DNA of 64,000 nt from Ilyobacter polytropus DSM 2926 (GTDB lineage: Bacteria; Fusobacteriota; Fusobacteriia; Fusobacteriales; Fusobacteriaceae): the NCBI RefSeq assembly GCF_000165505.1, contig NC_014632.1, positions 682,001-746,000 on the forward strand, read 5' to 3'. Shown here in pieces: positions 1 through 64,000 of this stretch. The position numbers and the translations under genes were made by a program. Within the stretch, counting starts at the first letter, position 1; each line of letters opens with the position of its first letter. The notes under the pieces were generated by a model, which was given only the letters and a program-made list of their open reading frames with translations, was not told the origin of the DNA and ran no database searches.

Positions 1-41
1 AAAAATTTTAATAAAACAGATTATTGGGGAAAGGTGAAATT

Positions 42-704
42 ATGGCAAAACAGTATCTTGTTATTGGACTAGGAAGATTTGGAACAAGCGTGGCAAAGAC
101 ATTATACGAGGCAGGGGAAGATGTCTTAGCAGTGGACATAGACGAAGATCTAGTACAGGAAGCGGTAAACAATAGTGTAGTTGATAATGCAGTTACTCTA
201 GACGTTGCCGACGAAAGAGCCATGAAAGAGATCGGTGCAGGAAATTTTGATGTAGCCTTTGTCTGTATAGGTTCAAAGCTTCAGTCTAGTATAATAATAA
301 CCCTAATTCTTCAGGAGATGGGAGTAAAAAATATAATAGCCAAGGCGGTAAGTAAAAGTCACGGTAAGGTATTGGGTAAAATAGGAGCAACAAAAGTAAT
401 ATATCCAGAAGAGTACATGGGGAAAAGAGTGGCATTACTTGCTATGGAGCCAAACATGATAGAACACTTGAGATTTTCTCAGGATTTTCTTCTTGTGGAG
501 ATAAAGGCACCGAGCATATTTTGGGATAAAACCCTTATGGAACTTGGAATAAGAAATAAATATAATGTTAATATTGTAGGTATCAAGAAAGGGAACGGGA
601 CATTAGATCCAACTCCTCGGGCAGACAGTGTCATCGAAAAAGATGATATACTTTTGGTAATAACCGATGCAAAAACTGCCAAACAGCTTGAAGACCTAAA
701 ATAA
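42..704 (+). CDS. ktrA: TrkA/KtrA-type potassium channel regulatory subunit
   Basis: This is a cytoplasmic RCK protein that gates a Trk/Ktr potassium channel in response to bound nucleotide. Residues 6-14 carry the Rossmann motif (GLGRFG, GxGxxG), with the usual acidic residue at the end of the second strand (AVDIDED). The last 80 or so residues look like a TrkA_C domain. The length of 220 residues fits single-RCK KtrA proteins, not the double-RCK TrkA. I start at ATG 42 because a GGGGAAAGGTGA ribosome site lies just before it; an upstream TTG at 24 has none. The membrane subunit (KtrB/TrkH) is probably just outside the window. The next gene starts 14 bases downstream. Confidence 0.87.
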
Positions 705-718
705 TTCAGGAGGAAATA

Positions 719-2605
719 ATGCATAACTTTGATGTAATAGTAGTGGGAGCTGGCCATGCAGGATGTGATGCAGCTCTAGCAGCAGCGAGAATGGGGATGA
801 AAACTGCGATATTTACCATAACCTTAGATAATATAGGGGTGATGTCGTGCAATCCTTCCATAGGAGGACCTGCAAAATCTCATCTCGTGAAAGAGATAGA
901 CGCCCTAGGGGGCGAAATGGGGAGAAACATAGATAAGACCTTTATACAGATGAGGATACTTAATACCAAGAAAGGTCCGGCTGTACGGTCTTTGAGAGCC
1001 CAGGCAGATAAGCAGCTCTATCATATGGAGATGAAAAAAACAATAGAAAATACAGACAATCTGGAATCTATACAGGGGATGGTAACAGAGGTTCTGGTGG
1101 AAGATGGTAAAATAGTAGGTGTAAAAACTAAGGTCGGTGTAGAGTACAGGGCAAAGGCGGTAATTATAGCTTCTGGGACTTTTATGAGAGGACTTATACA
1201 TGTGGGAGACAAGCAGTTTAGAGGTGGAAGAATGGGAGAACTCCCTTCAGATGAACTTCCAATTTCCTTGGAAAAAATAGGACTTAAACTGGGAAGATTC
1301 AAGACTGGTACACCTCCTAGAATTGATGCAAGAACCATAGATTATTCCAAAATAGAGGAACAGCCTGGAGATAAGGAGCTGCTTAAGTTTTCAGACAGAA
1401 CACCGTACTCTGAAATAGAGGGAAGAAAGCAGATACCTTGTCATATAGTTTTCACCAATGAAAAGGTACATGAAACTATCTTAAAAAGCAAGTCTAGATC
1501 TCCCCTCTTTAACGGGACTATACAGGGAACAGGTCCTAGATACTGTCCCTCTATAGAGGATAAGGTATTTAGATACCAGGACAAAACCAGACATCACCTA
1601 TTCCTTGAAAAAGAGGGTTATGGAACAAATGAGGTATATATAAGCGGCTTTTCTAGCTCACTTCCTTCAGATGTACAGTATGAGATGCTTAGAAAAATAG
1701 AGGGTCTTGAGAATGCCAAGATAATGAGATATGCCTATGCAATAGAGTATGATTATATCCTTCCAGAGGAACTAAAGTTTTCATTGGAGACAAAAAAAAT
1801 AGACGGACTTTATCTGGCAGGTCAGATAAACGGGACATCCGGTTATGAAGAAGCTGCTTCTCAAGGGCTCATTGCCGGGATAAATGCTTCTAGAAAAATA
1901 CAGGGAAAAGACCCTGTGGTTTTAGACAGGGCAGATTCCTATATAGGAACCCTAATAGACGACCTCGTAACAAAGGGAACAAATGAGCCCTATAGAATGT
2001 TTACTGCAAGAAGTGAATACAGGCTCATGTTAAGAGAGGACAATGCAGACTTAAGACTTTCTAAGATAGGTTATGAAATAGGACTTCTTCAAAAAGAAGA
2101 TTATGAGAGAGTGTTGAAAAAAGAAAATGAAACAGCAGAGATAATAGAAAAACTCGAACTTCAATATGTGGGATCATCCAATGAAAGAGTGAATGAAGTT
2201 TTGGAAAAAGCCAAAGAACCTGCTCTTAAATCTGGTACTACCTTAAAAGAACTTTTGAGAAGACCTAGGGTAACATTTCAAGATATAAAATATGTTGCGG
2301 AACTTGTAGAAAATTTTGACTTGGATGGATATTCAAAGGATGCAGAATATCAGGCAGAGGTACAGGTGAAATATGCAGGTTATATAGAGAGATCATTAAA
2401 GATGATAGAAAAGCACAAGGCTATAGAGGGGAAAAAAATACCAGATGATTTTGATTATGAAACTGTCTCTGGTCTTCCTAGAGAGGCGAAAGAAAAACTA
2501 AAGGGAGTAAAACCGATGAATATTGGTCAGGCTTCTAGGATATCTGGTGTCTCTCCTGCTGATATACAGGTACTTTTGATAAACTTGAAAATGAGAGGTA
2601 AATAA
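719..2605 (+). CDS. mnmG: tRNA uridine-5-carboxymethylaminomethyl modification enzyme MnmG (GidA)
   Basis: MnmG is the FAD protein that, with MnmE, builds the (carboxymethyl)aminomethyl group on U34 of certain tRNAs. The 628 residues match the family. Visible marks are the N-terminal FAD motif [11 protein letters not shown] (about residues 9-19), the MSCNPSIGG segment with the conserved cysteine, the second family cysteine in [11 protein letters not shown], and the [14 protein letters not shown] stretch. An AGGAGG site precedes ATG 719. It is followed after one base by rsmG, the classic mnmG-rsmG pair. mnmE is not in the window. Confidence 0.97.
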
Positions 2606-2606
2606 G

Positions 2607-3308
2607 ATGAGGGAATATCTTTTAAAGGGGCTAGAGTCTCTGGGCCTAGAATTTGACAAAGTTATAATAGATAATTTAATAGCATACGCCAAACTACTTT
2701 TAGAAACAAATAAACACACAAATCTAACAGCTATCAGGGATGAGGACTCTCTTATAGAGAAGCATTTTATAGATTCAATGCTTCTTCAGAAATCAATATC
2801 TGAAAATACAGAAACAGCCATAGATATAGGGACTGGAGCTGGTTTTCCAGGAATGGTGTTGGCCATATGCAATCCTAAGATTAAGTTTACCCTTATGGAT
2901 TCAGTAGGTAAAAAAACAGATTTTCTGGAAATGGTTAAAAATGAACTCGGTCTTGAAAACGTGGAAGTAATAAATGACAGGGCAGAAGAGTTTATAAAAA
3001 ATGAAAAAAGAGGGACCTATGACCTCGGTTTATGTAGGGGAGTATCAAAATTAAATGTCATTTTAGAATATATGATACCTTTTTTAAAGGTAGACGGAGT
3101 ATTTTTGGCTCAGAAGATGGAAGGAACAGGGGAAGAGAATGAATCTGAAAACGCCCTGAATGTCCTTGATTCTGAGATAGAAGAGATATATAAGCTAGAG
3201 CTTCCATTCAGCAGTGATCCTAGAACTATTATAAAAATAAGAAAAAATAAAGCTACTAACAGCAAGTATCCGAGAAGAACAGGAATACCTTTAAAAAGAC
3301 CCCTTTAA
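2607..3308 (+). CDS. rsmG: 16S rRNA (guanine-527-N7)-methyltransferase RsmG (GidB)
   Basis: RsmG makes m7G527 in 16S rRNA using S-adenosylmethionine. The SAM-binding motif AIDIGTGAGFPG lies at about residues 71-82, after the family's N-terminal helical part with HTNLTAIRDEDSLIEKHFIDS. The C-terminus (NSKYPRRTGIPLKRPL) is the typical family ending. Start ATG 2607 lies one base after the mnmG stop, so the two genes are translationally coupled. No anomaly is seen. Confidence 0.96.
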   Translation: MREYLLKGLESLGLEFDKVIIDNLIAYAKLLLETNKHTNLTAIRDEDSLIEKHFIDSMLLQKSISENTETAIDIGTGAGFPGMVLAICNPKIKFTLMDSVGKKTDFLEMVKNELGLENVEVINDRAEEFIKNEKRGTYDLGLCRGVSKLNVILEYMIPFLKVDGVFLAQKMEGTGEENESENALNVLDSEIEEIYKLELPFSSDPRTIIKIRKNKATNSKYPRRTGIPLKRPL

Positions 3309-3326
3309 AATATAACGGAGGATCCT

Positions 3327-6300
3327 ATGAAAGACTTATTGAGAAAATATCATAAAGTTTTCGCTGCATTTGTTGTAGTGATTTTAATAATGATATCCTA
3401 TAGTCTCTATACAACTGTGAGGTACAGCCTTCCTCAGACAGTGAGAACGATCCTCATTAAGGCAGTGGGTCCTGACATAGAGATGCAATCTATTAAATTT
3501 AGGGAATTTGGCCGTATAGAGGCTAGTGGGGTGACTCTAAAAGACGGAGAAGAACTTATTTTATCAGCTCCTAAAGTAGAAGTTAGATATAGCTTCAGAA
3601 GAATAATAAAAGGCCGTATAGACAGTATAGATATAAAAAATCCTAAAGTTTGGATAAGCCGTGATAAAAATAATAATATAAATATAGTAAAAGCTTTTTC
3701 AAAAAAATCCCAAAGCGGTAAATCTTCAACATCTAAAGCAGGAACTGGAGTTCCCATAGATATGATTACTGCAACAGGAGGGGAGCTCATATACCGAGAT
3801 ATAGCTTATGAAAGGCCCATAGAGAAGACGGTATACAATGTCAAAGGCTATGTATCTTTTCACAAGGATAAAGGTATAAATTTAGATTTTGACGGGGATA
3901 TTGGAGAAGAAAAGTATAGGTTTTTATTTGACAATAATGACACAAGGTATGCCTTGGGAATAAAGTTGAATAATATAAATATAAATAATAACCTGATGCA
4001 GTATGCTTATAATTCAGAAAAAATATCTTATCTTTCAGGAACTGTAAATCTTGATCTGACTTTGAAGCCGGGATCTTTTACAGGAAGTGGTGACTTCAGA
4101 AATGCCAGTGTAACTTATGAGGGTTTGAGTGGAACTCCTGAAAATATAAGCGGAAATGTATCCTTTAACGGAGACAAAATTTATATAAACTCAGATTATG
4201 ATTTTGATGGAAAGAAAGGTCAGTTTCTTTTGAGCCTTGTGAGGAAAGAGAGACTTGATCTTGATTTTTATTTTAAAGATGTAGATTATGCATTTTTAGA
4301 AAAATACGATCTTTTGAAAAGACAGAAGTTTCCATTAAAGGGCACTGAATTTGATCTTGTTCATGTAAATTTGAATTTTAATAAAGATTACAAGCTGGCA
4401 GTTAATGTGGATTTTAAGTCTCCGGAGTATTTTTATAAAAATTTAAAAGCTAAAGATATCCAAGGAATATTCCGATATGAAAATGAAAAGTTTTATTTTG
4501 ATGATGTGAATTTTATGGGATACTTTGAAAACTCCGCCTTCCCAATAAACGGGATGGTAGACTTAGAATGTGTCTTAGACAAAGAAGGCGGAAGACTCCA
4601 GTATGAAATATCAGATATAGATAGTAAGAGCAATCTAAAAAAATCTTCTGGAAATGCATATTTCGACTTTAATGATAAAAAAATTAATTTTAATATGGAC
4701 TCTAATCTTATATCTTTTGAGGGAGATGTGGATATTGAGAAAAAGCTATTATCCATAAGGCAGGATTCAGAAGAAACCTTAGAAGTAACTTTAGAAGACA
4801 GAGACTATTCAAATAAAAGTACCCTTGAGATAATATACGACTATAAAGAAAAAACGTTTCTACTTGGAAAGGGTAATATAAATATAAAAACAGGTGAACA
4901 TGAAGTTACAGCAGATATTTTTGCAATAAAGGATAACTTTAAAGTTAGTTCTTTAGTCTATACAAAAGGTAACACTGAAATAACAGGGGACGGACAGATC
5001 AATGTGAAAACGATGAAATACTCTCTGAACTTTGCTAGTGTAAATATGGACATAAGTTCTTTTATTAAGATTCCAGACCTAAAACTTATTGGAGATTATA
5101 GGGGGAGTATAGAGGGTCAAAACCTTGAATTTCAAGGCGATATAAAGGTAAAAAAAATAAATGGAAAATATTTTGCAGAATTTAATAACCTTGAGGGAGA
5201 TATATACGTCAAATATGACGGAAAGCTTAAAGGGTACTTTAAAGGGTATCTAGACAAGCTCTCCTACCTTGACACCTCCTTCTATGATTTTCAGTTTGAT
5301 GGTAGCCTAGAAAATGATATTCTTACCATAAAGGAGTTTGGGAACAACATTTTGACAATTCAAGGTGGCTATAATATAATTGAATCAAATGTTGATTTTC
5401 AATATAAGATTTCAGAACTTTCTAACAAAAAACTAAATTTTCTTCATGTGGATTTTAATGCAGACAAAATTTACGGAAATGTGAAAGGGCCTCTAAGTAA
5501 TGTATCTGCCGAAGCTTTTTTAGATGGAGTTACTGTAAAAATGCAAAGAGGTGAAAATCTAAAGCTTTCTGGTAAGGTAGAATTTAAGAATAAAACTGTA
5601 AAATTTCAAAACCTGAAAGTTAACGAAAATATATTAAACGGGACTTACAAAACTGACGAAAAAATTTACAGTTTAAAATTGAATCTCTTTGAGGAAAATC
5701 TTCCTGCTTATTATGGTGATATAAATCTGAAATATCGTGTTATGGGAGAAGTATATATCTGGGGTTACGAAGATAATATTCGTAGTTATGGAAAAGTTTC
5801 TGCAGACAGAGTTTACCTCCGTGGAAAAAGAGTTCCCAATGCTTATCTTGAGGGTAGTTTTTTAGGTAAAACAGGAAAAGAACTGGGAAAAAACGGACGC
5901 GTTGATTTAAGCAGAGTAGTACTTTTAAACGATACAGGGGAAGATATTTTAGAAGCCAAAGCTTATTTTGACCTCAATAAAAGGTATATTGATGTGGTGA
6001 GTAGTGAAAAAAATCTAGATTTGTCTAAAACTTCCTATCTTTTCCCCTATACAAAAGAAGAGGGTATAATGAACTTGGATTTTAGAATCTATGGGCCCTT
6101 AGATAATCTATTGTACAAAATTGACTTATCTGGAGATTCTATTAATATTTCTGATATAAAACTTGATAACATCGTTTTAAATTTAACAGGGGATCTTGAA
6201 AAGTTTTCTTTAAGCAAATTTAGTCTAGATTATCTAGGAAATAACCTCAGTACCAAAGGTAATTTGAAATTTAAACCCTTTACTTATAATTTCAATATTC

Positions 6301-7775
6301 TTTCTTCTGAAATAGACCTGAAACTCTTAAATCTTTTTTTTGTTTCTTCAGGCATTGAAAAGATAGAAGGAAAATCTAAAATAGATATCCACCTGAACAA
6401 TGAAAAGAACAAGGGACGTTTTTATGTAGAAAACCTAAGAGCTGATATACCTAAATATGGTATACTTATTCAAGATGTAAATTCAGATATAAGGTTAGAC
6501 AATGACCGTGTATTTATAGAAAAGTTTAAAGGAGATGTCAACAATGGAGAGGTTTCTCTTGACGGTTATTTAAAAATACCGAATTTTGATGAAATTAAAG
6601 TTGACTTTGACCCTATGACTTCATTAGATTACTCTCTTTCTCTTAATATGAATAAAGTAAGATATGATTATCAAAATGTAGTGAAGTTAATTCTAAGCAG
6701 TGACGCTCTTTTTAAGGGAAATAAAATAACTGGAAACTTTGTTATAGAAAGAGGAGAGTTAACTGGAATACCGGAAATTTCAAATGAAAATATTGACGAC
6801 CTAAAATCAAAGGTGTCTGTAGGTCAAAACCAGCTGGTATATACTAGTCAAGAGCTCGGTTCTGATTTTTCAATAACAGGAACAGGAGAAAAAAATCTTG
6901 AAATAGATATAGATGCTACAATTAACGAAGGAATATTCATAAAGCTTGACAAGGTGGCCACCCTCGTTGAAAATCTAGAGGCAGTTATAAAAGGTGGAGG
7001 TAAATTTACTCTGAAAGATAAAAAATCTCAATTTTTAGGACAGATAGAATCCCAAGGAGGAGAGATAACAATAAATAATAATCTTTTTGAGATAGACAGA
7101 GCCATAGCCATTTTTGATAAGACAGATGAATATATCCCAAATGTCAATCCAACCCTGCTTGTAAGTGCCAGGTCCACAATATCCAATGAAGAAGTTTATA
7201 TAGGAGCAAGTGGAGAATACAAAAATATAGATTTGACTCTAAGTTCTAGCTCTGGACTTCCTCAGGAAGATGTAGCAGCACTTTTGGCCTTTCATAAAAC
7301 ATCTGATTCTACAGGAACTTCAAATGTAATGGTTAAAAATATACTGGATACCCAGATTTCAAAACAGTTGTTTAGTCCTGTATCAAATGAAATTCAAAAG
7401 GTGCTTAGAATATCAAAATTTAAGATATCTTCTGACATAGTGGCCTACGATGAGAGCGAGGAAAATTATCAGGAAAGTTCTTCTTTGGGATTCGGGGCAT
7501 CTATAGAAGCTGAAAATCCCATATACAAAGATAAAGTCTTTTGGAATGCCAGCGTAAGGATAGCAGATACCAAATACGGAGATTCTCTAGATAAGTATGA
7601 CCTGAGTTTAGAACACAAATTTGCAAAAAGTTTTTCATGGGGTTTAGGAGTTGGAAAGCTTCCTCAGGGAAGTTTAAATATAGATGAGGATGAACAGTCA
7701 GACTTAAATTATCATATAGACTTCAACTTTAGAAAGACATATGATAGTCTACTAGACATCTTCAGAAAAAAATAG
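3327..7775 (+). CDS. tamB: TamB-like translocation and assembly / lipid transport protein (DUF490)
   Basis: This giant protein (1482 residues) has one N-terminal membrane segment (about residues 10-29) and then a long run of alternating polar/apolar beta-strand repeats of AsmA/TamB type. The C-terminal 400 residues match the TamB domain in pattern, including the LSSSSGLPQEDVAALLAFHK segment. TamB-family proteins form a periplasmic bridge for phospholipids between inner and outer membranes and aid outer-membrane protein assembly. The next gene, bamA, starts 11 bases after the stop, in keeping with the linkage of TamB to BamA/TamA homologues in bacteria lacking a separate tamA. The Shine-Dalgarno is GGAGG before ATG 3327. 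Confidence 0.9.
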   Translation: MKDLLRKYHKVFAAFVVVILIMISYSLYTTVRYSLPQTVRTILIKAVGPDIEMQSIKFREFGRIEASGVTLKDGEELILSAPKVEVRYSFRRIIKGRIDSIDIKNPKVWISRDKNNNINIVKAFSKKSQSGKSSTSKAGTGVPIDMITATGGELIYRDIAYERPIEKTVYNVKGYVSFHKDKGINLDFDGDIGEEKYRFLFDNNDTRYALGIKLNNININNNLMQYAYNSEKISYLSGTVNLDLTLKPGSFTGSGDFRNASVTYEGLSGTPENISGNVSFNGDKIYINSDYDFDGKKGQFLLSLVRKERLDLDFYFKDVDYAFLEKYDLLKRQKFPLKGTEFDLVHVNLNFNKDYKLAVNVDFKSPEYFYKNLKAKDIQGIFRYENEKFYFDDVNFMGYFENSAFPINGMVDLECVLDKEGGRLQYEISDIDSKSNLKKSSGNAYFDFNDKKINFNMDSNLISFEGDVDIEKKLLSIRQDSEETLEVTLEDRDYSNKSTLEIIYDYKEKTFLLGKGNINIKTGEHEVTADIFAIKDNFKVSSLVYTKGNTEITGDGQINVKTMKYSLNFASVNMDISSFIKIPDLKLIGDYRGSIEGQNLEFQGDIKVKKINGKYFAEFNNLEGDIYVKYDGKLKGYFKGYLDKLSYLDTSFYDFQFDGSLENDILTIKEFGNNILTIQGGYNIIESNVDFQYKISELSNKKLNFLHVDFNADKIYGNVKGPLSNVSAEAFLDGVTVKMQRGENLKLSGKVEFKNKTVKFQNLKVNENILNGTYKTDEKIYSLKLNLFEENLPAYYGDINLKYRVMGEVYIWGYEDNIRSYGKVSADRVYLRGKRVPNAYLEGSFLGKTGKELGKNGRVDLSRVVLLNDTGEDILEAKAYFDLNKRYIDVVSSEKNLDLSKTSYLFPYTKEEGIMNLDFRIYGPLDNLLYKIDLSGDSINISDIKLDNIVLNLTGDLEKFSLSKFSLDYLGNNLSTKGNLKFKPFTYNFNILSSEIDLKLLNLFFVSSGIEKIEGKSKIDIHLNNEKNKGRFYVENLRADIPKYGILIQDVNSDIRLDNDRVFIEKFKGDVNNGEVSLDGYLKIPNFDEIKVDFDPMTSLDYSLSLNMNKVRYDYQNVVKLILSSDALFKGNKITGNFVIERGELTGIPEISNENIDDLKSKVSVGQNQLVYTSQELGSDFSITGTGEKNLEIDIDATINEGIFIKLDKVATLVENLEAVIKGGGKFTLKDKKSQFLGQIESQGGEITINNNLFEIDRAIAIFDKTDEYIPNVNPTLLVSARSTISNEEVYIGASGEYKNIDLTLSSSSGLPQEDVAALLAFHKTSDSTGTSNVMVKNILDTQISKQLFSPVSNEIQKVLRISKFKISSDIVAYDESEENYQESSSLGFGASIEAENPIYKDKVFWNASVRIADTKYGDSLDKYDLSLEHKFAKSFSWGLGVGKLPQGSLNIDEDEQSDLNYHIDFNFRKTYDSLLDIFRKK

Positions 7776-7786
7776 TGGAGGGTATG

Positions 7787-9811
7787 ATGAGAAAACAATT
7801 ATTAGTACTACTTACGTTTCTTTTTTCTCTTTTAGCTTTTGGTGACGATGCAAATTACCAAGTTAAAGAGATAGAGGTCACAAACAACAGAGAGGTACCT
7901 GTGGAAGTTGTCCAGTCTGTTATGGAATCCAGGGTGGGAGAGAATTATTCCACAACAAAAATGGTAGAAGACTATAAAAGGATCAAAAATCTCAGTTACA
8001 TAGAAGATGTGGTCATCTACCCGAAAATCTATGATGCTGGAATAAAGCTCAGCATAGAAATTAAAGAAAAAGAGGATTCAAAAAAGATTTTGGAAGATAG
8101 CGGAATTATACCTTTGTCTGAAAGAGAAAACATTGACAAATCTCTGGTTGTAAATTCAATAGAGATATACGGTAACCGTTATATATCAAGAGAAGATATA
8201 CTAAATATGATACCTGTGAAAACAGGAGGATATTTTTCCAAAAAGAAGGTCCTTGATGGACAGAAAAATATAATTAACTCGGGATATTTCAGAGAGGTGA
8301 CCCCAGAAGTATACAAATACGGAGAAGGGGTATTAGTAAGATACAACCTCACAGAAAACCCAGTTATAACAGGAATAAATATCTATGGGAATACAGTATA
8401 TTCTACTGAGGAACTTATGAAGGGGATAAAAACTGAACCTGGGAAGATATACAATCTGAACACCCTGAGAGAGGATAAGGATGGAATTATTGCTAAATAT
8501 CATGAAGGTGGGTATGCTCTTACGGAACTTGCAAATATAGGTCTGAATGACAGCTATGAACTAGAGATATACCTAAGTGAAGGTGTGATAAGAGATATTC
8601 AGTTTAGGAAAATGGTGACAAAACAAAAAGGTGCCAGAAGAAAAGCTACAGATAATGTTTTAAAAACTAAAGACTATGTTATAGAAAGAAATTTAGAGTT
8701 TAAAGTGGGAGAGGTGTTTGATTATAACAAGTACCAAGAATCCATTAAAAACCTTATGAAATCAGGAAATTTTAAAAACATAAAACCTGAGTATAAGACT
8801 ATTCCAGGTGATCCAGATGGAAGAATAGTCGTTATGTTATTTGATGAAGAAAGAACTGCCTCTCTTCAAGGATCACTTTCTTATGGATCTGAAGTTGGGT
8901 TCTTGGGTAGTTTATCAGTAAAAGATACTAACTACAAAGGTAGAGGCCAGGATTTTGGTGTGACTTATGAAAAATCTGATTCAGACTATAGTAAATTTTC
9001 GCTTGATTTTCAAGATCCTTGGATAAAGGATACAGAAAGAATCTCATGGGGATGGAGTCTTTATAAATCACAATATGAAGATGACGACAGTGAACTGTTT
9101 TATGATGTAAATACCTATGGATTCAAGGTAAATGCAGGTAAAGGAATCACCAAAAATGTCAGATTGAGTTTAGGTACAAAGGTTGAGTATGTAACTGAAG
9201 ATGATGAAGACGGCGACAGAACAGATGATTACGGACTGACAAGTATATTTCCTGCTATAACCTATGATACTAGAAATCATTTCTGGAATCCAACTGAAGG
9301 AGAATACGCTAAACTTCAAGTTGAAGGTGGATATGCAGGGGGTTATGATGCAGGTGCTTTTGGAAACACAACTTTGGAACTGAGAAAGTACCATAGAGGT
9401 TTCTGGAAGACAAATACCTTTGCCTACAGGGCTATAGGTGGTATTATGACAGATTCTACTAAAGAATCACAAAGATTCAGAGTAGGTGGAGGAAGCTCCC
9501 TCAGAGGTTATGACGGAGGATATTATAAAGGAACAGAAAAACTAACCTTTACAGTAGAAAACAGAAGCCAGATAAACGACGTATTAGGTTTTGTGGTCTT
9601 CGTAGATGCAGGAAGAGCTTGGAATCAAGACGGAAGAGATACTTCTTATGAACATGATGGAGATTTTCCAGATGACATAGGAGTAGGTGCCGGAGTGGGA
9701 ATGAGACTTAATACACCTCTAGGACCACTTAGATTTGATTTTGGATGGCCAGTTGGAGATACAGATGAGTCTGGAATGCAATTCTACTTTAACATGGGAC
9801 ATACATTTTAA
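7787..9811 (+). CDS. bamA: Outer-membrane protein assembly factor BamA (Omp85)
   Basis: This protein of about 674 residues inserts beta-barrel proteins into the outer membrane. A signal peptide (MRKQLLVLLTFLFSLLAFG) is followed by POTRA repeats (for example VKEIEVTNNREVPVEVVQS and VNSIEIYGNRYISREDIL) to about residue 360 and then a C-terminal barrel. The barrel contains the family motif RFRVGGGSSLRGYDGG and GPLRFDFGWPVG, and ends in phenylalanine (GHTF). I start at ATG 7787 because GGAGGG lies 5-6 bases upstream; ATG 7784 is too close, and a GTG at 7775 overlaps the tamB stop. It lies between tamB and the skp-like gene. Confidence 0.95.
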   Translation: MRKQLLVLLTFLFSLLAFGDDANYQVKEIEVTNNREVPVEVVQSVMESRVGENYSTTKMVEDYKRIKNLSYIEDVVIYPKIYDAGIKLSIEIKEKEDSKKILEDSGIIPLSERENIDKSLVVNSIEIYGNRYISREDILNMIPVKTGGYFSKKKVLDGQKNIINSGYFREVTPEVYKYGEGVLVRYNLTENPVITGINIYGNTVYSTEELMKGIKTEPGKIYNLNTLREDKDGIIAKYHEGGYALTELANIGLNDSYELEIYLSEGVIRDIQFRKMVTKQKGARRKATDNVLKTKDYVIERNLEFKVGEVFDYNKYQESIKNLMKSGNFKNIKPEYKTIPGDPDGRIVVMLFDEERTASLQGSLSYGSEVGFLGSLSVKDTNYKGRGQDFGVTYEKSDSDYSKFSLDFQDPWIKDTERISWGWSLYKSQYEDDDSELFYDVNTYGFKVNAGKGITKNVRLSLGTKVEYVTEDDEDGDRTDDYGLTSIFPAITYDTRNHFWNPTEGEYAKLQVEGGYAGGYDAGAFGNTTLELRKYHRGFWKTNTFAYRAIGGIMTDSTKESQRFRVGGGSSLRGYDGGYYKGTEKLTFTVENRSQINDVLGFVVFVDAGRAWNQDGRDTSYEHDGDFPDDIGVGAGVGMRLNTPLGPLRFDFGWPVGDTDESGMQFYFNMGHTF

Positions 9812-9836
9812 AAATTTATAATACAGGGGGAAAAAC

Positions 9837-10328
9837 ATGAAAAAATTAACGATTCTAGCTCTGGCGGTGACAATGTCAATGTCGGCATTTGCTATGAAAG
9901 TGGGATATGTAAGTTCTCAAGAGGTATTTTCAAAGTATTCAGGAACAAAGGTTGTAAAAGAGCAGCTTGTTAAAGAAAAAGGTAGATTAGAAAATCAGAT
10001 TAAAAAGCAAGAAGTGGATCTTCAAAAGCTGCAGGTAGAACTTCAGGCAAAAGGTAAATCAGTTACAAAACAGGAAAAAGCTAAATTCCAGAAACAAGCA
10101 GAAGAATTTCAAAAATATGTAAATCAAGCACAGATGAATTTAAATAGGCAGGAAAAAGCTAAATTTAGTGAAATAACTAAAAATATAGAGGCTTCTATCC
10201 AGTCAGTTGCTAAAAAAGAAAAATTCGATTATATCTTTGAAGATGGAGCAATCAAATTTGGTGGGGAAGACATAACTCAAAAGGTATTAAACCAGATGGA
10301 AAAAGGACAAAAGATAAAGTTGAAATAA
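9837..10328 (+). CDS. skp: OmpH/Skp family periplasmic chaperone
   Basis: This is a 163-residue secreted, mostly helical protein. The signal peptide ends at SMSAFA (residue 19). The mature protein begins [15 protein letters not shown], the usual OmpH start, and then has a long charged coiled coil rich in K, Q and E (about residues 45-125). The family captures unfolded outer-membrane proteins in the periplasm, which fits its place directly after bamA and before lpxD. Shine-Dalgarno GGGGGA precedes ATG 9837. Confidence 0.93.
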
Positions 10329-10356
10329 ATTAAATAATATACTGGGAGGCTGTTTT

Positions 10357-11361
10357 ATGAAGTATAAATTACAAGATGTAGCTGCCCTCCTAGGCGGGGA
10401 AATAAAGGGAGATAAAAGTCTTGAAATATCAGGACTTTCTCCCTTTTTTCAAGCCAGGGAGACAGAGCTTACTTTTGCTGCAGATGAAAAATTTTTAAGG
10501 AAAATATCAGAAACAAAGGCTGGGGCTGTAATAGTACCCCCTATACCCGGGCTGCCTGGGGATAAAACTTACATAGTTGTAAATGGAAATCCAAGGGAAC
10601 TTATGCCGAAACTTCTATCCTTTTTCAAAAGAAAAACAAAACCTATGGTAAAAATGATTGAGGATACAGCCAAAATAGGAAAAAATGTATCTATTGCTCC
10701 AAATGTATATCTAGGACATGATGTAGAGATAGGAGATAATGTGGCAATATCTCCAAATACAACCATATGCCAAGGTGTAAAAATAGGAGAGGGTTCGGTA
10801 ATCTACTCAAATGTAACAATAAGAGAGTTCAGTGAACTGGGAAAAAAATGCATAATTCAGCCAGGAGCCGTCATAGGTTCTGATGGATTTGGATATGTAA
10901 AGGTCGCCGGAAAAAACCAAAAGATAGAGCAGATAGGAAGAGTATTAATAGGCGATGAAGTCGAAATAGGATCAAATACCACTATAGACAGAGGTGCTAT
11001 AGGAGATACCATAATAAAAAACTATACCAAAATAGACAACCTGGTTCAGATAGCACATAACGATATTATAGGTGAAAATTGTATAATAATATCCCAGGTA
11101 GGTATAGCAGGAAGTACCGAGGTAGGAGACAACACAACTCTAGCTGGTCAAGTAGGAGTTTCAGGACATTTAAAGATAGGAAGTAACGTTATAGTTGGTT
11201 CTAAGTCTGCAATACATGGAAATGTAAAGGACAATCAGATACTGTCAGGTTTTCCTCTTGTAGATCATAGAGACGATTTGAAGATAAAAGTATCATTAAA
11301 AAAACTTCCTGAAATGATCAAAAAAGTAAAAGAGTTGGAAAAAATATTGCTTAAAAAATAA
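10357..11361 (+). CDS. lpxD: UDP-3-O-(3-hydroxyacyl)glucosamine N-acyltransferase LpxD
   Basis: LpxD adds the N-linked hydroxyacyl chain in lipid A synthesis. The 334 residues show the N-terminal uridine-binding domain ([12 protein letters not shown]) and then the left-handed beta helix of hexapeptide repeats from about residue 100 ([23 protein letters not shown] and so on). The catalytic-histidine segment [15 protein letters not shown] is present. This gene shows that the organism makes lipid A. It closes the outer-membrane operon; a strong terminator follows its stop. Confidence 0.96.
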
Positions 11362-11386
11362 AAAAGCAGCTTTGCTGCTTTTTATT
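11362..11386 (+). terminator. Rho-independent terminator after lpxD
   Basis: Inverted repeat AAAAGCAGC-TTT-GCTGCTTTTT directly after the lpxD stop codon, with a T tail. It ends the tamB-bamA-skp-lpxD operon. Confidence 0.9.
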
Positions 11387-11572
11387 TTGAACGAGAGAAT
11401 ATAAAAATAAAAGGAAATGCCTATTATATTTTTAATAAAGATTGAAAATATAAAAATCATAGATATAATAAATTAATAGTGCATTTAAAAAATATTTTTG
11501 ATAAGATATATGTATAGAGCGAATATAAAATTTTATAAAAATATTTATGTTACAAGATAGGGGGTAAGATTT

Positions 11573-12082
11573 ATGGAAGCAATTTTTAACCGTAGAAGTG
11601 TAAGAAAATATTCAGGACAAAAAGTAGAAGAGAGTAAAATAGAAAAAATTCTCAGAGCCGCTATGCAGGCTCCTAGTGCTGGGAATCAGCAAGCCTGGGA
11701 ATTTGTAGTGGTAAGGGACAAGGAGATGCTTAAAAAGTTATCAGAGGTAAGTCCTTACTCAAAAATGGCTGCAAATGCAGATGTTGTAATCGCAGTAATG
11801 GCCAACGAAGAGTATATGAGGTATCCTTCATACTGGCAGCAAGACTTGGGGGCAGCAACTGAGAACATTCTGCTTCAGGCAGTGACTGAGGGACTTGGAA
11901 GTGTTTGGATAGCAGTAGCACCTAGAGAAGACAGAATTTCTACTATGAGGGAAATATTTTCACTTCCTGAAACAGTGATACCTTTTTGCATGGTTGCCTT
12001 AGGATATCCTGATCAAGAGGTAAAATTATCTGACAAATGGGATGGAAATAAGGTACATTATGAGGAATACAAGCCTGTATAA
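11573..12082 (+). CDS. Nitroreductase family protein (FMN-dependent)
   Basis: A 169-residue member of the nitroreductase/NADH oxidase superfamily, flavoproteins that use FMN and NAD(P)H to reduce nitro compounds, quinones or other acceptors. N-terminal FMN-binding pattern RRSVRKYSG and APSAGNQQAWEF, then LGAATENILLQAVTEGLGSVWIAV, the hallmark central helix. Substrate cannot be read from sequence. A good GGGGG ribosome site lies before ATG 11573. It is a single-gene unit between two terminators. Two other nitroreductases (49213 and 57017) lie in this window. Confidence 0.92.
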   Translation: MEAIFNRRSVRKYSGQKVEESKIEKILRAAMQAPSAGNQQAWEFVVVRDKEMLKKLSEVSPYSKMAANADVVIAVMANEEYMRYPSYWQQDLGAATENILLQAVTEGLGSVWIAVAPREDRISTMREIFSLPETVIPFCMVALGYPDQEVKLSDKWDGNKVHYEEYKPV

Positions 12083-12093
12083 ATATAATAAGC

Positions 12094-12128
12094 AAATAAA
12101 AGAGGAGGCCTAGCCTCCTCTTTTATTT
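12094..12128 (+). terminator. Terminator after nitroreductase
   Basis: Long perfect inverted repeat AAATAAAAGAGGAGGC-CTA-GCCTCCTCTTTTATTT. It is symmetrical and could work in both directions. Confidence 0.9.
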
Positions 12129-12136
12129 GTGAAATT

Positions 12137-12166
12137 TTGACAAGTAACTACATAATTATGTATAAT
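12137..12166 (+). promoter_or_regulatory. Sigma-70-type promoter
   Basis: TTGACA (12137-12142), an 18-base spacer, and TATAAT (12161-12166). Both boxes match consensus perfectly. The start codon of the methyltransferase is 28 bases downstream of the -10. Confidence 0.85.
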
Positions 12167-12193
12167 TAGTGTTCGTAGAATGGAGGGGTATTA

Positions 12194-12841
12194 TTGAAGT
12201 GTCATTTATGTAACGGTGAAACAGAAGAATTTTTAGTAAAAAATAAGAAATTTGAACAGTTATATTATAGATGTAAAAATTGTAGTTTTATCTTTTTAGA
12301 AGAGAAAGCCTTGTTGAAAGGTTCGGAAGAACTTGAAAGATATGAGATGCACAATAACTCAATTGACGATCCTGTATACAGAGAATATTTTGAAAAATTT
12401 ATAGAATATTCTTTTGAAGACCTTGATAATGTAGAAAATATATTGGACTATGGATCCGGACCTGAACCTGTACTAGCTTCGGTTTTGAGGGAAAAAGGTT
12501 ATAAGGTGGATATTTATGACAAGTATTTCTCACCTGAAAAAATTTATAAAGACCGTAAATACGATGTAGTGTGTTCAACAGAAGTTATAGAGCATATATA
12601 TTACCCGATGGAAGTTCTAAAAGAGCTTGTAGGGTCTGTGAAAAAAAACGGTCACCTTATAATTATGACAAATTTTCATAAAGATTCCTGGACACACTTC
12701 AAAAATTGGTGGTATATCCAGGATCCTACTCACACGGTTTTTTACAGTATGAAAACTTTTAAGTTTATAGAAAAAGAATTTAAACTTAAAATTATAAAAA
12801 ACAATGGAAAAAATATAATAATTTTTAAAAAGGAGGATTGA
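12194..12841 (+). CDS. Zinc-ribbon class I SAM-dependent methyltransferase
   Basis: A 215-residue protein. The N-terminus has a zinc-ribbon (CHLCNG at residues 3-8 and CKNC at about residues 28-31), followed by a Methyltransf_11/23-type domain. The SAM-binding motif ILDYGSGPEP lies at about residue 90 and CSTEVIEHIYYPMEVLKEL is motif II/III. Such zinc-ribbon methyltransferases often act on sugars, quinones or small metabolites; the substrate is unknown. The start is TTG 12194 with GGAGGGG 7 bases upstream; no ATG is available in frame. The stop overlaps the start of the next gene by one base, so they are coupled. Confidence 0.8.
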   Translation: MKCHLCNGETEEFLVKNKKFEQLYYRCKNCSFIFLEEKALLKGSEELERYEMHNNSIDDPVYREYFEKFIEYSFEDLDNVENILDYGSGPEPVLASVLREKGYKVDIYDKYFSPEKIYKDRKYDVVCSTEVIEHIYYPMEVLKELVGSVKKNGHLIIMTNFHKDSWTHFKNWWYIQDPTHTVFYSMKTFKFIEKEFKLKIIKNNGKNIIIFKKED

Positions 12842-13677
12842 TGAAAGAGTTAAAATGGAGTTTGTTTTTTCTTTATCTGTTTCTACAAGTAGTGACCGTT
12901 TCTTCAGGAAACTACATGAGAAATATAAGCGATAAAAAGCCAGATGTGGTGGCAGTAAATACAAGAGAAAAAACAAGTTCAAATTACAAAATTATATACG
13001 TAGACAGTCCAGAGGACTTAAAAACAAAGGAAAAATCTAATAAATATGTCTATGCTGTCAGAAAAATAGACTTGAATTCCTATCCTGTGAAGGAAAAAAA
13101 AGAATTATTTGTAAACTTAATGATGCCTGCAATAGAAATTTCAAGAAATCAGATATTAGAAAACAAAAGCTTGGTAAAAAAAATAATAAAAAGAGGCAGT
13201 ATTAAGAATAAGGAGAAAGATAAGCTAGAGAGATTGTTTGACAATTATGGTATAGAGGATAAAGATACAAAACAACTTCTTGAAAAAATGATTGTTCCAC
13301 CCACTTCACTTATTTTAAGTCAGGCAGCTCTAGAAAGTGGCTGGGGAACCTCTAGATTTTTTAGAGAGGGAAACAATGTTTTTGGGATATGGTCCTATGA
13401 CAGCAGTGATGAACGTATGAAAGCGGGAGAAACAAGAGAAAATGGTTTTACTGCACATCTTAAAAAATTTAGTAATTTAAAAGAGGCTGTAGACGCGTAT
13501 ATTCTGCTTATTTCTACAGGAAGTGCATATGAAAGTCTCAGAAAAGGTATAAACAGAGGAGAGAATTCTGAAAAACTGGCGAAATATCTGGTGAAATATT
13601 CTGAACTCGGATATAGTTACACTGAGAGAATCGAAAAGGTTATAAGGGTCAATGACTTAGAAAAATACGATATTTAG
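12841..13677 (+). CDS. Bax-like glucosaminidase domain protein (peptidoglycan hydrolase)
   Basis: A 278-residue protein with an N-terminal hydrophobic segment (SLFFLYLFLQVVTVSSG) that is either a signal peptide or an anchor. The C-terminal half has the glucosaminidase/Bax pattern PPTSLILSQAALESGWGTSR followed by EGNNVFGIW, close to E. coli Bax and FlgJ-type enzymes; the glutamate of ALESGWG is the expected catalytic acid. It probably cuts N-acetylglucosaminyl bonds in the periplasm. I start at ATG 12841 because AGGAGG ends 4 bases upstream; a TTG at 12838 is possible. It is coupled to the upstream methyltransferase. Confidence 0.85.
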   Translation: MKELKWSLFFLYLFLQVVTVSSGNYMRNISDKKPDVVAVNTREKTSSNYKIIYVDSPEDLKTKEKSNKYVYAVRKIDLNSYPVKEKKELFVNLMMPAIEISRNQILENKSLVKKIIKRGSIKNKEKDKLERLFDNYGIEDKDTKQLLEKMIVPPTSLILSQAALESGWGTSRFFREGNNVFGIWSYDSSDERMKAGETRENGFTAHLKKFSNLKEAVDAYILLISTGSAYESLRKGINRGENSEKLAKYLVKYSELGYSYTERIEKVIRVNDLEKYDI

Positions 13678-13685
13678 GAGGTATA

Positions 13686-15374
13686 ATGAATAGAATTTAT
13701 TATAGTGATAACTTTCAGGTGGAAGATATAGAAAGTGTAAAAAATGAGCTTCAAAAACTTTTGGAAAAAGATCTGAAAAGTGTCGAAGACTTAGAAAAAT
13801 ATATAGATAAATATAATGAGTTAAGTGCCATAGTAGAAGAGGTCATGGCCTGGAAATATATCAAAATGACAAGATTTGCGGATCAGGAAGAGTACTCTAA
13901 GGATTTTAACGAATTTTACGGGACAATCATATCTGAATTTAACAGACAGTCATTTCATATAAATAAAAAAATATATGATAGTCTTTATATCAGTAAACTG
14001 CCTGAAGAGAGGTACAAAAATTATAAACTTATTTTAAAAAATGATATTGATATTTTTGAGGAAAAAAATATTCCTCTTCAGATTGAGGAAAATGAACTTT
14101 CAAATCAGTATGGAGAGATAATTTCAAAAATAATCATTGAGTTTCAAGGAGAAAGCTACACCCTTTCCCAAATGAACAGGTTTCTTAAAGATAATGACAG
14201 AAAAATCAGGGAAGAGGCGTGGAAAAAGATATATGTCGCAGTTTCGGAGAAAAAATCTGAATTAAACGAGCTATTTAACAAACTTTTAAAGATAAGAGTT
14301 GAAATGGCTAAGAATAAGAATTTTGAAAACTACAGAGATTATATGCATAAGGCAAAGGGAAGATTTTCATATACTCCAGAGGATTTATACAAATTTCATG
14401 AATCTGTGGAAAAAGTAATAGTTCCGATGCTGAGAGAGATAAATGAAAAAAAGAAAGTGAAAATAAATCTTGATACACTTCGTCCTTGGGATACAGAGGC
14501 TAGTGAAGACGGGAAAATATTAAAACCTTTTGAAAATGAAAAAGAACTACTGGAAAAGGGAATATCTGCCTTGATGGATGTAAAAGAAGAGTTTGGTTCA
14601 AAGCTTCGATACATGGCTGAAAAAGAGTTCTTAGATCTTGGAAACAGAAAAGGAAAGGCTCCTGGAGGATATAATTATCCCTTGAGTGAAAGTGGAGCCG
14701 CATTTATATTTATGAATGCAGTGGGAGTACAAAGGGATGTTGTGACCCTTATGCATGAGGCCGGGCATGCTCTTCACTCTTTTGCTACAAAAGACGAGAG
14801 ACTGATGTCTTATAAAGAAACTCCTAGTGAGGTAGCAGAGCTGGCATCTATGTCCATGGAATTTATCAGTATGGATAAGTGGCAGAGGTTTTATGAAAAA
14901 AAAGAGGACTTTAAAAAAGCACAGAAAGAGCAGATTATAGGGGCACTTCAGACTTTTCCGTGGGTTATGACAGTGGATGCCTTTCAGCACTGGATATATC
15001 TTAACCCAGATCATACCCAAAAAGAAAGAGATGCAAAGTTTGAAGAACTAATGGATAGATTTAACACTAAAGTAAACTGGCAGGGCTTAGCAAATGAAAA
15101 ATCCATGGTCTGGCTAAAGCAGCTTCATATTTTTGAAGTTCCTTTTTATTATATAGAATATGCAATAAGTCAGCTTGGAGCAATAGGAATGTATAAGAAT
15201 TATAAACAAAATCCAGAAACCACCCTTATTAAGTATGAAGAATTTCTTTCTTTAGGCTACTCTAAATCAATAGAAGAAATATATGAGACTGCCGGAATAA
15301 AGTTTGATTTTTCTGAAGGATATATAAGTGAACTAGCGAACTTCTTAAAAGGAGAGTTAGAAAAGTTAGATTAG
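13686..15374 (+). CDS. M3 family oligoendopeptidase (cytoplasmic)
   Basis: A 562-residue zinc metallopeptidase of family M3. The active site HEAGHALH lies at residues 357-364, with the downstream glutamate in ETPSEVAELASMSME as expected for the third zinc ligand. No signal peptide is present, so it acts on peptides in the cytoplasm. AGGAGG precedes ATG 13686. A second, exported M3 enzyme is at 31921-33909. Confidence 0.93.
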   Translation: MNRIYYSDNFQVEDIESVKNELQKLLEKDLKSVEDLEKYIDKYNELSAIVEEVMAWKYIKMTRFADQEEYSKDFNEFYGTIISEFNRQSFHINKKIYDSLYISKLPEERYKNYKLILKNDIDIFEEKNIPLQIEENELSNQYGEIISKIIIEFQGESYTLSQMNRFLKDNDRKIREEAWKKIYVAVSEKKSELNELFNKLLKIRVEMAKNKNFENYRDYMHKAKGRFSYTPEDLYKFHESVEKVIVPMLREINEKKKVKINLDTLRPWDTEASEDGKILKPFENEKELLEKGISALMDVKEEFGSKLRYMAEKEFLDLGNRKGKAPGGYNYPLSESGAAFIFMNAVGVQRDVVTLMHEAGHALHSFATKDERLMSYKETPSEVAELASMSMEFISMDKWQRFYEKKEDFKKAQKEQIIGALQTFPWVMTVDAFQHWIYLNPDHTQKERDAKFEELMDRFNTKVNWQGLANEKSMVWLKQLHIFEVPFYYIEYAISQLGAIGMYKNYKQNPETTLIKYEEFLSLGYSKSIEEIYETAGIKFDFSEGYISELANFLKGELEKLD

Positions 15375-15399
15375 ATAAATGTTTTATAAGGGGGATATA

Positions 15400-15819
15400 A
15401 TGTATTTATGGACTGTTTTCTTTTTGTTTTTTATAGATGTTTTCAGCAAAGTAATAGCAGAAAAGAAATTGAAATTTCATCCTAAAAGTATTTTATCCGG
15501 AGCGATTCACCTTTATTATGTAAGGAATTTTGGTATTGCATTCAATAAACTAAGTCATAAAAAGTGGCTTATTCTTACATTAAATTTTGTTTTGCTTATT
15601 TATATAACTTCTCTCTATACCGCTCCAAATATAAATAAGATGGGCCTCTCCCTTGTGCTGGCAGGCGGACTGGGGAATACCCTAAACAGACTGTTCAGAG
15701 GCTATGTGATTGATTTTATATATTTTAATATAAAGGGATCTCCGGTTTTTAACATGGCAGACTTTTATATACTATCTGGGATTATAGTGATTCTCCTAGA
15801 GGAAATTTTAATTATTTAA
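15400..15819 (+). CDS. lspA: Lipoprotein signal peptidase LspA
   Basis: LspA cuts the signal peptide of prolipoproteins in the inner membrane. This small version (139 residues) has four hydrophobic segments and both catalytic aspartates in context: GYVIDF, and FNMAD in the last conserved box. The other family boxes are VRNFGIAFN and GGLGNTLNRL; the latter has NR where most members have DR. I start at ATG 15400 because AAGGGGG lies 6 bases upstream; an in-frame ATG at 15379 has no ribosome site. It lies between the M3 peptidase and ygjP. Confidence 0.88.
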   Translation: MYLWTVFFLFFIDVFSKVIAEKKLKFHPKSILSGAIHLYYVRNFGIAFNKLSHKKWLILTLNFVLLIYITSLYTAPNINKMGLSLVLAGGLGNTLNRLFRGYVIDFIYFNIKGSPVFNMADFYILSGIIVILLEEILII

Positions 15820-15841
15820 TGTAACTTATGAAAGGGAAAAG

Positions 15842-16348
15842 ATGGAAAGACTAAAGTATCTCGGAGCTTATGACTCCAAATTAAAGGAACAGGTTATAAC
15901 ACTTATAGAAAATAAAAATCTCGGAAAGTTAATTTTAAAAAAATATCCCACTCCCCATAATATAACAACAGATAAAATGCTTTATGATTATGTTATAGAT
16001 ATAAAAAATAAGTATCTGAAAAAATCCAATCCCATAAGCAAGGTTTCCTATGATTCAAAGATCAATTTTTCAAATCAGGCACTGGGACTCCATACTTATG
16101 TATCCCGAGTCCAGGGAAACAAATTAAAGACGAAAAATGAGATTAAGATTTCCAGTCAGTTTAAAAAAATGCCCTTGGAATTTTTGAAAATGATAGTGGT
16201 TCATGAATTGGCCCACCTAAAAGAAAAATCCCATGACAAGTCTTTTTATAAACTTTGTGAATATATAGAGCCAAACTATCACCAGTTAGAATTTGATATG
16301 AGATTGTATCTTACCTATATGGACATTTTTAAGAAGTCATTGTATTAA
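15842..16348 (+). CDS. ygjP: YgjP family metal-dependent protein
   Basis: A 168-residue protein with the HELAH zinc motif at residues 121-125 (VVHELAHLKEKSHDKSFY). It resembles E. coli YgjP along its whole length, including the ATDKxLYxY-like, ALGLHTxVSRVQG and EPxYHQLEFDxRLxL segments. The fold resembles WssB/SprT minigluzincins; E. coli YgjP has been reported to act on UTP, so a peptidase role is not certain. It follows lspA by 22 bases. Confidence 0.85.
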   Translation: MERLKYLGAYDSKLKEQVITLIENKNLGKLILKKYPTPHNITTDKMLYDYVIDIKNKYLKKSNPISKVSYDSKINFSNQALGLHTYVSRVQGNKLKTKNEIKISSQFKKMPLEFLKMIVVHELAHLKEKSHDKSFYKLCEYIEPNYHQLEFDMRLYLTYMDIFKKSLY

Positions 16349-16431
16349 ATTTCTTTGAAGTTGTAAGTTATCTGTGCTAAAATAATCAGTGCTGACAATA
16401 TGTAGAGTTTGGTTTATGAATAGGAGAGTGT

Positions 16432-17019
16432 ATGAAAAAAAGACTTTACTTCGATAAAATCGAAGACATGAAGTATATATCCCATCTGGACATGATGAGA
16501 TTTCTAGAAAGGCTTTTAAAAAAGGCTAAGATAGAAGTCAAGTATTCAGAAGGATTTCACCCGAGACCTAAGATGTCATTTGGTAATCCAGTATCTTTAG
16601 GAGTAGAGGCTTATGATGAGGTAATGGACCTAGAGCTTTTAGTGGAGATGGACAACAAAGTTCTTTTAGAGAAACTAAATGCAGAGTGTCCTCTGGGATT
16701 TAGATTTAAAGGTGCAGAGGATGTCCCTAGAAAATCAAGTATTGCAGAGGAATTTCAGATAATGATATATGAGATATCTGGAGATGAAAAAACACTTGAA
16801 AAACTCAAAAGACTTCTTGAACAGGATGATATTATAGAGGTCAAGATTAAAAAAGGTAAAAGAAAAGAGAGAAATCTCAAAGAAAGAATACAGTATTATA
16901 AAATAGAGGAAAGTAAGCTTCGTCTAGAACTTATAAATACCTCTCCAAATGTATTTTTGGGAATGGCTGAAATAAGTCCCACAGAAGTTGAAATAAAAAA
17001 ATTAGGATATAGAAAGTAA
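16432..17019 (+). CDS. TIGR03936 / DUF2344 family protein
   Basis: A 195-residue protein that starts with the family pattern LYFDKIEDMKYISHLDMMRF and continues with SEGFHPRPKMSFGNPVSLG. In many Firmicutes this domain is fused to or next to a B12-binding radical SAM protein before rng and rplU. Here it stands alone, just upstream of serS, with no radical SAM partner nearby. Its biochemical role is unknown. GGAGAG precedes ATG 16432. Confidence 0.82.
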   Translation: MKKRLYFDKIEDMKYISHLDMMRFLERLLKKAKIEVKYSEGFHPRPKMSFGNPVSLGVEAYDEVMDLELLVEMDNKVLLEKLNAECPLGFRFKGAEDVPRKSSIAEEFQIMIYEISGDEKTLEKLKRLLEQDDIIEVKIKKGKRKERNLKERIQYYKIEESKLRLELINTSPNVFLGMAEISPTEVEIKKLGYRK

Positions 17020-17040
17020 GAAAGAGGAGGAGAGTTTGGT

Positions 17041-18312
17041 ATGTTAGATTTGAGATACATGCGTGACAACATCGAATTTTTAAAGGGGATGCTGAAAAAC
17101 AGAAATGCTTCAGTAGATCTTGACGACTTTGAACAGCTAGATGCAGAAAGAAGAGACCTTCTTACTGAGGTTGAAGCATTAAAACATAAAAGAAACAATG
17201 TTTCCCAAGAGGTAGGGAAATTAAAAAGAGAGAAAAAAGATGCCTCTCATATAATAGCTGAGATGGGAACGGTTTCTTCGAAAATAAAAGAGCTAGATTC
17301 AAAACTTTCAGAAATAGATTCAAAACTTCAGTATTATCAGATGACTATACCAAATGTATATCATGAATCCACTCCTGTAGGAAAAGATGAAGAGGACAAC
17401 CTTCTTGTGAGAACTTGGGGAGAACCTACTGAATTTGAATATGAGCCAAAAAATCACTGGGAACTTGGTGAAGAGCTAGGGATTCTTGATTTTGAAAGAG
17501 GAGCAAAACTAGGTGGAGCTAGATTTACAGTTTATAGAGGGCTTGGTGCCAGATTAGAGAGAGCATTAATAAACTTCATGCTTGATCTTCATACAACTGA
17601 ACATGGCTATACTGAGCATATAACTCCTTTTCTAGTAAGAAGAGATATTTGTGAAGGTACAGGACAACTTCCGAAATTTGAAGATGACATGTATAAGACA
17701 ACAGACGAGATGTTCCTTATATCAACGTCTGAAATAACACTTACCAACCTCCACAGAAAAGAGATATTAGAAGAAAGTGACCTTCCAAAATACTATACTG
17801 CTCACTCTCCTTGTTTTAGAAGAGAGGCAGGTTCATATGGAAGAGATGTAAAAGGACTTATAAGACAGCACCAGTTTAATAAAGTAGAGATGGTAAAAAT
17901 AACAACACCTGAAAACTCTTATGATGAATTAGATAAAATGGTTGTAAATGCTGAGACTGTTCTTCAGAAACTAGGACTTCCTTACAGACTTGTACAGCTT
18001 TGTAGTGGGGATATAGGATTCTCTGCAGCAAAAACTTATGACCTTGAAGTATGGCTTCCAGGACAAGGGAAATACAGAGAGATCTCGTCTTGTTCAAACT
18101 GCGGGGATTTTCAGGCAAGAAGAATGGGATTAAAGTACAGACCAGAAGGAACTAAAAAGAGTGAGTTTGTTAATACACTAAATGGTTCTGGAGTAGCAGT
18201 GGGAAGAGCCCTTCTTGCAATAATGGAAAACTACCAGCAGGAAGATGGTTCAATAATTATACCAGAAGCTTTAAGACCTTATATGGGGGGAATAGATGTT
18301 ATTAAAAAGTAG
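17041..18312 (+). CDS. serS: Serine--tRNA ligase
   Basis: SerRS charges tRNA-Ser and tRNA-Sec. The 423 residues have the N-terminal tRNA-binding coiled coil (about residues 28-105), motif 2 ([20 protein letters not shown]) and motif 3 ([18 protein letters not shown]) of class II synthetases. Start ATG 17041 follows GAGGAGAG. Since this organism uses selenocysteine, this enzyme should also provide Ser-tRNA-Sec. The 3' end overlaps the next gene by 17 bases. Confidence 0.97.
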
Positions 18313-18769
18313 TTTGTTCTTGCTTTTTATAGGAAATATCTATTTCAGTAAACCTCTTAATATGATAAGCATAGCAGTTGTTCTGCTTTTGATAAATTTA
18401 TTTTGTAATAAAGATTTTAAAAAATGTCTTAAAAAAATGAAATTTTTGTTTTTTTTCTACTTGGGCACCTGTCTTTTTCAACTTTTTTATCTTCAAGAAG
18501 GTGAAGTCCTTTGGAGAATATACAATTTTTATATCACAAAACCTGGTCTTATTTCGGCGGCTGTTAATTTTATGAGGATAAGTAACCTTATTATGATTTC
18601 CTGGATGGTAAATTCTAAAGGAATACTAAAGGGGAGGTTAAGAAATTATCAGGTAGTGGTTGAAAATGTTATGGAGCTTGTTCCTGAGGTTTTGACCATG
18701 TTTAAAAGGCGTATGAAGTTAAAATGGTTTTTTAGATATATTTTGACTAGAATAAAGAGTAAAATATGA
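18296..18769 (+). CDS. Small membrane protein, possibly CbiQ/EcfT-like
   Basis: A 157-residue protein of unknown function. It has hydrophobic segments at about residues 4-20, 24-38, 48-64 and 88-105 and a strongly basic C-terminus ([20 protein letters not shown]). The arrangement is reminiscent of the transmembrane protein of energy-coupling factor transporters, but it is short and I see no clear coupling-helix motif, so this is a weak guess. The start ATG 18296 lies inside the serS 3' end, with GGGGGG just upstream. Confidence 0.6.
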
Positions 18770-18781
18770 CCGTGTTTAAGT

Positions 18782-18810
18782 TTGATTTTAGGGTATAAAT
18801 TTGTTAGAAT
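18782..18810 (+). promoter_or_regulatory. Promoter of the aldolase gene
   Basis: TTGATT (18782-18787), a 17-base spacer and TAGAAT (18805-18810), 35 bases upstream of the fba start codon. Confidence 0.65.
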
Positions 18811-18844
18811 AAATATATAAAAAATTTTAAGTGGAGGGTTATCA

Positions 18845-19825
18845 ATGAAATATAACTACAAAGATCTAGGTCTTGTAAACACAAGAGAGATGTTTAAAGC
18901 TGCCAACGAAAAAGGGTATGCAGTACCTGCATTTAACTTTAACAACATGGAACAGGGTATGGCTATAGTTGAGGCATGTGCTGAGATGGGTTCTCCTGTA
19001 ATCCTACAATGTTCTTCTGGTGCTAGAAAATATATGGGAAAAGAGATAGTTCCTATGCTTGCAAAAGGATTAGTAGAGCATGTAAGAGCTAAGGGTTCTG
19101 ATATACCAGTGGCATTACATTTAGATCACGGATCTGATTTAGAGTTAATCAAAGACTGTATCGACTATGGATTCTCATCTGTTATGATAGATGGTTCACA
19201 CTATGATTTTGAAAAAAATATTATAGTATCTAAAGAAGCTGCAGACTATGCTCATAAATTTGACGTAACAGTAGAAGCTGAGCTTGGAGTTTTAGCAGGA
19301 GTAGAAGACGATGTAGTAGCAGACGAGCACGTATTCACTCAGCCTGAAGAGGTAGAGGAATTTGTATCTAGAACTGGAGTAGATTCCCTTGCAATAGCAA
19401 TTGGAACTTCTCACGGAGCACACAAGTTCAAACCTGGAAGCGACCCTAAATTAAAACTTGACATACTTGCTGAAATAGAGAGAAAGATCCCTGGATTCCC
19501 TATCGTACTTCATGGTTCTTCAGCAGTACCTGCAAAATATGTAGATATGATAAAAGAGTTCGGTGGAGAGCTTACAGATGCTATAGGTATCCCCGATGAT
19601 CAGCTTAGAGGAGCTACAAAATCAGCTGTTTCTAAGATCAATGTTGATACAGATGGAAGACTTGCATTTACAGCTGGAATAAGAAAAGTATTTGGTACAA
19701 ACCCTAAAGAGTTTGACCCAAGAAAATACTTAGGACCTGCAATGAAAGAGATGAAAGAATACTACCAATCTAAAATAGTAGATGTATTCGGATCTGAAGG
19801 AGCTTATAAGAAAGCTGCTAAATAA
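18845..19825 (+). CDS. fba: Fructose-bisphosphate aldolase, class II
   Basis: This zinc enzyme splits fructose 1,6-bisphosphate in glycolysis. The 326 residues have HLDHGSD at about 92-98 (zinc ligand and catalytic region), EAELGVLAGVED, SHGAHKF and VLHGSSAVP. The two histidine-containing motifs identify class II. It is a single-gene unit with a good promoter and a strong terminator, and uses well-adapted codons, as expected for a highly expressed glycolytic gene. Confidence 0.96.
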   Translation: MKYNYKDLGLVNTREMFKAANEKGYAVPAFNFNNMEQGMAIVEACAEMGSPVILQCSSGARKYMGKEIVPMLAKGLVEHVRAKGSDIPVALHLDHGSDLELIKDCIDYGFSSVMIDGSHYDFEKNIIVSKEAADYAHKFDVTVEAELGVLAGVEDDVVADEHVFTQPEEVEEFVSRTGVDSLAIAIGTSHGAHKFKPGSDPKLKLDILAEIERKIPGFPIVLHGSSAVPAKYVDMIKEFGGELTDAIGIPDDQLRGATKSAVSKINVDTDGRLAFTAGIRKVFGTNPKEFDPRKYLGPAMKEMKEYYQSKIVDVFGSEGAYKKAAK

Positions 19826-19832
19826 ATATAAT

Positions 19833-19866
19833 TAAAAAACCCCGCTTTTTAGGCGGGGTTTTTACT
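19833..19866. terminator. Terminator between fba and the facing small gene
   Basis: AAAAAACCCCGC-TTTTTAG-GCGGGGTTTTT. Symmetrical, between two convergent genes, so it probably serves both strands. Confidence 0.9.
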
Positions 19867-19867
19867 A

Positions 19868-20035
19868 TTAAGACTCTTTTTTAAACCTTTCAAACATAGA
19901 TGTTAGCTGTTCTAATTCTTCAGTATATTTTTTTATGAGTATATCATTTTCTTCGGCATATGCTTTTTCAAGATCTTTTTCAAGTTGGTTCATTTTTTCT
20001 CTACAATCTTCTAATTTTTCTCTACACTTTTCCAT
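19868..20035 (-). CDS. Small charged coiled-coil protein, 55 residues
   Basis: I do not recognise this gene. It reads MEKCREKLEDCREKMNQLEK and continues as an almost fully charged amphipathic helix ending in FERFKKES. It has a near-perfect ribosome site (AGGAGGTAGGCTAT before the ATG at 20035) and its stop lies at the foot of the shared terminator, so it is likely a real gene. It runs opposite to fba and pyrG and starts about 130 bases upstream of the pyrG promoter. The two cysteines sit in a repeated KCREKLEDCREK pattern. Function unknown. Confidence 0.72.
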   Translation of the reverse strand: MEKCREKLEDCREKMNQLEKDLEKAYAEENDILIKKYTEELEQLTSMFERFKKES

Positions 20036-20165
20036 ATAGCCTACCTCCTGATAAATAATATTACTATTAATTAGTTACAACGACAGATAAAAAAAACCTT
20101 TAAAAAAACTAAAAAATAATTTAAAAAATTAAGAAATTACTATTGATATTAAGTGTAAAAAAATC

Positions 20166-20194
20166 TTGAAAATAACTAAAAGTCGTGATATACT
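20166..20194 (+). promoter_or_regulatory. pyrG promoter
   Basis: TTGAAA (20166-20171), a 17-base spacer and TATACT (20189-20194). It gives a leader of about 165 bases before pyrG. Confidence 0.78.
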
Positions 20195-20289
20195 TTTACG
20201 AGTGATTAAAGAAATCTATTAATTTATAGTGAACACAGAACCTAATAATTTTTGAAATGAGTTTTAGAAATTTATTTCAAAAAAAAATC

Positions 20290-20323
20290 TCTTGAGACGA
20301 TTTTTTTTTTTCGTCTTTTTTTA
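20290..20323 (+). promoter_or_regulatory. Terminator-like hairpin in the pyrG leader (possible attenuator)
   Basis: AGACGA (20295-20300), an 11-ish base T-rich loop, TCGTCT (20311-20316), then a T run. It lies between the pyrG promoter and its ribosome site, where a terminator would stop transcription before the gene. In some Firmicutes pyrG is controlled by leader attenuation; whether this one is regulated cannot be seen. Confidence 0.6.
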
Positions 20324-20349
20324 TTGTCAATTATTAATTAGAAATTTAA

Positions 20350-21975
<1,626 letters not shown>

Positions 21976-22022
21976 AAAAACCAGGAGAATGAATTTTTTA
22001 ATTCATATCTCCTGGTTTTTAT
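21976..22022. terminator. Bidirectional terminator between pyrG and the DUF1361 gene
   Basis: AAAAACCAGGAGA and ATGAATT on the left pair with AATTCAT and TCTCCTGGTTTTT on the right. T tails on both strands. Confidence 0.9.
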
Positions 22023-22046
22023 TTGTATTTTGCAACTAAAATTGTA

Positions 22047-22736
22047 CTAATAATTGTTTTGCTTGCTAAGTTGAGAGATATTATATAAAGCTATATACAT
22101 TAATGTAAGAAAAAAGCTGAGGATAACCACAAAAATAATAGTCTCAAAATTAAAACTCCATAAAACACCTTTGACTAGGTTATAGGGGTTTGTTACAACG
22201 TGCCAGCTGTTTAGACGAATAAATCGTCCCAAATATATTCCATAGCTTGATAATATCTCTGCAGCGATAATAAACCTCCAACCGGCATAGAAGCCAATTT
22301 TTGTTTCTATTTTTTTGTGTAGTAAATACAGAGATAGAAATCCTATCAACAGACCTGTAAAAACAAAAAGCGAAATCATCAAAAAATCATACCAAACAAT
22401 GACCTCTATACCAGTTTGATGATTCAGATGATATCCCCCCCTGCTGATGTGTATAAAATCGGTTATAAAGTAAGAAGCATTGGGATAAAAGATAATCCAG
22501 GCAATCCCGAAACAGATCCTGGGCACTTTATGAATTCCTTCGATAATTAAAATAAGGGATATAAACAGTGGAATCCAGGCAAGAAAAAGGTTCCATATTA
22601 AAAAAAAATAATAGGTATTAAGAGTAATTAATGCACGTATTGCGACCATTAAACATCCAGAAAATGAGAGAATTAAAAACATTATAAATAAGTTAAAAGT
22701 TCTTTTGTTAGGGAGAAAATTGTCTAATAAATCCAT
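22047..22736 (-). CDS. DUF1361 family integral membrane protein
   Basis: A 229-residue protein with six or seven hydrophobic segments. The family signature FYPNASYFITDFIHI (about residues 85-99) and the later VWYDFLMISLFVFTGLLIGF match DUF1361. No function is known for the family. GGAGGG precedes the ATG at 22736. It is a monocistronic gene facing pyrG. Confidence 0.83.
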   Translation of the reverse strand: MDLLDNFLPNKRTFNLFIMFLILSFSGCLMVAIRALITLNTYYFFLIWNLFLAWIPLFISLILIIEGIHKVPRICFGIAWIIFYPNASYFITDFIHISRGGYHLNHQTGIEVIVWYDFLMISLFVFTGLLIGFLSLYLLHKKIETKIGFYAGWRFIIAAEILSSYGIYLGRFIRLNSWHVVTNPYNLVKGVLWSFNFETIIFVVILSFFLTLMYIALYNISQLSKQNNY

Positions 22737-22879
22737 TTTATCCGCCCTCCTATTATAAAAATTTCCAATTATTTGACTGCCTTAAACTTTAATAAAGGTA
22801 TAAATATTTATACTTAAAAAAAATAAAAAATCCTATAGGCAAAATTTTTATAAAATATCAAATGAAATTATTTAAATTT

Positions 22880-22908
22880 TTGCATAAGTTGTATTTCTAG
22901 ATTAGAAT
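22880..22908 (+). promoter_or_regulatory. Promoter of the EFR1 gene
   Basis: TTGCAT (22880-22885), a 17-base spacer and TAGAAT (22903-22908), 69 bases upstream of the start codon. Confidence 0.6.
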
Positions 22909-22976
22909 TATATTGTAGGGGATATAATCTACTTTTTAAATTAATGTATTTAAAAGAATTTTTCGGGGGAATTTTT

Positions 22977-23732
22977 ATGAAAAGAGGTTCTATATATTAT
23001 TTTTCAGGTACAGGGAATAGTTATTATACTGCTAAACTTTTAGGTGAGAAGCTCGACCTTTCTGTGGAGAGTATAGATATCAAAAATATTCCCAGGGGAA
23101 GACAGGAGTATATAGGGATAGTATTTCCTGTGTATGCATTTGGACCTCCTAATATTGTAAAGAAATTCATGGAAAAGTTAGAAGGGTTAAATGGGGAGTA
23201 TGTTTTTATAGTGGTAACCTACGGAGGACAGTGTGGCCCTACAATAGATATCACAGAAAAACTTTTGAAAAAATCTAGAATTCAACTGAATTATGCTGGG
23301 AAAGTTAAGTTTCCTGATAATTATATATTGAGTTTCAAAGTTCCTGAAGAATCTAAACAGATGAGAATTTTAGAAGAAGCCGACAGAAAGATAACACTTA
23401 TCTCAAAGGAGGTTTTAAAGAAATATGTAAAAATAGAAAAAGAAAAATTTCCATTTAACCTGATTCCTGAGAAAATACATTTTTGGTCGGCAAGCAGGTT
23501 TAGAAAAATGGGGAAAGAACTAAAAGCAGATTCAAGATGTAATCAGTGTGGATTATGTGTAAAAAACTGCCCTGTAAATAATATTAGGTTAATAGATAAA
23601 AAGATAATTTTCGGAGTAGTATGTGAACTTTGTCTCAGATGTGTCCATACCTGCCCAAAAGAAGCAATAAATTATAAAAATAAAACTCAGGGCAAGAAGC
23701 GTTATTTAAACCCTAAAGTTTATATGGATTAA
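22977..23732 (+). CDS. EFR1 family flavodoxin-ferredoxin fusion protein
   Basis: A 251-residue electron-transfer protein. The N-terminal flavodoxin-like half has the FMN phosphate loop FSGTGNSYYTA (about residues 9-19). The C-terminal part has two [4Fe-4S] sites: CNQCGLCVKNCP and CELCLRCVHTCP. This EFR1 arrangement is common in anaerobes; the partner is usually not known. I start at ATG 22977 because CGGGGGA lies 6 bases upstream; ATG 22944 has no such site. It lies upstream of the hydrogenase operon but with its own promoter. Confidence 0.88.
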   Translation: MKRGSIYYFSGTGNSYYTAKLLGEKLDLSVESIDIKNIPRGRQEYIGIVFPVYAFGPPNIVKKFMEKLEGLNGEYVFIVVTYGGQCGPTIDITEKLLKKSRIQLNYAGKVKFPDNYILSFKVPEESKQMRILEEADRKITLISKEVLKKYVKIEKEKFPFNLIPEKIHFWSASRFRKMGKELKADSRCNQCGLCVKNCPVNNIRLIDKKIIFGVVCELCLRCVHTCPKEAINYKNKTQGKKRYLNPKVYMD

Positions 23733-23871
23733 CGGGGAGTTTTGAAAAGATTACCCTTAAAAAAATGTGATATTATTTTATTTTTTTAGAATTTTTTTTA
23801 AATTTTTTCATTTTATATTTGATTTATTTTTTGATTTACGGTATTATTTGACTAGTATATGAACACAACAT

Positions 23872-23887
23872 TGTTACATTATTAACA
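23872..23887. promoter_or_regulatory. Palindromic operator candidate TGTTA-N6-TAACA upstream of the hydrogenase operon
   Basis: Perfect 5-6-5 palindrome 25 bases upstream of the hydC start codon, between a likely promoter (TTGATT 23831 / TATATG 23856) and the ribosome site. It fits a Rex box (TTGTTAA-N4-TTAACAA, with two differences) and also a Crp/Fnr-type site. The same half sites recur at 53751-53766. Confidence 0.55.
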
Positions 23888-23912
23888 TAATATAATGAAA
23901 GGGAGGATGAAG

Positions 23913-24401
23913 ATGTCTTGTAAAAACCAACTTAAGGAAGAGTGCTTCAAACAGTTAGATGAGTTTATCTTGAATCTTGAGGATAAGCAAGGGGCATTAA
24001 TCACAGTACTTCACAAGGCTCAGGAGATATTTGGATATCTACCGAAAGAAATTCAATCATTTGTAGCAGAAAGATTGGATTTACCATTAGCCAAAGTTTA
24101 CGGAGTTGTCAGCTTTTATTCGTTTTTCACAATGACTCCAAAGGGTAAATACCCTATTTCTGTATGTATGGGAACTGCTTGTTATGTAAGGGGAGCAGGA
24201 AAAGTACTAGAAGATTTCCAAAAGCAATTGGGAATCGAAGTGGGGGAAACGACTTCAGACGGAATATTTTCAATCGATGCACTAAGATGTGTAGGAGCAT
24301 GTGGACTAGCACCAGTTGTTCTTGTGGGAGAAGATGTTTTTGGTAAAGATGAAGCTAAAGATGTAAAAACAATACTAGATACTTATAAAGCCAGAGGGTA
24401 A
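23913..24401 (+). CDS. hydC: NuoE-like [2Fe-2S] subunit of NAD-dependent [FeFe] hydrogenase (HydC/HndA)
   Basis: A 162-residue NuoE/HndA family thioredoxin-like ferredoxin. The four [2Fe-2S] ligands are visible: CMGTACYVRG and LRCVGACGLAP, that is C-x4-C and C-x3-C. It carries electrons to the NuoF-like subunit in the soluble complex. I start at ATG 23913 with GGGAGG 7 bases upstream; ATG 23907 touches the ribosome site and ATG 23895 precedes it. First gene of the four-gene operon 23913-28460; the next gene starts 12 bases downstream. Confidence 0.92.
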   Translation: MSCKNQLKEECFKQLDEFILNLEDKQGALITVLHKAQEIFGYLPKEIQSFVAERLDLPLAKVYGVVSFYSFFTMTPKGKYPISVCMGTACYVRGAGKVLEDFQKQLGIEVGETTSDGIFSIDALRCVGACGLAPVVLVGEDVFGKDEAKDVKTILDTYKARG

Positions 24402-24413
24402 GGAGGTTTTCTT

Positions 24414-24833
24414 ATGTCAAAGAAGATAGCATCTTATGAAGAGCTTTTAAAAAAGAACAAAGAGTGTGAAGCTCTTATCGAAGTAAGAAAAAAATGAGAA
24501 GAAATAGATCTTGAAAATGTCAAGGTCGCAAAAATAGGAATCGGGCAGCCTACGCCTGAATCCAAAAGACTTGCAGATGAAGTAGCACTAGAGATAATAA
24601 AATATCTAAAAGAGTGTAATATAGAAGATGTGGCCGTTATTCAGACGGAATTTTATGGATATTCTGGTGAAAAGCCTACTTTAGAAATAATTATACCAAA
24701 AATGGGGAATGTTGTTTTTGGCAACATAACACCTCATGAAGCTGTAGAACTAGTAAAGAAATATGTTTTAGATACGGAGAAAATAAAAGATTTTCTTGTA
24801 GATAATGACGGAAACAATAAGTGTAATCATTAA
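24414..24833 (+). CDS. HndB-like subunit of the hydrogenase operon, interrupted by in-frame UGA at codon 28
   Basis: This 139-codon frame lies where HndB/(2Fe-2S) ferredoxin-like subunits normally lie between the NuoE and NuoF genes. The N-terminal ASYEELLKKNKECEALIE and the C-terminal part (GNITPHEAVELVKKYVLD) match the HndB layout. Codon 28 (24495-24497) is TGA, in frame, with family-like sequence on both sides and a normal AAGGAGG site before ATG 24414. The [2Fe-2S] cysteines of HndB are gone: the usual TCGIAAG and TGCIGLC segments read GQPTPES and TEFYGYS. The UGA may encode selenocysteine (this organism does so at 36583) or be a nonsense mutation. An 8-bp hairpin lies 10 bases after the UGA. 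Confidence 0.65.
24507..24527 (+). promoter_or_regulatory. Hairpin downstream of the UGA codon (candidate SECIS)
   Basis: GATCTTGA (24507-24514), loop AAATG, TCAAGGTC (24520-24527): 8 base pairs including one G-U. The loop starts 17 bases after the UGA, within the bacterial SECIS range, and holds a G followed by U. The G is at the loop's 3' end rather than among the first two bases as in most known SECIS loops, so the call is tentative. Confidence 0.4.
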
Positions 24834-24849
24834 TTTAGGGGGTAATTAG

Positions 24850-26637
24850 ATGTCAGATAAAAAGCACGTCCTAATATGTGGAGGTACAGGATGTCTTTCT
24901 TCCAAGAGCAGACAAATTGCGGATAATATCAACACTGTCCTTAAAGAAAAAGGGATGGAGGATCAAGTAGAGGTAGTATTGACTGGATGTTTTGGTTTCT
25001 GTGAAAAGGGACCAATTGTAAAGATAATGCCTGAAAATACATTCTATGTTGAGGTTAAGCCTGAAGATGCTGGAAGAATAGTAGAAGAGGATTTAATAAA
25101 GGGAGATAAAATAGAAACTCTACTTTACAGAGATCCGAAAACTGGAACAAGAATTCACGAAGGTGAAAACATGGAGTTCTATAAGAAGCAGATGAGAATA
25201 GCTCTCAGAAACTGTGGTCTTATTAATCCTGAAAATATAGAGGAGTATCTAGGTAACAGAGGTTACATGGCACTAGGAAAATGTCTTAATGAAATGAATC
25301 CTCAATCAGTAATTGACGAGATGAAGCTTTCTGGTCTTAGAGGAAGAGGTGGGGGAGGATTCCCTACTGGTCTCAAATGGCAGTTTGCTGCAAATAATAG
25401 TGCTGATCAAAAATATGTTGTATGTAATGCTGACGAGGGAGATCCGGGAGCATTTATGGACAGATCGATACTCGAAGGTGACCCTCACTCTGTTATAGAG
25501 GCTATGGCTATCTGTGGATACTCTACAGGTGCAAGCAAAGGTCTTGTATACATCAGAGCAGAATATCCTCTAGCAATCAATAGACTTAAAAAAGCTATGG
25601 ATGATGCTAGAGAATATGGACTACTAGGAAAAAATATTCTTGGATCAGGTTTTGATTTTGATATAGAGATCAAATATGGTGCGGGAGCATTTGTATGTGG
25701 AGAAGAAACTGCTCTTATCCATTCTATGGAGGGAGAAAGAGGGGAACCTACATCAAAACCTCCTTTCCCAGCTGAATCAGGATACTGGGGAAAACCTACA
25801 AACGTTAACAACGTTGAAACTTTTGCAAATATACCGGAAATCATCTTAAATGGTGGAGAATGGTTTAAATCTATAGGAACTGAAAAGTCTTCAGGAACAA
25901 AAGTATTTGCACTTGCTGGGAAAATAAACAACGTAGGACTTGTAGAAGTACCTATGGGAACTACTTTAAGAGAAGTAATTTTTGAAATTGGTGGCGGTAT
26001 CTCAAACGGTAAGAAGTTTAAGGCTGTTCAGACAGGAGGACCTTCTGGTGGATGTCTGACTGAAAGAGACTTAGATACTCCAATTGATTTTGACTCTCTT
26101 TTAGCAAAAGGATCTATGATGGGATCTGGTGGAATGATCGTAATGGATGAAGATAACTGTATGGTTGCAGTATCTAAATTCTACCTTGAATTTACTGTGG
26201 AAGAATCTTGTGGAAAGTGTACTCCATGTAGAATAGGTAATACGAGATTATATGAAATCCTAGATAAGATTACAAAAGGTAACGGAACACTTGAAGACCT
26301 TGAATTGCTAAAGGAACTTTCTGAGACTATCAAAGACACATCTCTTTGCGGGCTTGGACAGACAGCTCCAAACCCTATACTATCGACACTTGATCAGTTC
26401 TGGGATGAATATGTGGCACACGTAGTGGATAAAAGATGTCCAGCTGGTGCTTGTACAGATCTTTTACAATATTCGATCAACGACAAATGTATCGGATGTA
26501 CGGCATGTGCTAGAGTATGTCCAGTAAATTGTATAGCTGGTAAGGTAAAAGAGAAGCATGTAATCGACCAAAGTGTATGTATAAAATGTGGAGCTTGCTA
26601 TTCTACATGTAAATTTGGAGCTATTGATAGAGGATAA
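24850..26637 (+). CDS. hydB: NuoF-like flavoprotein subunit of electron-bifurcating-type [FeFe] hydrogenase (HydB/HndC)
   Basis: A 595-residue NADH/FMN subunit. N-terminal thioredoxin-like [2Fe-2S] domain (CGGTGCLSSKSRQ and TGCFGFCEKGP), then the NuoF core with FMN loop GLRGRGGGGFPTGLKW and NADH motif GAGAFVCGEETALI. The SCGKCTPCRIG motif binds a [4Fe-4S] cluster, and the C-terminus adds a two-cluster ferredoxin (CIGCTACARVCP, CIKCGACYSTC). In Thermotoga- and Desulfovibrio-type enzymes this subunit splits electrons between NAD and ferredoxin. The complex is cytoplasmic. Start ATG 24850 follows GGGGG. Confidence 0.94.
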   Translation: MSDKKHVLICGGTGCLSSKSRQIADNINTVLKEKGMEDQVEVVLTGCFGFCEKGPIVKIMPENTFYVEVKPEDAGRIVEEDLIKGDKIETLLYRDPKTGTRIHEGENMEFYKKQMRIALRNCGLINPENIEEYLGNRGYMALGKCLNEMNPQSVIDEMKLSGLRGRGGGGFPTGLKWQFAANNSADQKYVVCNADEGDPGAFMDRSILEGDPHSVIEAMAICGYSTGASKGLVYIRAEYPLAINRLKKAMDDAREYGLLGKNILGSGFDFDIEIKYGAGAFVCGEETALIHSMEGERGEPTSKPPFPAESGYWGKPTNVNNVETFANIPEIILNGGEWFKSIGTEKSSGTKVFALAGKINNVGLVEVPMGTTLREVIFEIGGGISNGKKFKAVQTGGPSGGCLTERDLDTPIDFDSLLAKGSMMGSGGMIVMDEDNCMVAVSKFYLEFTVEESCGKCTPCRIGNTRLYEILDKITKGNGTLEDLELLKELSETIKDTSLCGLGQTAPNPILSTLDQFWDEYVAHVVDKRCPAGACTDLLQYSINDKCIGCTACARVCPVNCIAGKVKEKHVIDQSVCIKCGACYSTCKFGAIDRG

Positions 26638-26681
26638 ATCTTAGTTTTGGAAGACAAAATTAAAAGGAGTGAATCGGGCGA

Positions 26682-28460
26682 ATGGAAATGGTAAAGCTTA
26701 TTATAGATGGAAAAGCAGTAGAAGCGCCTAAAGGTGCAACAATCGTTGCAGCTGCTAAATCGTTGGGAATAACAATTCCTACTCTTTGTCATCTTCAGAT
26801 GGGAGGAGTAGGTTATAAAAATGACTGTGCTTCATGTAGAGTCTGTGTAGTAGAGGTAGAGGGAAGAAGAAACCTTGCACCGGCATGTGCTACACCTGTA
26901 TATGACGGTATGGTAGTAACTACAAATTCAATGAAGGTAATGCAAAAAAGAAAAACAGTATTGGAACTTCTTCTTTCTGATCATCCAAAAGACTGTCTTG
27001 CTTGTTCTAAGAACGGAGAGTGTGAACTCCAAGACCTTGCAATGCAATTTGGTGTTAGAGAAATAAGATTTGCAGGTAAAGAATCTACATATAGACAAGA
27101 TGTATCACCTTCTATAATCAGAGATATCGACAAATGTATCATGTGTAGAAGATGTGAAACTATGTGTAATGTAATACAGACTTGTGGAGTTCTTTCAGGG
27201 GTAAACAGAGGATTTGAAGCTGTTGTGGCTCCAGCATTTGAACAAGATCTAGAGGATACGGCATGTACTTACTGTGGACAGTGTGTGGCAGTATGTCCAG
27301 TAGGGGCACTTCATGAAGCTGACCACACATGGAGACTTGTAAAAGACCTTGCTAACCCTGCTAAAAAAGTGGTAGTTCAAGTGGCTCCTGCAGTCAGAGT
27401 AGCTCTTGGAGAAGAGTTTGGCTTTGAACCTGGTACAAATGTTGAAGGTAAGATGATAGCTGCACTTAGAAAGTTAGGATTTGATATGGTATTTGATACT
27501 AACTGGTCAGCTGACCTTACGATAATGGAAGAGGCTTCTGAGCTTATTGACAGAGTAACAAAGAAACTTGCTGGAGATGAAGATGTAAAACTTCCTATCC
27601 TTACTTCTTGTTGTCCTGCATGGGTTAAGTTCTTTGAGCACAATTACCCTGATATGCTAGATGTACCTTCTACAGCTAAATCTCCTCAACAAATGTTTGG
27701 TGCAATAGCTAAAAATGTTTGGGCAAAGGAAGAAGGAATTGATAAGAAGGATCTTATAGTTGTATCTATAATGCCTTGTCTTGCAAAGAAATATGAAGCT
27801 TCTAGAGAGGAATTCGCTGATAAAGACGGAAATCCTGATGTAGATTATTCTATCTCGACAAGAGAACTAGCAAAGCTTATAAAACAAGCTAACATCAACT
27901 TTAATGGTTTAGATGAGGAAGAAGTAGATAATCCTCTAGGAAGCTACACAGGGGCCGGAGTAATATTCGGTAGAACTGGAGGAGTTATAGAGGCAGCAAC
28001 TAGAACTGCATACGAATGGATTACAGGAGATACTTTAGAGTCTGTAGACTTTACTGTATTAAGAGGTATGGAATCTGTAAGAGTAGCAGAGGTTTCTATT
28101 CCAGGATTAGATGAAAAGTTAGGTTCCAAATTTAGAATCGGAATCGCTCATGGTCTTGGATCAGCTAGAGAACTTCTAGATAAGATTAGATCAGGAGAAG
28201 AAACAGTACACGCTATAGAGATTATGGCTTGTAAAGGTGGATGTGTAGGTGGAGGTGGACAGCCTTATCACCATGGGGATTTTGGAGTAATAGTGAAAAG
28301 AGCAGCTGGACTGACTTCTATAGATGAAGGTAAAGAGCTAAGAAAATCACATGAAAATCCTTATATCAAGGAACTTTATGAAAAGCACTTAGGTAAACCA
28401 ATGAGCCACAAGGCACATGATATATTACATACAGAGTATTTCCCAAAACATAAAATGTAA
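26682..28460 (+). CDS. hydA: [FeFe] hydrogenase catalytic subunit (HydA/HndD type)
   Basis: A 592-residue enzyme that makes or uses H2. N-terminal plant-type [2Fe-2S] domain (CASCRVCVVEV), the His-Cys3 cluster (HPKDCLACSKNGECEL), two [4Fe-4S] sites (CIMCRRCETMC, CTYCGQCVAVCP) and the H-cluster motifs TSCCPAWVKF, MPCLAKKYE and ACKGGCVGGGGQP. The L1 and L2 motifs differ slightly from the common PCTAKK and CPGGC forms. The small C-terminal domain is present. GGAGTG precedes ATG 26682. As the last gene of the operon it accepts electrons from HydB/HydC and ferredoxin. Confidence 0.96.
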   Translation: MEMVKLIIDGKAVEAPKGATIVAAAKSLGITIPTLCHLQMGGVGYKNDCASCRVCVVEVEGRRNLAPACATPVYDGMVVTTNSMKVMQKRKTVLELLLSDHPKDCLACSKNGECELQDLAMQFGVREIRFAGKESTYRQDVSPSIIRDIDKCIMCRRCETMCNVIQTCGVLSGVNRGFEAVVAPAFEQDLEDTACTYCGQCVAVCPVGALHEADHTWRLVKDLANPAKKVVVQVAPAVRVALGEEFGFEPGTNVEGKMIAALRKLGFDMVFDTNWSADLTIMEEASELIDRVTKKLAGDEDVKLPILTSCCPAWVKFFEHNYPDMLDVPSTAKSPQQMFGAIAKNVWAKEEGIDKKDLIVVSIMPCLAKKYEASREEFADKDGNPDVDYSISTRELAKLIKQANINFNGLDEEEVDNPLGSYTGAGVIFGRTGGVIEAATRTAYEWITGDTLESVDFTVLRGMESVRVAEVSIPGLDEKLGSKFRIGIAHGLGSARELLDKIRSGEETVHAIEIMACKGGCVGGGGQPYHHGDFGVIVKRAAGLTSIDEGKELRKSHENPYIKELYEKHLGKPMSHKAHDILHTEYFPKHKM

Positions 28461-28467
28461 AATTTTT

Positions 28468-28498
28468 AGACAGCGGATATTATCCGCTGTCTTTTTTT
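28468..28498 (+). terminator. Terminator of the hydrogenase operon
   Basis: AGACAGCGGATA-T-TATCCGCTGTCT followed by T7. Perfect 12-bp stem. Confidence 0.93.
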
Positions 28499-28640
28499 CT
28501 TTTTTGGTAATGTAACCAGAAAAGAACTATCAGAAAGGAAATTTCAAATATGTAATATTTAAAATATTTCAAAAAAAATAAGTCATCAAAGAAAAAATAA
28601 GATATAATGAAAAGTGTAGATTTTATTTGGGGAGGGCAAT

Positions 28641-29315
28641 GTGAAAGTTTTAATAGTTGAAGATGATCTTGAAATACAACAGCTGGTAAGTTATTTTTTC
28701 AGCAAGGAAGGTTATGGAGTAGAAACTGCGTCAGATGGTTTAGAAGGACTCAGATTTTTAAAAAAATCCAAGCCCGACTTAGTGATACTTGATATTATGC
28801 TGCCTAGTTTAGATGGGAAAAATTTTACTAAAATAGTAAGGGAACTTCCTGAAGAGTATGGGAATCCAGTTATCATAATGTTGACTGCCAAAACAGAGAT
28901 AGAAGATGTTCTAGAAGGTCTCGAGATAGGTGCCAATGATTATATGAAAAAACCTTTTGATCCTAGAGAACTAATACTCAGATCTAAAAAATTCCTGAAT
29001 AATGGGGCTAAGGTATCGAAAAAATATATTTTTAAAGATGTAGTGGTAGATGACGATAGACACCTTGTGACCGAAGAAGGAGTAGAAGTTGAACTTTCTA
29101 AAAAAGAATACGATCTATTGCACCTTCTCATAAGAAATAAAGGTCTGGTTCTTTCTAGGGAAAAGATTTTGGATAAGGTATGGAATACAAGCTACTACGC
29201 CGGAGATAGATCTGTAGATATATATATATCTAAATTGAGAGAGAAAATAGTTAGTATTTCTAAAAATATAAAAACAGTGAAAGGAGTTGGATACAAATTA
29301 GAAGAAAAGAGATAA
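28641..29315 (+). CDS. OmpR/PhoB family response regulator
   Basis: A 224-residue two-component regulator. The receiver domain has the acidic pair (VEDD, residues 6-9), the phosphorylated aspartate in DLVILDIMLP (about residue 51), and the lysine in MKKPFDP. The C-terminal winged helix has LSKKEYDLLHLLIRNKGLVLSREKILDKVW and DRSVDIYISKLREK. The start is GTG 28641 with GGGGAGGG upstream; no in-frame ATG is better placed. The kinase gene follows directly and probably overlaps. Targets unknown. Confidence 0.93.
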   Translation: MKVLIVEDDLEIQQLVSYFFSKEGYGVETASDGLEGLRFLKKSKPDLVILDIMLPSLDGKNFTKIVRELPEEYGNPVIIMLTAKTEIEDVLEGLEIGANDYMKKPFDPRELILRSKKFLNNGAKVSKKYIFKDVVVDDDRHLVTEEGVEVELSKKEYDLLHLLIRNKGLVLSREKILDKVWNTSYYAGDRSVDIYISKLREKIVSISKNIKTVKGVGYKLEEKR

Positions 29316-29326
29316 TAACTCTTATC

Positions 29327-30988
29327 TTGATTTTTTTCCTTGAAATATTCTTTGTAAAGATAAATACGGACAGAGTATCAACTCTCTATCAAGAAGTTGC
29401 TAAAAAAACCTTGAGGGAGGATGCTATTCTCATAAAAAATATTGCTAGGAATAATTCAAGAGAAGATTTTCAGGATATATTTGGAAGTGTGGAAAAGAGA
29501 TTTACATTGATAAATGCCAAAGGAACAGTAGTGTATGATTCTGAGAAATATGAAGAGGAGTCAACCATGGAAAATCATGGGACAAGACCTGAAGTTATAG
29601 AGGCTCTTGAAAAAGGGCAGGGGTTTAATGTTCGAAAGAGTGAAACCCTAGGAGAACTTCTTGCATACTATGCAATGCCATACACCGACGAGTACGGAGA
29701 AGACTACATAATAAGAGTTGCCAGGGGATATGATTCGGATCATAGCAATATAAGAAATATTCTCACAGGACAGATTATATTTTTTATAATTCTAAATATA
29801 TTTATTCACCTTAGTTATAAAAATTATCTAAAAAGACACTTATTTAGTAAAGTTGACGAGATAAGAAAATCTTTAGAAACCGGAATTGAGGTAAATGAAA
29901 TATATTCTAATGATGATATGTGGCTCGTAGAATTTTGGAAAGTTGTCCAGGCCTGGCAAAGTGAGAATATAAAAAACTTGGAAAAAGTTAATTTGGAAAA
30001 ACAAATACTGAGGCGGGTAATATCGTCTGTTGATATGTCAATTGTTCTTATAAATGTAAATATGGAAGTAATACTAAAAAATGAATCACTAAATTATCTT
30101 TATAATTTTTACCAGGGTGGGCACTATTATCAGGGAATGAAATATATAGAGATCATAAATGTGGTAAGAAAAGCCATAGACGAAAAAAAGGATATAAAAG
30201 AAGATGTGTATATTACCAAATTGAAAAAATATCTGGTAATAGGAGTGAAATATCTAGAATTTAGAAATCAGTTTATTATAACTATAAAAGATGTAACTAG
30301 AAATCGTGAAATGATGGAGGTTCAGAGAAACTTTATAAGCAACATAAGTCATGAACTCAAAACCCCTTTGACCAACATCAAAGGCTATCTCATAGCTTTA
30401 GAAGATGCCCCAGAGGCTATGAGAGGTAATTTTTTAAAGATTGTAAAAAATAATGTGGATAAATTGGAAAACATAACCATGGATTTTTTAAATATATCTA
30501 AAATAGAGAATTCTAAGGTTCTTAACCTGGCACCTGTTTCCTTTGGGAAAATACAGGAAGAGATAGAAAAAGTGTTATCTCGATATATAAAATCAAAGGA
30601 AGCTGAAATAATATATTCGGTAAACCTTTTAGGTGCCGATGATTATATGAGGGTGGATTTTGACAAGCTGACCACCATACTTAAAAACCTCATAGAAAAT
30701 GCAATTATCTATAACGATAAAAAACCTGTTATAAGAGTTGAGATAAAAGAGATTTATGACAGATATAAAATGGTAATAGAGGACAATGGATTGGGCATAC
30801 CTGAAGAGGATATAGAAAATATTTTTGAAAGGTTTTACCGTGTGGATAAAGCTAGGACCAGTAATGTAGCCGGGACAGGTTTGGGGCTTAATATTGTTGC
30901 AGAACTTGTGGAAATATGTGGCGGAAAGATAGAAGTGAAATCTAAAGAGGGAAAAGGAAGTGTTTTTAGGTTTTCAATGTTGAAGTAA
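29327..30988 (+). CDS. Sensor histidine kinase (PhoR-like)
   Basis: A membrane sensor kinase. An N-terminal membrane segment, a periplasmic domain of about 120 residues, a second membrane segment (GQIIFFIILNIFIHLSY), a PAS-like linker, then the kinase core: phospho-acceptor FISNISHELKTPLTN (histidine near residue 342), N box NLIENAIIYND, DNGLGIPEED and GTGLGLNIVAELV. The start is uncertain. TTG 29327 lacks a ribosome site and cuts into the first membrane helix; the frame is open upstream, and ATT 29297 preceded by AAGGAG would give a basic N-terminus plus full helix. No ATG or GTG fits. Partner of the regulator just upstream. Confidence 0.9.
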   Translation: MIFFLEIFFVKINTDRVSTLYQEVAKKTLREDAILIKNIARNNSREDFQDIFGSVEKRFTLINAKGTVVYDSEKYEEESTMENHGTRPEVIEALEKGQGFNVRKSETLGELLAYYAMPYTDEYGEDYIIRVARGYDSDHSNIRNILTGQIIFFIILNIFIHLSYKNYLKRHLFSKVDEIRKSLETGIEVNEIYSNDDMWLVEFWKVVQAWQSENIKNLEKVNLEKQILRRVISSVDMSIVLINVNMEVILKNESLNYLYNFYQGGHYYQGMKYIEIINVVRKAIDEKKDIKEDVYITKLKKYLVIGVKYLEFRNQFIITIKDVTRNREMMEVQRNFISNISHELKTPLTNIKGYLIALEDAPEAMRGNFLKIVKNNVDKLENITMDFLNISKIENSKVLNLAPVSFGKIQEEIEKVLSRYIKSKEAEIIYSVNLLGADDYMRVDFDKLTTILKNLIENAIIYNDKKPVIRVEIKEIYDRYKMVIEDNGLGIPEEDIENIFERFYRVDKARTSNVAGTGLGLNIVAELVEICGGKIEVKSKEGKGSVFRFSMLK

Positions 30989-31026
30989 AAGTATCTGCAA
31001 TTTTAAATTGCAGATACTTTTATTTT
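30988..31026 (+). terminator. Terminator of the two-component operon
   Basis: AAAAGTATCTGCAATTT-TAAATTGCAGATACTTTT, a long perfect stem with T tail. Confidence 0.92.
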
Positions 31027-31224
31027 TTGGAAAAAGATTTGAACTTAGGTGTTAAAGATGTCGCGATATAAAAAGAACTTTAAAAGTAGACAACACTAGA
31101 GTAATAATAGTAAAATATAATTATATTAAATGGTTAAAATGACTATTTGCAAGAACTTTGGAGAAATTCAATACTTTAATTTAAAATAAAACTGTCAGCT
31201 TAGGTCAAATTTTAGGAGGATCTT

Positions 31225-31914
31225 ATGACATCAAGACAATACGAGGAATTTTTGAAAATCAGGGAAAAATTTAGAATGAAAGTAGATGAATACAGAGATA
31301 ATTATCCTGGTTTTGCAAAGGATATTTTAAAAAGATATGACCAGAAAGAAAGTGATATAAGGGCATTTGTCTATAATGAAAAACTTGACTATTTAGGAAA
31401 GGATGATAGTATAAAGTATATATGGGTAACAGACAACCCCGGATTCAATGAAAGTAAACAGAACAAGTATGCTGTGGGAATATCCGGGAAAACCGGAAAG
31501 AATTTCATGGAAGAAAATGGATTTGTGAATGACTTTGACAGAGAAGTAATTGTTTTGAACAAGAGTTTTGTTCATACAAAAGTAACCTCAGAACTTGGTA
31601 AATTTGATTTATACAGAGATATTCTGATGGAGAACCAAAAGTTCATGGGTGAATTAGCCTGTGATTTGCAAAGAGTATTTAAATGTGATATGTGGATACT
31701 CGGAACTTCAAATCTGAATAAAATTTTTAAAAGTTTCAAAGATACTATAGAGGCAAATAAAGAATTTGATAATATATATTTTTATTATCATTTTTCTCAG
31801 GGTCAGTTTAAAAAGGCTTATAACAGGGAAAAGAATAAATTGATAAGTGAAAATCCAAAGGAAATATGTAAAAATATTGGAATAGAGAATAGAAATAAAT
31901 TATTCAAGGGGTGA
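31225..31914 (+). CDS. Unknown cytoplasmic protein with uracil-DNA-glycosylase-like motifs
   Basis: I do not recognise a named family. The 229 residues are soluble with no signal peptide. IKYIWVTDNPGFNES (about residues 64-78) resembles motif 1 (GxNPG) of the uracil-DNA glycosylase superfamily, and FYYHFSQGQF near residue 193 sits where the H-S/P motif of that fold lies; VIVLNKSFVHT and WILGTSNLNKIF could be the strands between. This is a pattern guess only. AGGAGG precedes ATG 31225, and a TGA stop is followed after 6 bases by the exported peptidase gene. Confidence 0.6.
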   Translation: MTSRQYEEFLKIREKFRMKVDEYRDNYPGFAKDILKRYDQKESDIRAFVYNEKLDYLGKDDSIKYIWVTDNPGFNESKQNKYAVGISGKTGKNFMEENGFVNDFDREVIVLNKSFVHTKVTSELGKFDLYRDILMENQKFMGELACDLQRVFKCDMWILGTSNLNKIFKSFKDTIEANKEFDNIYFYYHFSQGQFKKAYNREKNKLISENPKEICKNIGIENRNKLFKG

Positions 31915-31920
31915 TCGAAG

Positions 31921-33909
31921 ATGAGAAAAAGACTCCTTATACTTGCACTTATAGCAGTTTTTGGAATAGCAGGACATGCTTATATAAGTGGTAAAAATAT
32001 GGGAAAACCGTCAAATGAAAAAAATAATGAAAAAATATCAAATGAAGGAAAAGAAGGAGTGATAGAAGTGGTAAAAGAAGATAAAACCCTGAAAAGGGAA
32101 GATATAGATCAGAAATATAAATGGAATCTTAACGACATATATGAAAACTGGGAAGAATGGGAGGCTGATTTGGTAAGGGCGAAAGAACTTATGGAAGAGA
32201 TTCCGAAGTATAGAGGAAAAATAAAAAATGATCCTAAGGCTTTTTCTGAGCTTGTGGCAATGGAAAATGAACTGTCTAAAATAACAGATGAAATATATTT
32301 GTATCCTTATCTCATGAGAGATCTTGACTCTACAGATGAAGTAGCCTCAAAAAAACTACAAGAGATAATGGCTATTTATACCCAGTACAGTGCTACTGTG
32401 GCATGGATAAATCCTGAGATTTTAGAGATTCCAAAGGGAACCATGATAAAATGGATAGATGAGAACAAAGAGCTTGAAGAGCACAGATTTCAAATTATGG
32501 AACTCTATAGACTTCAGGGGCATGTATTAGATGCAGAAAAGGAAAAACTTCTCTCATATTATGGTCAGTTTATGGGAGCACCAGGAGATATATATAAAGA
32601 ACTGACCACTTCTGATATAAAGTGGAATGAGGTAGAACTTTCCACCGGTGAAAAAACAAAGGTTACAAATGCAGTGTATTCAAAAATATTGTCTACAAAT
32701 AAAAATCAGGAAGATAGAAAAAAAGCCTTTGAAGCCCTCTATACTGCTTATGCAGACAATCAGAATACCTATGCTGCAATATACCGTTCCATCCTTCAGA
32801 AAAGCAACGCCACTGTCCAGGCAAGGGGTTATGGCTCTACTTTGGCTAAGGCCTTAGAGGGAAATAACATTCCTGTGGAAGTATATGAAAATCTGATAAA
32901 AGTTACCAGAGAAAATACACAGCCTCTTCAGAGATATGTGAACCTAAGAAAAAAACTCTTGGGACTAGATGAATATCACTATTATGATAATCAGATAACC
33001 TTGGTAGATTATAACAGAGAGTTTGAATATGATGAGGCAAAGGAACTTGTTTTAAAGTCCGTAGCTCCATTGGGAGATGAGTATGTAAAAGGAATGGAAA
33101 AGGCTGTCAGCCAAGGCTGGTTAGATGTCTATGAGACTCCAAATAAAAGAAGTGGGGCATATTCTCTAGGAATCTACGGAGTACATCCTTATATGCTTTT
33201 AAATTACAACGGGACTTTAGATTCTGTCTTTACCCTAGGACATGAGCTAGGTCATACAATGCACACAATGCTTTCTAGTGAGAATCAGCCTTATTCTACT
33301 CACGGGTATACTATTTTCGTGGCAGAGGTTGCATCTACATTTAATGAGAGACTTCTTTTGGATAACATGTTAACAAACACCAAAGATCCAATAGAAAGAA
33401 TAGCTCTTATAGAGCAGTCTTTAGGCAATGTGGTGGGAACTTATTTTATACAGACACTTTTCGCAGACTATGAATACCAGGTACACAAGATAGTGGAAAA
33501 TGGCGGTGCCATAACACCGGATGTTTTAAGTGGAATAATGGATCAGTTATTTAAAGATTATTTTGGTGACACAGTTGCCATAGATGAACTTCAAAAAATA
33601 ATATGGGCGAGAATACCTCATTTTTATAATTCTCCTTATTATGTGTATCAGTATGCTACTTGTTTTGCATCCTCTGCAGTTCTTCATGACAGAATAACCA
33701 ATGAAAAATACAGTGAAGACGAAAGAAAAGTAGCTCTAAACAAATATCTAGATCTTTTGAAATCTGGAGGAAGTGATCATCCTATGAATCAGCTTAAAAA
33801 GGCCGGGGTTGATCTAACTGAGACTGAGACTATAGAGGCTGTGTCTAAAGACATGAATGCACTTTTAGATATTTTGGAAAAAGAGATGGAAAATCTAGAA
33901 AGAAAATAG
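31921..33909 (+). CDS. pepF: Exported oligoendopeptidase F (M3B family)
   Basis: A 662-residue M3B zinc peptidase. Active-site HELGHTMH lies at residues 441-448, with downstream FVAEVASTFNE giving the third zinc ligand. Unlike usual PepF it begins with a signal peptide or anchor (MRKRLLILALIAVFGIAGHA) and a charged low-complexity linker, so it acts in the periplasm on imported peptides. It follows the unknown protein by 6 bases and ends at a strong terminator. Confidence 0.92.
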   Translation: MRKRLLILALIAVFGIAGHAYISGKNMGKPSNEKNNEKISNEGKEGVIEVVKEDKTLKREDIDQKYKWNLNDIYENWEEWEADLVRAKELMEEIPKYRGKIKNDPKAFSELVAMENELSKITDEIYLYPYLMRDLDSTDEVASKKLQEIMAIYTQYSATVAWINPEILEIPKGTMIKWIDENKELEEHRFQIMELYRLQGHVLDAEKEKLLSYYGQFMGAPGDIYKELTTSDIKWNEVELSTGEKTKVTNAVYSKILSTNKNQEDRKKAFEALYTAYADNQNTYAAIYRSILQKSNATVQARGYGSTLAKALEGNNIPVEVYENLIKVTRENTQPLQRYVNLRKKLLGLDEYHYYDNQITLVDYNREFEYDEAKELVLKSVAPLGDEYVKGMEKAVSQGWLDVYETPNKRSGAYSLGIYGVHPYMLLNYNGTLDSVFTLGHELGHTMHTMLSSENQPYSTHGYTIFVAEVASTFNERLLLDNMLTNTKDPIERIALIEQSLGNVVGTYFIQTLFADYEYQVHKIVENGGAITPDVLSGIMDQLFKDYFGDTVAIDELQKIIWARIPHFYNSPYYVYQYATCFASSAVLHDRITNEKYSEDERKVALNKYLDLLKSGGSDHPMNQLKKAGVDLTETETIEAVSKDMNALLDILEKEMENLERK

Positions 33910-33924
33910 AAATATCGAAAATTT

Positions 33925-33978
33925 ATAAAAATAATCCAGAGTATTGGCAGATAAAGCCAGACTCTGGATTATTTTTAT
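33925..33978. terminator. Bidirectional terminator between pepF and the AraC regulator
   Basis: ATAAAAATAATCCAGAGT pairs with ACTCTGGATTATTTTTAT across an inner TGGC/GCCA stem. Convergent genes on both sides. Confidence 0.9.
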
Positions 33979-33999
33979 AGAAGAAACTTTATAATTTTA

Positions 34000-35259
34000 T
34001 TATTTTTTGGTTAGTTTCTCGAATTTCTTTTTAAACTGCAGAGGAGTAAGGGAATATTTTTTCTTAAAGTGTGATGAAAATTTACTTCCACTGGAAAAAT
34101 TTAGTCTAAAAGCAATGTCTGTAACTGAAATATCTGTTTCTAGAAGAAGTTGGGAAGCTTTTTCTAGTTTTTTATTTATGATATATTTCGAGGGAGACAT
34201 CTCTAAATTATTATTGAACAAAGAGGCTAGATTATTTTTATTGAGACCAAACTCACGTTTGATCTGAGCCACATTTAGGTCATTATCTATATTGTATTCT
34301 ATATATTCTATAATTTTATTCAATTCTTTATTTGTAGCTCTTTCTAAATCTAATCTATGCTCTTCTCCTAAAAAACTGAGAATAATATCTGTTATGAAAT
34401 TTAACATTATTATTCTTGAATTCTTAAATGAAACAAGGTTATCTAGCTTATAAAGTGTAGATGAATCCAATTTCCACGGGAGTTTTTTTAGAACATACTC
34501 AGGGAAATCAATCTGAAAATCCTTAAAAAATTTATCTTTAATATGAAGGGTAACATAGCTGATATTTTGAGATAAGACTTTGTAGTCTCCAAGGGAAATT
34601 CCTTTAGAGAATAAGGCTTCCCTTTCATGTAAAAAGATGGCATCTTTTTCAAAACCGATCTGACCAGTTTGGCAAAATCTTATTATAAGTCCATCTCTTG
34701 AAAAAAATGAAGGATTCATATCAGAAAAAAAATTTTTTCTGATGATAATTATATCTGAATAATCATCTGAATATATTCTGTAAAAATCTTTTTCAGAAGG
34801 AAGGCTCTCTAGTTTGTCTCTAAAACGATGTTCATTGAAATTAAAAACCTCGTCTAAAGTTCTGGCATTTCGCCTTAAAAATTCTATAAGTGATGAAGAG
34901 TAGAGAGCATTATTTTTTTCAATAAGATCGATACTTTTTTCATTGGAAAGGGAAAATTCATATCTGTTTCTAAAGTATTCTAAAGCCATCCTAAAGTTTT
35001 TTTCTCTGAACTTATCTCCTTTAAATATAAAACTATCTGTAGTTTCTAACTTTGAGTAAATATTTTCTACATCTCCTAAAACGGATTCATAAAAAAATGA
35101 AAGGATTTCTAGTCTGTCATTGGGAGTAAATTCTTGTATATTTCCGATAAAGTACTTATAAAGATGTAAGATCCTCAGATATTCATAGTATGTATCTTTG
35201 TTGTGATCTTTTATTAAATTTTCTAGTTTGGATATAATATTTCTGTTAATGAAAATCAC
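34000..35259 (-). CDS. AraC family transcriptional regulator
   Basis: A 419-residue regulator. The C-terminal 100 residues hold two helix-turn-helix motifs (NVAQIKREFGLNKNNLASLF and DISVTDIAFRLNFSSGSKFSSHFKKKYS). The long N-terminal part resembles no sensor I can name. The start is read as GTG at 35259 and is uncertain. It is divergent from the formate dehydrogenase operon, whose promoter has a good -10 but poor -35, so it may activate that operon; this is inference from position. Confidence 0.82.
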   Translation of the reverse strand: MIFINRNIISKLENLIKDHNKDTYYEYLRILHLYKYFIGNIQEFTPNDRLEILSFFYESVLGDVENIYSKLETTDSFIFKGDKFREKNFRMALEYFRNRYEFSLSNEKSIDLIEKNNALYSSSLIEFLRRNARTLDEVFNFNEHRFRDKLESLPSEKDFYRIYSDDYSDIIIIRKNFFSDMNPSFFSRDGLIIRFCQTGQIGFEKDAIFLHEREALFSKGISLGDYKVLSQNISYVTLHIKDKFFKDFQIDFPEYVLKKLPWKLDSSTLYKLDNLVSFKNSRIIMLNFITDIILSFLGEEHRLDLERATNKELNKIIEYIEYNIDNDLNVAQIKREFGLNKNNLASLFNNNLEMSPSKYIINKKLEKASQLLLETDISVTDIAFRLNFSSGSKFSSHFKKKYSLTPLQFKKKFEKLTKK

Positions 35260-35550
35260 CCCACAGGATTATAGTTAATTGTATAAAATATATTTTTATT
35301 TATTTTAACATTTAAAAAATTATAAATAAAGCCAATTTTTATAAAGGAAAAGGGAAAAAAGGTATTAAAAGTTTCATTTATATTCTTATATCATTTTGGA
35401 AACTCTTCAGTTGTACTTTAACAGTTCGCTTTGTCTGTAAAAAATGATTTTTAATATAACTATATAGAATAAAAAAAGTGTTAAATTGAAATTATATTGA
35501 TTCTCTAGAAATATTATACTGTAAAAAACATATAGAATATAAGGAGGGTG
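35260..35550 (+). promoter_or_regulatory. Divergent control region, AraC regulator / formate dehydrogenase
   Basis: AT-rich. A strong -10 (TATACT, 35515-35520) has only a weak -35 (TTATAT, 35492-35497) at 17 bases, as is common for activator-dependent promoters. No perfect TGTTA-N6-TAACA site and no sigma-54 -24/-12 boxes were seen. Confidence 0.5.
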
Positions 35551-38223
35551 ATGGTGAAGATATTAGTTAACGGAGAACATTATAATGTTTCTCATGAGAA
35601 AAAACTTATCGATGTACTGGGAGAAGTTGGAGTTGAGATACCTAGCTTCTGTCACGATACAAGGATAATAGAAAAGAACGAAAGCTGTGGTATATGCAGT
35701 GTCGAAGTAAATGGTGAGATTAAAAAAGCCTGTGAAATAGAGGCTCAAGATGGTATGGTCATAGAAACACATACAAATGCAGTGACAAATATGAGAAAAG
35801 GTATTCTGAAAGAGATCATAGAGGATCATCCCTTAGATTGTCTGGGATGCGTGAAATCCGGAGATTGTAAACTTCAGGATTATTGCTATGAGTATAATGT
35901 GGAACAGACAAGTAATGCCTGCAAAGAAAGTCTGATGGCAGATTCAAGTAATCCTTTTTTTACAATTGATTCTAATAAATGTATTTCATGTGGCAAGTGC
36001 GTAAAGGTATGTGAAACACTGCAGTGTAACAATGTATTAAAATTAGATCCAGTAACTAAGAAAGTGTTAGTTTCTGAAGGTGTTAAAATAGATGAATCTA
36101 ACTGTGCCTTCTGTGGAAACTGTGTAAGTGTGTGCCCGGTGGGAGCGCTACAGCCAAAGGAGAAAACCAGATTTAGGAAATGGGAAGTAGAAAGGACACA
36201 GACGACATGCTCATACTGTGGTGTAGGATGCCAGTTTAATCTTCTCTCTAAAGGAAATAAAATTGTTGGGGTAGAGCCTATAAATATGGCTCCAAATGAT
36301 GGGTTACTCTGTGTAAAGGGGAAATTTGGTTATAAGTTTATAGATCATCCAGAAAGAGTGAAAACACCTCTTATAAAGGAAAATGGAAAATTTAGAGAAG
36401 CTAGCTGGGAAGAGGCGTATGACCTGTTTTTAAGCAAGGCGACTAAGATAAAAGATGAATTTGGTCCTGACGCCTTTGCAGGGTTAGCATCTGCTAGATG
36501 TACAAATGAAGATAACTTTGTATTTCAAAAATTTATGAGGGTTGGTATAGGAACTAATAATATAGATCATTGTGCACGTCTTTGACATGCCTCAACAGTT
36601 GCCGGGCTTGCAACTACATTAGGAAGTGGTGCTATGACAAATAGTATCTCAGAAGCAAAGGATTCAGATCTGATATTTGTAATCGGGTCAAATCCAAGGG
36701 AAAATCACCCTGTAATAGGGGCAAAAATCAAACAGGCATTCAGGAATGGTACTAAAGTGATAGTAGCAGACCCGAGAAGAATAGATTTAGCTGATGATGC
36801 TGAAGTATTTATGCAGGTTAAGGTAGGAGCTAATATAGCTCTTATAAACGGAATGATAAACACAGTGATAACTGAAGGTTTAGTTGACGCTGATTATATA
36901 AAAAATCATACTGAAGGATATGAAGAACTAAAGAAAATGGTAGCAAAATATACACCTGAAGAAGTATCTGAAATAGCAGGAGTGTCTGCTGAAGATATCA
37001 GAAGGGCTGCAAGACTTTATGCTACAAGTAAGGCTTCCTCTATCTATTATGCAATGGGAATTACTCAGTTTAAAACAGGTACAAATAATGTAATAGCCTT
37101 GTCTAATCTGGCATTGATTACCGGGCAGATGGGAAGACCTGGAACTGGAATAAACCCTCTTAGAGGACAAAATAATGTACAGGGGTCCTGCGATATGGGA
37201 GCATTCCCAGACGAATATCCAGGGTATCAAAAGGTATTAGATAAAAATGTTATTGATAAATTTGAAAAACTATGGGGAGTAGAAGTTCCCAAAAAAGTAG
37301 GGCTGACTCTACCTCAGATTATGGATGCGGCTCATCATGGGCATGTTAAATTTATGTATATAATGGGGGAGAATCCAGTTGTATCTGATCCTGATACAAA
37401 ACATATATTAGAATCTTTGGAAGCGTTGGATTTTTTAGTTGTTCAGGATATATTTATGACTGAAACAGCTAAAAAAGCAGACCTTATCCTTCCGGCTTTG
37501 TCATTTGCAGAAAAAGATGGAACTTTTACAAATACCGAAAGAAAGGTTCAGAGGGTAAGAAAAGCAGTACAGGCTGTACCAAATGCCAAGGCCGACTGGA
37601 AAATATTTACTGAACTTTTAAATAAGTTTGGTTATAAGGAAGATTTCTCACATCCATCTGAGATAATGGATGAGATAGCCACTCTTATACCTCAGTATGC
37701 AGGAATATCATATGACAGGATAGAAGTTGATGGACTCCAGTGGCCTGTAAAGGATAAAAATCATCCTGGAACTCCAATACTTCATGTAGATGGTGCAATT
37801 AGAGGTAAAGGGAAGATAGTGCCTGTAGAGTATGAGCTTCCTGGAGATCTTATAAATGAAGAGTATCCTATAATTCTTACAAATGGTAGAAATCTTTATC
37901 ATTATCATACAAGAACCATGACTGCAAAGACTGAAGGTCTGCACAAAAAGTCTCCAGAATCTTATATTGAGATGAATCCTCTTACCTGTGAAAAAATCGG
38001 GGTAAAAGATGGAGACATGGTAAAAGTAACTTCTAGAAGAGGAAGCGTAAAAACTAAGGTTTTAAAAACAGATATTATACAAGACGGAACTGTATTTATG
38101 ACATTCCACTTTGCCGAAGGGTCGGCTAATGTACTTACAGGTACAGATGCAATTGATGTAAAGTCAGGGGAACCTGAATTAAAATTGACAGCTGTGTCTG
38201 TGGAAAAATGTGAGGTGAACTAG
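35551..38223 (+). CDS. fdhF: Selenocysteine-containing formate dehydrogenase with NuoG-like N-terminus
   Basis: A molybdenum (or tungsten)/molybdopterin formate dehydrogenase of 890 residues that oxidises formate or reduces CO2. Residues 1-220 are a NuoG-like module: [2Fe-2S] (CGICSVEV), His-Cys3 cluster (HPLDCLGCVKSGDCKL) and two [4Fe-4S] sites (CISCGKCVKVC, CAFCGNCVSVCP). Then comes CSYCGVGCQFNLL, the catalytic [4Fe-4S] site. UGA at 36583-36585 (codon 345) sits in DHCARLUHASTVAGL, exactly the selenocysteine position of E. coli FdhF, with the catalytic histidine next. A SECIS hairpin follows. The C-terminal domain has NGRNLYHYHTRTMT. Start ATG 35551 after AAGGAGGG; GTG 35554 is also possible. 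hydA2 follows by 2 bases. Confidence 0.96.
36583..36615 (+). promoter_or_regulatory. UGA selenocysteine codon and SECIS hairpin of fdhF
   Basis: UGA at 36583-36585. The hairpin AGTTGC (36597-36602), loop CGGGCTT, GCAACT (36610-36615) starts its loop 17 bases after the UGA, with G in the first two loop positions, matching the bacterial SECIS rule and close to the E. coli fdhF element. Confidence 0.92.
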
Positions 38224-38225
38224 GA

Positions 38226-39944
38226 ATGGATATTAAATTAACTGTAAACAATAAAGAAACGATCTTCGACGGTGGAATAAGTCTATTGGAAAATCTTGAT
38301 AATATGGGTATAGATATTCCCTCTCTTTGCTATCATAAAGATCTAGGTAGTCAGGATGTTTGTGGAATATGCGTAATAGACATAGACGGAGAACTGGTAA
38401 AATCCTGTTCTACAAAACCAAAAGAGGGTATGGTAATAAGAACTTATACAGATGATATAGAGGCAAGGAGAAAAGATATCCTTGAAAAACTTATGGAAAA
38501 CCATTCAAATGACTGTCTGACATGTGAAAAAGCAAAGGGAGACTGTCAGCTGCAAGATGCCTGTTATGAGTACGGAGTGGAAAACAGAAACTCAAAGCCA
38601 GTTACGATGTATGAAATAGACCGATCATCTGAAGGGATGGTAAGGGATATGAACAAGTGCATAAAATGTGAGAAATGTGTGGCTGTATGCAAAGACATTC
38701 AGGGTATAGGGGTTTACGATGTAGAGGTAGTCGACGGAGAAAAAGAGATAGTCTTAGTCGGTGGGAAGAACTTATCTGAGACAAAGTGCATAAGCTGTGG
38801 TCAGTGTGTAAAGGTCTGCCCAGTGGGAGCCCTTGTTGAAAATAACACTGTTTCTGAATTAAGCAGAGAGCTTAAAAAAAGAGAAAAGCACTTTATTGTG
38901 CAGATGGCTCCTGCAATAAAACACACTATAGGGGAGGAGTTTTTTATAGCCCCTGGGCAGGACGTTACTTCTATGATGGTAGGGGCATTAAAAAAACTTG
39001 GATTTTCCAAGGTGTTTAGTACAGATTATTCTGCTGATGTAACAATCATGGAAGAGGGAACAGAGCTGATACAGCGTCTTACCAAAGGAAAGGGAAAGAC
39101 TCCGATGTTTACATCTTGCTGTCCTGGGTGGGTGAATTACGTGGAAAAAAATCATCCGGAATTTCTTGGGAACTTATCTAGTTGTAAGTCTCCCCAGCAG
39201 ATATTCGGTGCCTTGGCAAAGAGTTATTATGCTGAAGAATCTAAAGTACCAAAGGAGGATATCGTAGTGGTATCTATAATGCCTTGTACTGCTAAAAAAG
39301 GTGAGGCTCAAAGAATTGAGATGGAGGATCACGACAGAGTAAGGGATGTAGATGTAGTAATTACAACTAGAGAATTTGCAAAGCTTGTAAAAATGAATAA
39401 CATAAATTTTGCTGCTTTGCCTAATGGGCAGGAATACGATTCATTTATGGGTAAGGGTTCTAGTGCAGGAAGACTTTTTGGTACTTCTGGAGGAGTAATG
39501 GAAGCAGCTCTTAGAACTGTAGCCACTATTTTAAGTGAAGAAAAAGTCGGAGTTCTTGAATTTGAAGAGATAAGAGGCTTCAAGAATGTAAAAGAAACCA
39601 CCGTAGAGATTGGGGAAAATAAACTTAAGCTAGCCGTTGTAAACGGGATTGGATCTGCACATTCGGTGATGGAGGGCATAAAATCCGGCAGGCTTTATTA
39701 TGATTTTGTAGAAGTAATGGCCTGTCACGGTGGATGTATAAGCGGTGGAGGGGCACCTATCCCTGACAATTTGGATGTGAGAAGACAAAGAATGGAAGGT
39801 ATGCACGGTTTTGACAAAACAAGTACTTTGAGAAGGTCCCATGATAATCCGGAAATAAAGAGGCTTTATGAAAACTACTTGGAAGATCCATGTGGCCATA
39901 AAAGCCACCACCTATTGCATACCACATACAGCGACAAAAGTTAA
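38226..39944 (+). CDS. [FeFe] hydrogenase paired with formate dehydrogenase
   Basis: A 572-residue monomeric-type [FeFe] hydrogenase. [2Fe-2S] domain (VCGICVIDI), His-Cys3 cluster (HSNDCLTCEKAKGDCQL), two [4Fe-4S] sites (CIKCEKCVAVC, CISCGQCVKVCP) and H-cluster motifs TSCCPGWVNY, MPCTAKKGE and ACHGGCISGGGAP; the last has H where most have P. The C-terminal GHKSHHLLHT is typical. It starts two bases after fdhF. Together the pair should interconvert formate and H2/CO2, like a soluble formate hydrogenlyase or hydrogen-dependent CO2 reductase, but no HycB-type linker subunit is present. Confidence 0.94.
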   Translation: MDIKLTVNNKETIFDGGISLLENLDNMGIDIPSLCYHKDLGSQDVCGICVIDIDGELVKSCSTKPKEGMVIRTYTDDIEARRKDILEKLMENHSNDCLTCEKAKGDCQLQDACYEYGVENRNSKPVTMYEIDRSSEGMVRDMNKCIKCEKCVAVCKDIQGIGVYDVEVVDGEKEIVLVGGKNLSETKCISCGQCVKVCPVGALVENNTVSELSRELKKREKHFIVQMAPAIKHTIGEEFFIAPGQDVTSMMVGALKKLGFSKVFSTDYSADVTIMEEGTELIQRLTKGKGKTPMFTSCCPGWVNYVEKNHPEFLGNLSSCKSPQQIFGALAKSYYAEESKVPKEDIVVVSIMPCTAKKGEAQRIEMEDHDRVRDVDVVITTREFAKLVKMNNINFAALPNGQEYDSFMGKGSSAGRLFGTSGGVMEAALRTVATILSEEKVGVLEFEEIRGFKNVKETTVEIGENKLKLAVVNGIGSAHSVMEGIKSGRLYYDFVEVMACHGGCISGGGAPIPDNLDVRRQRMEGMHGFDKTSTLRRSHDNPEIKRLYENYLEDPCGHKSHHLLHTTYSDKS

Positions 39945-40537
39945 TGTCAAGATACAAAAAAACTGCTGTAATCCTTGCCGGTGGAGAAGGCAGCAGGATG
40001 GGACATATAGATAAAGCATTTTTAAAATATAATGGAAAAACTTTTATTCAGTGTATACTGGAAAAGGTGGACGGGTATGAGGAAATACTCATAGTATCTA
40101 ACAGCCCTGAAAAGTATAAAGATCACAAGATAAAAGTGGTAGAAGACAGAGTAAAGGGAATAGGCCCCCTTGGAGGCATATATACCGGACTCATAAACAG
40201 CTCTTATGACGAGGTACTAATTCTCTCCTGTGACACGCCATTTCAAAACAGAAATTTTTTGAAGTACCTGGGAGAGATGTCAGGAGATTATAAAGTAGCT
40301 TTGCCAGTACACAGAGAGGGAAGAGAACCATTGACGGCGCTTTATAAAAAATCTCTTATTGGTGATATAGAAAAACTTATAGAATCAAAGATGCACAAAA
40401 TCGCTTTTCTTTATGATAATAATCCTGTAAAAAAAGTGGATATAGATAAACTGCCTGAAAACATAGATATAAAAAATGGATTTAGAAATATAAATACCAT
40501 AGAGGAGCTAAGAGAGGTGGGGGGAGAGAAAGAATGA
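39944..40537 (+). CDS. mobA: Molybdenum cofactor guanylyltransferase
   Basis: MobA attaches GMP to molybdopterin to form the MGD cofactor needed by the formate dehydrogenase of the same operon. The 197 residues carry the nucleotidyltransferase loop ILAGGEGSRMGHIDKAFLKY (residues 10-29) and the metal-binding DTP segment (LSCDTPFQN). It overlaps the hydrogenase stop by one base (TAATG) and fdhD by four, so it is translationally coupled. Confidence 0.92.
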   Translation: MSRYKKTAVILAGGEGSRMGHIDKAFLKYNGKTFIQCILEKVDGYEEILIVSNSPEKYKDHKIKVVEDRVKGIGPLGGIYTGLINSSYDEVLILSCDTPFQNRNFLKYLGEMSGDYKVALPVHREGREPLTALYKKSLIGDIEKLIESKMHKIAFLYDNNPVKKVDIDKLPENIDIKNGFRNINTIEELREVGGEKE

Positions 40538-41259
40538 GAAAGTCAAATGTTTTTACTGAAGAAGCTGTGGAACTATTTGTAAACGGTAAAAAAATGATAA
40601 CATTTATGTGCACCCCTGAAAACCTTGATGAGATGGCTCTGGGATATCTTTATTCTAGGGGTATAATAGAATGTGTAGATGAGTTTATGGGCGCGGCTCC
40701 TTGTAGCAGCGGTAAAAGAATATTTGCCATTGTGAGCAAAAAATTAAAAGATGAAGTATACAGCATTAAAAATATAGTTATGAGCGGATGCGGAAGCGGT
40801 GAACTTCCTAAGGAATTGGATTTTTATAAAAGAGATATAAGATCAGGATACAGAGTGGAAATGGGGAATATAAAGGAAACCTTTGGGGAGATGCTTGAAT
40901 CCGCTAGACTTCACCAGACTACTGGGGGAACCCATTCAGCTGCGATAAAAGATAATGAAGGAAGGGTCATTGTAAGGGAGGATATAGGAAGGCACAATGC
41001 AGTGGATAAGGTTATAGGGGCTGCTCTTCTTGAGGGTATGAACCTAGAAAGGTCAACTGTAGTAATAACAGGAAGGGTGTCTTCAGACATGGTAGTAAAG
41101 GCAGCAGGTGCAGGAGTTCCTGTGGTGGCTTCTATGAGAATAACCAGTAATATGGCAATAGAGATAGCAAACAAATATAAGGTAAATCTTATAGGTAGAA
41201 TAGGTAGTAATGAACCACTTATTTATAATGAAGTAGAGGGAACCTATATAGAAAGATAA
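40534..41259 (+). CDS. fdhD: Formate dehydrogenase accessory sulfurtransferase FdhD
   Basis: FdhD passes sulfur from IscS to the molybdenum cofactor and is essential for active formate dehydrogenase. The 241 residues contain the family marks TGGTHSAAI, REDIGRHNAVDKVIG and GRVSSDMVVKA. The cysteine loop reads MSGCGSGE with a single cysteine instead of CxxC, as in several other anaerobe sequences. ATG 40534 overlaps mobA. Confidence 0.93.
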   Translation: MRKSNVFTEEAVELFVNGKKMITFMCTPENLDEMALGYLYSRGIIECVDEFMGAAPCSSGKRIFAIVSKKLKDEVYSIKNIVMSGCGSGELPKELDFYKRDIRSGYRVEMGNIKETFGEMLESARLHQTTGGTHSAAIKDNEGRVIVREDIGRHNAVDKVIGAALLEGMNLERSTVVITGRVSSDMVVKAAGAGVPVVASMRITSNMAIEIANKYKVNLIGRIGSNEPLIYNEVEGTYIER

Positions 41260-41285
41260 AATAAAGTGACTGGGAGGTTTCGATC

Positions 41286-41462
41286 ATGTACTTTGTCCAG
41301 TATATATACGAAGTAGTCGGGGACTATAGTGTAACAAAGGAGCTAGGGACGGTAATTTTGGATAAACTTAGCAGTGATATAGATGGCATAATATATGAGG
41401 TGTCTCTAAAAACTGAGAGATCTGTAGTGGGGATTAAAGAAATACAGTTTATAGATAACTAG
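41286..41462 (+). CDS. Unknown 58-residue protein at the end of the formate dehydrogenase operon
   Basis: I do not recognise this small gene. It begins MYFVQYIYEVVGDYSVTKEL and ends GIKEIQFIDN, with an alternating pattern suggesting a small alpha/beta fold. GGGAGG lies 9 bases upstream of ATG 41286, the gap from fdhD is only 26 bases and the operon terminator follows its stop, so it is likely real and co-transcribed. It has no cysteine or histidine, so it is not a ferredoxin. A cofactor-chaperone or assembly role is guesswork. Confidence 0.68.
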   Translation: MYFVQYIYEVVGDYSVTKELGTVILDKLSSDIDGIIYEVSLKTERSVVGIKEIQFIDN

Positions 41463-41469
41463 AAATAAT

Positions 41470-41500
41470 GAAAGAGCAGGATTTTACTGCTCTTTTTTCT
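41470..41500 (+). terminator. Terminator of the formate dehydrogenase operon
   Basis: AAAGAGCAG-GATTTTA-CTGCTCTTTTTT. Confidence 0.92.
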
Positions 41501-41588
41501 ATATTTTTGAGTTTTTATTAATATGATTTAATAGTTTTGATAATTAATTTGAGTTGCTGCTTGAAAGAGATTTAGATAAATTACTGAC

Positions 41589-42001
41589 TTTATCCAAAAG
41601 CTGTGTTACTTTCTTTGCTTGCCCAAAGAAAGTAACCAAAGAAAAGGCACCCCAAAAAAATACCTAAAATCCCTTCTGAACTAACTTTCTATTGAAATAT
41701 AGTCGGTAAACCTCCTTATTTCAATGAAAGTGGATTTCACAAGATGATTTCTTAACGGTATTTTTTAAAGGGGAATTTAAAATCTTTAAATGATTTTTTT
41801 TAAATCTTTTGAAATTCTTTTGGCCATTGATAAAATAAGCGTTAAGAATGACTGAAAGAAATCTCTAGAAAAAATCAACTGTTTGAGCAAAGCGAGTTTT
41901 GATTTTTTCTTCGATTTCCGAAGGCATTTAGCTTATTTTTCACAGGCCTTGATTTTTGGTTACTTTTCATCAAGGAAAAGTAACAGAAGCTTTTGGATAA
42001 A
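41589..42001. repeat. Non-coding repeat element, copy A, with terminal inverted repeats
   Basis: The left end TTTATCCAAAAGCTGTGTTAC (spaced over 41589-41609) is an inverted copy of the right end (GTAACAGAAGCTTTTGGATAAA, 41980-42001). Inside are a second hairpin (GTTACTTTCTTTG facing CAAAGAAAGTAAC at 41606-41633) and a 180-base core (41818-42000) nearly identical to copy B at 47954-48136. No open reading frame of note; it looks like a MITE-like element, about 413 bases. The rest of the gene-free 41501-42305 stretch holds AT-rich DNA and the sppA promoter. Confidence 0.8.
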
Positions 42002-42243
42002 TTTAATACTTTAATTTGAAGTAAAAGGACAATTGAGGTTATTTAATAATAGTAGTTATAGTGTTTAAAAAATATTGGTTGTAAATATTGATAATTTGAA
42101 AAACTATTAATATAAATGGTTGTATAAGTTGAATAAGTGTAAAAGATAAAGGGGAAATATACTTAAATTTACAGGAATTTATAATATTGTGCAGAAAAAA
42201 GTATTTATGGCATCAAAATTTTACCTGAAGAAAGAGAATTTAA

Positions 42244-42272
42244 TTGCAAAGAGTATTGGAATAAAGTATAGT
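42244..42272 (+). promoter_or_regulatory. sppA promoter
   Basis: TTGCAA (42244-42249), a 17-base spacer, TATAGT (42267-42272), 33 bases before the start codon. Confidence 0.65.
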
Positions 42273-42305
42273 AAATGATAGACTAATATTTCTGGGAGGT
42301 AGAAT

Positions 42306-44042
42306 ATGATTGTGTTTAGATGGTTTAAAAACGCCCTTCTATTTATAATGAAAGAGATAGCCTCTTTTCTTATAAAGATAGTGATGGTTATGGTGATATT
42401 AATAATTTTACTAACGGTCTTTGTTCCAAAAACTCCGGTGGAAAAAGCTCCAATAAGGAAAAATACATATATTGAGTTAGATTTATCAAACCCTGTGGGA
42501 GAAAGGGGAAGCCTTTCTATATTTACAATAGAGGGTGAAAAAGTCAATTTTTATAACATGCTGAATTATCTTGATAAAGGGAAAAATGATCAAAGGATAG
42601 ATGGACTTATTTTAAAAGTTGATAGTGTGGCATTAAACAGAGCCCAGGTAGAGGAACTTGGAAGAAAAATCAAAGAGTACAGGGAAGTAGGTAAAAAAGT
42701 ATATGCATTTTCTAGAGGGTTTCAAAACAGAAATTATTCTCTAGCAGTGAATGCAGATGAGATAATTATGCCTCCTAGCAGGGGGGCAGGGTCAAATATA
42801 TCGGGATACTTTATGGAGCTTCCATATATGAAAAGGCTCAGTGATAAAATAGGAATAAAATATGATGTTATACATGTTGGGGATTATAAATCTTACGGTG
42901 AAAACTATGTGAGAGAAGAGATGTCACCTGAGTTCAGAGAGAATATCACCAGACTGTTAGACAGAATATATTATAATTTTGTCCAGGATGTATCTGTTTC
43001 TAGAAATATAGATGAAAGAACACTGAGTAGAAAAATACTTAATGGAGATTTCGTTTTGGCAGATGCTTTTAAAATGAAGGAGGAGAAACTTGTAGATTCT
43101 CTAATGTATTACCATGAATTTTTAAAAGAGAGAAAGATAGCAAATATAACAACTCTGGGAAAATATGCCAGAAGTGTAGTTGGACATCAGAGTTCAGGGA
43201 AAAAAATAGCGGTAATTTACGGTGATGGAGAAATATTATATTCAAACAGCGGAAGAGGAGCACAACAATCAATAACTCCAGATACAATTATATCTGAGCT
43301 AAATATGGCAGTTAGAGATAAAAATGTGGTGGGAATAGTTCTAAGAATTGATTCTCCAGGAGGGTCTGCTCTGGCATCTGAAGTTATAAATGCTAAAATA
43401 AGAAGTATAGAAAAACCTGTCTATGTGTCTATGGGTGGAACTTCAGCTTCAGGAGGGTATTATATATCGGCTTCAGGAGATAGAATTTTTGCAGAAAGGG
43501 ATACCATAACAGGATCTATAGGGGTAGTAAGCCTAGTACCTGATGTAAGTGAGCTGGCTGGAAAATTGGGAATCAAAATTGAGTCTGTACAAAAAGGAAA
43601 ATTATCCGGAATTTACTCTATAACTGACGGAATGACAAAGGGAGAAAGGGAAAGAATCTATGAATCTAGCTCTAAAATTTATTCTGAATTTAAAGAAAGA
43701 GTGAGTTCAGGAAGGAATATTCCAATGAGTCAGATGGAATCTCTGGCAGGAGGAAGAGTATGGCTAGGTGAGGAGGCTCTGGAAAAAGGTCTTGTAGATG
43801 GTATAGGGGGGCTCCAGGATACTATAAAGATTATGGCCAAGGACCTTCAGCTGTCTGAATACAATGTGGTAGAGATAAGAAGAGAAAATCCTTTTGAAAA
43901 ATTATTTATGAATTACAAATATTTAGAAAATTTTTATAATAAATTCAACAGTCTTCTCAATATGGAATTTAATAAAGAAAAAGATATGACAGAGAGTGAA
44001 CTTATTATTAAACCGGTGACTTATTTACCATATAGGATTTAA
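42306..44042 (+). CDS. sppA: Signal peptide peptidase SppA, 67K type
   Basis: A 578-residue inner-membrane protease that degrades cleaved signal peptides. One N-terminal membrane segment (about residues 17-42) and two ClpP-like domains. The expected catalytic pair is lysine 195 in GDYKSYGENY and serine 382 in TSASGGYYIS. SPGGSALASEVI and TITGSIGVVS are further family marks. GGGAGG precedes ATG 42306. Own promoter and terminator. Confidence 0.94.
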   Translation: MIVFRWFKNALLFIMKEIASFLIKIVMVMVILIILLTVFVPKTPVEKAPIRKNTYIELDLSNPVGERGSLSIFTIEGEKVNFYNMLNYLDKGKNDQRIDGLILKVDSVALNRAQVEELGRKIKEYREVGKKVYAFSRGFQNRNYSLAVNADEIIMPPSRGAGSNISGYFMELPYMKRLSDKIGIKYDVIHVGDYKSYGENYVREEMSPEFRENITRLLDRIYYNFVQDVSVSRNIDERTLSRKILNGDFVLADAFKMKEEKLVDSLMYYHEFLKERKIANITTLGKYARSVVGHQSSGKKIAVIYGDGEILYSNSGRGAQQSITPDTIISELNMAVRDKNVVGIVLRIDSPGGSALASEVINAKIRSIEKPVYVSMGGTSASGGYYISASGDRIFAERDTITGSIGVVSLVPDVSELAGKLGIKIESVQKGKLSGIYSITDGMTKGERERIYESSSKIYSEFKERVSSGRNIPMSQMESLAGGRVWLGEEALEKGLVDGIGGLQDTIKIMAKDLQLSEYNVVEIRRENPFEKLFMNYKYLENFYNKFNSLLNMEFNKEKDMTESELIIKPVTYLPYRI

Positions 44043-44072
44043 AAAATCAGGGATTTTTCCCTGATTTTTTAT
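44041..44072 (+). terminator. Terminator after sppA
   Basis: AAAAAATCAGGGA-TTTT-TCCCTGATTTTTT. Confidence 0.92.
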
Positions 44073-44291
44073 TGCTGATAAAATCGAATATTATATTTTA
44101 TTATTATTTTGTTTATTTTTCATAAAAATATAAATTTTCTTGATTAATAAGGTAAATTATGTTAAATTTATATAAATACAAATATACGTGTATTAAGTGT
44201 AGTTTTAAAAAGATTGTTAAATAAGATCTTTTGTTGATAGGTACAGATTAAAGGAAATACAATTATTGCGAAGAAAAAACAGGGGGAGAAT

Positions 44292-45467
44292 ATGAAGTAT
44301 AACTTTGACAGAGGTTTTAACCATGAGATAAAGGATTCTCTTAAGTGGAATACTGTAAAAAAAATATCAGATAAACAGGATATCGTTCCTATGTGGATAG
44401 CAGATATGGATTTTGAAACTGTACCTGAAGTTAAAAAGGCTATTATTGAGAGGGCAACCCAGGGAATATACGGTTATAGTGAGATGAAGGATGAGTACTT
44501 TGAGTCACTGTCAGAGTGGACAAAAAAAAGATACAACTGGGAAATTAAAAAAGAGTGGTTATGCTTTAGTCCCGGAGTGGTAACAGGGATCAATCTTGCG
44601 ATACGTGCACTGACTCATCCTGGAGACAGGGTACTTATACAAACCCCAGTTTACAGTCCTTTCTTTGGAGCCGTGACAAAAAGCGGATGTGAGCTTGTGA
44701 GTAGTTCTCTTAAATTAGTTAATGGAAAATATAAGATGGACTTTGATGATCTTGAAGAAAAGCTTACGGATGAAAGAACAAAAATAATGGTTCTGTGCAA
44801 TCCACATAATCCAGTTGGAAGGGCATGGACAAGAGATGAATTGATAAAACTGGGAGAAATTTGCATTAAAAATAATATAATAGTGATATCAGATGAAATT
44901 CATTCTGATCTTGTGTATAAAGGATACAAATATACACCTTTTGCAAGTATATCAAAGGAATTTGAGCAAAATTCCATAATTTGTACTGCACCAAGTAAAA
45001 CTTTCAACTTAGCCGGTCTTCAGAGCTCTAACATAATAATACCAAATGAAAATTTCCGAAGGGAGTACAAAATTGCTCTTGAAAATATAGAGGTTTCAAG
45101 ATTGAATGTATTTGGGATGGTTGCCTGTGAAACTGCGTATAAATATGGAGAATCATGGTTAGAGGAACTTTTGGATTATCTAGAAGAAAATAAGGAACTT
45201 GTAAAAAAACGAATAGAAAACAGGATTCCAAAACTCAAACTCATAGAACCTGAAGCTACCTATTTGTTATGGATAGACTGCAGCGGCTTAGGATTAAATG
45301 ACGAAGAACTTAAAAAATTTATGATAGAAAAAGCCGGAATTTTACTTAATGATGGTAGCAGCTTCGGAGAAGAAGGGAAAGGATTTCAAAGAATGAATAT
45401 AGCCTGTACTAAAAATACTCTTGAAGAAGCTTTGAATAGACTGGAAAAAGCTGTAAACAGTATATAA
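44292..45467 (+). CDS. patB: PatB/MalY-type PLP aminotransferase, likely cystathionine beta-lyase
   Basis: A 391-residue fold-type I PLP enzyme. The start pattern FDRGFNHEIKDSLKW and PMWIADMDFET is characteristic of the MalY/PatB C-S lyases, which split cystathionine or cysteine to give pyruvate, ammonia and homocysteine or H2S. The PLP lysine is residue 236 in APSKTFNLAGLQ; NPHNPVGRAW and SDEIHSDL are the expected cofactor motifs. GGGGGAG precedes ATG 44292. First of three sulfur amino acid genes. Confidence 0.9.
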   Translation: MKYNFDRGFNHEIKDSLKWNTVKKISDKQDIVPMWIADMDFETVPEVKKAIIERATQGIYGYSEMKDEYFESLSEWTKKRYNWEIKKEWLCFSPGVVTGINLAIRALTHPGDRVLIQTPVYSPFFGAVTKSGCELVSSSLKLVNGKYKMDFDDLEEKLTDERTKIMVLCNPHNPVGRAWTRDELIKLGEICIKNNIIVISDEIHSDLVYKGYKYTPFASISKEFEQNSIICTAPSKTFNLAGLQSSNIIIPNENFRREYKIALENIEVSRLNVFGMVACETAYKYGESWLEELLDYLEENKELVKKRIENRIPKLKLIEPEATYLLWIDCSGLGLNDEELKKFMIEKAGILLNDGSSFGEEGKGFQRMNIACTKNTLEEALNRLEKAVNSI

Positions 45468-45487
45468 ACTAGGGGGAGTTGATACAG

Positions 45488-46642
45488 GTGGAAAAAGATA
45501 AATTTATAGATACAAAAGTTGTGCATGGATATAAGGGGTATGACGAACATACGGGAGCCATTAGCTATCCTATTTATCAGACGGCTACCTTTAGACATCC
45601 TGCCCTAAACGAGACAACAGGTTATGATTATTCTAGACTCCAAAATCCAACAAGGGAGGAACTTGAGAACACAGTGGCAGGTATAGAGGGAGCTAAAGCT
45701 GGATTTGCATTTTCAACAGGATTGGCGGCAATTTCTGCAGTTCTTAATATATTTTCTCCTGGAGATCATATAATCGTATCAGATGATCTATACGGAGGGA
45801 CCTATAGACTTTTTGAAGAGGTGTATAATAAGTATGGCATAAGTCACAGCTTCGTAGATACAACAGATACCAAATTGGTATCAGAAGCTATAAAAGAAAA
45901 CACAAAGGCTATATTTATAGAGACTCCTTCTAACCCTATGATGAAGGTCACAGATTTAGCGGAAATTATAAAGTTAGCTAAGTCTAATAAGGCATTAACT
46001 ATTGTGGATAATACATTTTTGAGTCCTTATTTTCAGAATCCTATTTTACTTGGGGCAGATATAGTTGTACACAGTGGAACCAAATTTTTGGGAGGACATA
46101 ATGATACCTTGGCAGGACTTGTTGTATTAAATGACGAGGAAATAATTGAAAAAATTAGATTTTTGCAGAACTCCGTAGGTGGAGTTTTATCTCCCTTTGA
46201 CAGCTGGCTTATTCTGAGGGGTATAAAAACCCTGGCTATCAGAATGGAAAAACAGCAAGAAAGTGCCATGAAAATAGCCAATTGGTTAAAGCAACAAAAA
46301 GACAGAATAGATGAAGTTTATTATGTGGGACTTCCAGAGCATAAAGGCCACGAAATATCTTTAAAACAGGCTAGGGGATTTGGTGCTATGATCTCTTTTA
46401 CAGTAAAAAATGTCCAGGCAGTGGAAGAGATTTTGAAAAATGTAAAAATAATAACATTTGCAGAAAGTTTAGGGGGAGTAGAGAGTCTGATAACCTATCC
46501 ACAGACCCAGACCCACGCCTCTATACCTCAGGAGATAAGAGACAGAATAGGGGTAACAGATAAACTCCTCAGACTATCGGTAGGAATAGAGAATGCAGAA
46601 GATCTTATCAATGACCTAGATCAGGCTCTGAAGAATATATAG
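45488..46642 (+). CDS. Trans-sulfuration PLP enzyme (cystathionine gamma-synthase/beta-lyase/gamma-lyase family)
   Basis: A 384-residue Cys/Met metabolism PLP enzyme. PLP lysine 199 in VVHSGTKFLGGHND; also YSRLQNPTREELENTVAGIEGA and ESLGGVESLITYPQTQTHAS. The MetB, MetC and MGL members are hard to tell apart by eye. With PatB and CysK the operon could move sulfur between cysteine and homocysteine or release H2S. I start at GTG 45488, 10 bases after GGGGGAG; TTG 45479 touches that site. Confidence 0.88.
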   Translation: MEKDKFIDTKVVHGYKGYDEHTGAISYPIYQTATFRHPALNETTGYDYSRLQNPTREELENTVAGIEGAKAGFAFSTGLAAISAVLNIFSPGDHIIVSDDLYGGTYRLFEEVYNKYGISHSFVDTTDTKLVSEAIKENTKAIFIETPSNPMMKVTDLAEIIKLAKSNKALTIVDNTFLSPYFQNPILLGADIVVHSGTKFLGGHNDTLAGLVVLNDEEIIEKIRFLQNSVGGVLSPFDSWLILRGIKTLAIRMEKQQESAMKIANWLKQQKDRIDEVYYVGLPEHKGHEISLKQARGFGAMISFTVKNVQAVEEILKNVKIITFAESLGGVESLITYPQTQTHASIPQEIRDRIGVTDKLLRLSVGIENAEDLINDLDQALKNI

Positions 46643-46705
46643 AAAATTCTTTTGGATTAAAAAATTATTGTTTTTTTAATAATAAACACAAAGGAGTGGT
46701 GAAAA

Positions 46706-47635
46706 ATGATAGCTAAGAGTTTAGTAGATTTAATAGGAAATACTCCATTACTGGAACTTTCAAATTATAATAAAGCCAACGAATTAAAGGCTAAGGTAAT
46801 CGCCAAATTAGAATATTTTAATCCTTTAGGAAGTGTAAAAGACAGAATCGGCTATGCGATGATAAAGGATGCTGAAGATAGAGGAATTATAAATAAAGAT
46901 AGCGTAATAGTAGAATCAACAAGTGGAAACACAGGTATAGCTCTTTCTTTTGTAGCTGCGGCTAAGGGATACAGGCTTATCTTGACCATGCCAGATACCA
47001 TGAGTGTGGAAAGACGTAACCTGCTGAAAGCTCTAGGATCTGAGCTTGTTTTGACACCTGGGTCAGAGGGAATGAAAGGAGCCATAAACAAGGCTAAAGA
47101 ACTTGCAGATACTATTCCTAATGCTATTATTCTTCAGCAGTTTGAAAATCCAGCCAACCCCGATATCCATAGAAAGACAACAGCAGAGGAGATATGGAGA
47201 GATACTGAGGGAAAAGTAGATATCTTCATAGCTGGAGTTGGGACTGGAGGAACTATAACAGGAGTAGGAGAAACTCTCAAGGAAAAAAATCCAGATATAA
47301 AGATAATAGCTGTAGAGCCAGAGGACTCTCCGGTGCTTTCGGGAGGGAAGCCAGGGCCTCATAAGATACAGGGTATAGGGGCTGGATTTGTGCCAACTGT
47401 GCTGAAAGAATCTATAATAGACGAGGTATTTAAAGTCAAAAATGAAAGTGCCTTTGAAACTTCAAGAAAACTTGCTAAGTCAGAAGGGCTTCTGGTTGGA
47501 ATATCCTCTGGGGCAGCACTTTTTGCAGCCACTGAAATAGGCAAGAGACCTGAAAATTCTGGTAAAAATATAGTTGTTCTCCTTCCAGATACTGGGGAGA
47601 GGTATCTTTCTACATCTTTGTTTAAAGATGAATAA
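46706..47635 (+). CDS. cysK: Cysteine synthase A
   Basis: O-acetylserine sulfhydrylase makes cysteine from O-acetylserine and sulfide. The 309 residues have PLP lysine 45 in [12 protein letters not shown], the [10 protein letters not shown] loop, [13 protein letters not shown] and [16 protein letters not shown] precedes ATG 46706. It follows the trans-sulfuration gene by 63 bases. The coding end lies immediately beside repeat copy B. Confidence 0.95.
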
Positions 47636-47640
47636 ATTAG

Positions 47641-48136
47641 TGACTTTATTTGAACCTGTTACTTTTCTCTTGAAAGAAAAGCACCCCAAGAGTGTTTCCT
47701 CCCTTCGGTCAGGGCATAACCAAAAGTTCAAGAATTTTCAAATGTCTAGGAAGTATATATTTCTTTTATCGCCTTTGTACGCTACAGTCCTCGGTTCCCT
47801 GCGGAACTTATTCTGTAGGACGGCTGAGTGCAGGTTCTTTCCTGTATAAGCCCTGCGACTTGAAATTCAAAAAATATAAAATCGTATGATCTATCTATAA
47901 GAAATAAGCGCAAAGGTTTACCAAGGTTTATTCACACAAAAGTTTTTTTTAAGTTTTTGGCCATTGATAAAATAAGCGTTAAGAATGACTGAGAGAAATC
48001 TTTAGAAAAAATCAACTGTCTGAGCGAAGCGAGTTTTGATTTTTACTTAGATTTCCGAAGGCATTTAGCTTATTTTTCACAGGCCTTGATTTTTGGTTAC
48101 TTTTCATCAAGGAAAAGTAACGGAACTTTGGATAAA
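47641..48136. repeat. Non-coding repeat element, copy B
   Basis: Second copy of the element at 41589-42001. The core from TTTTGGCCATTGATAAAATA (47954) to GGATAAA (48136) differs from copy A at only a few positions. The left part is divergent but keeps GACTTTAT and GTTACTTTTC. The ends are weaker inverted repeats than in copy A. Short open frames inside it (for example 47574-47849) have no ribosome site and are not genes. Confidence 0.78.
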
Positions 48137-48166
48137 TTCAATAATCTATTTAAAATTAAAATATTA

Positions 48167-48204
48167 AAAATGAGGGTGGCCCAAGGGGGTCACCCTCATT
48201 TTAT
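48167..48204. terminator. Terminator downstream of repeat copy B
   Basis: AAAATGAGGGTG and CCC pair with GGG and TCACCCTCATTTT around an AAG loop. Symmetrical; it separates cysK from the Crp/Fnr gene. Confidence 0.85.
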
Positions 48205-48206
48205 CA

Positions 48207-48235
48207 TTGATAAATAAATCATTAGGAAATATAAT
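48207..48235 (+). promoter_or_regulatory. Promoter of the Crp/Fnr regulator
   Basis: TTGATA (48207-48212), a 17-base spacer and TATAAT (48230-48235), 29 bases before the start. Confidence 0.78.
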
Positions 48236-48263
48236 ATTAAAAAAACAGATTTAAGGAGGTAAA

Positions 48264-48893
48264 ATGCAAGAAAATAAGGTCAACAATGAATTTAAATTTT
48301 CTGATACTGATATAGAAGAAAAGATAGAGCTTGAACCCTTTGAAACTATATACCACTACGATCTGAGATTCTCCTTTGGACTCATGACCAAGGGGAAGCT
48401 TCTTTTGGTCTATGAAAATGAAAAGGGAAGAAGGGTGCCTTTGAAGACTCTCACAAAAAAGGAAACTATTCTAGGTGGATATGCCTATCTTTTGGAGGGG
48501 AAGGCCATTGACAATCTATATTATATCGCTATAGAAAAAACTGAAATCCTTAAAGTTTCACCTGAAAGAAGCAGGGAACTTCTTTTAGACAGAGATTTTC
48601 TTTTTAGGTGTTTAAAAAACGCCAAGATGGATTCCTTATCGTTGATAGAAGAACTGGTATATCGTCTAGATAAAAATATTGAAAAATTTCTTGCTTATGT
48701 CCTCCTTAACTATTCTGAAAATGGAAAGATGAGAATAAAAAATTTTTCACTATTTTCTGAGTTTATAAAGTGTAGTAGAAGCAACTTTTATTTGGCTTTA
48801 GGAAAGTTAGTTGACAGGGGAATCGTAGAAAGGGATGGTAGAGTTATCACCATAGTGGATTGGGAAGAATTAAAAAAATTTGCTGAAATATAA
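48264..48893 (+). CDS. Crp/Fnr family transcriptional regulator
   Basis: A 209-residue regulator: an N-terminal cyclic-nucleotide-binding-like beta barrel (about residues 20-115), a long dimer helix, and a C-terminal winged helix with SLFSEFIKCSRSNFYLALGKLVDRGIVER as recognition region. No Fnr-type cysteine cluster is visible, so it is not an oxygen-sensing Fnr. It resembles YeiL-like members. It faces the minus-strand operon with the reductive-dehalogenase-like gene. In Desulfitobacterium, CprK of the same family controls dehalogenase genes in response to halogenated phenols, so a similar role is possible. Confidence 0.85.
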   Translation: MQENKVNNEFKFSDTDIEEKIELEPFETIYHYDLRFSFGLMTKGKLLLVYENEKGRRVPLKTLTKKETILGGYAYLLEGKAIDNLYYIAIEKTEILKVSPERSRELLLDRDFLFRCLKNAKMDSLSLIEELVYRLDKNIEKFLAYVLLNYSENGKMRIKNFSLFSEFIKCSRSNFYLALGKLVDRGIVERDGRVITIVDWEELKKFAEI

Positions 48894-48916
48894 AAAGAGC
48901 TCCATTATGGAACTCT
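48892..48916 (-). terminator. Terminator of the minus-strand operon
   Basis: On the minus strand AGAGTTCCA-TAA-TGGAGCTCT is followed by T5. It lies 3 bases beyond the stop of the pseudogene. Confidence 0.75.
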
Positions 48917-48918
48917 AG

Positions 48919-49200
48919 TTAATAGTTAGGACTCTGAATTATATAATCTTTTTGAGAAACCAAAAAGTCCTTTATAAAAAAGATTAAAGCCCCTGCAAAA
49001 AATATAAAAAGGATAACCAACTAAAGAATAACTTCATAGTATCCTACCATTGAAAGCTTTGACACCCCTAAAAAATTACCACTGTTTGCATGTGCCATAG
49101 CAGCAGCAGAAGTGTGGAAGGTGAGTGAGACCCCTGTAACTCCAAGAGCCAGACCACAGTAACTTATGTCTGTTTTTTTTTAATCCAAGGGATACCTCCC
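48919..49200 (-). pseudogene. Decayed integral membrane protein gene
   Basis: On the minus strand an open frame of about 84 codons, broken by an in-frame TAG at 49021-49023, reads as two membrane-like pieces: DISYCGLALGVTGVSLTFHT with SAAAMAHANSGNFLG, and, after the TAG, LVILFIFFAGALIFF and IKDFLVSQKDY. At its 5' side an A9 tract (49173-49181) shifts the frame; a GGGAGG site lies at about 49195. The stop is right at the operon terminator. It looks like the remains of the last gene of the operon. I cannot name the family. Confidence 0.55.
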
Positions 49201-49212
49201 AAAAATTTGCTT

Positions 49213-49773
49213 TTATTTTATAAAATTAAAATAATCGTTTTTTCTTTCAGGATAATTAAATACCTTTGCATTGGGATAACCAACTGCTATTGCGTGATGC
49301 AGAGTGTGACCTTCTAGAATTTCCAGATATTTTATAAATTCTTCTTTTTCAGGACCTCTGAATATCCCAAATATAAATGCACTCCAGCAGGTACCAAGCC
49401 CCATAGACTCAGCTTGAAGTAAGATGTTTTCAGTGGCTGCTGATATATCCTCTAGCGGAGTAATGGCATCATTCTTATGAGAAACAATTATTACGGTGGG
49501 AGCCTTATGAAAAATATTAAAATCAGGATTATTTGCCATTTTACGCATTTTTTCTTTTTCTGCGTCTTTTGCTGTATATTTCGATCTGTCACTCATCTTT
49601 TTAATGAGTTCTTTATTCTGAACCACAGTGAATTGCCAAGGTTGCTTATTATGGCCGCTTGGAGCCCAAGCACCTGCTTCTAATAAGGCCATAATTTCAT
49701 CTTTTTTGACTTGTTCCTCTTTGTATGACCTTGTGCTTCTTCTGTTTTTTATTACTTCTAGTATTTTATTCAC
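49213..49773 (-). CDS. Nitroreductase family protein (FMN-dependent)
   Basis: A 186-residue nitroreductase-fold flavoprotein. RRSTRSYKEEQ and APSGHNKQPWQF are the FMN-binding segments; ISAATENILLQAESMGLGTCW is the central helix. It is the fourth gene of the minus-strand operon, 37 bases after the flavoprotein gene. A role beside a reductive-dehalogenase-like enzyme could be reduction of a nitro-, azo- or halo-aromatic; this is inference. Start ATG 49773 with GGGGGAA upstream. Confidence 0.9.
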   Translation of the reverse strand: MNKILEVIKNRRSTRSYKEEQVKKDEIMALLEAGAWAPSGHNKQPWQFTVVQNKELIKKMSDRSKYTAKDAEKEKMRKMANNPDFNIFHKAPTVIIVSHKNDAITPLEDISAATENILLQAESMGLGTCWSAFIFGIFRGPEKEEFIKYLEILEGHTLHHAIAVGYPNAKVFNYPERKNDYFNFIK

Positions 49774-49810
49774 AGTAATTCCCCCATTTCATAAATATAC
49801 TTATTAAGCC

Positions 49811-51742
49811 TTATTGCTTACTGTTTCTGTCGCATCTCATACATCTTGTAGCTTCTCTTAAAGCTTCTTCTCTTGTATAAACTACTTTTATATTTTCAAA
49901 GTTTTTACATCTGTATGTTGATTCTGTTTCTTTTTCTTCCTGTTTGGGAATATTCCATGTAGTCAGATCAAGCTGTTTTTCAGGAATTTCAATCTCATCT
50001 CCTACATAAATTCCCTGGCCACCCAAAGCCTTATCAATACTAATTGCTACTTTTTTAGCTTCTGCTATGGCACTGATGGCAATTTTAGAGTATCCCCCCA
50101 TATCTCCGGCTACATAGACGTCTTCTGCTGTTGTTTTGTAAGTATTTTTATCAAATGATATCCATCTGTCAGAACCGATCTCTATATCACAATCTAGATA
50201 GCTGTAGTCTGCTCTTTGACCTATTGCCATTACCACTAACTCAGAATCAATTTTAATAGTTTTTTCTTCATCAAACTTCGGGCTGAACCTGTACTGACTA
50301 TCCATTGTGGATATGCATTTCTTGAGTTCAATTTTCTTTAAAGAATCTTTTTCTTCAAGATACTTGTTTATGGTATAACCATTTAAAAAATTAATCCTCT
50401 CTTCGGCTGCTCCATGTTTCTCTTCATGAGAGGCAGGCATACCATCATACTCTTCAAGTGAAACAACTGTCACATCAGATCCGCATCTCATAATGCTTCT
50501 GGCAGCATCCATGGCGACATCTCCACCACCGATAACTGTTACTTTTTTAGAGAAGTTTCTCTTTCCTTGAAGCTTTATCTCTTTTAGAATATCCACTGCA
50601 CTTACGATATATTCTTTATCAGGGCCCACTTTTACACCTGTCATCAAACCTGTTGCAAGAATAGTTGCATCATTGGCTTTTCTGATTTCACCAAGTTTTA
50701 TATCTTCTCCTACTTTTACTCCTGTTTTAATCTTTACACCAAGATTTTCAATAAGTTTTATTTCTCTGTTTATTGCTTCATTATTTATTCTGTACTCTGG
50801 AATCATTATTGCGGGAACTCCACCTGCCGTTTTCTCAGCTTCGTATATAGTTACATTATAACCGCTACGACCAAGGAAATAAGAGGCACTTAGTCCTGCG
50901 GGTCCGCTTCCGATAATAGCTATCTTCTTCCCGTTACTTTCCAGTTTATCTTCTTTGATCTTGTTATCTTCAAGAGCCATAGTTGAAGCGAAGTATTTAA
51001 GTGCTCTTACACCTACAGATTGCTCGAGCTCTCCTCTGCGACATCTCTCTTCACAAGGTCTTGCACAAATCATTCCACAGACATAGGATAAGGGATTGGC
51101 CTGTCTCATTACTGAATAAGCTGTGTCCATATCATCTTCAGCCATATATGCTACATAACCGGGGATATTTACCTCAGCAGGACATGCATTGACACACTGA
51201 GCAGAAGCTAATCTATGGCATACTCCAGGGTGGCATTTTTTCTCTGTAATATGTTCTTCAAAAATTTCTCTAAAGTTATTTAATAAAAACAGTACTGTTT
51301 TTTTCATTTTTCTTTCAGCAGGAATGACAGTTTTCTCTTCCAAAAGTTCTTTTAATATGTCTAGTTCTAAAATTCTTTTGCTTGTTCCGTTGCTTATTTT
51401 CTCAATGATTTCCTCTATCTCTTCTATAGTTTCATTTGTAGTTCTAAGCTCTTTAATAAGATATCTCACACAAAATCTGGCATAATCTACAGGACAGGTA
51501 AGGTCATTTAAAAACAGGATAGTATCTGTATCGATGTTTTTAGTATAGTCACTTAGAGGATTTTCAATATCTTTTAAAAGTACAATTTCACCGAAAGGTC
51601 CACCTATTTGAACCATTGACAGTCTTCCGTTGTTCCAGAGGCCTCCTGCCAATTTAGTAAAAATATCTATCAATGATCGATTTTCATCTATATTATATGT
51701 TCCTGGATTATTTATTTTGCCGCATAAAATGAATTTCTTCAT
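49811..51742 (-). CDS. Fused NuoF-like/GltD-type NAD(P)H flavoprotein
   Basis: A 643-residue oxidoreductase. Residues 1-100 resemble the SLBB part of NuoF (GKINNPGTYNID, VQIGGPFGEIVLL). About 100-175 is a degenerate NuoF tail without the CxxCxxC cluster. From about 175 it is GltD-like: CVNACPAEVNIPGY and CARPCEERCRRGE (two [4Fe-4S] sites), FAD motif IIGSGPAGLSASYFLG, NAD(P) motif VIGGGDVAMDAARS and VAGDMGG. C-terminal CMRCD adds a cysteine pair. It should pass electrons from NAD(P)H via FAD and FeS clusters to a partner. The partner is probably the RdhA-like enzyme whose gene ends two bases upstream. It is similar in layout to SfrB-type subunits. Confidence 0.82.
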   Translation of the reverse strand: MKKFILCGKINNPGTYNIDENRSLIDIFTKLAGGLWNNGRLSMVQIGGPFGEIVLLKDIENPLSDYTKNIDTDTILFLNDLTCPVDYARFCVRYLIKELRTTNETIEEIEEIIEKISNGTSKRILELDILKELLEEKTVIPAERKMKKTVLFLLNNFREIFEEHITEKKCHPGVCHRLASAQCVNACPAEVNIPGYVAYMAEDDMDTAYSVMRQANPLSYVCGMICARPCEERCRRGELEQSVGVRALKYFASTMALEDNKIKEDKLESNGKKIAIIGSGPAGLSASYFLGRSGYNVTIYEAEKTAGGVPAIMIPEYRINNEAINREIKLIENLGVKIKTGVKVGEDIKLGEIRKANDATILATGLMTGVKVGPDKEYIVSAVDILKEIKLQGKRNFSKKVTVIGGGDVAMDAARSIMRCGSDVTVVSLEEYDGMPASHEEKHGAAEERINFLNGYTINKYLEEKDSLKKIELKKCISTMDSQYRFSPKFDEEKTIKIDSELVVMAIGQRADYSYLDCDIEIGSDRWISFDKNTYKTTAEDVYVAGDMGGYSKIAISAIAEAKKVAISIDKALGGQGIYVGDEIEIPEKQLDLTTWNIPKQEEKETESTYRCKNFENIKVVYTREEALREATRCMRCDRNSKQ

Positions 51743-51744
51743 TA

Positions 51745-52926
51745 CTATTCTCCTCCTCTGATTTTATCTTTATCTATAATATCAGTCATAACGTTATACA
51801 TGTTGTATTCAGGTAAACTTTGATTTACAATTTTATCATATCCGAATCTGCTTAACGGACAAACTTTGAGACAGTGTCCGCAGTATCTGTTTGTTGCCAT
51901 AGACCAGCCACAGCTTTTTCTAACTGATCTTCTTTTAAATTGACCAAACCACTCATGTTCATCTTTGGGAATGCTGGCCACAGGACAGGTCTTATAGCAC
52001 ATTCTGCATCTTGCACAAAACTCCTCAAAATTCATGTCTTCTGTTGCATGGTCTAGCTCAATGTCAGCATCAATGGTTACACAGCATAGTCTTAATCTTG
52101 TTCCATACTCTTTGGTAATCAGCAAGCCATGAGTGGAATACATTCCAAGACCGGCATTCACTGCATGAGGGGGAAAGTTTATTTCATCACCTAATGCTGG
52201 AGTTGAAAGAGCCTTATATCCCTTACTTCTAATAAAATCGGCTACTTTATTTGCAGCATCTCCAGCTTCGGCATATATATGCCAATCAAATATCTTTCCA
52301 GTATCTTTTGTAGGATAAGGTATTTCTTCTATCTGATCCGCCTCCATCTCCATACCCAATACAAGCATAGTGTCATATGGGAAAGAGTCGTCAAAGCCCT
52401 CATTGATATACCTTCTGTCAACTAAGGTAAAGGCTCCAATCATTCCCAGGCTCTTTACATACTCTAAGATATTATCTTTAAGCTGCTTTAAGTCTTTCAA
52501 AGGTTTAACTTTACCGGCTTCTATATCTGCTTCTAGTTTTTTATTAAATTCTGGATTTTGTTTTGATAGAGCAATACCCTTCATTACCCTCTGTGCATCT
52601 TTTATGAACACGTCTCTGATTTTAGGTGTCATACCATCATCTTCAACATACTTTGCAATGTTTTTGATGTAGTCTGAATCTATGTCTATAGAGTCTCCTT
52701 TACCATCCCCTGGATGTATAGAAGTATAGTGATCAAATAACTCTCCATCTATTTTTACATATGGGTTATTATCAGTCAGTTCTTTTCCTAAGTTATCTTT
52801 AGTGTAGGTATAAAAAAATTCTTTGTCATGCCTTAAAATTCCTTTTTCACTCACTTTAAATGGAGCTCTCTTACTAACTTTTGGAACATCTAAATCGAAA
52901 GTGTTATTAAATCCGTTGTCTATCAC
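51745..52926 (-). CDS. Reductive-dehalogenase-like cobalamin/FeS protein
   Basis: A 393-residue protein without Tat or Sec signal, so cytoplasmic. Residues 135-290 resemble the cobalamin domain of reductive dehalogenases and QueG: DRRYINEGF, the helix IRSKGYKAL, and INFPPHAVNAGLGMYS followed by ITKEYGTRLRLCCVTID. Two [4Fe-4S] sites follow: CARCRMCYKTCP and CGHCLKVCP with a lone C at CGWSM. The PPHAVNAGLG form is nearer RdhA than QueG. The N-terminal 130 residues (VPKVSKRAPFKVSEKG and on) are unusual. Known cytoplasmic relatives (NpRdhA, BhbA) are self-sufficient with fused reductase; here the electron donor is a separate gene two bases downstream. It may instead reduce another cobalamin substrate. 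Confidence 0.78.
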   Translation of the reverse strand: MIDNGFNNTFDLDVPKVSKRAPFKVSEKGILRHDKEFFYTYTKDNLGKELTDNNPYVKIDGELFDHYTSIHPGDGKGDSIDIDSDYIKNIAKYVEDDGMTPKIRDVFIKDAQRVMKGIALSKQNPEFNKKLEADIEAGKVKPLKDLKQLKDNILEYVKSLGMIGAFTLVDRRYINEGFDDSFPYDTMLVLGMEMEADQIEEIPYPTKDTGKIFDWHIYAEAGDAANKVADFIRSKGYKALSTPALGDEINFPPHAVNAGLGMYSTHGLLITKEYGTRLRLCCVTIDADIELDHATEDMNFEEFCARCRMCYKTCPVASIPKDEHEWFGQFKRRSVRKSCGWSMATNRYCGHCLKVCPLSRFGYDKIVNQSLPEYNMYNVMTDIIDKDKIRGGE

Positions 52927-53006
52927 TACTATCCCCTCCTTAAATTATTCTCAGTAGTTCTACAGAGTTTTGAAAAAATACCTGAAAGTTTTACTAACAG
53001 GGTTTT

Positions 53007-53699
53007 TTAGTTGCCGATTTTCTTAAGGAATATTCCGATCTTCCCATATGACAGTGTATCTTTTACCGGACAGCTGCTTATACACTCGAAACAGTTAATA
53101 CACTGGGGATTTCTGATGCTATCCTTATCTGACACAGCAATGTTCATAGGACATACTCTGTTGCATTTTTTACAGTTTACACAACTTTTTTTATTTCTCT
53201 TCACTGAGAAAAATTTAGTCAAGCTTGCAATCCCGAACTTGGTTCCGTCTATGCAAAGATAATTGCAGAATGGCCTTTCAAATACAGTTGAAACAATTAG
53301 AAAACCAGCCATTATAATTAATGATGCTGAGATGACAACACCTGAAAAATTACTTACTGTAGAGGTGAATGTTTTATTGCCGTTTACAGTTTCATAGATA
53401 CCTACCCCTATACCTGCAACTAAGAGTGCCATAACGATATATCTTGAAAATATCAGATATTTTTGAATATTTTGTGGCATCTTATATTTTTTTGTAAAAA
53501 TCCTGTCCCCTATGGCACCAAAAAATTCCTGAAGGGCTCCGTATGGACATACCCATCCGCAGAAAAAATTACCCACTACCAATGAAAAAATAAGCAGTAG
53601 TGGAAATACAGCCTTAAATTTCATAAATAAACCCGCTACTAACAATCCAATAAAAAAAAGTTGAACACTGTTTCTAATTAATTGAATTTTTTTGTTCAA
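53007..53699 (-). CDS. NapH/RdhC-like membrane polyferredoxin
   Basis: A 230-residue inner-membrane iron-sulfur protein. About four hydrophobic segments surround the signature CGWVCPYGALQEFFG, the CxxxCP motif of the NapH/NosR/RdhC/YccM family. The C-terminal part has [4Fe-4S] sites CVNCKKCNRVCP and CINCFECISSCP. In cpr and rdh loci such proteins (CprC/RdhC) sit beside the dehalogenase. Start TTG 53699 chosen since AGAGGTGAG is 5 bases upstream; GTG 53708 and TTG 53729 are alternatives. First gene of the operon, 80 bases before the RdhA-like gene. Confidence 0.82.
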   Translation of the reverse strand: MNKKIQLIRNSVQLFFIGLLVAGLFMKFKAVFPLLLIFSLVVGNFFCGWVCPYGALQEFFGAIGDRIFTKKYKMPQNIQKYLIFSRYIVMALLVAGIGVGIYETVNGNKTFTSTVSNFSGVVISASLIIMAGFLIVSTVFERPFCNYLCIDGTKFGIASLTKFFSVKRNKKSCVNCKKCNRVCPMNIAVSDKDSIRNPQCINCFECISSCPVKDTLSYGKIGIFLKKIGN

Positions 53700-53749
53700 A
53701 TGGCTCACCTCTATACAAGAATGTAACAAAAGACCTCTTGGCTTATGTT

Positions 53750-53767
53750 ATGTTAAAATAATAACAT
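53750..53767. promoter_or_regulatory. Palindromic operator candidate ATGTTA-N6-TAACAT
   Basis: Perfect 6-6-6 palindrome centred 59 bases upstream of the polyferredoxin start codon. It shares its half sites TGTTA/TAACA and spacing with 23872-23887. Fits Rex or Crp/Fnr geometry. Confidence 0.6.
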
Positions 53768-53943
53768 TTTAATAGAGATACTTCTGTCCTGTTTAGGACA
53801 CTTTTTTAATGAAAATAAATTTTAAATAAGTTGGTGGCTTTTTTTAAATGATAATTTGATTTTAGATACTCGCAATTATTTTAATTCAATTATTTTTTTT
53901 ATTTTTATGGTTTTTTTAATCTTGTAAAATCACAATTTACACC

Positions 53944-53966
53944 TTTTGGTAAGTATTTCACCAAAA
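53944..53966 (+). promoter_or_regulatory. Inverted repeat TTTTGGT-N9-ACCAAAA upstream of the alcohol dehydrogenase promoter
   Basis: Perfect 7-bp half sites, placed just upstream of where the -35 should be, where an activator would bind. Regulator unknown. Confidence 0.5.
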
Positions 53967-54043
53967 AGTGCCTTCTTTTTTTTAATTAGTTTTTTTTGTA
54001 TACTGAGTGCACATAAAAAATTAAAAAAATTAGGAGGTTACAA

Positions 54044-55216
54044 ATGCAAAGATTTACAATACCAAGAGATCTATATTTCGGAGAGGACTCGCTATCTCAT
54101 TTAAAAAATATCAATGGAACTAAGGCTCTTATCGTTATCGGTTCAGAGAGATTAATAAACGATGGAACAGTACCTAGTGCTGTTGAATATTTAAAAGAAG
54201 CTGGAATAGAAAGTGAACTGTTCGTAGGAATAGAAAATGACCCTTGAGTAGCTACTGTTATGAAAGGTGTAGAAGCTATGAATAAATTTAAGCCCGATAC
54301 AATAATAGGAATAGGTGGAGGATCACCGATAGATGCGGCCAAAGCTATGTGGATCTTCTATGAGCACCCAACATTCACATTTGAAGAAGCTGCAAAACCA
54401 TTTAACCTACCAGAATTAAGAAACAAGGCTAAATTTATAGCAGTTCCGACAACAAGTGGTACCGCTACAGAAGTTACATCATTTGCTGTAATCACAGACA
54501 ATGAAACTAATATCAAATATCCAATCGCAGACTACAACATCACTCCAGATGTAGCTATTGTAGATACAAACTTAGTACAAACAATGCCTAAGGTATTAGT
54601 AGCAAACACAGGAATGGATGCATTAACTCATGCACTAGAAGCATATGTTTCAAAGGCAAGAAATCCATTTACAGATGCACTAGCGATGAAATCTATCGAG
54701 ATGATCTCAGAGACTTTAATCAACTCTTATAACGGTGAAGACTCTGCGAGAAAAGATATGCATATCGCACAAAACTTAGCAGGAATGGCATTCTCAAATG
54801 CAATCCTTGGAATAGTTCATTCAATGGCTCATAAGACAGGAAAAGTTTTAAATATTGATCATGGATTAGCCAATGCAATCTACCTTTCATATGCTGTCGA
54901 ATTCAATGCAAAAGATGAAATCGGAAAAGCACAATATGCTCATGCCGCTAAAACAATAGGTTTAGCCGGAAATAACGAAACTGAATTAGTTGAATCATTA
55001 GTAAACTTAATTAAAGAATTAAGAGAACAAATGGATATGCCTCATTCATTAAAAGAATTTGGAGTAGAAGAGGAGTTCTTCTTGGCTAACTTAGATGAGA
55101 TCGCAAGAACATCTGTAGGAGACCCATGTACAGGGACAAATCCAAGAGATATATCTGTAGAAGAGATGAAAAACTTATTTAAAGCTGTTTATTACGGTGA
55201 AAAAGTGACATTTTAA
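54044..55216 (+). CDS. Iron-containing alcohol dehydrogenase with in-frame UGA at codon 68
   Basis: A 390-codon Fe-ADH (NAD-dependent, group III), which interconverts aldehydes and alcohols. N-terminus PRDLYFGEDSLSHL, NAD loop IGIGGGSPIDAAKA, metal ligands in DALTHALEAYVS, GIVHSMAHKTG and DHGLANAI. Codon 68 (54245-54247) is TGA within ENDP-x-VATVMKGVEA. Related enzymes usually have serine or threonine there. Family sequence continues directly after it, so the UGA is within, not at the end of, the gene. It may be selenocysteine, readthrough or a point mutation (TCA to TGA). A SECIS hairpin is not convincing. AGGAGG precedes ATG 54044. Confidence 0.85.
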
Positions 55217-55253
55217 TTTAAAAGTCCTCCCGCTTTTAGGGGAGGACTTTTTA
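55217..55253. terminator. Bidirectional terminator
   Basis: AAAAGTCCTCCC-GCTTTTA-GGGGAGGACTTTTT between convergent genes. Confidence 0.92.
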
Positions 55254-55604
55254 CTATTTATCTCTTTCAAATATATAATCTTTTCCCCAGACATCCATTT
55301 CTTTTAAAATAGGGATGAGCTTTTTTCCTAATTCAGTTAAAGAATACTCAACCATTGGAGGCACAACAGGATAAATTTTTCTAGTGATTAATTTATTTTT
55401 TTCCAAATATCTAAGCTGCTGGGTAAGCATCTTCTGACTTATCTCTGTTATATACCGTTGAAACTCATTAAATCTTATAACCCCGTGATTTCCAAGTTCC
55501 CAGAGGATCAAGGCTTTCCATTTACCTCCTATTATCTCAAGGGTGAGCTCTATTTCGCATCTATAATTATTGCAGCTAACCTTATTTGATCTGTCTTCTG
55601 GCAT
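55254..55604 (-). CDS. HxlR family transcriptional regulator
   Basis: A 116-residue winged-helix regulator. The start pattern CEIELTLEIIGGKWKALILWEL and later FNEFQRYITEISQKMLTQQLRYLE are the HxlR hallmark; the cysteine in the N-terminal region (YRCEIELT) fits redox- or aldehyde-sensing members. I start at ATG 55604 with AAGGAGG 5 bases upstream; ATG 55652 lacks a ribosome site. It is convergent with the alcohol dehydrogenase; a link is not shown. Confidence 0.92.
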   Translation of the reverse strand: MPEDRSNKVSCNNYRCEIELTLEIIGGKWKALILWELGNHGVIRFNEFQRYITEISQKMLTQQLRYLEKNKLITRKIYPVVPPMVEYSLTELGKKLIPILKEMDVWGKDYIFERDK

Positions 55605-55769
55605 GATCTCCTCCTTTAACTTAGTCGTTGGTAATAGTGTAAAAGAATGCAATACATATATATGAGTTAACAGATTTAAACACAGATTTTATTATAGCAA
55701 TGGTAAATAATTAAGTCAAACTTACAAATTTTGTTTAGGTTTGAATATAAAAATCAATAAGTTTTAAAA

Positions 55770-55799
55770 ATAAAAAAGCACTATAAGAGTGCTTTTTTG
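55770..55799 (-). terminator. Terminator of msrA
   Basis: AAAAAAGCACT-ATAAG-AGTGCTTTTTT just beyond the minus-strand msrA stop. Confidence 0.85.
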
Positions 55800-55807
55800 G
55801 TTTGAAT

Positions 55808-56314
55808 TTATACGGGATCTTGTTTTTCCTCATCTTTTAAGAGGGAAAAATTTATGTGGCAGTAGCCTGATGGATTTTTTTCAAGGTACTCTTGATGATA
55901 ATCTTCCGCTGGGAAGAAATTGTGTAAGGGTTCTATTTCTGTCACGATTTCTGAACTATATTTCTTGGCTATGGATTTTACAAACTCCTTTATTTCAGGG
56001 AGGTCATCATCTGAAGAATAATAGACCCCAGTCCTGTACTGGGTACCTGTATCATTTCCCTGTCTGTTTAAAACAGTTGGATCAATGAGTCTGAAAAAAT
56101 GATCTAAGATTTTATCGAGAGGTAGAATGGAATCGTCATAATCAATCTTGCATACCTCGGCATGACCGGTTTTTCCAGAGCAGACCTCCTTGTAGTCTGG
56201 ATTTTCTTTTGTTCCGTTGGAATAGCCTACACTTGTATGAACTACTCCTCTTACTCTTTTGAAATAAGCCTCTATACCCCAGAAACAACCACCGGCAAGT
56301 GTAATTGTCTTCAT
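55808..56314 (-). CDS. msrA: Peptide methionine sulfoxide reductase MsrA
   Basis: A 168-residue repair enzyme that reduces methionine-S-sulfoxide. Catalytic cysteine 10 in [12 protein letters not shown], plus [31 protein letters not shown] and [11 protein letters not shown] start at ATG 56314 because GGAGGTGG lies upstream; ATG 56332 precedes that site. No MsrB domain is fused. Monocistronic. Confidence 0.95.
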
Positions 56315-56450
56315 AATATATACCACCTCCATACTTTTTTATACCTGAAGACTTATCCTTTCCCTTTTAGGATGACAAAAATATATTGAGTTATTTTTGA
56401 CAAAGAAGGCTCTTCCAAGTAAAATGTCCTTGAGATCGTAATGAAGGGAA

Positions 56451-56894
56451 GTGGTCAAAATAAGGACAGATATAGTTATTGGATTAGTTGCAAATATAAG
56501 GGAAAAAAGTGCCCAGTTTATCAATGGGGAGCTCAAAAGATTAGGTGTAGAAGGGATAAACTCTAGTCATGGGACTATTTTGTCTGCTCTTTATGACAAT
56601 GACGGACAGATGACAATGAATGAGATAGCAAAATATATAGCGAGACGAAAATCAAGTGTCACAGATATGGTTAAAAAACTTGAAAAACTTGGATACGTTG
56701 AGAGAAAACAGGATGAGCTAGATGCAAGGGTTATAAATGTGACCCTTAGCCCTAAAGGAATAGAGTTTCGAAAAACATTTTTGAAAATATCAAAGGCTCT
56801 TTTGGAAAAAGCCTATGATGGTTTTGAAGAAGAGGAAAAAGAGATCTTGGTAAAGTACCTTGGAAAAGTGAGAAAAAATTTCCAAGATATATAA
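56451..56894 (+). CDS. MarR family transcriptional regulator
   Basis: A 147-residue winged-helix regulator. HGTILSALYDNDGQMTMNEIAKYI, then RRKSSVTDMVKKLEKLGYVERKQDELDARVINVTLS, is the typical DNA-binding core and wing. The start is read as GTG 56451, directly behind GGGAAG, and is uncertain. It precedes a nitroreductase, which has its own promoter; control of that gene is possible but unproven. Confidence 0.88.
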   Translation: MVKIRTDIVIGLVANIREKSAQFINGELKRLGVEGINSSHGTILSALYDNDGQMTMNEIAKYIARRKSSVTDMVKKLEKLGYVERKQDELDARVINVTLSPKGIEFRKTFLKISKALLEKAYDGFEEEEKEILVKYLGKVRKNFQDI

Positions 56895-56946
56895 CTTTTA
56901 ATTTTAAATAAATTCTGGCTTATGGGCTAAATCTATAAAAAAAATC

Positions 56947-56975
56947 TTGTAAAAAACAGTTAGATCAGATATAAT
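56947..56975 (+). promoter_or_regulatory. Promoter of the third nitroreductase
   Basis: TTGTAA (56947-56952), a 17-base spacer, TATAAT (56970-56975), 42 bases before the start. Confidence 0.75.
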
Positions 56976-57016
56976 AAAGTACGAAAACGTATTTTATTAT
57001 ATTGGAGGAATTTATA

Positions 57017-57559
57017 GTGGAATTGACAAAAGCAATAAAAGATAGAAGAAGTGTTAGAAAATTTACAGACTACTATGTGACAGACGAAGAGCTAAATGAA
57101 GCCATGGAAGCGGCAAGAGTTGCACCTTCTTGGGCAAACACTCAGTGTTCTGAATTTCTGGCTTTGAGAGATAAGGAAAAGATCAAAGAACTTGTGGAAA
57201 ACTGCTATCCTAAAAATCCATCAACTGCATGTTCTTTAGATGCTTCTCTTGTAATTGTGGCATGCTACAACAGAAAAAAATCTGGTTTCTATAAAGAAAC
57301 TTCATTTAATGACGTGGGAACATGGGGAATGTTTGATCTTGGACTAGCTTGTCAGAACATGATGCTAAAACTTCATGACCTAGGTTTAGGGAGCGTGGTG
57401 GTAGGTGCTTATGATTCTAAAAAAGCATCTGAAATCTTAGATATAAAAGGAGATATTCAGATAGCAGCTATTATACCTGTAGGTAAACCGGCAGTTGAGA
57501 CAAGACCTGTTCCAAGAAAAGAACTTTCGGAACTTTTACATATAGATAAGATAAAATAA
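57017..57559 (+). CDS. Nitroreductase family protein (FMN-dependent)
   Basis: A 180-residue nitroreductase-fold flavoprotein. RRSVRKFTDYY and APSWANTQCSEFLAL bind FMN; WGMFDLGLACQNMMLKLHDLGLGSVVVG is the central helix. Start GTG 57017 with GGAGGAA 7 bases upstream; TTG 57002 precedes that site. Own promoter and terminator; MarR gene upstream. Confidence 0.9.
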   Translation: MELTKAIKDRRSVRKFTDYYVTDEELNEAMEAARVAPSWANTQCSEFLALRDKEKIKELVENCYPKNPSTACSLDASLVIVACYNRKKSGFYKETSFNDVGTWGMFDLGLACQNMMLKLHDLGLGSVVVGAYDSKKASEILDIKGDIQIAAIIPVGKPAVETRPVPRKELSELLHIDKIK

Positions 57560-57566
57560 ATTTTAG

Positions 57567-57598
57567 ACACCTCTTGTAAAAGAGGTGTTGTTTTTATA
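57567..57598 (+). terminator. Terminator after the third nitroreductase
   Basis: ACACCTCTT-GTAA-AAGAGGTGT followed by TGTTTTTA. Confidence 0.9.
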
Positions 57599-57618
57599 AT
57601 AGTGGCGTATCTTGTATA

Positions 57619-57647
57619 TTGCCAAGAGAGTGATCATATGATATAAT
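57619..57647 (+). promoter_or_regulatory. Promoter of ybaB
   Basis: TTGCCA (57619-57624), a 17-base spacer, TATAAT (57642-57647), 37 bases before the start. Confidence 0.75.
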
Positions 57648-57683
57648 CTTATGGCATAAGTATAGTAAGAGGAGGCGTTTAAG

Positions 57684-58034
57684 TTGGTTAGAAAGTTAAA
57701 GGCTAAAGGGAATAATAGTCAGATGGATATAATGAAGCAGGCACAGGCGATGCAGCAGCAGATGCTTGTAGTACAAGAGGGGTTAAAGGAAAAAGAACTT
57801 GAGACTTCTGTAGGCGGAGGAGCAGTTACTGTAAAAGTAAATGGTCAGAAAGAGGTCCTTGAAATAAAGCTTTCAGATGAAATCTTGAAAGAGGCTGTGG
57901 AGGATAACGACAAAGAGATGCTAGAAGATCTTCTTGTTTCAGCAGTAAAAGAAGCAGTTAGACAGGCTGAAGAGCTTGCTGAAAAAGAGATGGGAAAAGT
58001 AACTGGCGGAATCAACATTCCAGGTCTTGTTTAG
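57684..58034 (+). CDS. ybaB: YbaB/EbfC family nucleoid-associated protein
   Basis: A 116-residue DNA-binding protein. The helical N-terminus (MDIMKQAQAMQQQMLVVQEGLKE) and the conserved VGGGAVTVKVNGQKEVLEIK strand pair match YbaB. Members bind DNA as dimers and are usually cotranscribed with dnaX and recR; here it is alone between its own promoter and terminator. Start TTG 57684, 8 bases after GAGGAGG. Confidence 0.93.
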   Translation: MVRKLKAKGNNSQMDIMKQAQAMQQQMLVVQEGLKEKELETSVGGGAVTVKVNGQKEVLEIKLSDEILKEAVEDNDKEMLEDLLVSAVKEAVRQAEELAEKEMGKVTGGINIPGLV

Positions 58035-58043
58035 GAAAGTTTA

Positions 58044-58070
58044 AAAAGAGGGAATTCCCTCTTTTTTTCA
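58044..58070 (+). terminator. Terminator after ybaB
   Basis: AAAAAGAGGGA-ATT-CCCTCTTTTTTT. Confidence 0.9.
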
Positions 58071-58161
58071 ATAAGAGCTATTTTTAATTAGAGATTGTTA
58101 TTTGGGCACTGTGTCAGTGTTCTTTTTTTGGCAAACTTGAGGTATATATAGATAAGAGTAA

Positions 58162-58190
58162 TTGAAGAGTTTCGGAGGATATGTTATACT
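58162..58190 (+). promoter_or_regulatory. Promoter upstream of the DUF374 gene
   Basis: TTGAAG (58162-58167), a 17-base spacer, TATACT (58185-58190), 27 bases before the start. Confidence 0.7.
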
Positions 58191-58217
58191 TTTTAAAAAA
58201 CTCAGGAGAAAACCTAT

Positions 58218-58868
58218 ATGGATAAAAAAAAGAGAAAATATAGAATATACGGAAATATGCTGTATTTTCTATTGAAATTTATACTGAAAACCTTGAAATT
58301 AGAAGTGAAAAGAAGTGAAAAAATAGACCTTAATAGCAACTACGTCTATGGTTTCTGGCATAATAAACTTATAATAACTTCTGTTTGTCTGGATTATTAT
58401 AAAAAAAAGGCAGGGCTTGCAAGTCCCTCTAATGACGGAGAACTTATAGCAGTTACCCTTGAAAAATTTGGATTTCAGGTAATAAGAGGGTCATCGGACA
58501 AAGAAGCAGTGAGGAGTCTTATCAAGCTGGCCAAACTTGTGAAAAACGGATATAGTGCAGGAACCCCTGTAGATGGACCAAAGGGACCTATCTATAAGGT
58601 GAAACCCGGGATGCTTTTCTTGGCACAGAAATCAGGAAAAAAAATGATTCCAGTGGGTGGAGCTTTTTCAAACTGCTGGACCTTTGAAAAGGCCTGGGAC
58701 AAATTTCAGTTTCCAAAACCCTTTTCTAAGATGGTGTGTATAGAGGGTGATCCCATAGAGATACCCAAAGGAGCGGATTTAGATAAGTATGCTCTTTTTT
58801 TAGAAAAAGAACTAAACAGACTAGACAAAGAAGCTGAGGAATATTTGAAAAAAGACAAATCTAAATAA
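58218..58868 (+). CDS. DUF374 family lysophospholipid acyltransferase-like protein
   Basis: A 216-residue protein with an N-terminal hydrophobic stretch. It shows the DUF374 form of the LPLAT motifs: FWHNKLII (in place of HxxxxD), SNDGELIA, VIRGSSDKEA and PVDGPKGPIYKV. In Gram-negative bacteria such proteins are thought to acylate lipid A or phospholipid at the membrane. It may be cotranscribed with metG, 60 bases downstream. Confidence 0.87.
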   Translation: MDKKKRKYRIYGNMLYFLLKFILKTLKLEVKRSEKIDLNSNYVYGFWHNKLIITSVCLDYYKKKAGLASPSNDGELIAVTLEKFGFQVIRGSSDKEAVRSLIKLAKLVKNGYSAGTPVDGPKGPIYKVKPGMLFLAQKSGKKMIPVGGAFSNCWTFEKAWDKFQFPKPFSKMVCIEGDPIEIPKGADLDKYALFLEKELNRLDKEAEEYLKKDKSK

Positions 58869-58928
58869 AAATTAAATGAGATAAATAGTGAAAAATCAAA
58901 AGCCTAATTTAGGAAAGGGGAAAATTTT

Positions 58929-60842
58929 GTGAGTAAGAATTTTTATGTAACTACACCAATATACTATGTAAATGGGGATCCTCATGTGGGAAGTGCCTAT
59001 ACAACAATTGCTGCTGATGTCATTGCAAGATACAAAAAGACAATGGGATATGATGTGTTTTTCCTTACTGGAACAGATGAACACGGTCAAAAAGTTGAAG
59101 AGACTGCAAGGGAAAAAGGATTTACACCACAGGAATGGACAGATAAGATGGCCCCTAGATTTGAAGATATGTGGAACCTTTTAAATGTTTCCCATGATGA
59201 TTTCATAAGAACCACCCAGATAAGACATAAAAAAGCAGTTACAAAAATTTTGAAAAAAGTATATGAAAAAGGTGATATCTACAAAGGTGAATACGAGGGG
59301 AAATACTGTGTCTCTTGTGAGACCTATGTACCTGAAAATCAGATAGTGGGAGAAAACGGATGTCCAGACTGTGGAAAAGATCTAAGAGTTGTAAAAGAGG
59401 AATCTTATTTCTTTAAAATGTCGAAATATCAGGACGCCCTTTTAGAGCATATAGAGAAACATCCTGATTTCATACTGCCTCACTCTAGAAAAAATGAAGT
59501 TATCTCCTTTGTGAAACAAGGACTTCAAGATTTATCTATTTCTAGAAACACTTTCGAGTGGGGAATACCAATTGAATTTGCTCCAGGACATATCACCTAT
59601 GTATGGTTTGATGCCCTTACAAATTATCTTACTGCAGTTGGGTATGAAAACAATCTTGATATGTTCCAAAAATTCTGGAATGACGGAGAAGTAGTGCATT
59701 TATTAGGAAAAGATATTCTTAGATTTCATGCAATAATATGGCCTTGTATGCTCTTAGCAGCAGAGGAAAAACTCCCGGATAAAATTGTAGCCCATGGATG
59801 GTGGACTGTAGAGGGAGAAAAAATGTCAAAATCAAAGGGTAATGTAATAGATCCTCAGGCAGAAACTGAGAGATATGGCAGAGATCCATTTAGATATTTC
59901 CTTATGAGAGAGGTTCATTTTGGAAATGACGGAGATTATTCTACGACATCTATGGTAAACAGAATAAATGCCGACCTTGCCAACGACTTAGGAAATCTTT
60001 TAAACAGAACTTTAGGAATGTATAAAAAATATTTTAATTCCACAGTTGTAAAGGGAACTGGACATCAGATATATGACGATCAGATAAAGGAACTATGGAA
60101 AGAAACTCTAGAATCAGTTGAAAAATCTATGAGTAAATTGGAGTTTTCAAAGGCACTGGAAGCTATCTGGAAATTTATATCTAGAATGAATAAATATATA
60201 GATGAGACGATGCCTTGGGCACTTGCCAAAGATGAAGATAAAAAACCAAGACTTGCAGTGGTTATGAATAACCTTGTAGAGGCACTGTATAAAGTAGCAG
60301 TGTTGGTATATCCTTATATGCCAGAGTCTGCACAGAAAATATGGGAGCAGCTAGGTTTTTCTGAGGATATAAAAGATGCTAAGTTATCTGTGGTATCTCC
60401 TTGGGAAGTAATAAAAGAAGGACATAACCTTGGAGAAGCAAAACCTATTTTCCCAAGAATAGAGGTTCAGAAAGAGGAGCCTAAATTAAAAGTAGAGGAA
60501 AATCTTAAAATTGAAAATCCCATCTCCATAGATGATTTTAACAGTGTAGAGATAAAAGTTGTTGAGATATTAGAGGTTTCCACAATAGAGGGAGCAGATA
60601 AACTTTTAAAATTTAAAGTCAGCACAGGAAAGGGAATCAGACAGATAGTTTCAGGTATTGCAAAATACTATAAGAATCATCAGGAGCTCGTGGGTAAAAA
60701 AGTTCTGGCTGTCTTAAACTTAAATCCTGTAAAACTAAGAGGAGAACTTTCTCAAGGAATGCTTCTAACTACTGAAGAGAAAAAAAGAGTAAAACTCGTA
60801 GAGATAGATAGTGCAGTAAAAACAGGGTCGAAGGTAAAATAA
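58929..60842 (+). CDS. metG: Methionine--tRNA ligase
   Basis: A 637-residue class I synthetase. HIGH-like TPIYYVNGDPHVGSAYT, zinc knuckle CVSCETYVPENQ with CPDCGKDL, and KMSKSKGNVIDP; C-terminal tRNA-binding (EMAP/Trbp111) domain from about residue 535 (VEIKVVEILEVSTIEGADKLLKF). Start GTG 58929 after AAAGGGGAAAA; no ATG is better. Confidence 0.96.
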   Translation: MSKNFYVTTPIYYVNGDPHVGSAYTTIAADVIARYKKTMGYDVFFLTGTDEHGQKVEETAREKGFTPQEWTDKMAPRFEDMWNLLNVSHDDFIRTTQIRHKKAVTKILKKVYEKGDIYKGEYEGKYCVSCETYVPENQIVGENGCPDCGKDLRVVKEESYFFKMSKYQDALLEHIEKHPDFILPHSRKNEVISFVKQGLQDLSISRNTFEWGIPIEFAPGHITYVWFDALTNYLTAVGYENNLDMFQKFWNDGEVVHLLGKDILRFHAIIWPCMLLAAEEKLPDKIVAHGWWTVEGEKMSKSKGNVIDPQAETERYGRDPFRYFLMREVHFGNDGDYSTTSMVNRINADLANDLGNLLNRTLGMYKKYFNSTVVKGTGHQIYDDQIKELWKETLESVEKSMSKLEFSKALEAIWKFISRMNKYIDETMPWALAKDEDKKPRLAVVMNNLVEALYKVAVLVYPYMPESAQKIWEQLGFSEDIKDAKLSVVSPWEVIKEGHNLGEAKPIFPRIEVQKEEPKLKVEENLKIENPISIDDFNSVEIKVVEILEVSTIEGADKLLKFKVSTGKGIRQIVSGIAKYYKNHQELVGKKVLAVLNLNPVKLRGELSQGMLLTTEEKKRVKLVEIDSAVKTGSKVK

Positions 60843-60908
60843 TTTAAAATAAATCAGTGAGATATAAAACCTGATATTTTTCAGATTTGATTTTAGGAGG
60901 TTATTTTT

Positions 60909-61790
60909 ATGACAAAAGTAACAAAGGCAGTAATTCCTGCGGCAGGTTTAGGGACAAGACTTCTTCCGGCTACAAAAGCACAGCCTAAGGAGATGCTTAC
61001 AATAGTAGATAAACCATCTCTTCAGTATATCGTAGAGGAACTTGTAGAGTCTGGTATAAAGGATATAATAATAGTTACAGGACGTAACAAAGATTGTATA
61101 GAGGATCATTTTGATTATTCTTATGAGCTAGAGGATACTCTTTTAAAGCAGGAAAAACATGCTCTGCTGGCTAAAGTTGCAGAGCTTTCCAGTATGGTTA
61201 ATATTTTTTATGTGAGACAGACTCACCCTTTAGGACTAGGGCATGCAGTTCTGAAAGCTAAGCCATTTATAGGAGATGAACCTTTTGTAATAGCCTTAGG
61301 AGACGATATAATGTATAACCCTGATAAACCTGTAAGCAAACAGATGATGGAAAAATATGAAAAGTATGGAAGTAGTATTATAGGGGTTCAAGAAGTTGCG
61401 AAGAAGAATGTTTCTAAGTATGGTATAGTAGATCCTGGGAAAAAATTAGACGACAAGACTGTTGAAGTAGAAGATTTTGTGGAAAAACCATTTGTAGAAG
61501 ATGCTCCATCGAGGTTTGCTTGTCTAGGAAGATATCTCTTAGATGGTAAAATCTTTGATCATTTAGAAGGTGCAAAACCTGGAAAAGGCGGAGAGATACA
61601 GCTGACAGATGCAATTCTCAAGCTTAGGAAATCCGGTGAAAAAGTGGCGGCCTATAACTTTGACGGAAAGCGTTATGATATAGGGGATAAATTGGGTCTT
61701 TTAAAAGCCAATATTGAATATGGGCTGAAACATGACGAAACAAAAGAAGGGCTATTAGAATACTTAAAAAATGATTTGAAACTAGTTTAA
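60909..61790 (+). CDS. galU: UTP--glucose-1-phosphate uridylyltransferase
   Basis: GalU makes UDP-glucose for glycans and lipopolysaccharide. The 293 residues start AVIPAAGLGTRLLPATKAQPKEML, the nucleotide loop, and contain DKPSLQYIVEE, QTHPLGLGHAVLKAK, LGDDIMYN, VEKP and GGEIQLTDAI. TTAGGAGG precedes ATG 60909. It ends at a terminator shared with a facing gene. Confidence 0.96.
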   Translation: MTKVTKAVIPAAGLGTRLLPATKAQPKEMLTIVDKPSLQYIVEELVESGIKDIIIVTGRNKDCIEDHFDYSYELEDTLLKQEKHALLAKVAELSSMVNIFYVRQTHPLGLGHAVLKAKPFIGDEPFVIALGDDIMYNPDKPVSKQMMEKYEKYGSSIIGVQEVAKKNVSKYGIVDPGKKLDDKTVEVEDFVEKPFVEDAPSRFACLGRYLLDGKIFDHLEGAKPGKGGEIQLTDAILKLRKSGEKVAAYNFDGKRYDIGDKLGLLKANIEYGLKHDETKEGLLEYLKNDLKLV

Positions 61791-61796
61791 CAAAAT

Positions 61797-61838
61797 AAAG
61801 TCTGACCTTAATGGATTTGCATTAGGGTCAGACTTTTC
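61797..61838. terminator. Bidirectional terminator between galU and the deacetylase
   Basis: AAGTCTGACC with inner TTAAT pairs with ATTA and GGTCAGACTT, T tail on both strands. Confidence 0.9.
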
Positions 61839-61856
61839 TGTTAATTTATAAAGAAA

Positions 61857-62591
61857 TTAAAGATCACCAAAGTTGATCATTTGGATGTTTTTATCGGCTA
61901 TCAGTTCTTTTGTCTTTTGGGATGTGAGAATATCTAGCTCTATCATTCTCGGCTCTACATAGTTGCTGAAGTTTTTTAAATGGAGATCTATAAAAGCCGG
62001 ATGGGTGCAAATTTCTAAGCTTGAAATATCGGGCTGCGAGACAATATCTTTAAATTTTTCAAATGTAGCTTTTTCGTCATAAAACTCCCATTCAAAATTT
62101 TCAGTTGTTTTTATATTATTGTCAAATTCATCCCAGTTTTTTTGTTCAGGAACAGTCCTCATGGCCAAGTCATACTCTTTGCAGATCTTACTCATTATTT
62201 TTAAGACCTTTGGGATCTGATGTACATGGTGATGGCTGTCTGCATGGGTTATTTTGTAACCTTTTTTAATTAGAAGATTGAGCTGTGCCCTTAGTTCAGC
62301 CTCTATAGTCTTTTCCGAGCACAGAGCGATTCTGTCAAAATCCCTGTCCATGACACCATCTTTACCTAGTAATTCCGATGAATTGGTTAGAGGGATATAA
62401 CTTGTCAATACGAAATGTATTCCTAGTCCAAGACCTTGATTATCCTTGTATAGATCCAAGGCATGGTCGACATAGGGCATATTCATCATTATGGTGGTAG
62501 AAGTGACCAATCCATTTTTATAAGCCTCTATAATGCCGTAGTTTACACCTTTTGAATAACCGAAATCATCTGCATTTATTATTAATTTCAT
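61857..62591 (-). CDS. ChbG/HpnK (YdjC) family carbohydrate deacetylase
   Basis: A 244-residue metal-dependent deacetylase. INADDFGYSKGVNYGIIEA at the N-terminus has the catalytic aspartates, GLGIHFVLTS and HADSHHHVHQIP the metal histidines. Family members remove acetyl groups from N-acetylated sugars such as chitobiose. Start ATG 62591; it lies 34 bases after the partial P-loop gene and is probably cotranscribed. Confidence 0.92.
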   Translation of the reverse strand: MKLIINADDFGYSKGVNYGIIEAYKNGLVTSTTIMMNMPYVDHALDLYKDNQGLGLGIHFVLTSYIPLTNSSELLGKDGVMDRDFDRIALCSEKTIEAELRAQLNLLIKKGYKITHADSHHHVHQIPKVLKIMSKICKEYDLAMRTVPEQKNWDEFDNNIKTTENFEWEFYDEKATFEKFKDIVSQPDISSLEICTHPAFIDLHLKNFSNYVEPRMIELDILTSQKTKELIADKNIQMINFGDL

Positions 62592-62625
62592 CTGTTTTCT
62601 CCTTTTTTTTACCTGTCATTAAAGG

Positions 62626-64000
62626 TTATTTAATAATTTCAAAAAGTTTGACTGCTAATTTTTTCGGACCTTCTTTTTCCATACCTGTTATACCAAGACA
62701 GGTCTTTACTTCTCCCACTTTGACCCCTCTTTCGAAGAGTATGCTAAAATACTTATTTAAAAGCATATCACAACGGCCTTTTCTCTGTATGGGACCAAAT
62801 GGATTTGCAAAATAAGAGGTTACCATCCCTTTTTCACTGGTAGTTCCCTTAGCCAGTCTCTTTGCTTCTTTAAATACTTTTAGGGCTTCTTTAGAATTTT
62901 TGAAGAACTTTATCTCATCTTCATCTTCGTAGTTGTTTGCGTAGAAAATATAGTCTACAGGATACTCTTTGACTATGTCATTATAAGAGGTTATAGGAAG
63001 AACCACCCTTGAGTTTTCTCTGTCAGGATTCATAAATATACTTCTGTCCATGGACTGGTAGGCATAACCCTGTTCTAAGTCATCCATCCTTATAAAGGCT
63101 CCTATCTCTGTACCAGAGGCCACCACCTGATTTTTAGAGTTCAGCTTTAGAACCCCCATATCGTCAAATATTATTTTCATATCTTTTACATAGTTCTCAC
63201 TGAGGGCTCTTAAAGCCTCTATACTCTCTGATTTTCCTGCACCACTGTCTCCTACGATGACAATATTACTCTCTTTACCTGTTTTTGTAACTACATTTAC
63301 CATGGCTCCGTGTACAGGAAGGTTTCCTTGCTCCATCATATATACGTTGTGAAGGGTCAGGATCATAGTTTTCATATATCCGAAATAATCAATATCTTCG
63401 TGATAATTGGCGTATCCCAAAATTATACTGTTCTCTTTATCCTTGTAAAAACAAGTTGTTTTTTCGTTATTAAAATCCTTCATTCCATAGACATATATAA
63501 TGTCGGGTTTTTTATTTCTGTACTCATCCTCTTTGGCCAACTCAAAAAGGTTGCATAAAGTTACTCCGTGGCACATGAAATCCTTGTGGAAATATATATA
63601 GGCTAGAAGGTTTCCTACCTTTGCAGGATAGCAGAACCAGTGGTGTTCATTTACAGAAGCTTCTGATAAAGGGGATGTGAAAACCTCTTTAGCTATTCCC
63701 TCTCTTTTGTTCTTCTTTGGATATATGATAAAAGGAGGCTCTAGGATTATAGTCTCGATAAAAGGGACTCTTTCAAGGAATGAATATTCGTGTGGGCATG
63801 GCCATTTTACCTCATTTACAATAAGCCCAGCATTGGCACCGGCAGGAAGCTGACGATAAACCCTGTGCTGATATCCGATGACAGTTTCCTCTATACGCCT
63901 GTATACTCCTAAGATCATGTTGCTGAAGTTATTGTTGGCCTCTATAAAGCCAACATTCTGAAGGCCTTCTCCCTGTCTTCTGTTTGATACTACAGAGTAT
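62626..64000 (-). CDS. HprK/PEPCK-like P-loop protein, 5' end cut by the window
   Basis: At least 458 residues; the frame remains open to the window end, so the start is missing and an internal ATG at 63918 is unlikely to be the true start. A Walker A loop VGDSGAGKSESIEAL lies near the middle of the visible part, and FDDMGVLKLN could be Walker B. The loop and the surrounding pattern resemble HPr kinase and phosphoenolpyruvate carboxykinase, but the size fits neither. Upstream text is rich in aromatic residues (HHWFCYPAKVGNLLAYIYF). Function unknown. Confidence 0.7.
   Translation of the reverse strand, partial: YSVVSNRRQGEGLQNVGFIEANNNFSNMILGVYRRIEETVIGYQHRVYRQLPAGANAGLIVNEVKWPCPHEYSFLERVPFIETIILEPPFIIYPKKNKREGIAKEVFTSPLSEASVNEHHWFCYPAKVGNLLAYIYFHKDFMCHGVTLCNLFELAKEDEYRNKKPDIIYVYGMKDFNNEKTTCFYKDKENSIILGYANYHEDIDYFGYMKTMILTLHNVYMMEQGNLPVHGAMVNVVTKTGKESNIVIVGDSGAGKSESIEALRALSENYVKDMKIIFDDMGVLKLNSKNQVVASGTEIGAFIRMDDLEQGYAYQSMDRSIFMNPDRENSRVVLPITSYNDIVKEYPVDYIFYANNYEDEDEIKFFKNSKEALKVFKEAKRLAKGTTSEKGMVTSYFANPFGPIQRKGRCDMLLNKYFSILFERGVKVGEVKTCLGITGMEKEGPKKLAVKLFEIIK

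Follow-up and report, generated by a model that had tools for sequence, protein, structure and literature searches.

A small gene in the [FeFe]-hydrogenase operon of Ilyobacter polytropus DSM 2926 carries an in-frame UGA at codon 28 which, on comparative sequence evidence, is very probably a programmed recoding site that ribosomes translate through. The best single reading of the residue encoded there is selenocysteine (Sec), and we give it somewhat better than even chances.

The gene was found in a window of 64,000 nucleotides (contig NC_014632.1, positions 682,001 to 746,000), and its features are listed in Table 1. The reading frame opens with ATG, runs through 27 codons to the UGA and continues for 111 codons to a TAA stop (MSKKIASYEELLKKNKECEALIEVRKK-UGA-EEIDLENVKVAKIGIGQ...KCNH-TAA). 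The gene lies between hydC and hydB, the latter about 80–99% identical across the orthologous operons. Its NuoE-like and NuoF-like gene neighbours and its predicted thioredoxin (Trx)-like fold identify the product as an HndB-like subunit of a group A3 [FeFe] hydrogenase.

Table 1. Positions of the hydrogenase operon features and of the control gene in the window
Feature	Position	Strand	Remarks
hydC / HndA-like (NuoE-type) [2Fe-2S] subunit	23895..24401	+	PF01257
GGAGG ribosome-binding site of HndB-like gene	24402..24406	+	sequence
HndB-like hydrogenase-associated gene	24414..24833	+	139 residues; residue 28 UGA-coded; Trx-like fold core (predicted)
Cys18 codon of HndB-like gene	24465..24467	+	in 15/15 same-family UGA orthologues; none in UGA-less relatives
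In-frame UGA, codon 28 of HndB-like gene	24495..24497	+	invariant in 16/16 orthologues
8-bp hairpin, loop AAAUG (24515–24519)	24507..24527	+	conserved in own genus only; loop not SECIS-like
C-terminal Cys-Asn-His motif of HndB-like gene	24822..24830	+	C[ND]H in 15/16 orthologues; none in UGA-less relatives
hydB / HndC-like (NuoF-type) flavin subunit	24850..26637	+	function by family resemblance
hydA / HndD-like [FeFe]-hydrogenase catalytic subunit	26682..28460	+	function by family resemblance
Control: FdhA, formate dehydrogenase alpha (known selenoprotein family)	35548..38223	+	UGA 36583; SECIS-like hairpin 36597–36615, loop CGGGCUU

Conservation of the UGA codon and its surroundings

We scanned 61 genomes of the family and, in a second scan, 98 Fusobacteriota genomes for orthologues. 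Fifteen of the 61 family genomes contained the HndB-like gene, each with a single internal TGA that was at codon 28 in all cases. The second scan yielded a sixteenth orthologue in another family (G100; 39% identity), which also has the UGA, as codon 29 owing to one residue inserted upstream. The orthologues (16 of the 98 genomes, identity down to 39%) are spread over seven genera and two families, and their hosts include Propionigenium maris, Psychrilyobacter MAGs and an Ilyobacter MAG. Apart from the UGA, AGA25 is the only codon identical in all 16; among the 15 family orthologues, three of 143 codon columns are identical. An earlier note on this DNA had proposed comparing orthologues for UGA, Cys, Gly or Trp at this codon. 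No Cys, Gly or Trp codon occurred at the site in any of the 16, and this uniformity strongly favours functional recoding.

The closest other relatives, and the only UGA-less ones found, are two [2Fe-2S]-type proteins (in G025 and G026), which retain the cluster-type cysteines, have Gly (GGT) at the site and read across the region in one continuous frame. Comparison with them bears out the remark of the earlier note that the subunit in Ilyobacter has lost the cluster-type cysteines; the note had also said that the position is not a conserved Cys in HndB relatives. Selenocysteine families mostly have Cys homologues; none was found for this position, which is UGA in all 16 orthologues and Gly in both UGA-less relatives.

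Purifying selection was evident after the UGA (dN/dS ~0.1). Between the orthologues of G004 and G017 (L006 versus L008), dS was 0.56 and dN 0.05. Where Psychrilyobacter-group pairs were divergent enough, dS was 0.3–0.6 and dN 0.03–0.11, and the most distant pair of that group gave dS of 0.79 and dN of 0.24. The 27 codons before the UGA are conserved even more strongly than the part after it. The frame with family-like sequence on both sides of the UGA, as first proposed, was confirmed, and selection acts on both flanks. Since the UGA is present in all 16 genomes and the sequence behind it is under purifying selection, decay, sequencing error and reinitiation are unlikely and recoding is favoured.

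The UGA is accompanied by new cysteines. A Cys partner close to it is present in every UGA orthologue, as Cys18 at position −10 in the family and as a UxxC motif in G100, which has no Cys at −10; the UGA-less relatives lack such a partner. This co-occurrence is more readily explained by selenocysteine than by a neutral residue inserted during readthrough. The predicted structure has a Trx-like core, with a pLDDT of about 40 for residues 1–30 including the UGA region. The core weakly resembles HydB/NuoE-type domains: structural matches were NDUFA2 (B8) of complex I and the HydB N-terminal domain (7o6y_f, 7p8n_b; E about 0.001–0.004), both of low confidence and neither with Sec. A sequence search of the PDB with the HndB-like protein returned no match. 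The protein has no cluster-type cysteines and no Pfam match, and so does not qualify as a thioredoxin-like [2Fe-2S] ferredoxin; the relative L010 matches PF01257 weakly, under the cut-off. A redox role of the putative Sec would be a guess, and a weak one.

The downstream hairpin and the search for a SECIS

The earlier note also drew attention to an 8-bp stem with loop AAATG 17 nt after the UGA. This hairpin is present (GAUCUUGA/UCAAGGUC; −8.8 kcal/mol) and, as had been remarked, has no guanine at the start of the loop, whereas the FdhA and SelD loops are of the CGGG type. Its role as a SECIS was not supported. In the own genus, the hairpin is exceptional against synonymous recodings (z about −4), of which some 0.3% are as stable, but on the sequences at hand it is shared through identity by descent within the genus. 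Elsewhere, L005 has a different structure (z −2.9 against synonymous shuffles), the scores of G004 and G006 are weakly positive, those of the Psychrilyobacter-group genomes, G017 and G100 are about 0, and other genera are at chance. No consensus fold was obtained over all orthologue sequences and an Rfam search gave no significant match. No conserved SECIS thus emerged from folding to a consensus, from the z-scores or from a search with the SECIS model. The earlier note had held that ordinary varying residues at codon 28 and a non-conserved hairpin would speak against a selenoprotein; the codon does not vary, but the hairpin is indeed conserved in the own genus only.

The published SECIS model has a loop of 3–9 nt with G in its first two positions, a stem of 4–16 bp, a spacing of 16–37 nt and an MFE of at most −7.5 (PMC13188914). 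The hairpin of the own genus passes for stem, spacing and energy (−8.8 in its context) and fails for the loop G; in other genera the hairpin is mostly missing. A convincing hairpin with G at the loop start was found in none of the 16 hndB genes, unlike in the FdhA and SelD genes of the clade. Some bacterial selenoprotein genes do not fit the published model (PMC13188914, PMC9312934).

The positive controls gave the expected picture, with a loop CGGGU in the clade SelD and a spacing of 16–17 nt from the UGA. Several of the control hairpins in FdhA and SelD have local energies above −7.5, and they are unexceptional in that 23–35% of synonymous shuffles reach them, so that it is the common CGGG loop and not stability that marks these genes. 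Immediately after the FdhA gene, the window has a second [FeFe] hydrogenase (35548–39944 for both), for which A6 is the closest model, with a match under the cut-off.

Selenocysteine genes and the decoding of codon 28

The I. polytropus genome has a tRNA-Sec/SelA/SelB locus (L112) on a 961-kb contig, with SelD on the same contig, and the FdhA ~12 kb downstream of the HndB-like gene uses UGA as Sec, which speaks for the Sec reading. Each of the five near-complete genomes that carry the HndB-like gene encodes SelB, tRNA-Sec and SelD; the Sec genes and the hydrogenase genes lie on different contigs in the near-complete G000, G001, G002, G073 and G077. Among genomes of at most 10 contigs searched for Sec genes, these were found in 5/5 with the HndB-like gene, which was present in none of the 16 Sec-less genomes (Fisher 0.0002, not corrected for ancestry). 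SelB and/or tRNA-Sec occurred in 12 of the 16 host genomes overall.

The missing or incomplete Sec genes of the remaining four, all drafts of 20–170 contigs, are a real difficulty for the Sec reading. G004 and G017, which belong to one genus and are 93% and 99% complete, yielded no SelB, tRNA-Sec or SelD and only a SelA-like paralogue, G011 yielded only SelD of the Sec genes searched, and in G100 SelB was not found. These absences are not proof, because a second replicon can be missing from a draft assembly, as the partial sets of G076 (tRNA-Sec without SelB) and G078 (SelB without tRNA-Sec) illustrate. The divergent SelA of G004 and G017 was considered as an alternative Sec system and rejected, being a paralogue that also occurs in genomes without SelB.

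Further observations were made on these genes. The divergent SelA-like PLP protein (L032 8506–9909 in G017) is also found in G004, G008, G020, G025 and G026, in Fusobacteria without SelB. In L112 (2985–7481), the intact tRNA-Sec gene has integrase-like fragments beside it and, ~4.4 kb away, a second tRNA-Sec-like 3′ segment (record 707985–708028); this arrangement has the look of an element that inserted at selC. The SelD of Ilyobacter and of the G011 MAG has Cys, that of Propionigenium and the Psychrilyobacter group UGA (Sec) (L043, L047, L049 and L052 versus L044–L046, L048, L050, L051 and L053).

Under the Sec reading, the SelA/SelB/SelC/SelD system would insert Sec at the UGA, and ribosomes passing it would make the whole protein, an HndB-like fourth subunit in an [FeFe] hydrogenase of the electron-bifurcating type. 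The Sec would pair with Cys18 (within UxxC in the most distant orthologue), perhaps together with the C-terminal C-N-H motif, and Sec and Cys could form a thiol/selenol site, for redox chemistry or for a metal, in a subunit that lacks the usual cluster cysteines. A bacterial selenoprotein gene has conserved protein sequence on both sides of its UGA, and by sequence this is the case here. We do not file the protein as an established selenoprotein, because it fails the SECIS model and has no Cys homologue, but it may work like one. Of the new selenoprotein first suggested, the recoding is very likely and Sec is the likely residue; the proposed SECIS, a genus-only hairpin without the loop G, is not supported.

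The main rival, which we consider unlikely though clearly ahead of those below, is that another tRNA (Trp, Gly, Cys, near-cognate or dedicated) reads the UGA independently of Sec. The UGA would be kept because its inefficient readthrough fixes how much subunit is made, or how much 27-residue peptide there is relative to full protein, and it agrees with this that conservation is highest over the first 27 residues. The lack of a SECIS in most orthologues and the four drafts without a full Sec set, two of them with the SelA paralogue only, also point in this direction. However, if any residue served, a sense codon would be expected in at least one of 16 genomes, and the co-occurring new cysteines are left unexplained. 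Nor was a suppressor tRNA recognised in G004 and G017, where a pattern search, with ARAGORN on small stretches, gave no candidate with a UCA anticodon. A tentative form of this explanation would be an ancient, SECIS-free programmed decoding of UGA in Fusobacteriia, in some lineages without Sec machinery, in which either the mechanism or the residue would be one not known so far.

It is improbable that the locus makes two products, a peptide of 27 residues terminated at the UGA and a Trx-like domain whose translation begins afresh behind it. The invariant UGA and the selection on both parts would suit this arrangement, but 7 of the 16 orthologues have no in-frame ATG, GTG, TTG or CTG within 25 codons after the UGA and the others have no such codon in common, on which ground reinitiation was rejected. 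With the UGA-less relatives continuous over the same region and no common start codon after the UGA, translation through it is the simplest reading. Slippage on the A-run before the UGA was discarded since L004 (AAGAAG) and L102 (AAAAAG) have an interrupted run and the sequence beyond the UGA continues in the zero frame, and frameshifting or hopping since the alternative frames were not open in the cases read by eye.

A decaying gene, which the earlier note had entertained, or a nonsense mutation or sequencing error has next to no probability: UGA normally means stop, and the window holds a precedent in an alcohol dehydrogenase gene, but the same UGA in 16 genomes of seven genera, the low dN/dS and the lack of further stops or frameshifts in any orthologue already refute it. 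That iron-containing alcohol dehydrogenase (54044–55216) has an in-frame TGA at 54245 (codon 68) where the sister species has TCA (Ser; L123), so that the TGA is likely an ordinary recent nonsense mutation or a sequencing error.

Relation to known systems and significance

The gene product resembles HndB of the tetrameric Hnd of Solidesulfovibrio fructosivorans: each is a small fourth subunit in an [FeFe] hydrogenase of the group A3 type whose partner subunits are NuoE-like and NuoF-like (PMC10084766). According to its description, HndB probably has no redox centre (PMC10084766). In the gene studied here, codon 28 is UGA. Compared with [2Fe-2S]-type relatives, the cluster-type cysteines are gone, and Cys18 and the C-terminal CNH motif are new.

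Like bacterial selenoproteins, the HndB-like gene has a single in-frame UGA, conserved flanks, Sec genes in most hosts, a predicted Trx-like fold and a nearby Cys; unlike them, it has no recognisable SECIS and no Cys homologue. Hydrogenase-associated selenoproteins are known in [NiFeSe] hydrogenases and in the F420-(non-)reducing subunits FrhA, VhuU and VhuD. These proteins are unrelated to the HndB-like one, and their Sec is in [NiFe] enzymes, whereas this gene belongs to an [FeFe] enzyme.

An inventory of bacterial selenoproteins from 2026 comprises 119 families or subfamilies, with no HndB-like family among them (PMC13188914). If Sec is the true residue, the gene would represent a selenoprotein family outside that inventory and tied to [FeFe] hydrogenase, its insertion signal would escape current SECIS models, and similar genes would be annotated as truncated. 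If the residue is not Sec, a stop codon would have been kept across two bacterial families and decoded by a mechanism not yet described.

Follow-up and report, generated by a model that had tools for sequence, protein, structure and literature searches.

A putative NADH-driven reductive dehalogenase and its flavoprotein partner in Ilyobacter polytropus

Ilyobacter polytropus DSM 2926 encodes an RdhA-like corrinoid/[4Fe-4S] enzyme (RDH) and, beside it, a flavoprotein (FLV). We consider it likely that the two proteins together form a soluble, cytoplasmic reductive dehalogenase driven by NADH. Both genes lie in a window of 64,000 nucleotides (the whole stretch of DNA analysed), in which minus-strand genes for a polyferredoxin, RDH, FLV and a nitroreductase occupy positions 49,213 to 53,699 and a plus-strand Crp/Fnr gene converges on them. 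The five genes claimed by the original prediction were all found as long ORFs at or adjoining their predicted positions, and their identities are backed by family matches. The features are:

48,264 to 48,893, plus strand: divergent Crp/Fnr-family regulator, 209 amino acids (family matches)
49,213 to 49,773, minus strand: nitroreductase-family FMN protein, 186 amino acids (family matches)
49,811 to 51,742, minus strand: flavoprotein FLV, 643 amino acids (family matches), starting 2 bp past the RDH stop
51,745 to 52,926, minus strand: RDH, RdhA-like corrinoid/[4Fe-4S] enzyme, 393 amino acids, with a GTG start and the ribosome-binding site aaggagggg
53,007 to 53,699, minus strand: NapH-like membrane polyferredoxin, 230 amino acids, with four TM-like segments and two [4Fe-4S] sites
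53,750 to 53,767, no strand: ATGTTA-N6-TAACAT, a perfect palindrome, lying 51 bp upstream of where the polyferredoxin gene starts

The polyferredoxin ORF itself spans 53,007 to 53,729 (minus strand); translation more plausibly starts at the TTG codon at 53,699, which follows GAGGTGAG.

Family and active site of RDH

RDH has two [4Fe-4S] motifs in its C-terminal half, C304-x2-C-x2-C-x3-CP and C339...C349-x2-C-x3-CP, and the eight cysteines are invariant across 49 alignment rows. Neither a twin-arginine motif nor an N-terminal hydrophobic segment was found in RDH, which agrees with the prediction of an RdhA-like protein with two [4Fe-4S] sites and no Tat signal. N-terminal transmembrane helices were likewise absent from the RDHs of the same clade, where the sole hydrophobic stretch (Propionigenium maris C5b) precedes the first methionine. 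RDH is expected to bind a corrinoid.

Profile searches with PF13486 and QueG had been proposed as a check, and they favoured RdhA only in part. The RdhA-type profile TIGR02486 scored 69.9 bits against RDH compared with 38.4 bits for the QueG profile TIGR00276, but it stayed below its cut-off of 160.35 bits, and PF13486 gave no match at E<=0.1. RDH therefore represents a divergent branch rather than a standard RdhA, and its clade would escape surveys that rely on PF13486 or TIGR02486 cut-offs.

An AlphaFold model of RDH reached a mean pLDDT of 71, which is moderate confidence with a weak region over the N-terminal 100 residues (an earlier 10-sequence run, with a pLDDT of 47, was set aside). A fold search of the PDB with this model ranked reductive dehalogenases first, with PceA as the best match, and QueG second. 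The best 36 matches were all reductive dehalogenases (E down to 3.7e-13, TM ~0.5), and identity to the characterised RdhAs among the fold matches was 16-20%. Tyr218 and Arg279 of RDH align with Y426 and K488 of NpRdhA, the proposed catalytic dyad of that enzyme (PMC7565698), and with the Tyr/Arg pair of PceA. The tyrosine is invariant in the clade alignment rows and position 279 is Lys or Arg in all of them, so the catalytic tyrosine and basic residue that the original prediction singled out for checking are kept. In NpRdhA the substrate hydroxyl is bound by Arg552 (PMC7565698); RDH has Met343 at this position, which counts against a dehalogenase reading.

RDH belongs to the same superfamily as QueG, with which it shares the fold and the class III corrinoid/Fe-S architecture, and the I. 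polytropus genome contains no QueG above the cut-off. RDH could on these grounds be a replacement epoxyqueuosine reductase, which we regard as very improbable. QueH is present in the genome (238 bits), the QueG profile scores only about 34-38 bits on RDH against a cut-off of 200, QueG comes second in the fold search, and P. maris carries four RDH copies. The profile scores, the fold matches and the presence of QueH all uphold the assignment of RDH as RdhA-like rather than QueG.

FLV and its pairing with RDH

FLV fuses two types of module, and this fusion beside an RdhA-like gene sets it apart from known NfnB/GltD-type flavoproteins and NuoF/HydB C-terminal domains. Residues 2-181 are of the NuoF/HydB C-terminal (SLBB) type and are similar both to HydB/NuoF C-terminal domains and to the N-terminal portion of the [FeFe]-hydrogenase 9rkm, but in contrast to HydB they lack the CxxCxxC cluster motif. 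Residues 181-638 belong to the NfnB/GltD type; they contain FAD and dinucleotide folds and are similar to NfnB-type subunits (e.g., 9bov_A, 9n5u_A, and 5jca_L). An invariant Leu-Glu in FLV replaces the NADPH-binding Arg-Arg of its NfnB/GltD relatives. Judging from its sequence, FLV probably takes its electrons from NADH.

A contig search with the single RDH protein gave no relatives; an alignment query retrieved them. The RDH clade is rare, with 15 loci in Fusobacteriota, Clostridia, Spirochaetota, and Myxococcota, and a plasmid search for relatives returned only ordinary RdhAs. In our tree the clade is monophyletic (support 100/99) and separate from NpRdhA/BhbA-type enzymes. RDH has a pN/pS of 0.12 relative to a sister species, and this value, together with relatives in four phyla, indicates that it is not a chance ORF.

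FLV adjoins RDH at all 15 clade loci, and it was next to none of the ~45 other RdhA-type genes examined with ~1.5 kb flanks. The gene order is RDH-FLV at most loci and FLV-RDH at P. maris C25 and C5a. Among 61 genomes of the same family, full-length FLV (at least 440 bits) is confined to the seven that have a clade RDH and is present in all of them, with ten FLV loci for ten RDH loci, and the next-best match (291 bits) lacks the N-terminal part. This invariant pairing strengthens the earlier suggestion that the flavoprotein may be the electron donor to RDH. A single RDH-FLV copy is present in I. polytropus and four in P. maris DSM 9537, the latter with Crp/Fnr genes alongside, which substantiates the link to P. 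maris that the original prediction had drawn. P. maris also has one RdhA-type gene from another group (C21).

Proposed function and relation to known systems

In the mechanism that we propose, the NfnB-like part of FLV would take a hydride from NADH onto its flavin, and single electrons would travel via FLV Fe-S clusters to RDH, whose two [4Fe-4S] clusters would reduce a base-off corrinoid. The halogen would then be removed from the substrate, with Tyr218 as the putative proton donor, tuned by Arg279. We infer the electron flow, the NADH preference, and the halogenated substrate. Bromophenols would be the likeliest substrates. Bromophenol-debrominating isolates of P. maris are cited in PMC6315191 from a report of 2000 (Watson et al. 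2000); these isolates differ from the sequenced type strain. No gene for P. maris debromination was found in the literature searched. The four RDH-FLV pairs and C21 provide candidate debrominase genes in the type strain, and C21 could be the debrominase. I. polytropus, also a sequenced type strain, offers a clean single-copy version of the pair, and its corrinoid biosynthesis cluster resembles that of the organohalide-respiring Sulfurospirillum multivorans (PMC4585668).

RDH might instead be a class III cobalamin reductase, RdhA/QueG-like and driven by FLV, that acts on a non-halogenated substrate (e.g., an epoxide, an ether, or another reducible group). The divergence of RDH from all characterised RdhAs, its score under the curated cut-off, the lost Arg552 equivalent, and the Glt-symporter-like and other non-aromatic genes that adjoin some clade loci are consistent with such a role. 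We nevertheless think it rather unlikely, as RDH retains the RdhA tyrosine and basic residue, reductive dehalogenases are its top structural matches, dehalogenase-type regulators adjoin the genes, and four copies occur in a species with known debromination.

A dehalogenating RDH would share with the catabolic enzymes NpRdhA, BhbA, and JtRdhA a cytoplasmic location, the RdhA core, the catalytic tyrosine and basic residue, and NAD(P)H as the ultimate donor; their substrates are ortho-halophenols, which for RDH would be a prediction. The catabolic RdhAs are defined by a vestigial duplicated cobalamin domain (PMC10463259) and most have a fused phthalate-dioxygenase-reductase (PDOR) domain, whereas RDH is one core in 393 amino acids with neither. 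RDH differs from them also in its separate SLBB/NfnB-like partner, its separate clade, and the change of Arg552 to Met. The original prediction regarded a separate donor gene as unusual, but NpRdhA itself has no fused reductase (PMC10463259); the unusual features here are the kind of partner and an enzyme with one, non-duplicated core. PceA of S. multivorans and other respiratory RdhAs share the fold, the Tyr/Arg pair, and two [4Fe-4S] clusters with RDH, but the RDH locus lacks their Tat signal, RdhB anchor, and RdhC.

Without Tat, RdhB, membrane helices, the duplicated domain, or a fused reductase, the RDH clade falls outside all four RdhA subfamilies that have been described. We see about an even chance that it is a fifth, comprising cytosolic reductive dehalogenases with a single core that belong to anaerobic fermenters, are each served by their own NADH reductase in one protein (NuoF-C-terminal/SLBB plus NfnB-like), have spread by transfer over Fusobacteriota, Clostridia, Spirochaetota, and Myxococcota, and are the source of P. 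maris debromination. If our reading of the pair is correct, it would supply a soluble reductive dehalogenase together with the redox partner that natively belongs to it. For NpRdhA this is a gap, since that enzyme could not be reconstituted with its own partners (PMC10463259). Fusobacteriota fermenters would join the reductive dehalogenators. Ilyobacter would use dehalogenation as an NADH sink and to detoxify marine organohalides, rather than for membrane-bound organohalide respiration.

Neighbouring genes and regulation

The only domains matched in the polyferredoxin are Fer4_5 and Fer4, with the NapH subfamily as the best profile, below its cut-off. Of the predicted NapH/RdhC likeness, the NapH part holds and the RdhC part lacks support, since no FMN-binding domain was matched. 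In I. polytropus 80 bp separate the gene from RDH downstream of it, P. maris has a relative ~6 kb away from its C3 pair, and NapH and RdhC have a membrane Fe-S scaffold in common. The polyferredoxin could thus feed quinol- or Rnf-derived electrons to RDH in membrane-linked organohalide respiration, with FLV secondary. This is highly unlikely, as no polyferredoxin relative was found beside 12 of the 15 loci (two of them on short contigs), the G055 relative is on another contig, and no Tat signal, RdhB, or FMN-binding RdhC was found. Beside 12 clade loci there was no plausible RdhB-like small multi-TM ORF, and three matches were antisense inside RDH or FLV.

The predicted nitroreductase was confirmed by family matches and is linked to RDH in Ilyobacter only. 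We rejected it as an iodotyrosine-deiodinase-type dehalogenase because generic nitroreductases match better and it has no RDH linkage elsewhere. Selenocysteine in a neighbouring Fe-ADH was also rejected; the sister species has TCA (Ser) at this position, and a nonsense change or a sequencing error is likelier. The window has no Rfam matches, and hence no cobalamin riboswitch.

The regulators known to control rdh genes belong to the Crp/Fnr (CprK) and MarR (RdhR) classes. One or the other type occurs near 10 of the 15 clade loci: the P. maris loci are flanked by Crp/Fnr genes, and those of the Psychrilyobacter group (G055 and G059), Tepidibacter, and Oceanirhabdus by MarR genes. Expression of the RDH-FLV genes may be induced by the substrate. 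The I. polytropus Crp/Fnr gene converges on the operon as predicted, but it meets the 3' end, and the presumed promoter is on the other side of the operon, upstream of the polyferredoxin gene. Alone, its product gives weak cNMP-type domain and Crp HTH matches below gathering cut-offs; a joint profile with the P. maris regulators matches CRP structures at 1e-12. The suggested resemblance to CprK received no support, as no CprK chain is named among the PDB matches listed. Weak, partial SmpB-like matches of this gene were taken as chance. Nor was there support for a dehalobox upstream of the operon: the palindrome at 53,750 to 53,767 is CRP-spaced, near chance level, and a possible operator without statistical backing. 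The sister species also has the palindromes upstream of the polyferredoxin gene; as the region is nearly identical there, this conservation is uninformative. At the P. maris C3 locus, twin TATGACAGCNGTCAYA sites are candidate targets of the regulators.

Operon anatomy and the identity of RDH

Ilyobacter polytropus DSM 2926, a member of the Fusobacteriaceae, is a strict anaerobe that lives by fermentation. Its genome comprises 3,132,314 bases on three contigs, and the window is part of contig C1, chromosome I (2,046,464 bases; PMC3035301). All four genes of the predicted minus-strand operon are present (53699-49213), and a Crp/Fnr gene faces it, as anticipated. Gene spacing suggests a single transcript. 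In transcription order, followed by the regulator, the genes are:

53699-53007, minus strand: polyferredoxin, NapH-like, four TM-like segments
52926-51745, minus strand: RdhA-like corrinoid/[4Fe-4S] enzyme (RDH)
51742-49811, minus strand: flavoprotein (FLV), beginning 2 bp past RDH
49773-49213, minus strand: nitroreductase
48264-48893, plus strand: Crp/Fnr gene, convergent with the operon 3' end

RDH scored 69.9 bits against the reductive dehalogenase profile TIGR02486 and 38.4 bits against the QueG profile. The predicted preference for dehalogenases over QueG was thus upheld in rank, but both scores are under cut-off and a PF13486 search of RDH gave no match. The best PDB sequence matches were respiratory reductive dehalogenases (RDases) and NpRdhA. 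All 49 RdhA-type proteins that were aligned share the eight cluster cysteines, and Tyr218 is nearly invariant among them. Tyr218 lines up with NpRdhA Y426 and the PceA tyrosine, and Arg279 with NpRdhA K488, so both expected active-site positions are occupied; Y426/K488 is the proposed catalytic dyad of NpRdhA (PMC7565698). All displayed rows of the RDH clade have Lys or Arg at position 279, and RDH has Met in place of NpRdhA Arg552, a position that touches the substrate hydroxyl. An AlphaFold model built from the 49-protein alignment (pLDDT 71 on average and 75-98 over most of the core) agreed with the dehalogenase prediction: RDases were the 36 best predicted fold matches (E 3.7e-13 to 7e-10), followed by QueG (3e-6) and then MMACHC. 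Since the I. polytropus genome encodes QueH (238 bits) and has nothing above cut-off for the QueG profile, RDH is dispensable for queuosine. Short QueG/RdhA-type proteins (244-259 aa) occur in two other Fusobacteriaceae of genus g5 (L008, L009).

A compact clade paired with a flavoprotein

We searched 98 genomes of the phylum and the genome collection, together with 391 genomes from the class of Oceanirhabdus and 296 from the phylum of a Spirochaetia MAG. RDH belongs to a rare, compact group of fifteen loci. Propionigenium maris DSM 9537 has four of them; the others are in I. polytropus, its sister species (G042), four congeneric Fusobacteriaceae genomes (among them a Psychrilyobacter MAG), Tepidibacter formicigenes, Oceanirhabdus seepicola, a Clostridia MAG, the Spirochaetia MAG and a Myxococcota MAG. 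Members scored 485-654 bits with the group profile and the top non-member 188. In a midpoint-rooted tree, constructed without CprA and Dehalococcoides sequences, the clade was monophyletic (support 100/99) and separate from NpRdhA/BhbA and PceA-like sequences. A literature search made largely outside subscription journals found no description of RDH-type dehalogenase genes in Ilyobacter, Psychrilyobacter or other Fusobacteriota.

FLV directly adjoins RDH in 15/15 clade loci, and none was found within ~1.5 kb of ~45 other RdhA-type loci. RDH comes first in most loci and FLV first at P. maris C25 and C5a; adjacency has therefore outlasted rearrangement. Among 61 family genomes only seven encode full-length FLV, all with clade RDH (10 loci for 10). 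This pattern is strong evidence that RDH and FLV form a functional pair.

Four RdhA subfamilies have been described: respiratory, transmembrane, and two catabolic ones, which differ in whether they have a reductase domain and which carry a vestigial duplicated domain (PMC10463259). The clade proteins and loci examined have neither a Tat signal (as the original prediction had it for RDH) nor RdhB, and they show no TM helix, no duplicated domain and no fused reductase. They thus differ from respiratory RdhA (Tat signal, RdhB), transmembrane RdhA (TM helix) and catabolic RdhA (duplicated domain or fused reductase). The clade falls outside the catabolic subfamily but probably functions as the NAD(P)H-driven RDases of that subfamily do.

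Probable electron donor and candidate substrate

FLV residues 181-638 resemble NfnB/GltD-type flavoproteins (9bov_A, 8oh5_C, 9n5u_A, 4ylf_B, 5jca_L). Residues 2-181 resemble the SLBB/NuoF part at the C terminus of HydB, HoxF and NuoF, and also the N-terminal region of [FeFe]-hydrogenase 9rkm; FLV has no equivalent of the CGKCxPC cluster motif of HydB. At the end of the second dinucleotide fold, 12/12 FLVs have an invariant Leu-Glu (E430) where NADPH-using relatives have Arg-Arg, so NADH is the likely electron donor.

Bromophenols are our leading guess for the clade's substrate, because their reductive debromination has been reported for P. maris isolates (Watson et al. 2000, cited in PMC6315191), as the original prediction said, because characterised catabolic RdhAs act on ortho-halophenols (PMC10463259), and because the I. 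polytropus corrinoid cluster resembles that of S. multivorans (PMC4585668). The P. maris type strain carries one other RdhA-type gene besides its four clade pairs, and this second protein (C21) is a rival candidate for the debromination. In the Fusobacteriota this different RdhA-type protein occurs, with no FLV partner, at P. maris C21 (L023 3152-4228) and in G060 (L026 408-1466). In the Psychrilyobacter group, a Glt-symporter-like membrane protein directly 3' of FLV (L019 1689-2750, Pfam-tested; L020 5359-6414) possibly imports an anionic substrate.

Regulators and neighbouring genes

Regulators of rdh genes include Crp/Fnr (CprK) and MarR (RdhR) types. Seven Crp/Fnr-type genes lie in or adjoin the three P. 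maris regions with the four pairs; around these loci, in windows chosen post hoc, 20.5 kb held 5 Crp-HTH matches where 0.2 would be expected at a density of 40 per 4.1 Mb. In P. maris C3, two near-identical 16-bp palindromes, which suggest a single regulon, lie between divergent Crp genes (TATGACAGCGGTCATA, L021 5748-5763) and ~55 bp 5' of the RDH first Met (TATGACAGCTGTCACA, L021 6886-6901); an equal match count arose in 2/200 shuffles. MarR genes adjoin the pair in two Psychrilyobacter-group genomes (G055, G059), Tepidibacter and Oceanirhabdus. The Ilyobacter Crp/Fnr regulator is 17-21% identical to those of P. maris, and the proposed likeness to CprK gained no support, no CprK chain being named among its listed matches.

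In the I. polytropus window, a second perfect palindrome besides that at 53750-53767, TGTCCTGTTTAGGACA, lies 5' of the polyferredoxin gene (53785-53800) and is flagged as terminator-like on the plus strand. The nitroreductase gene (49213-49773, minus strand) shows 9 nonsynonymous and 1 synonymous differences from the sister species, small counts, whereas its neighbours show purifying patterns. An iron-containing alcohol dehydrogenase gene (54044-55216, plus strand) has an in-frame TGA at ~54245 (ENDP*VATV). Selenocysteine is unlikely there, since the intact frame of the sister species has TCA (Ser) at this position; the TGA is more likely a nonsense change or a sequencing error.
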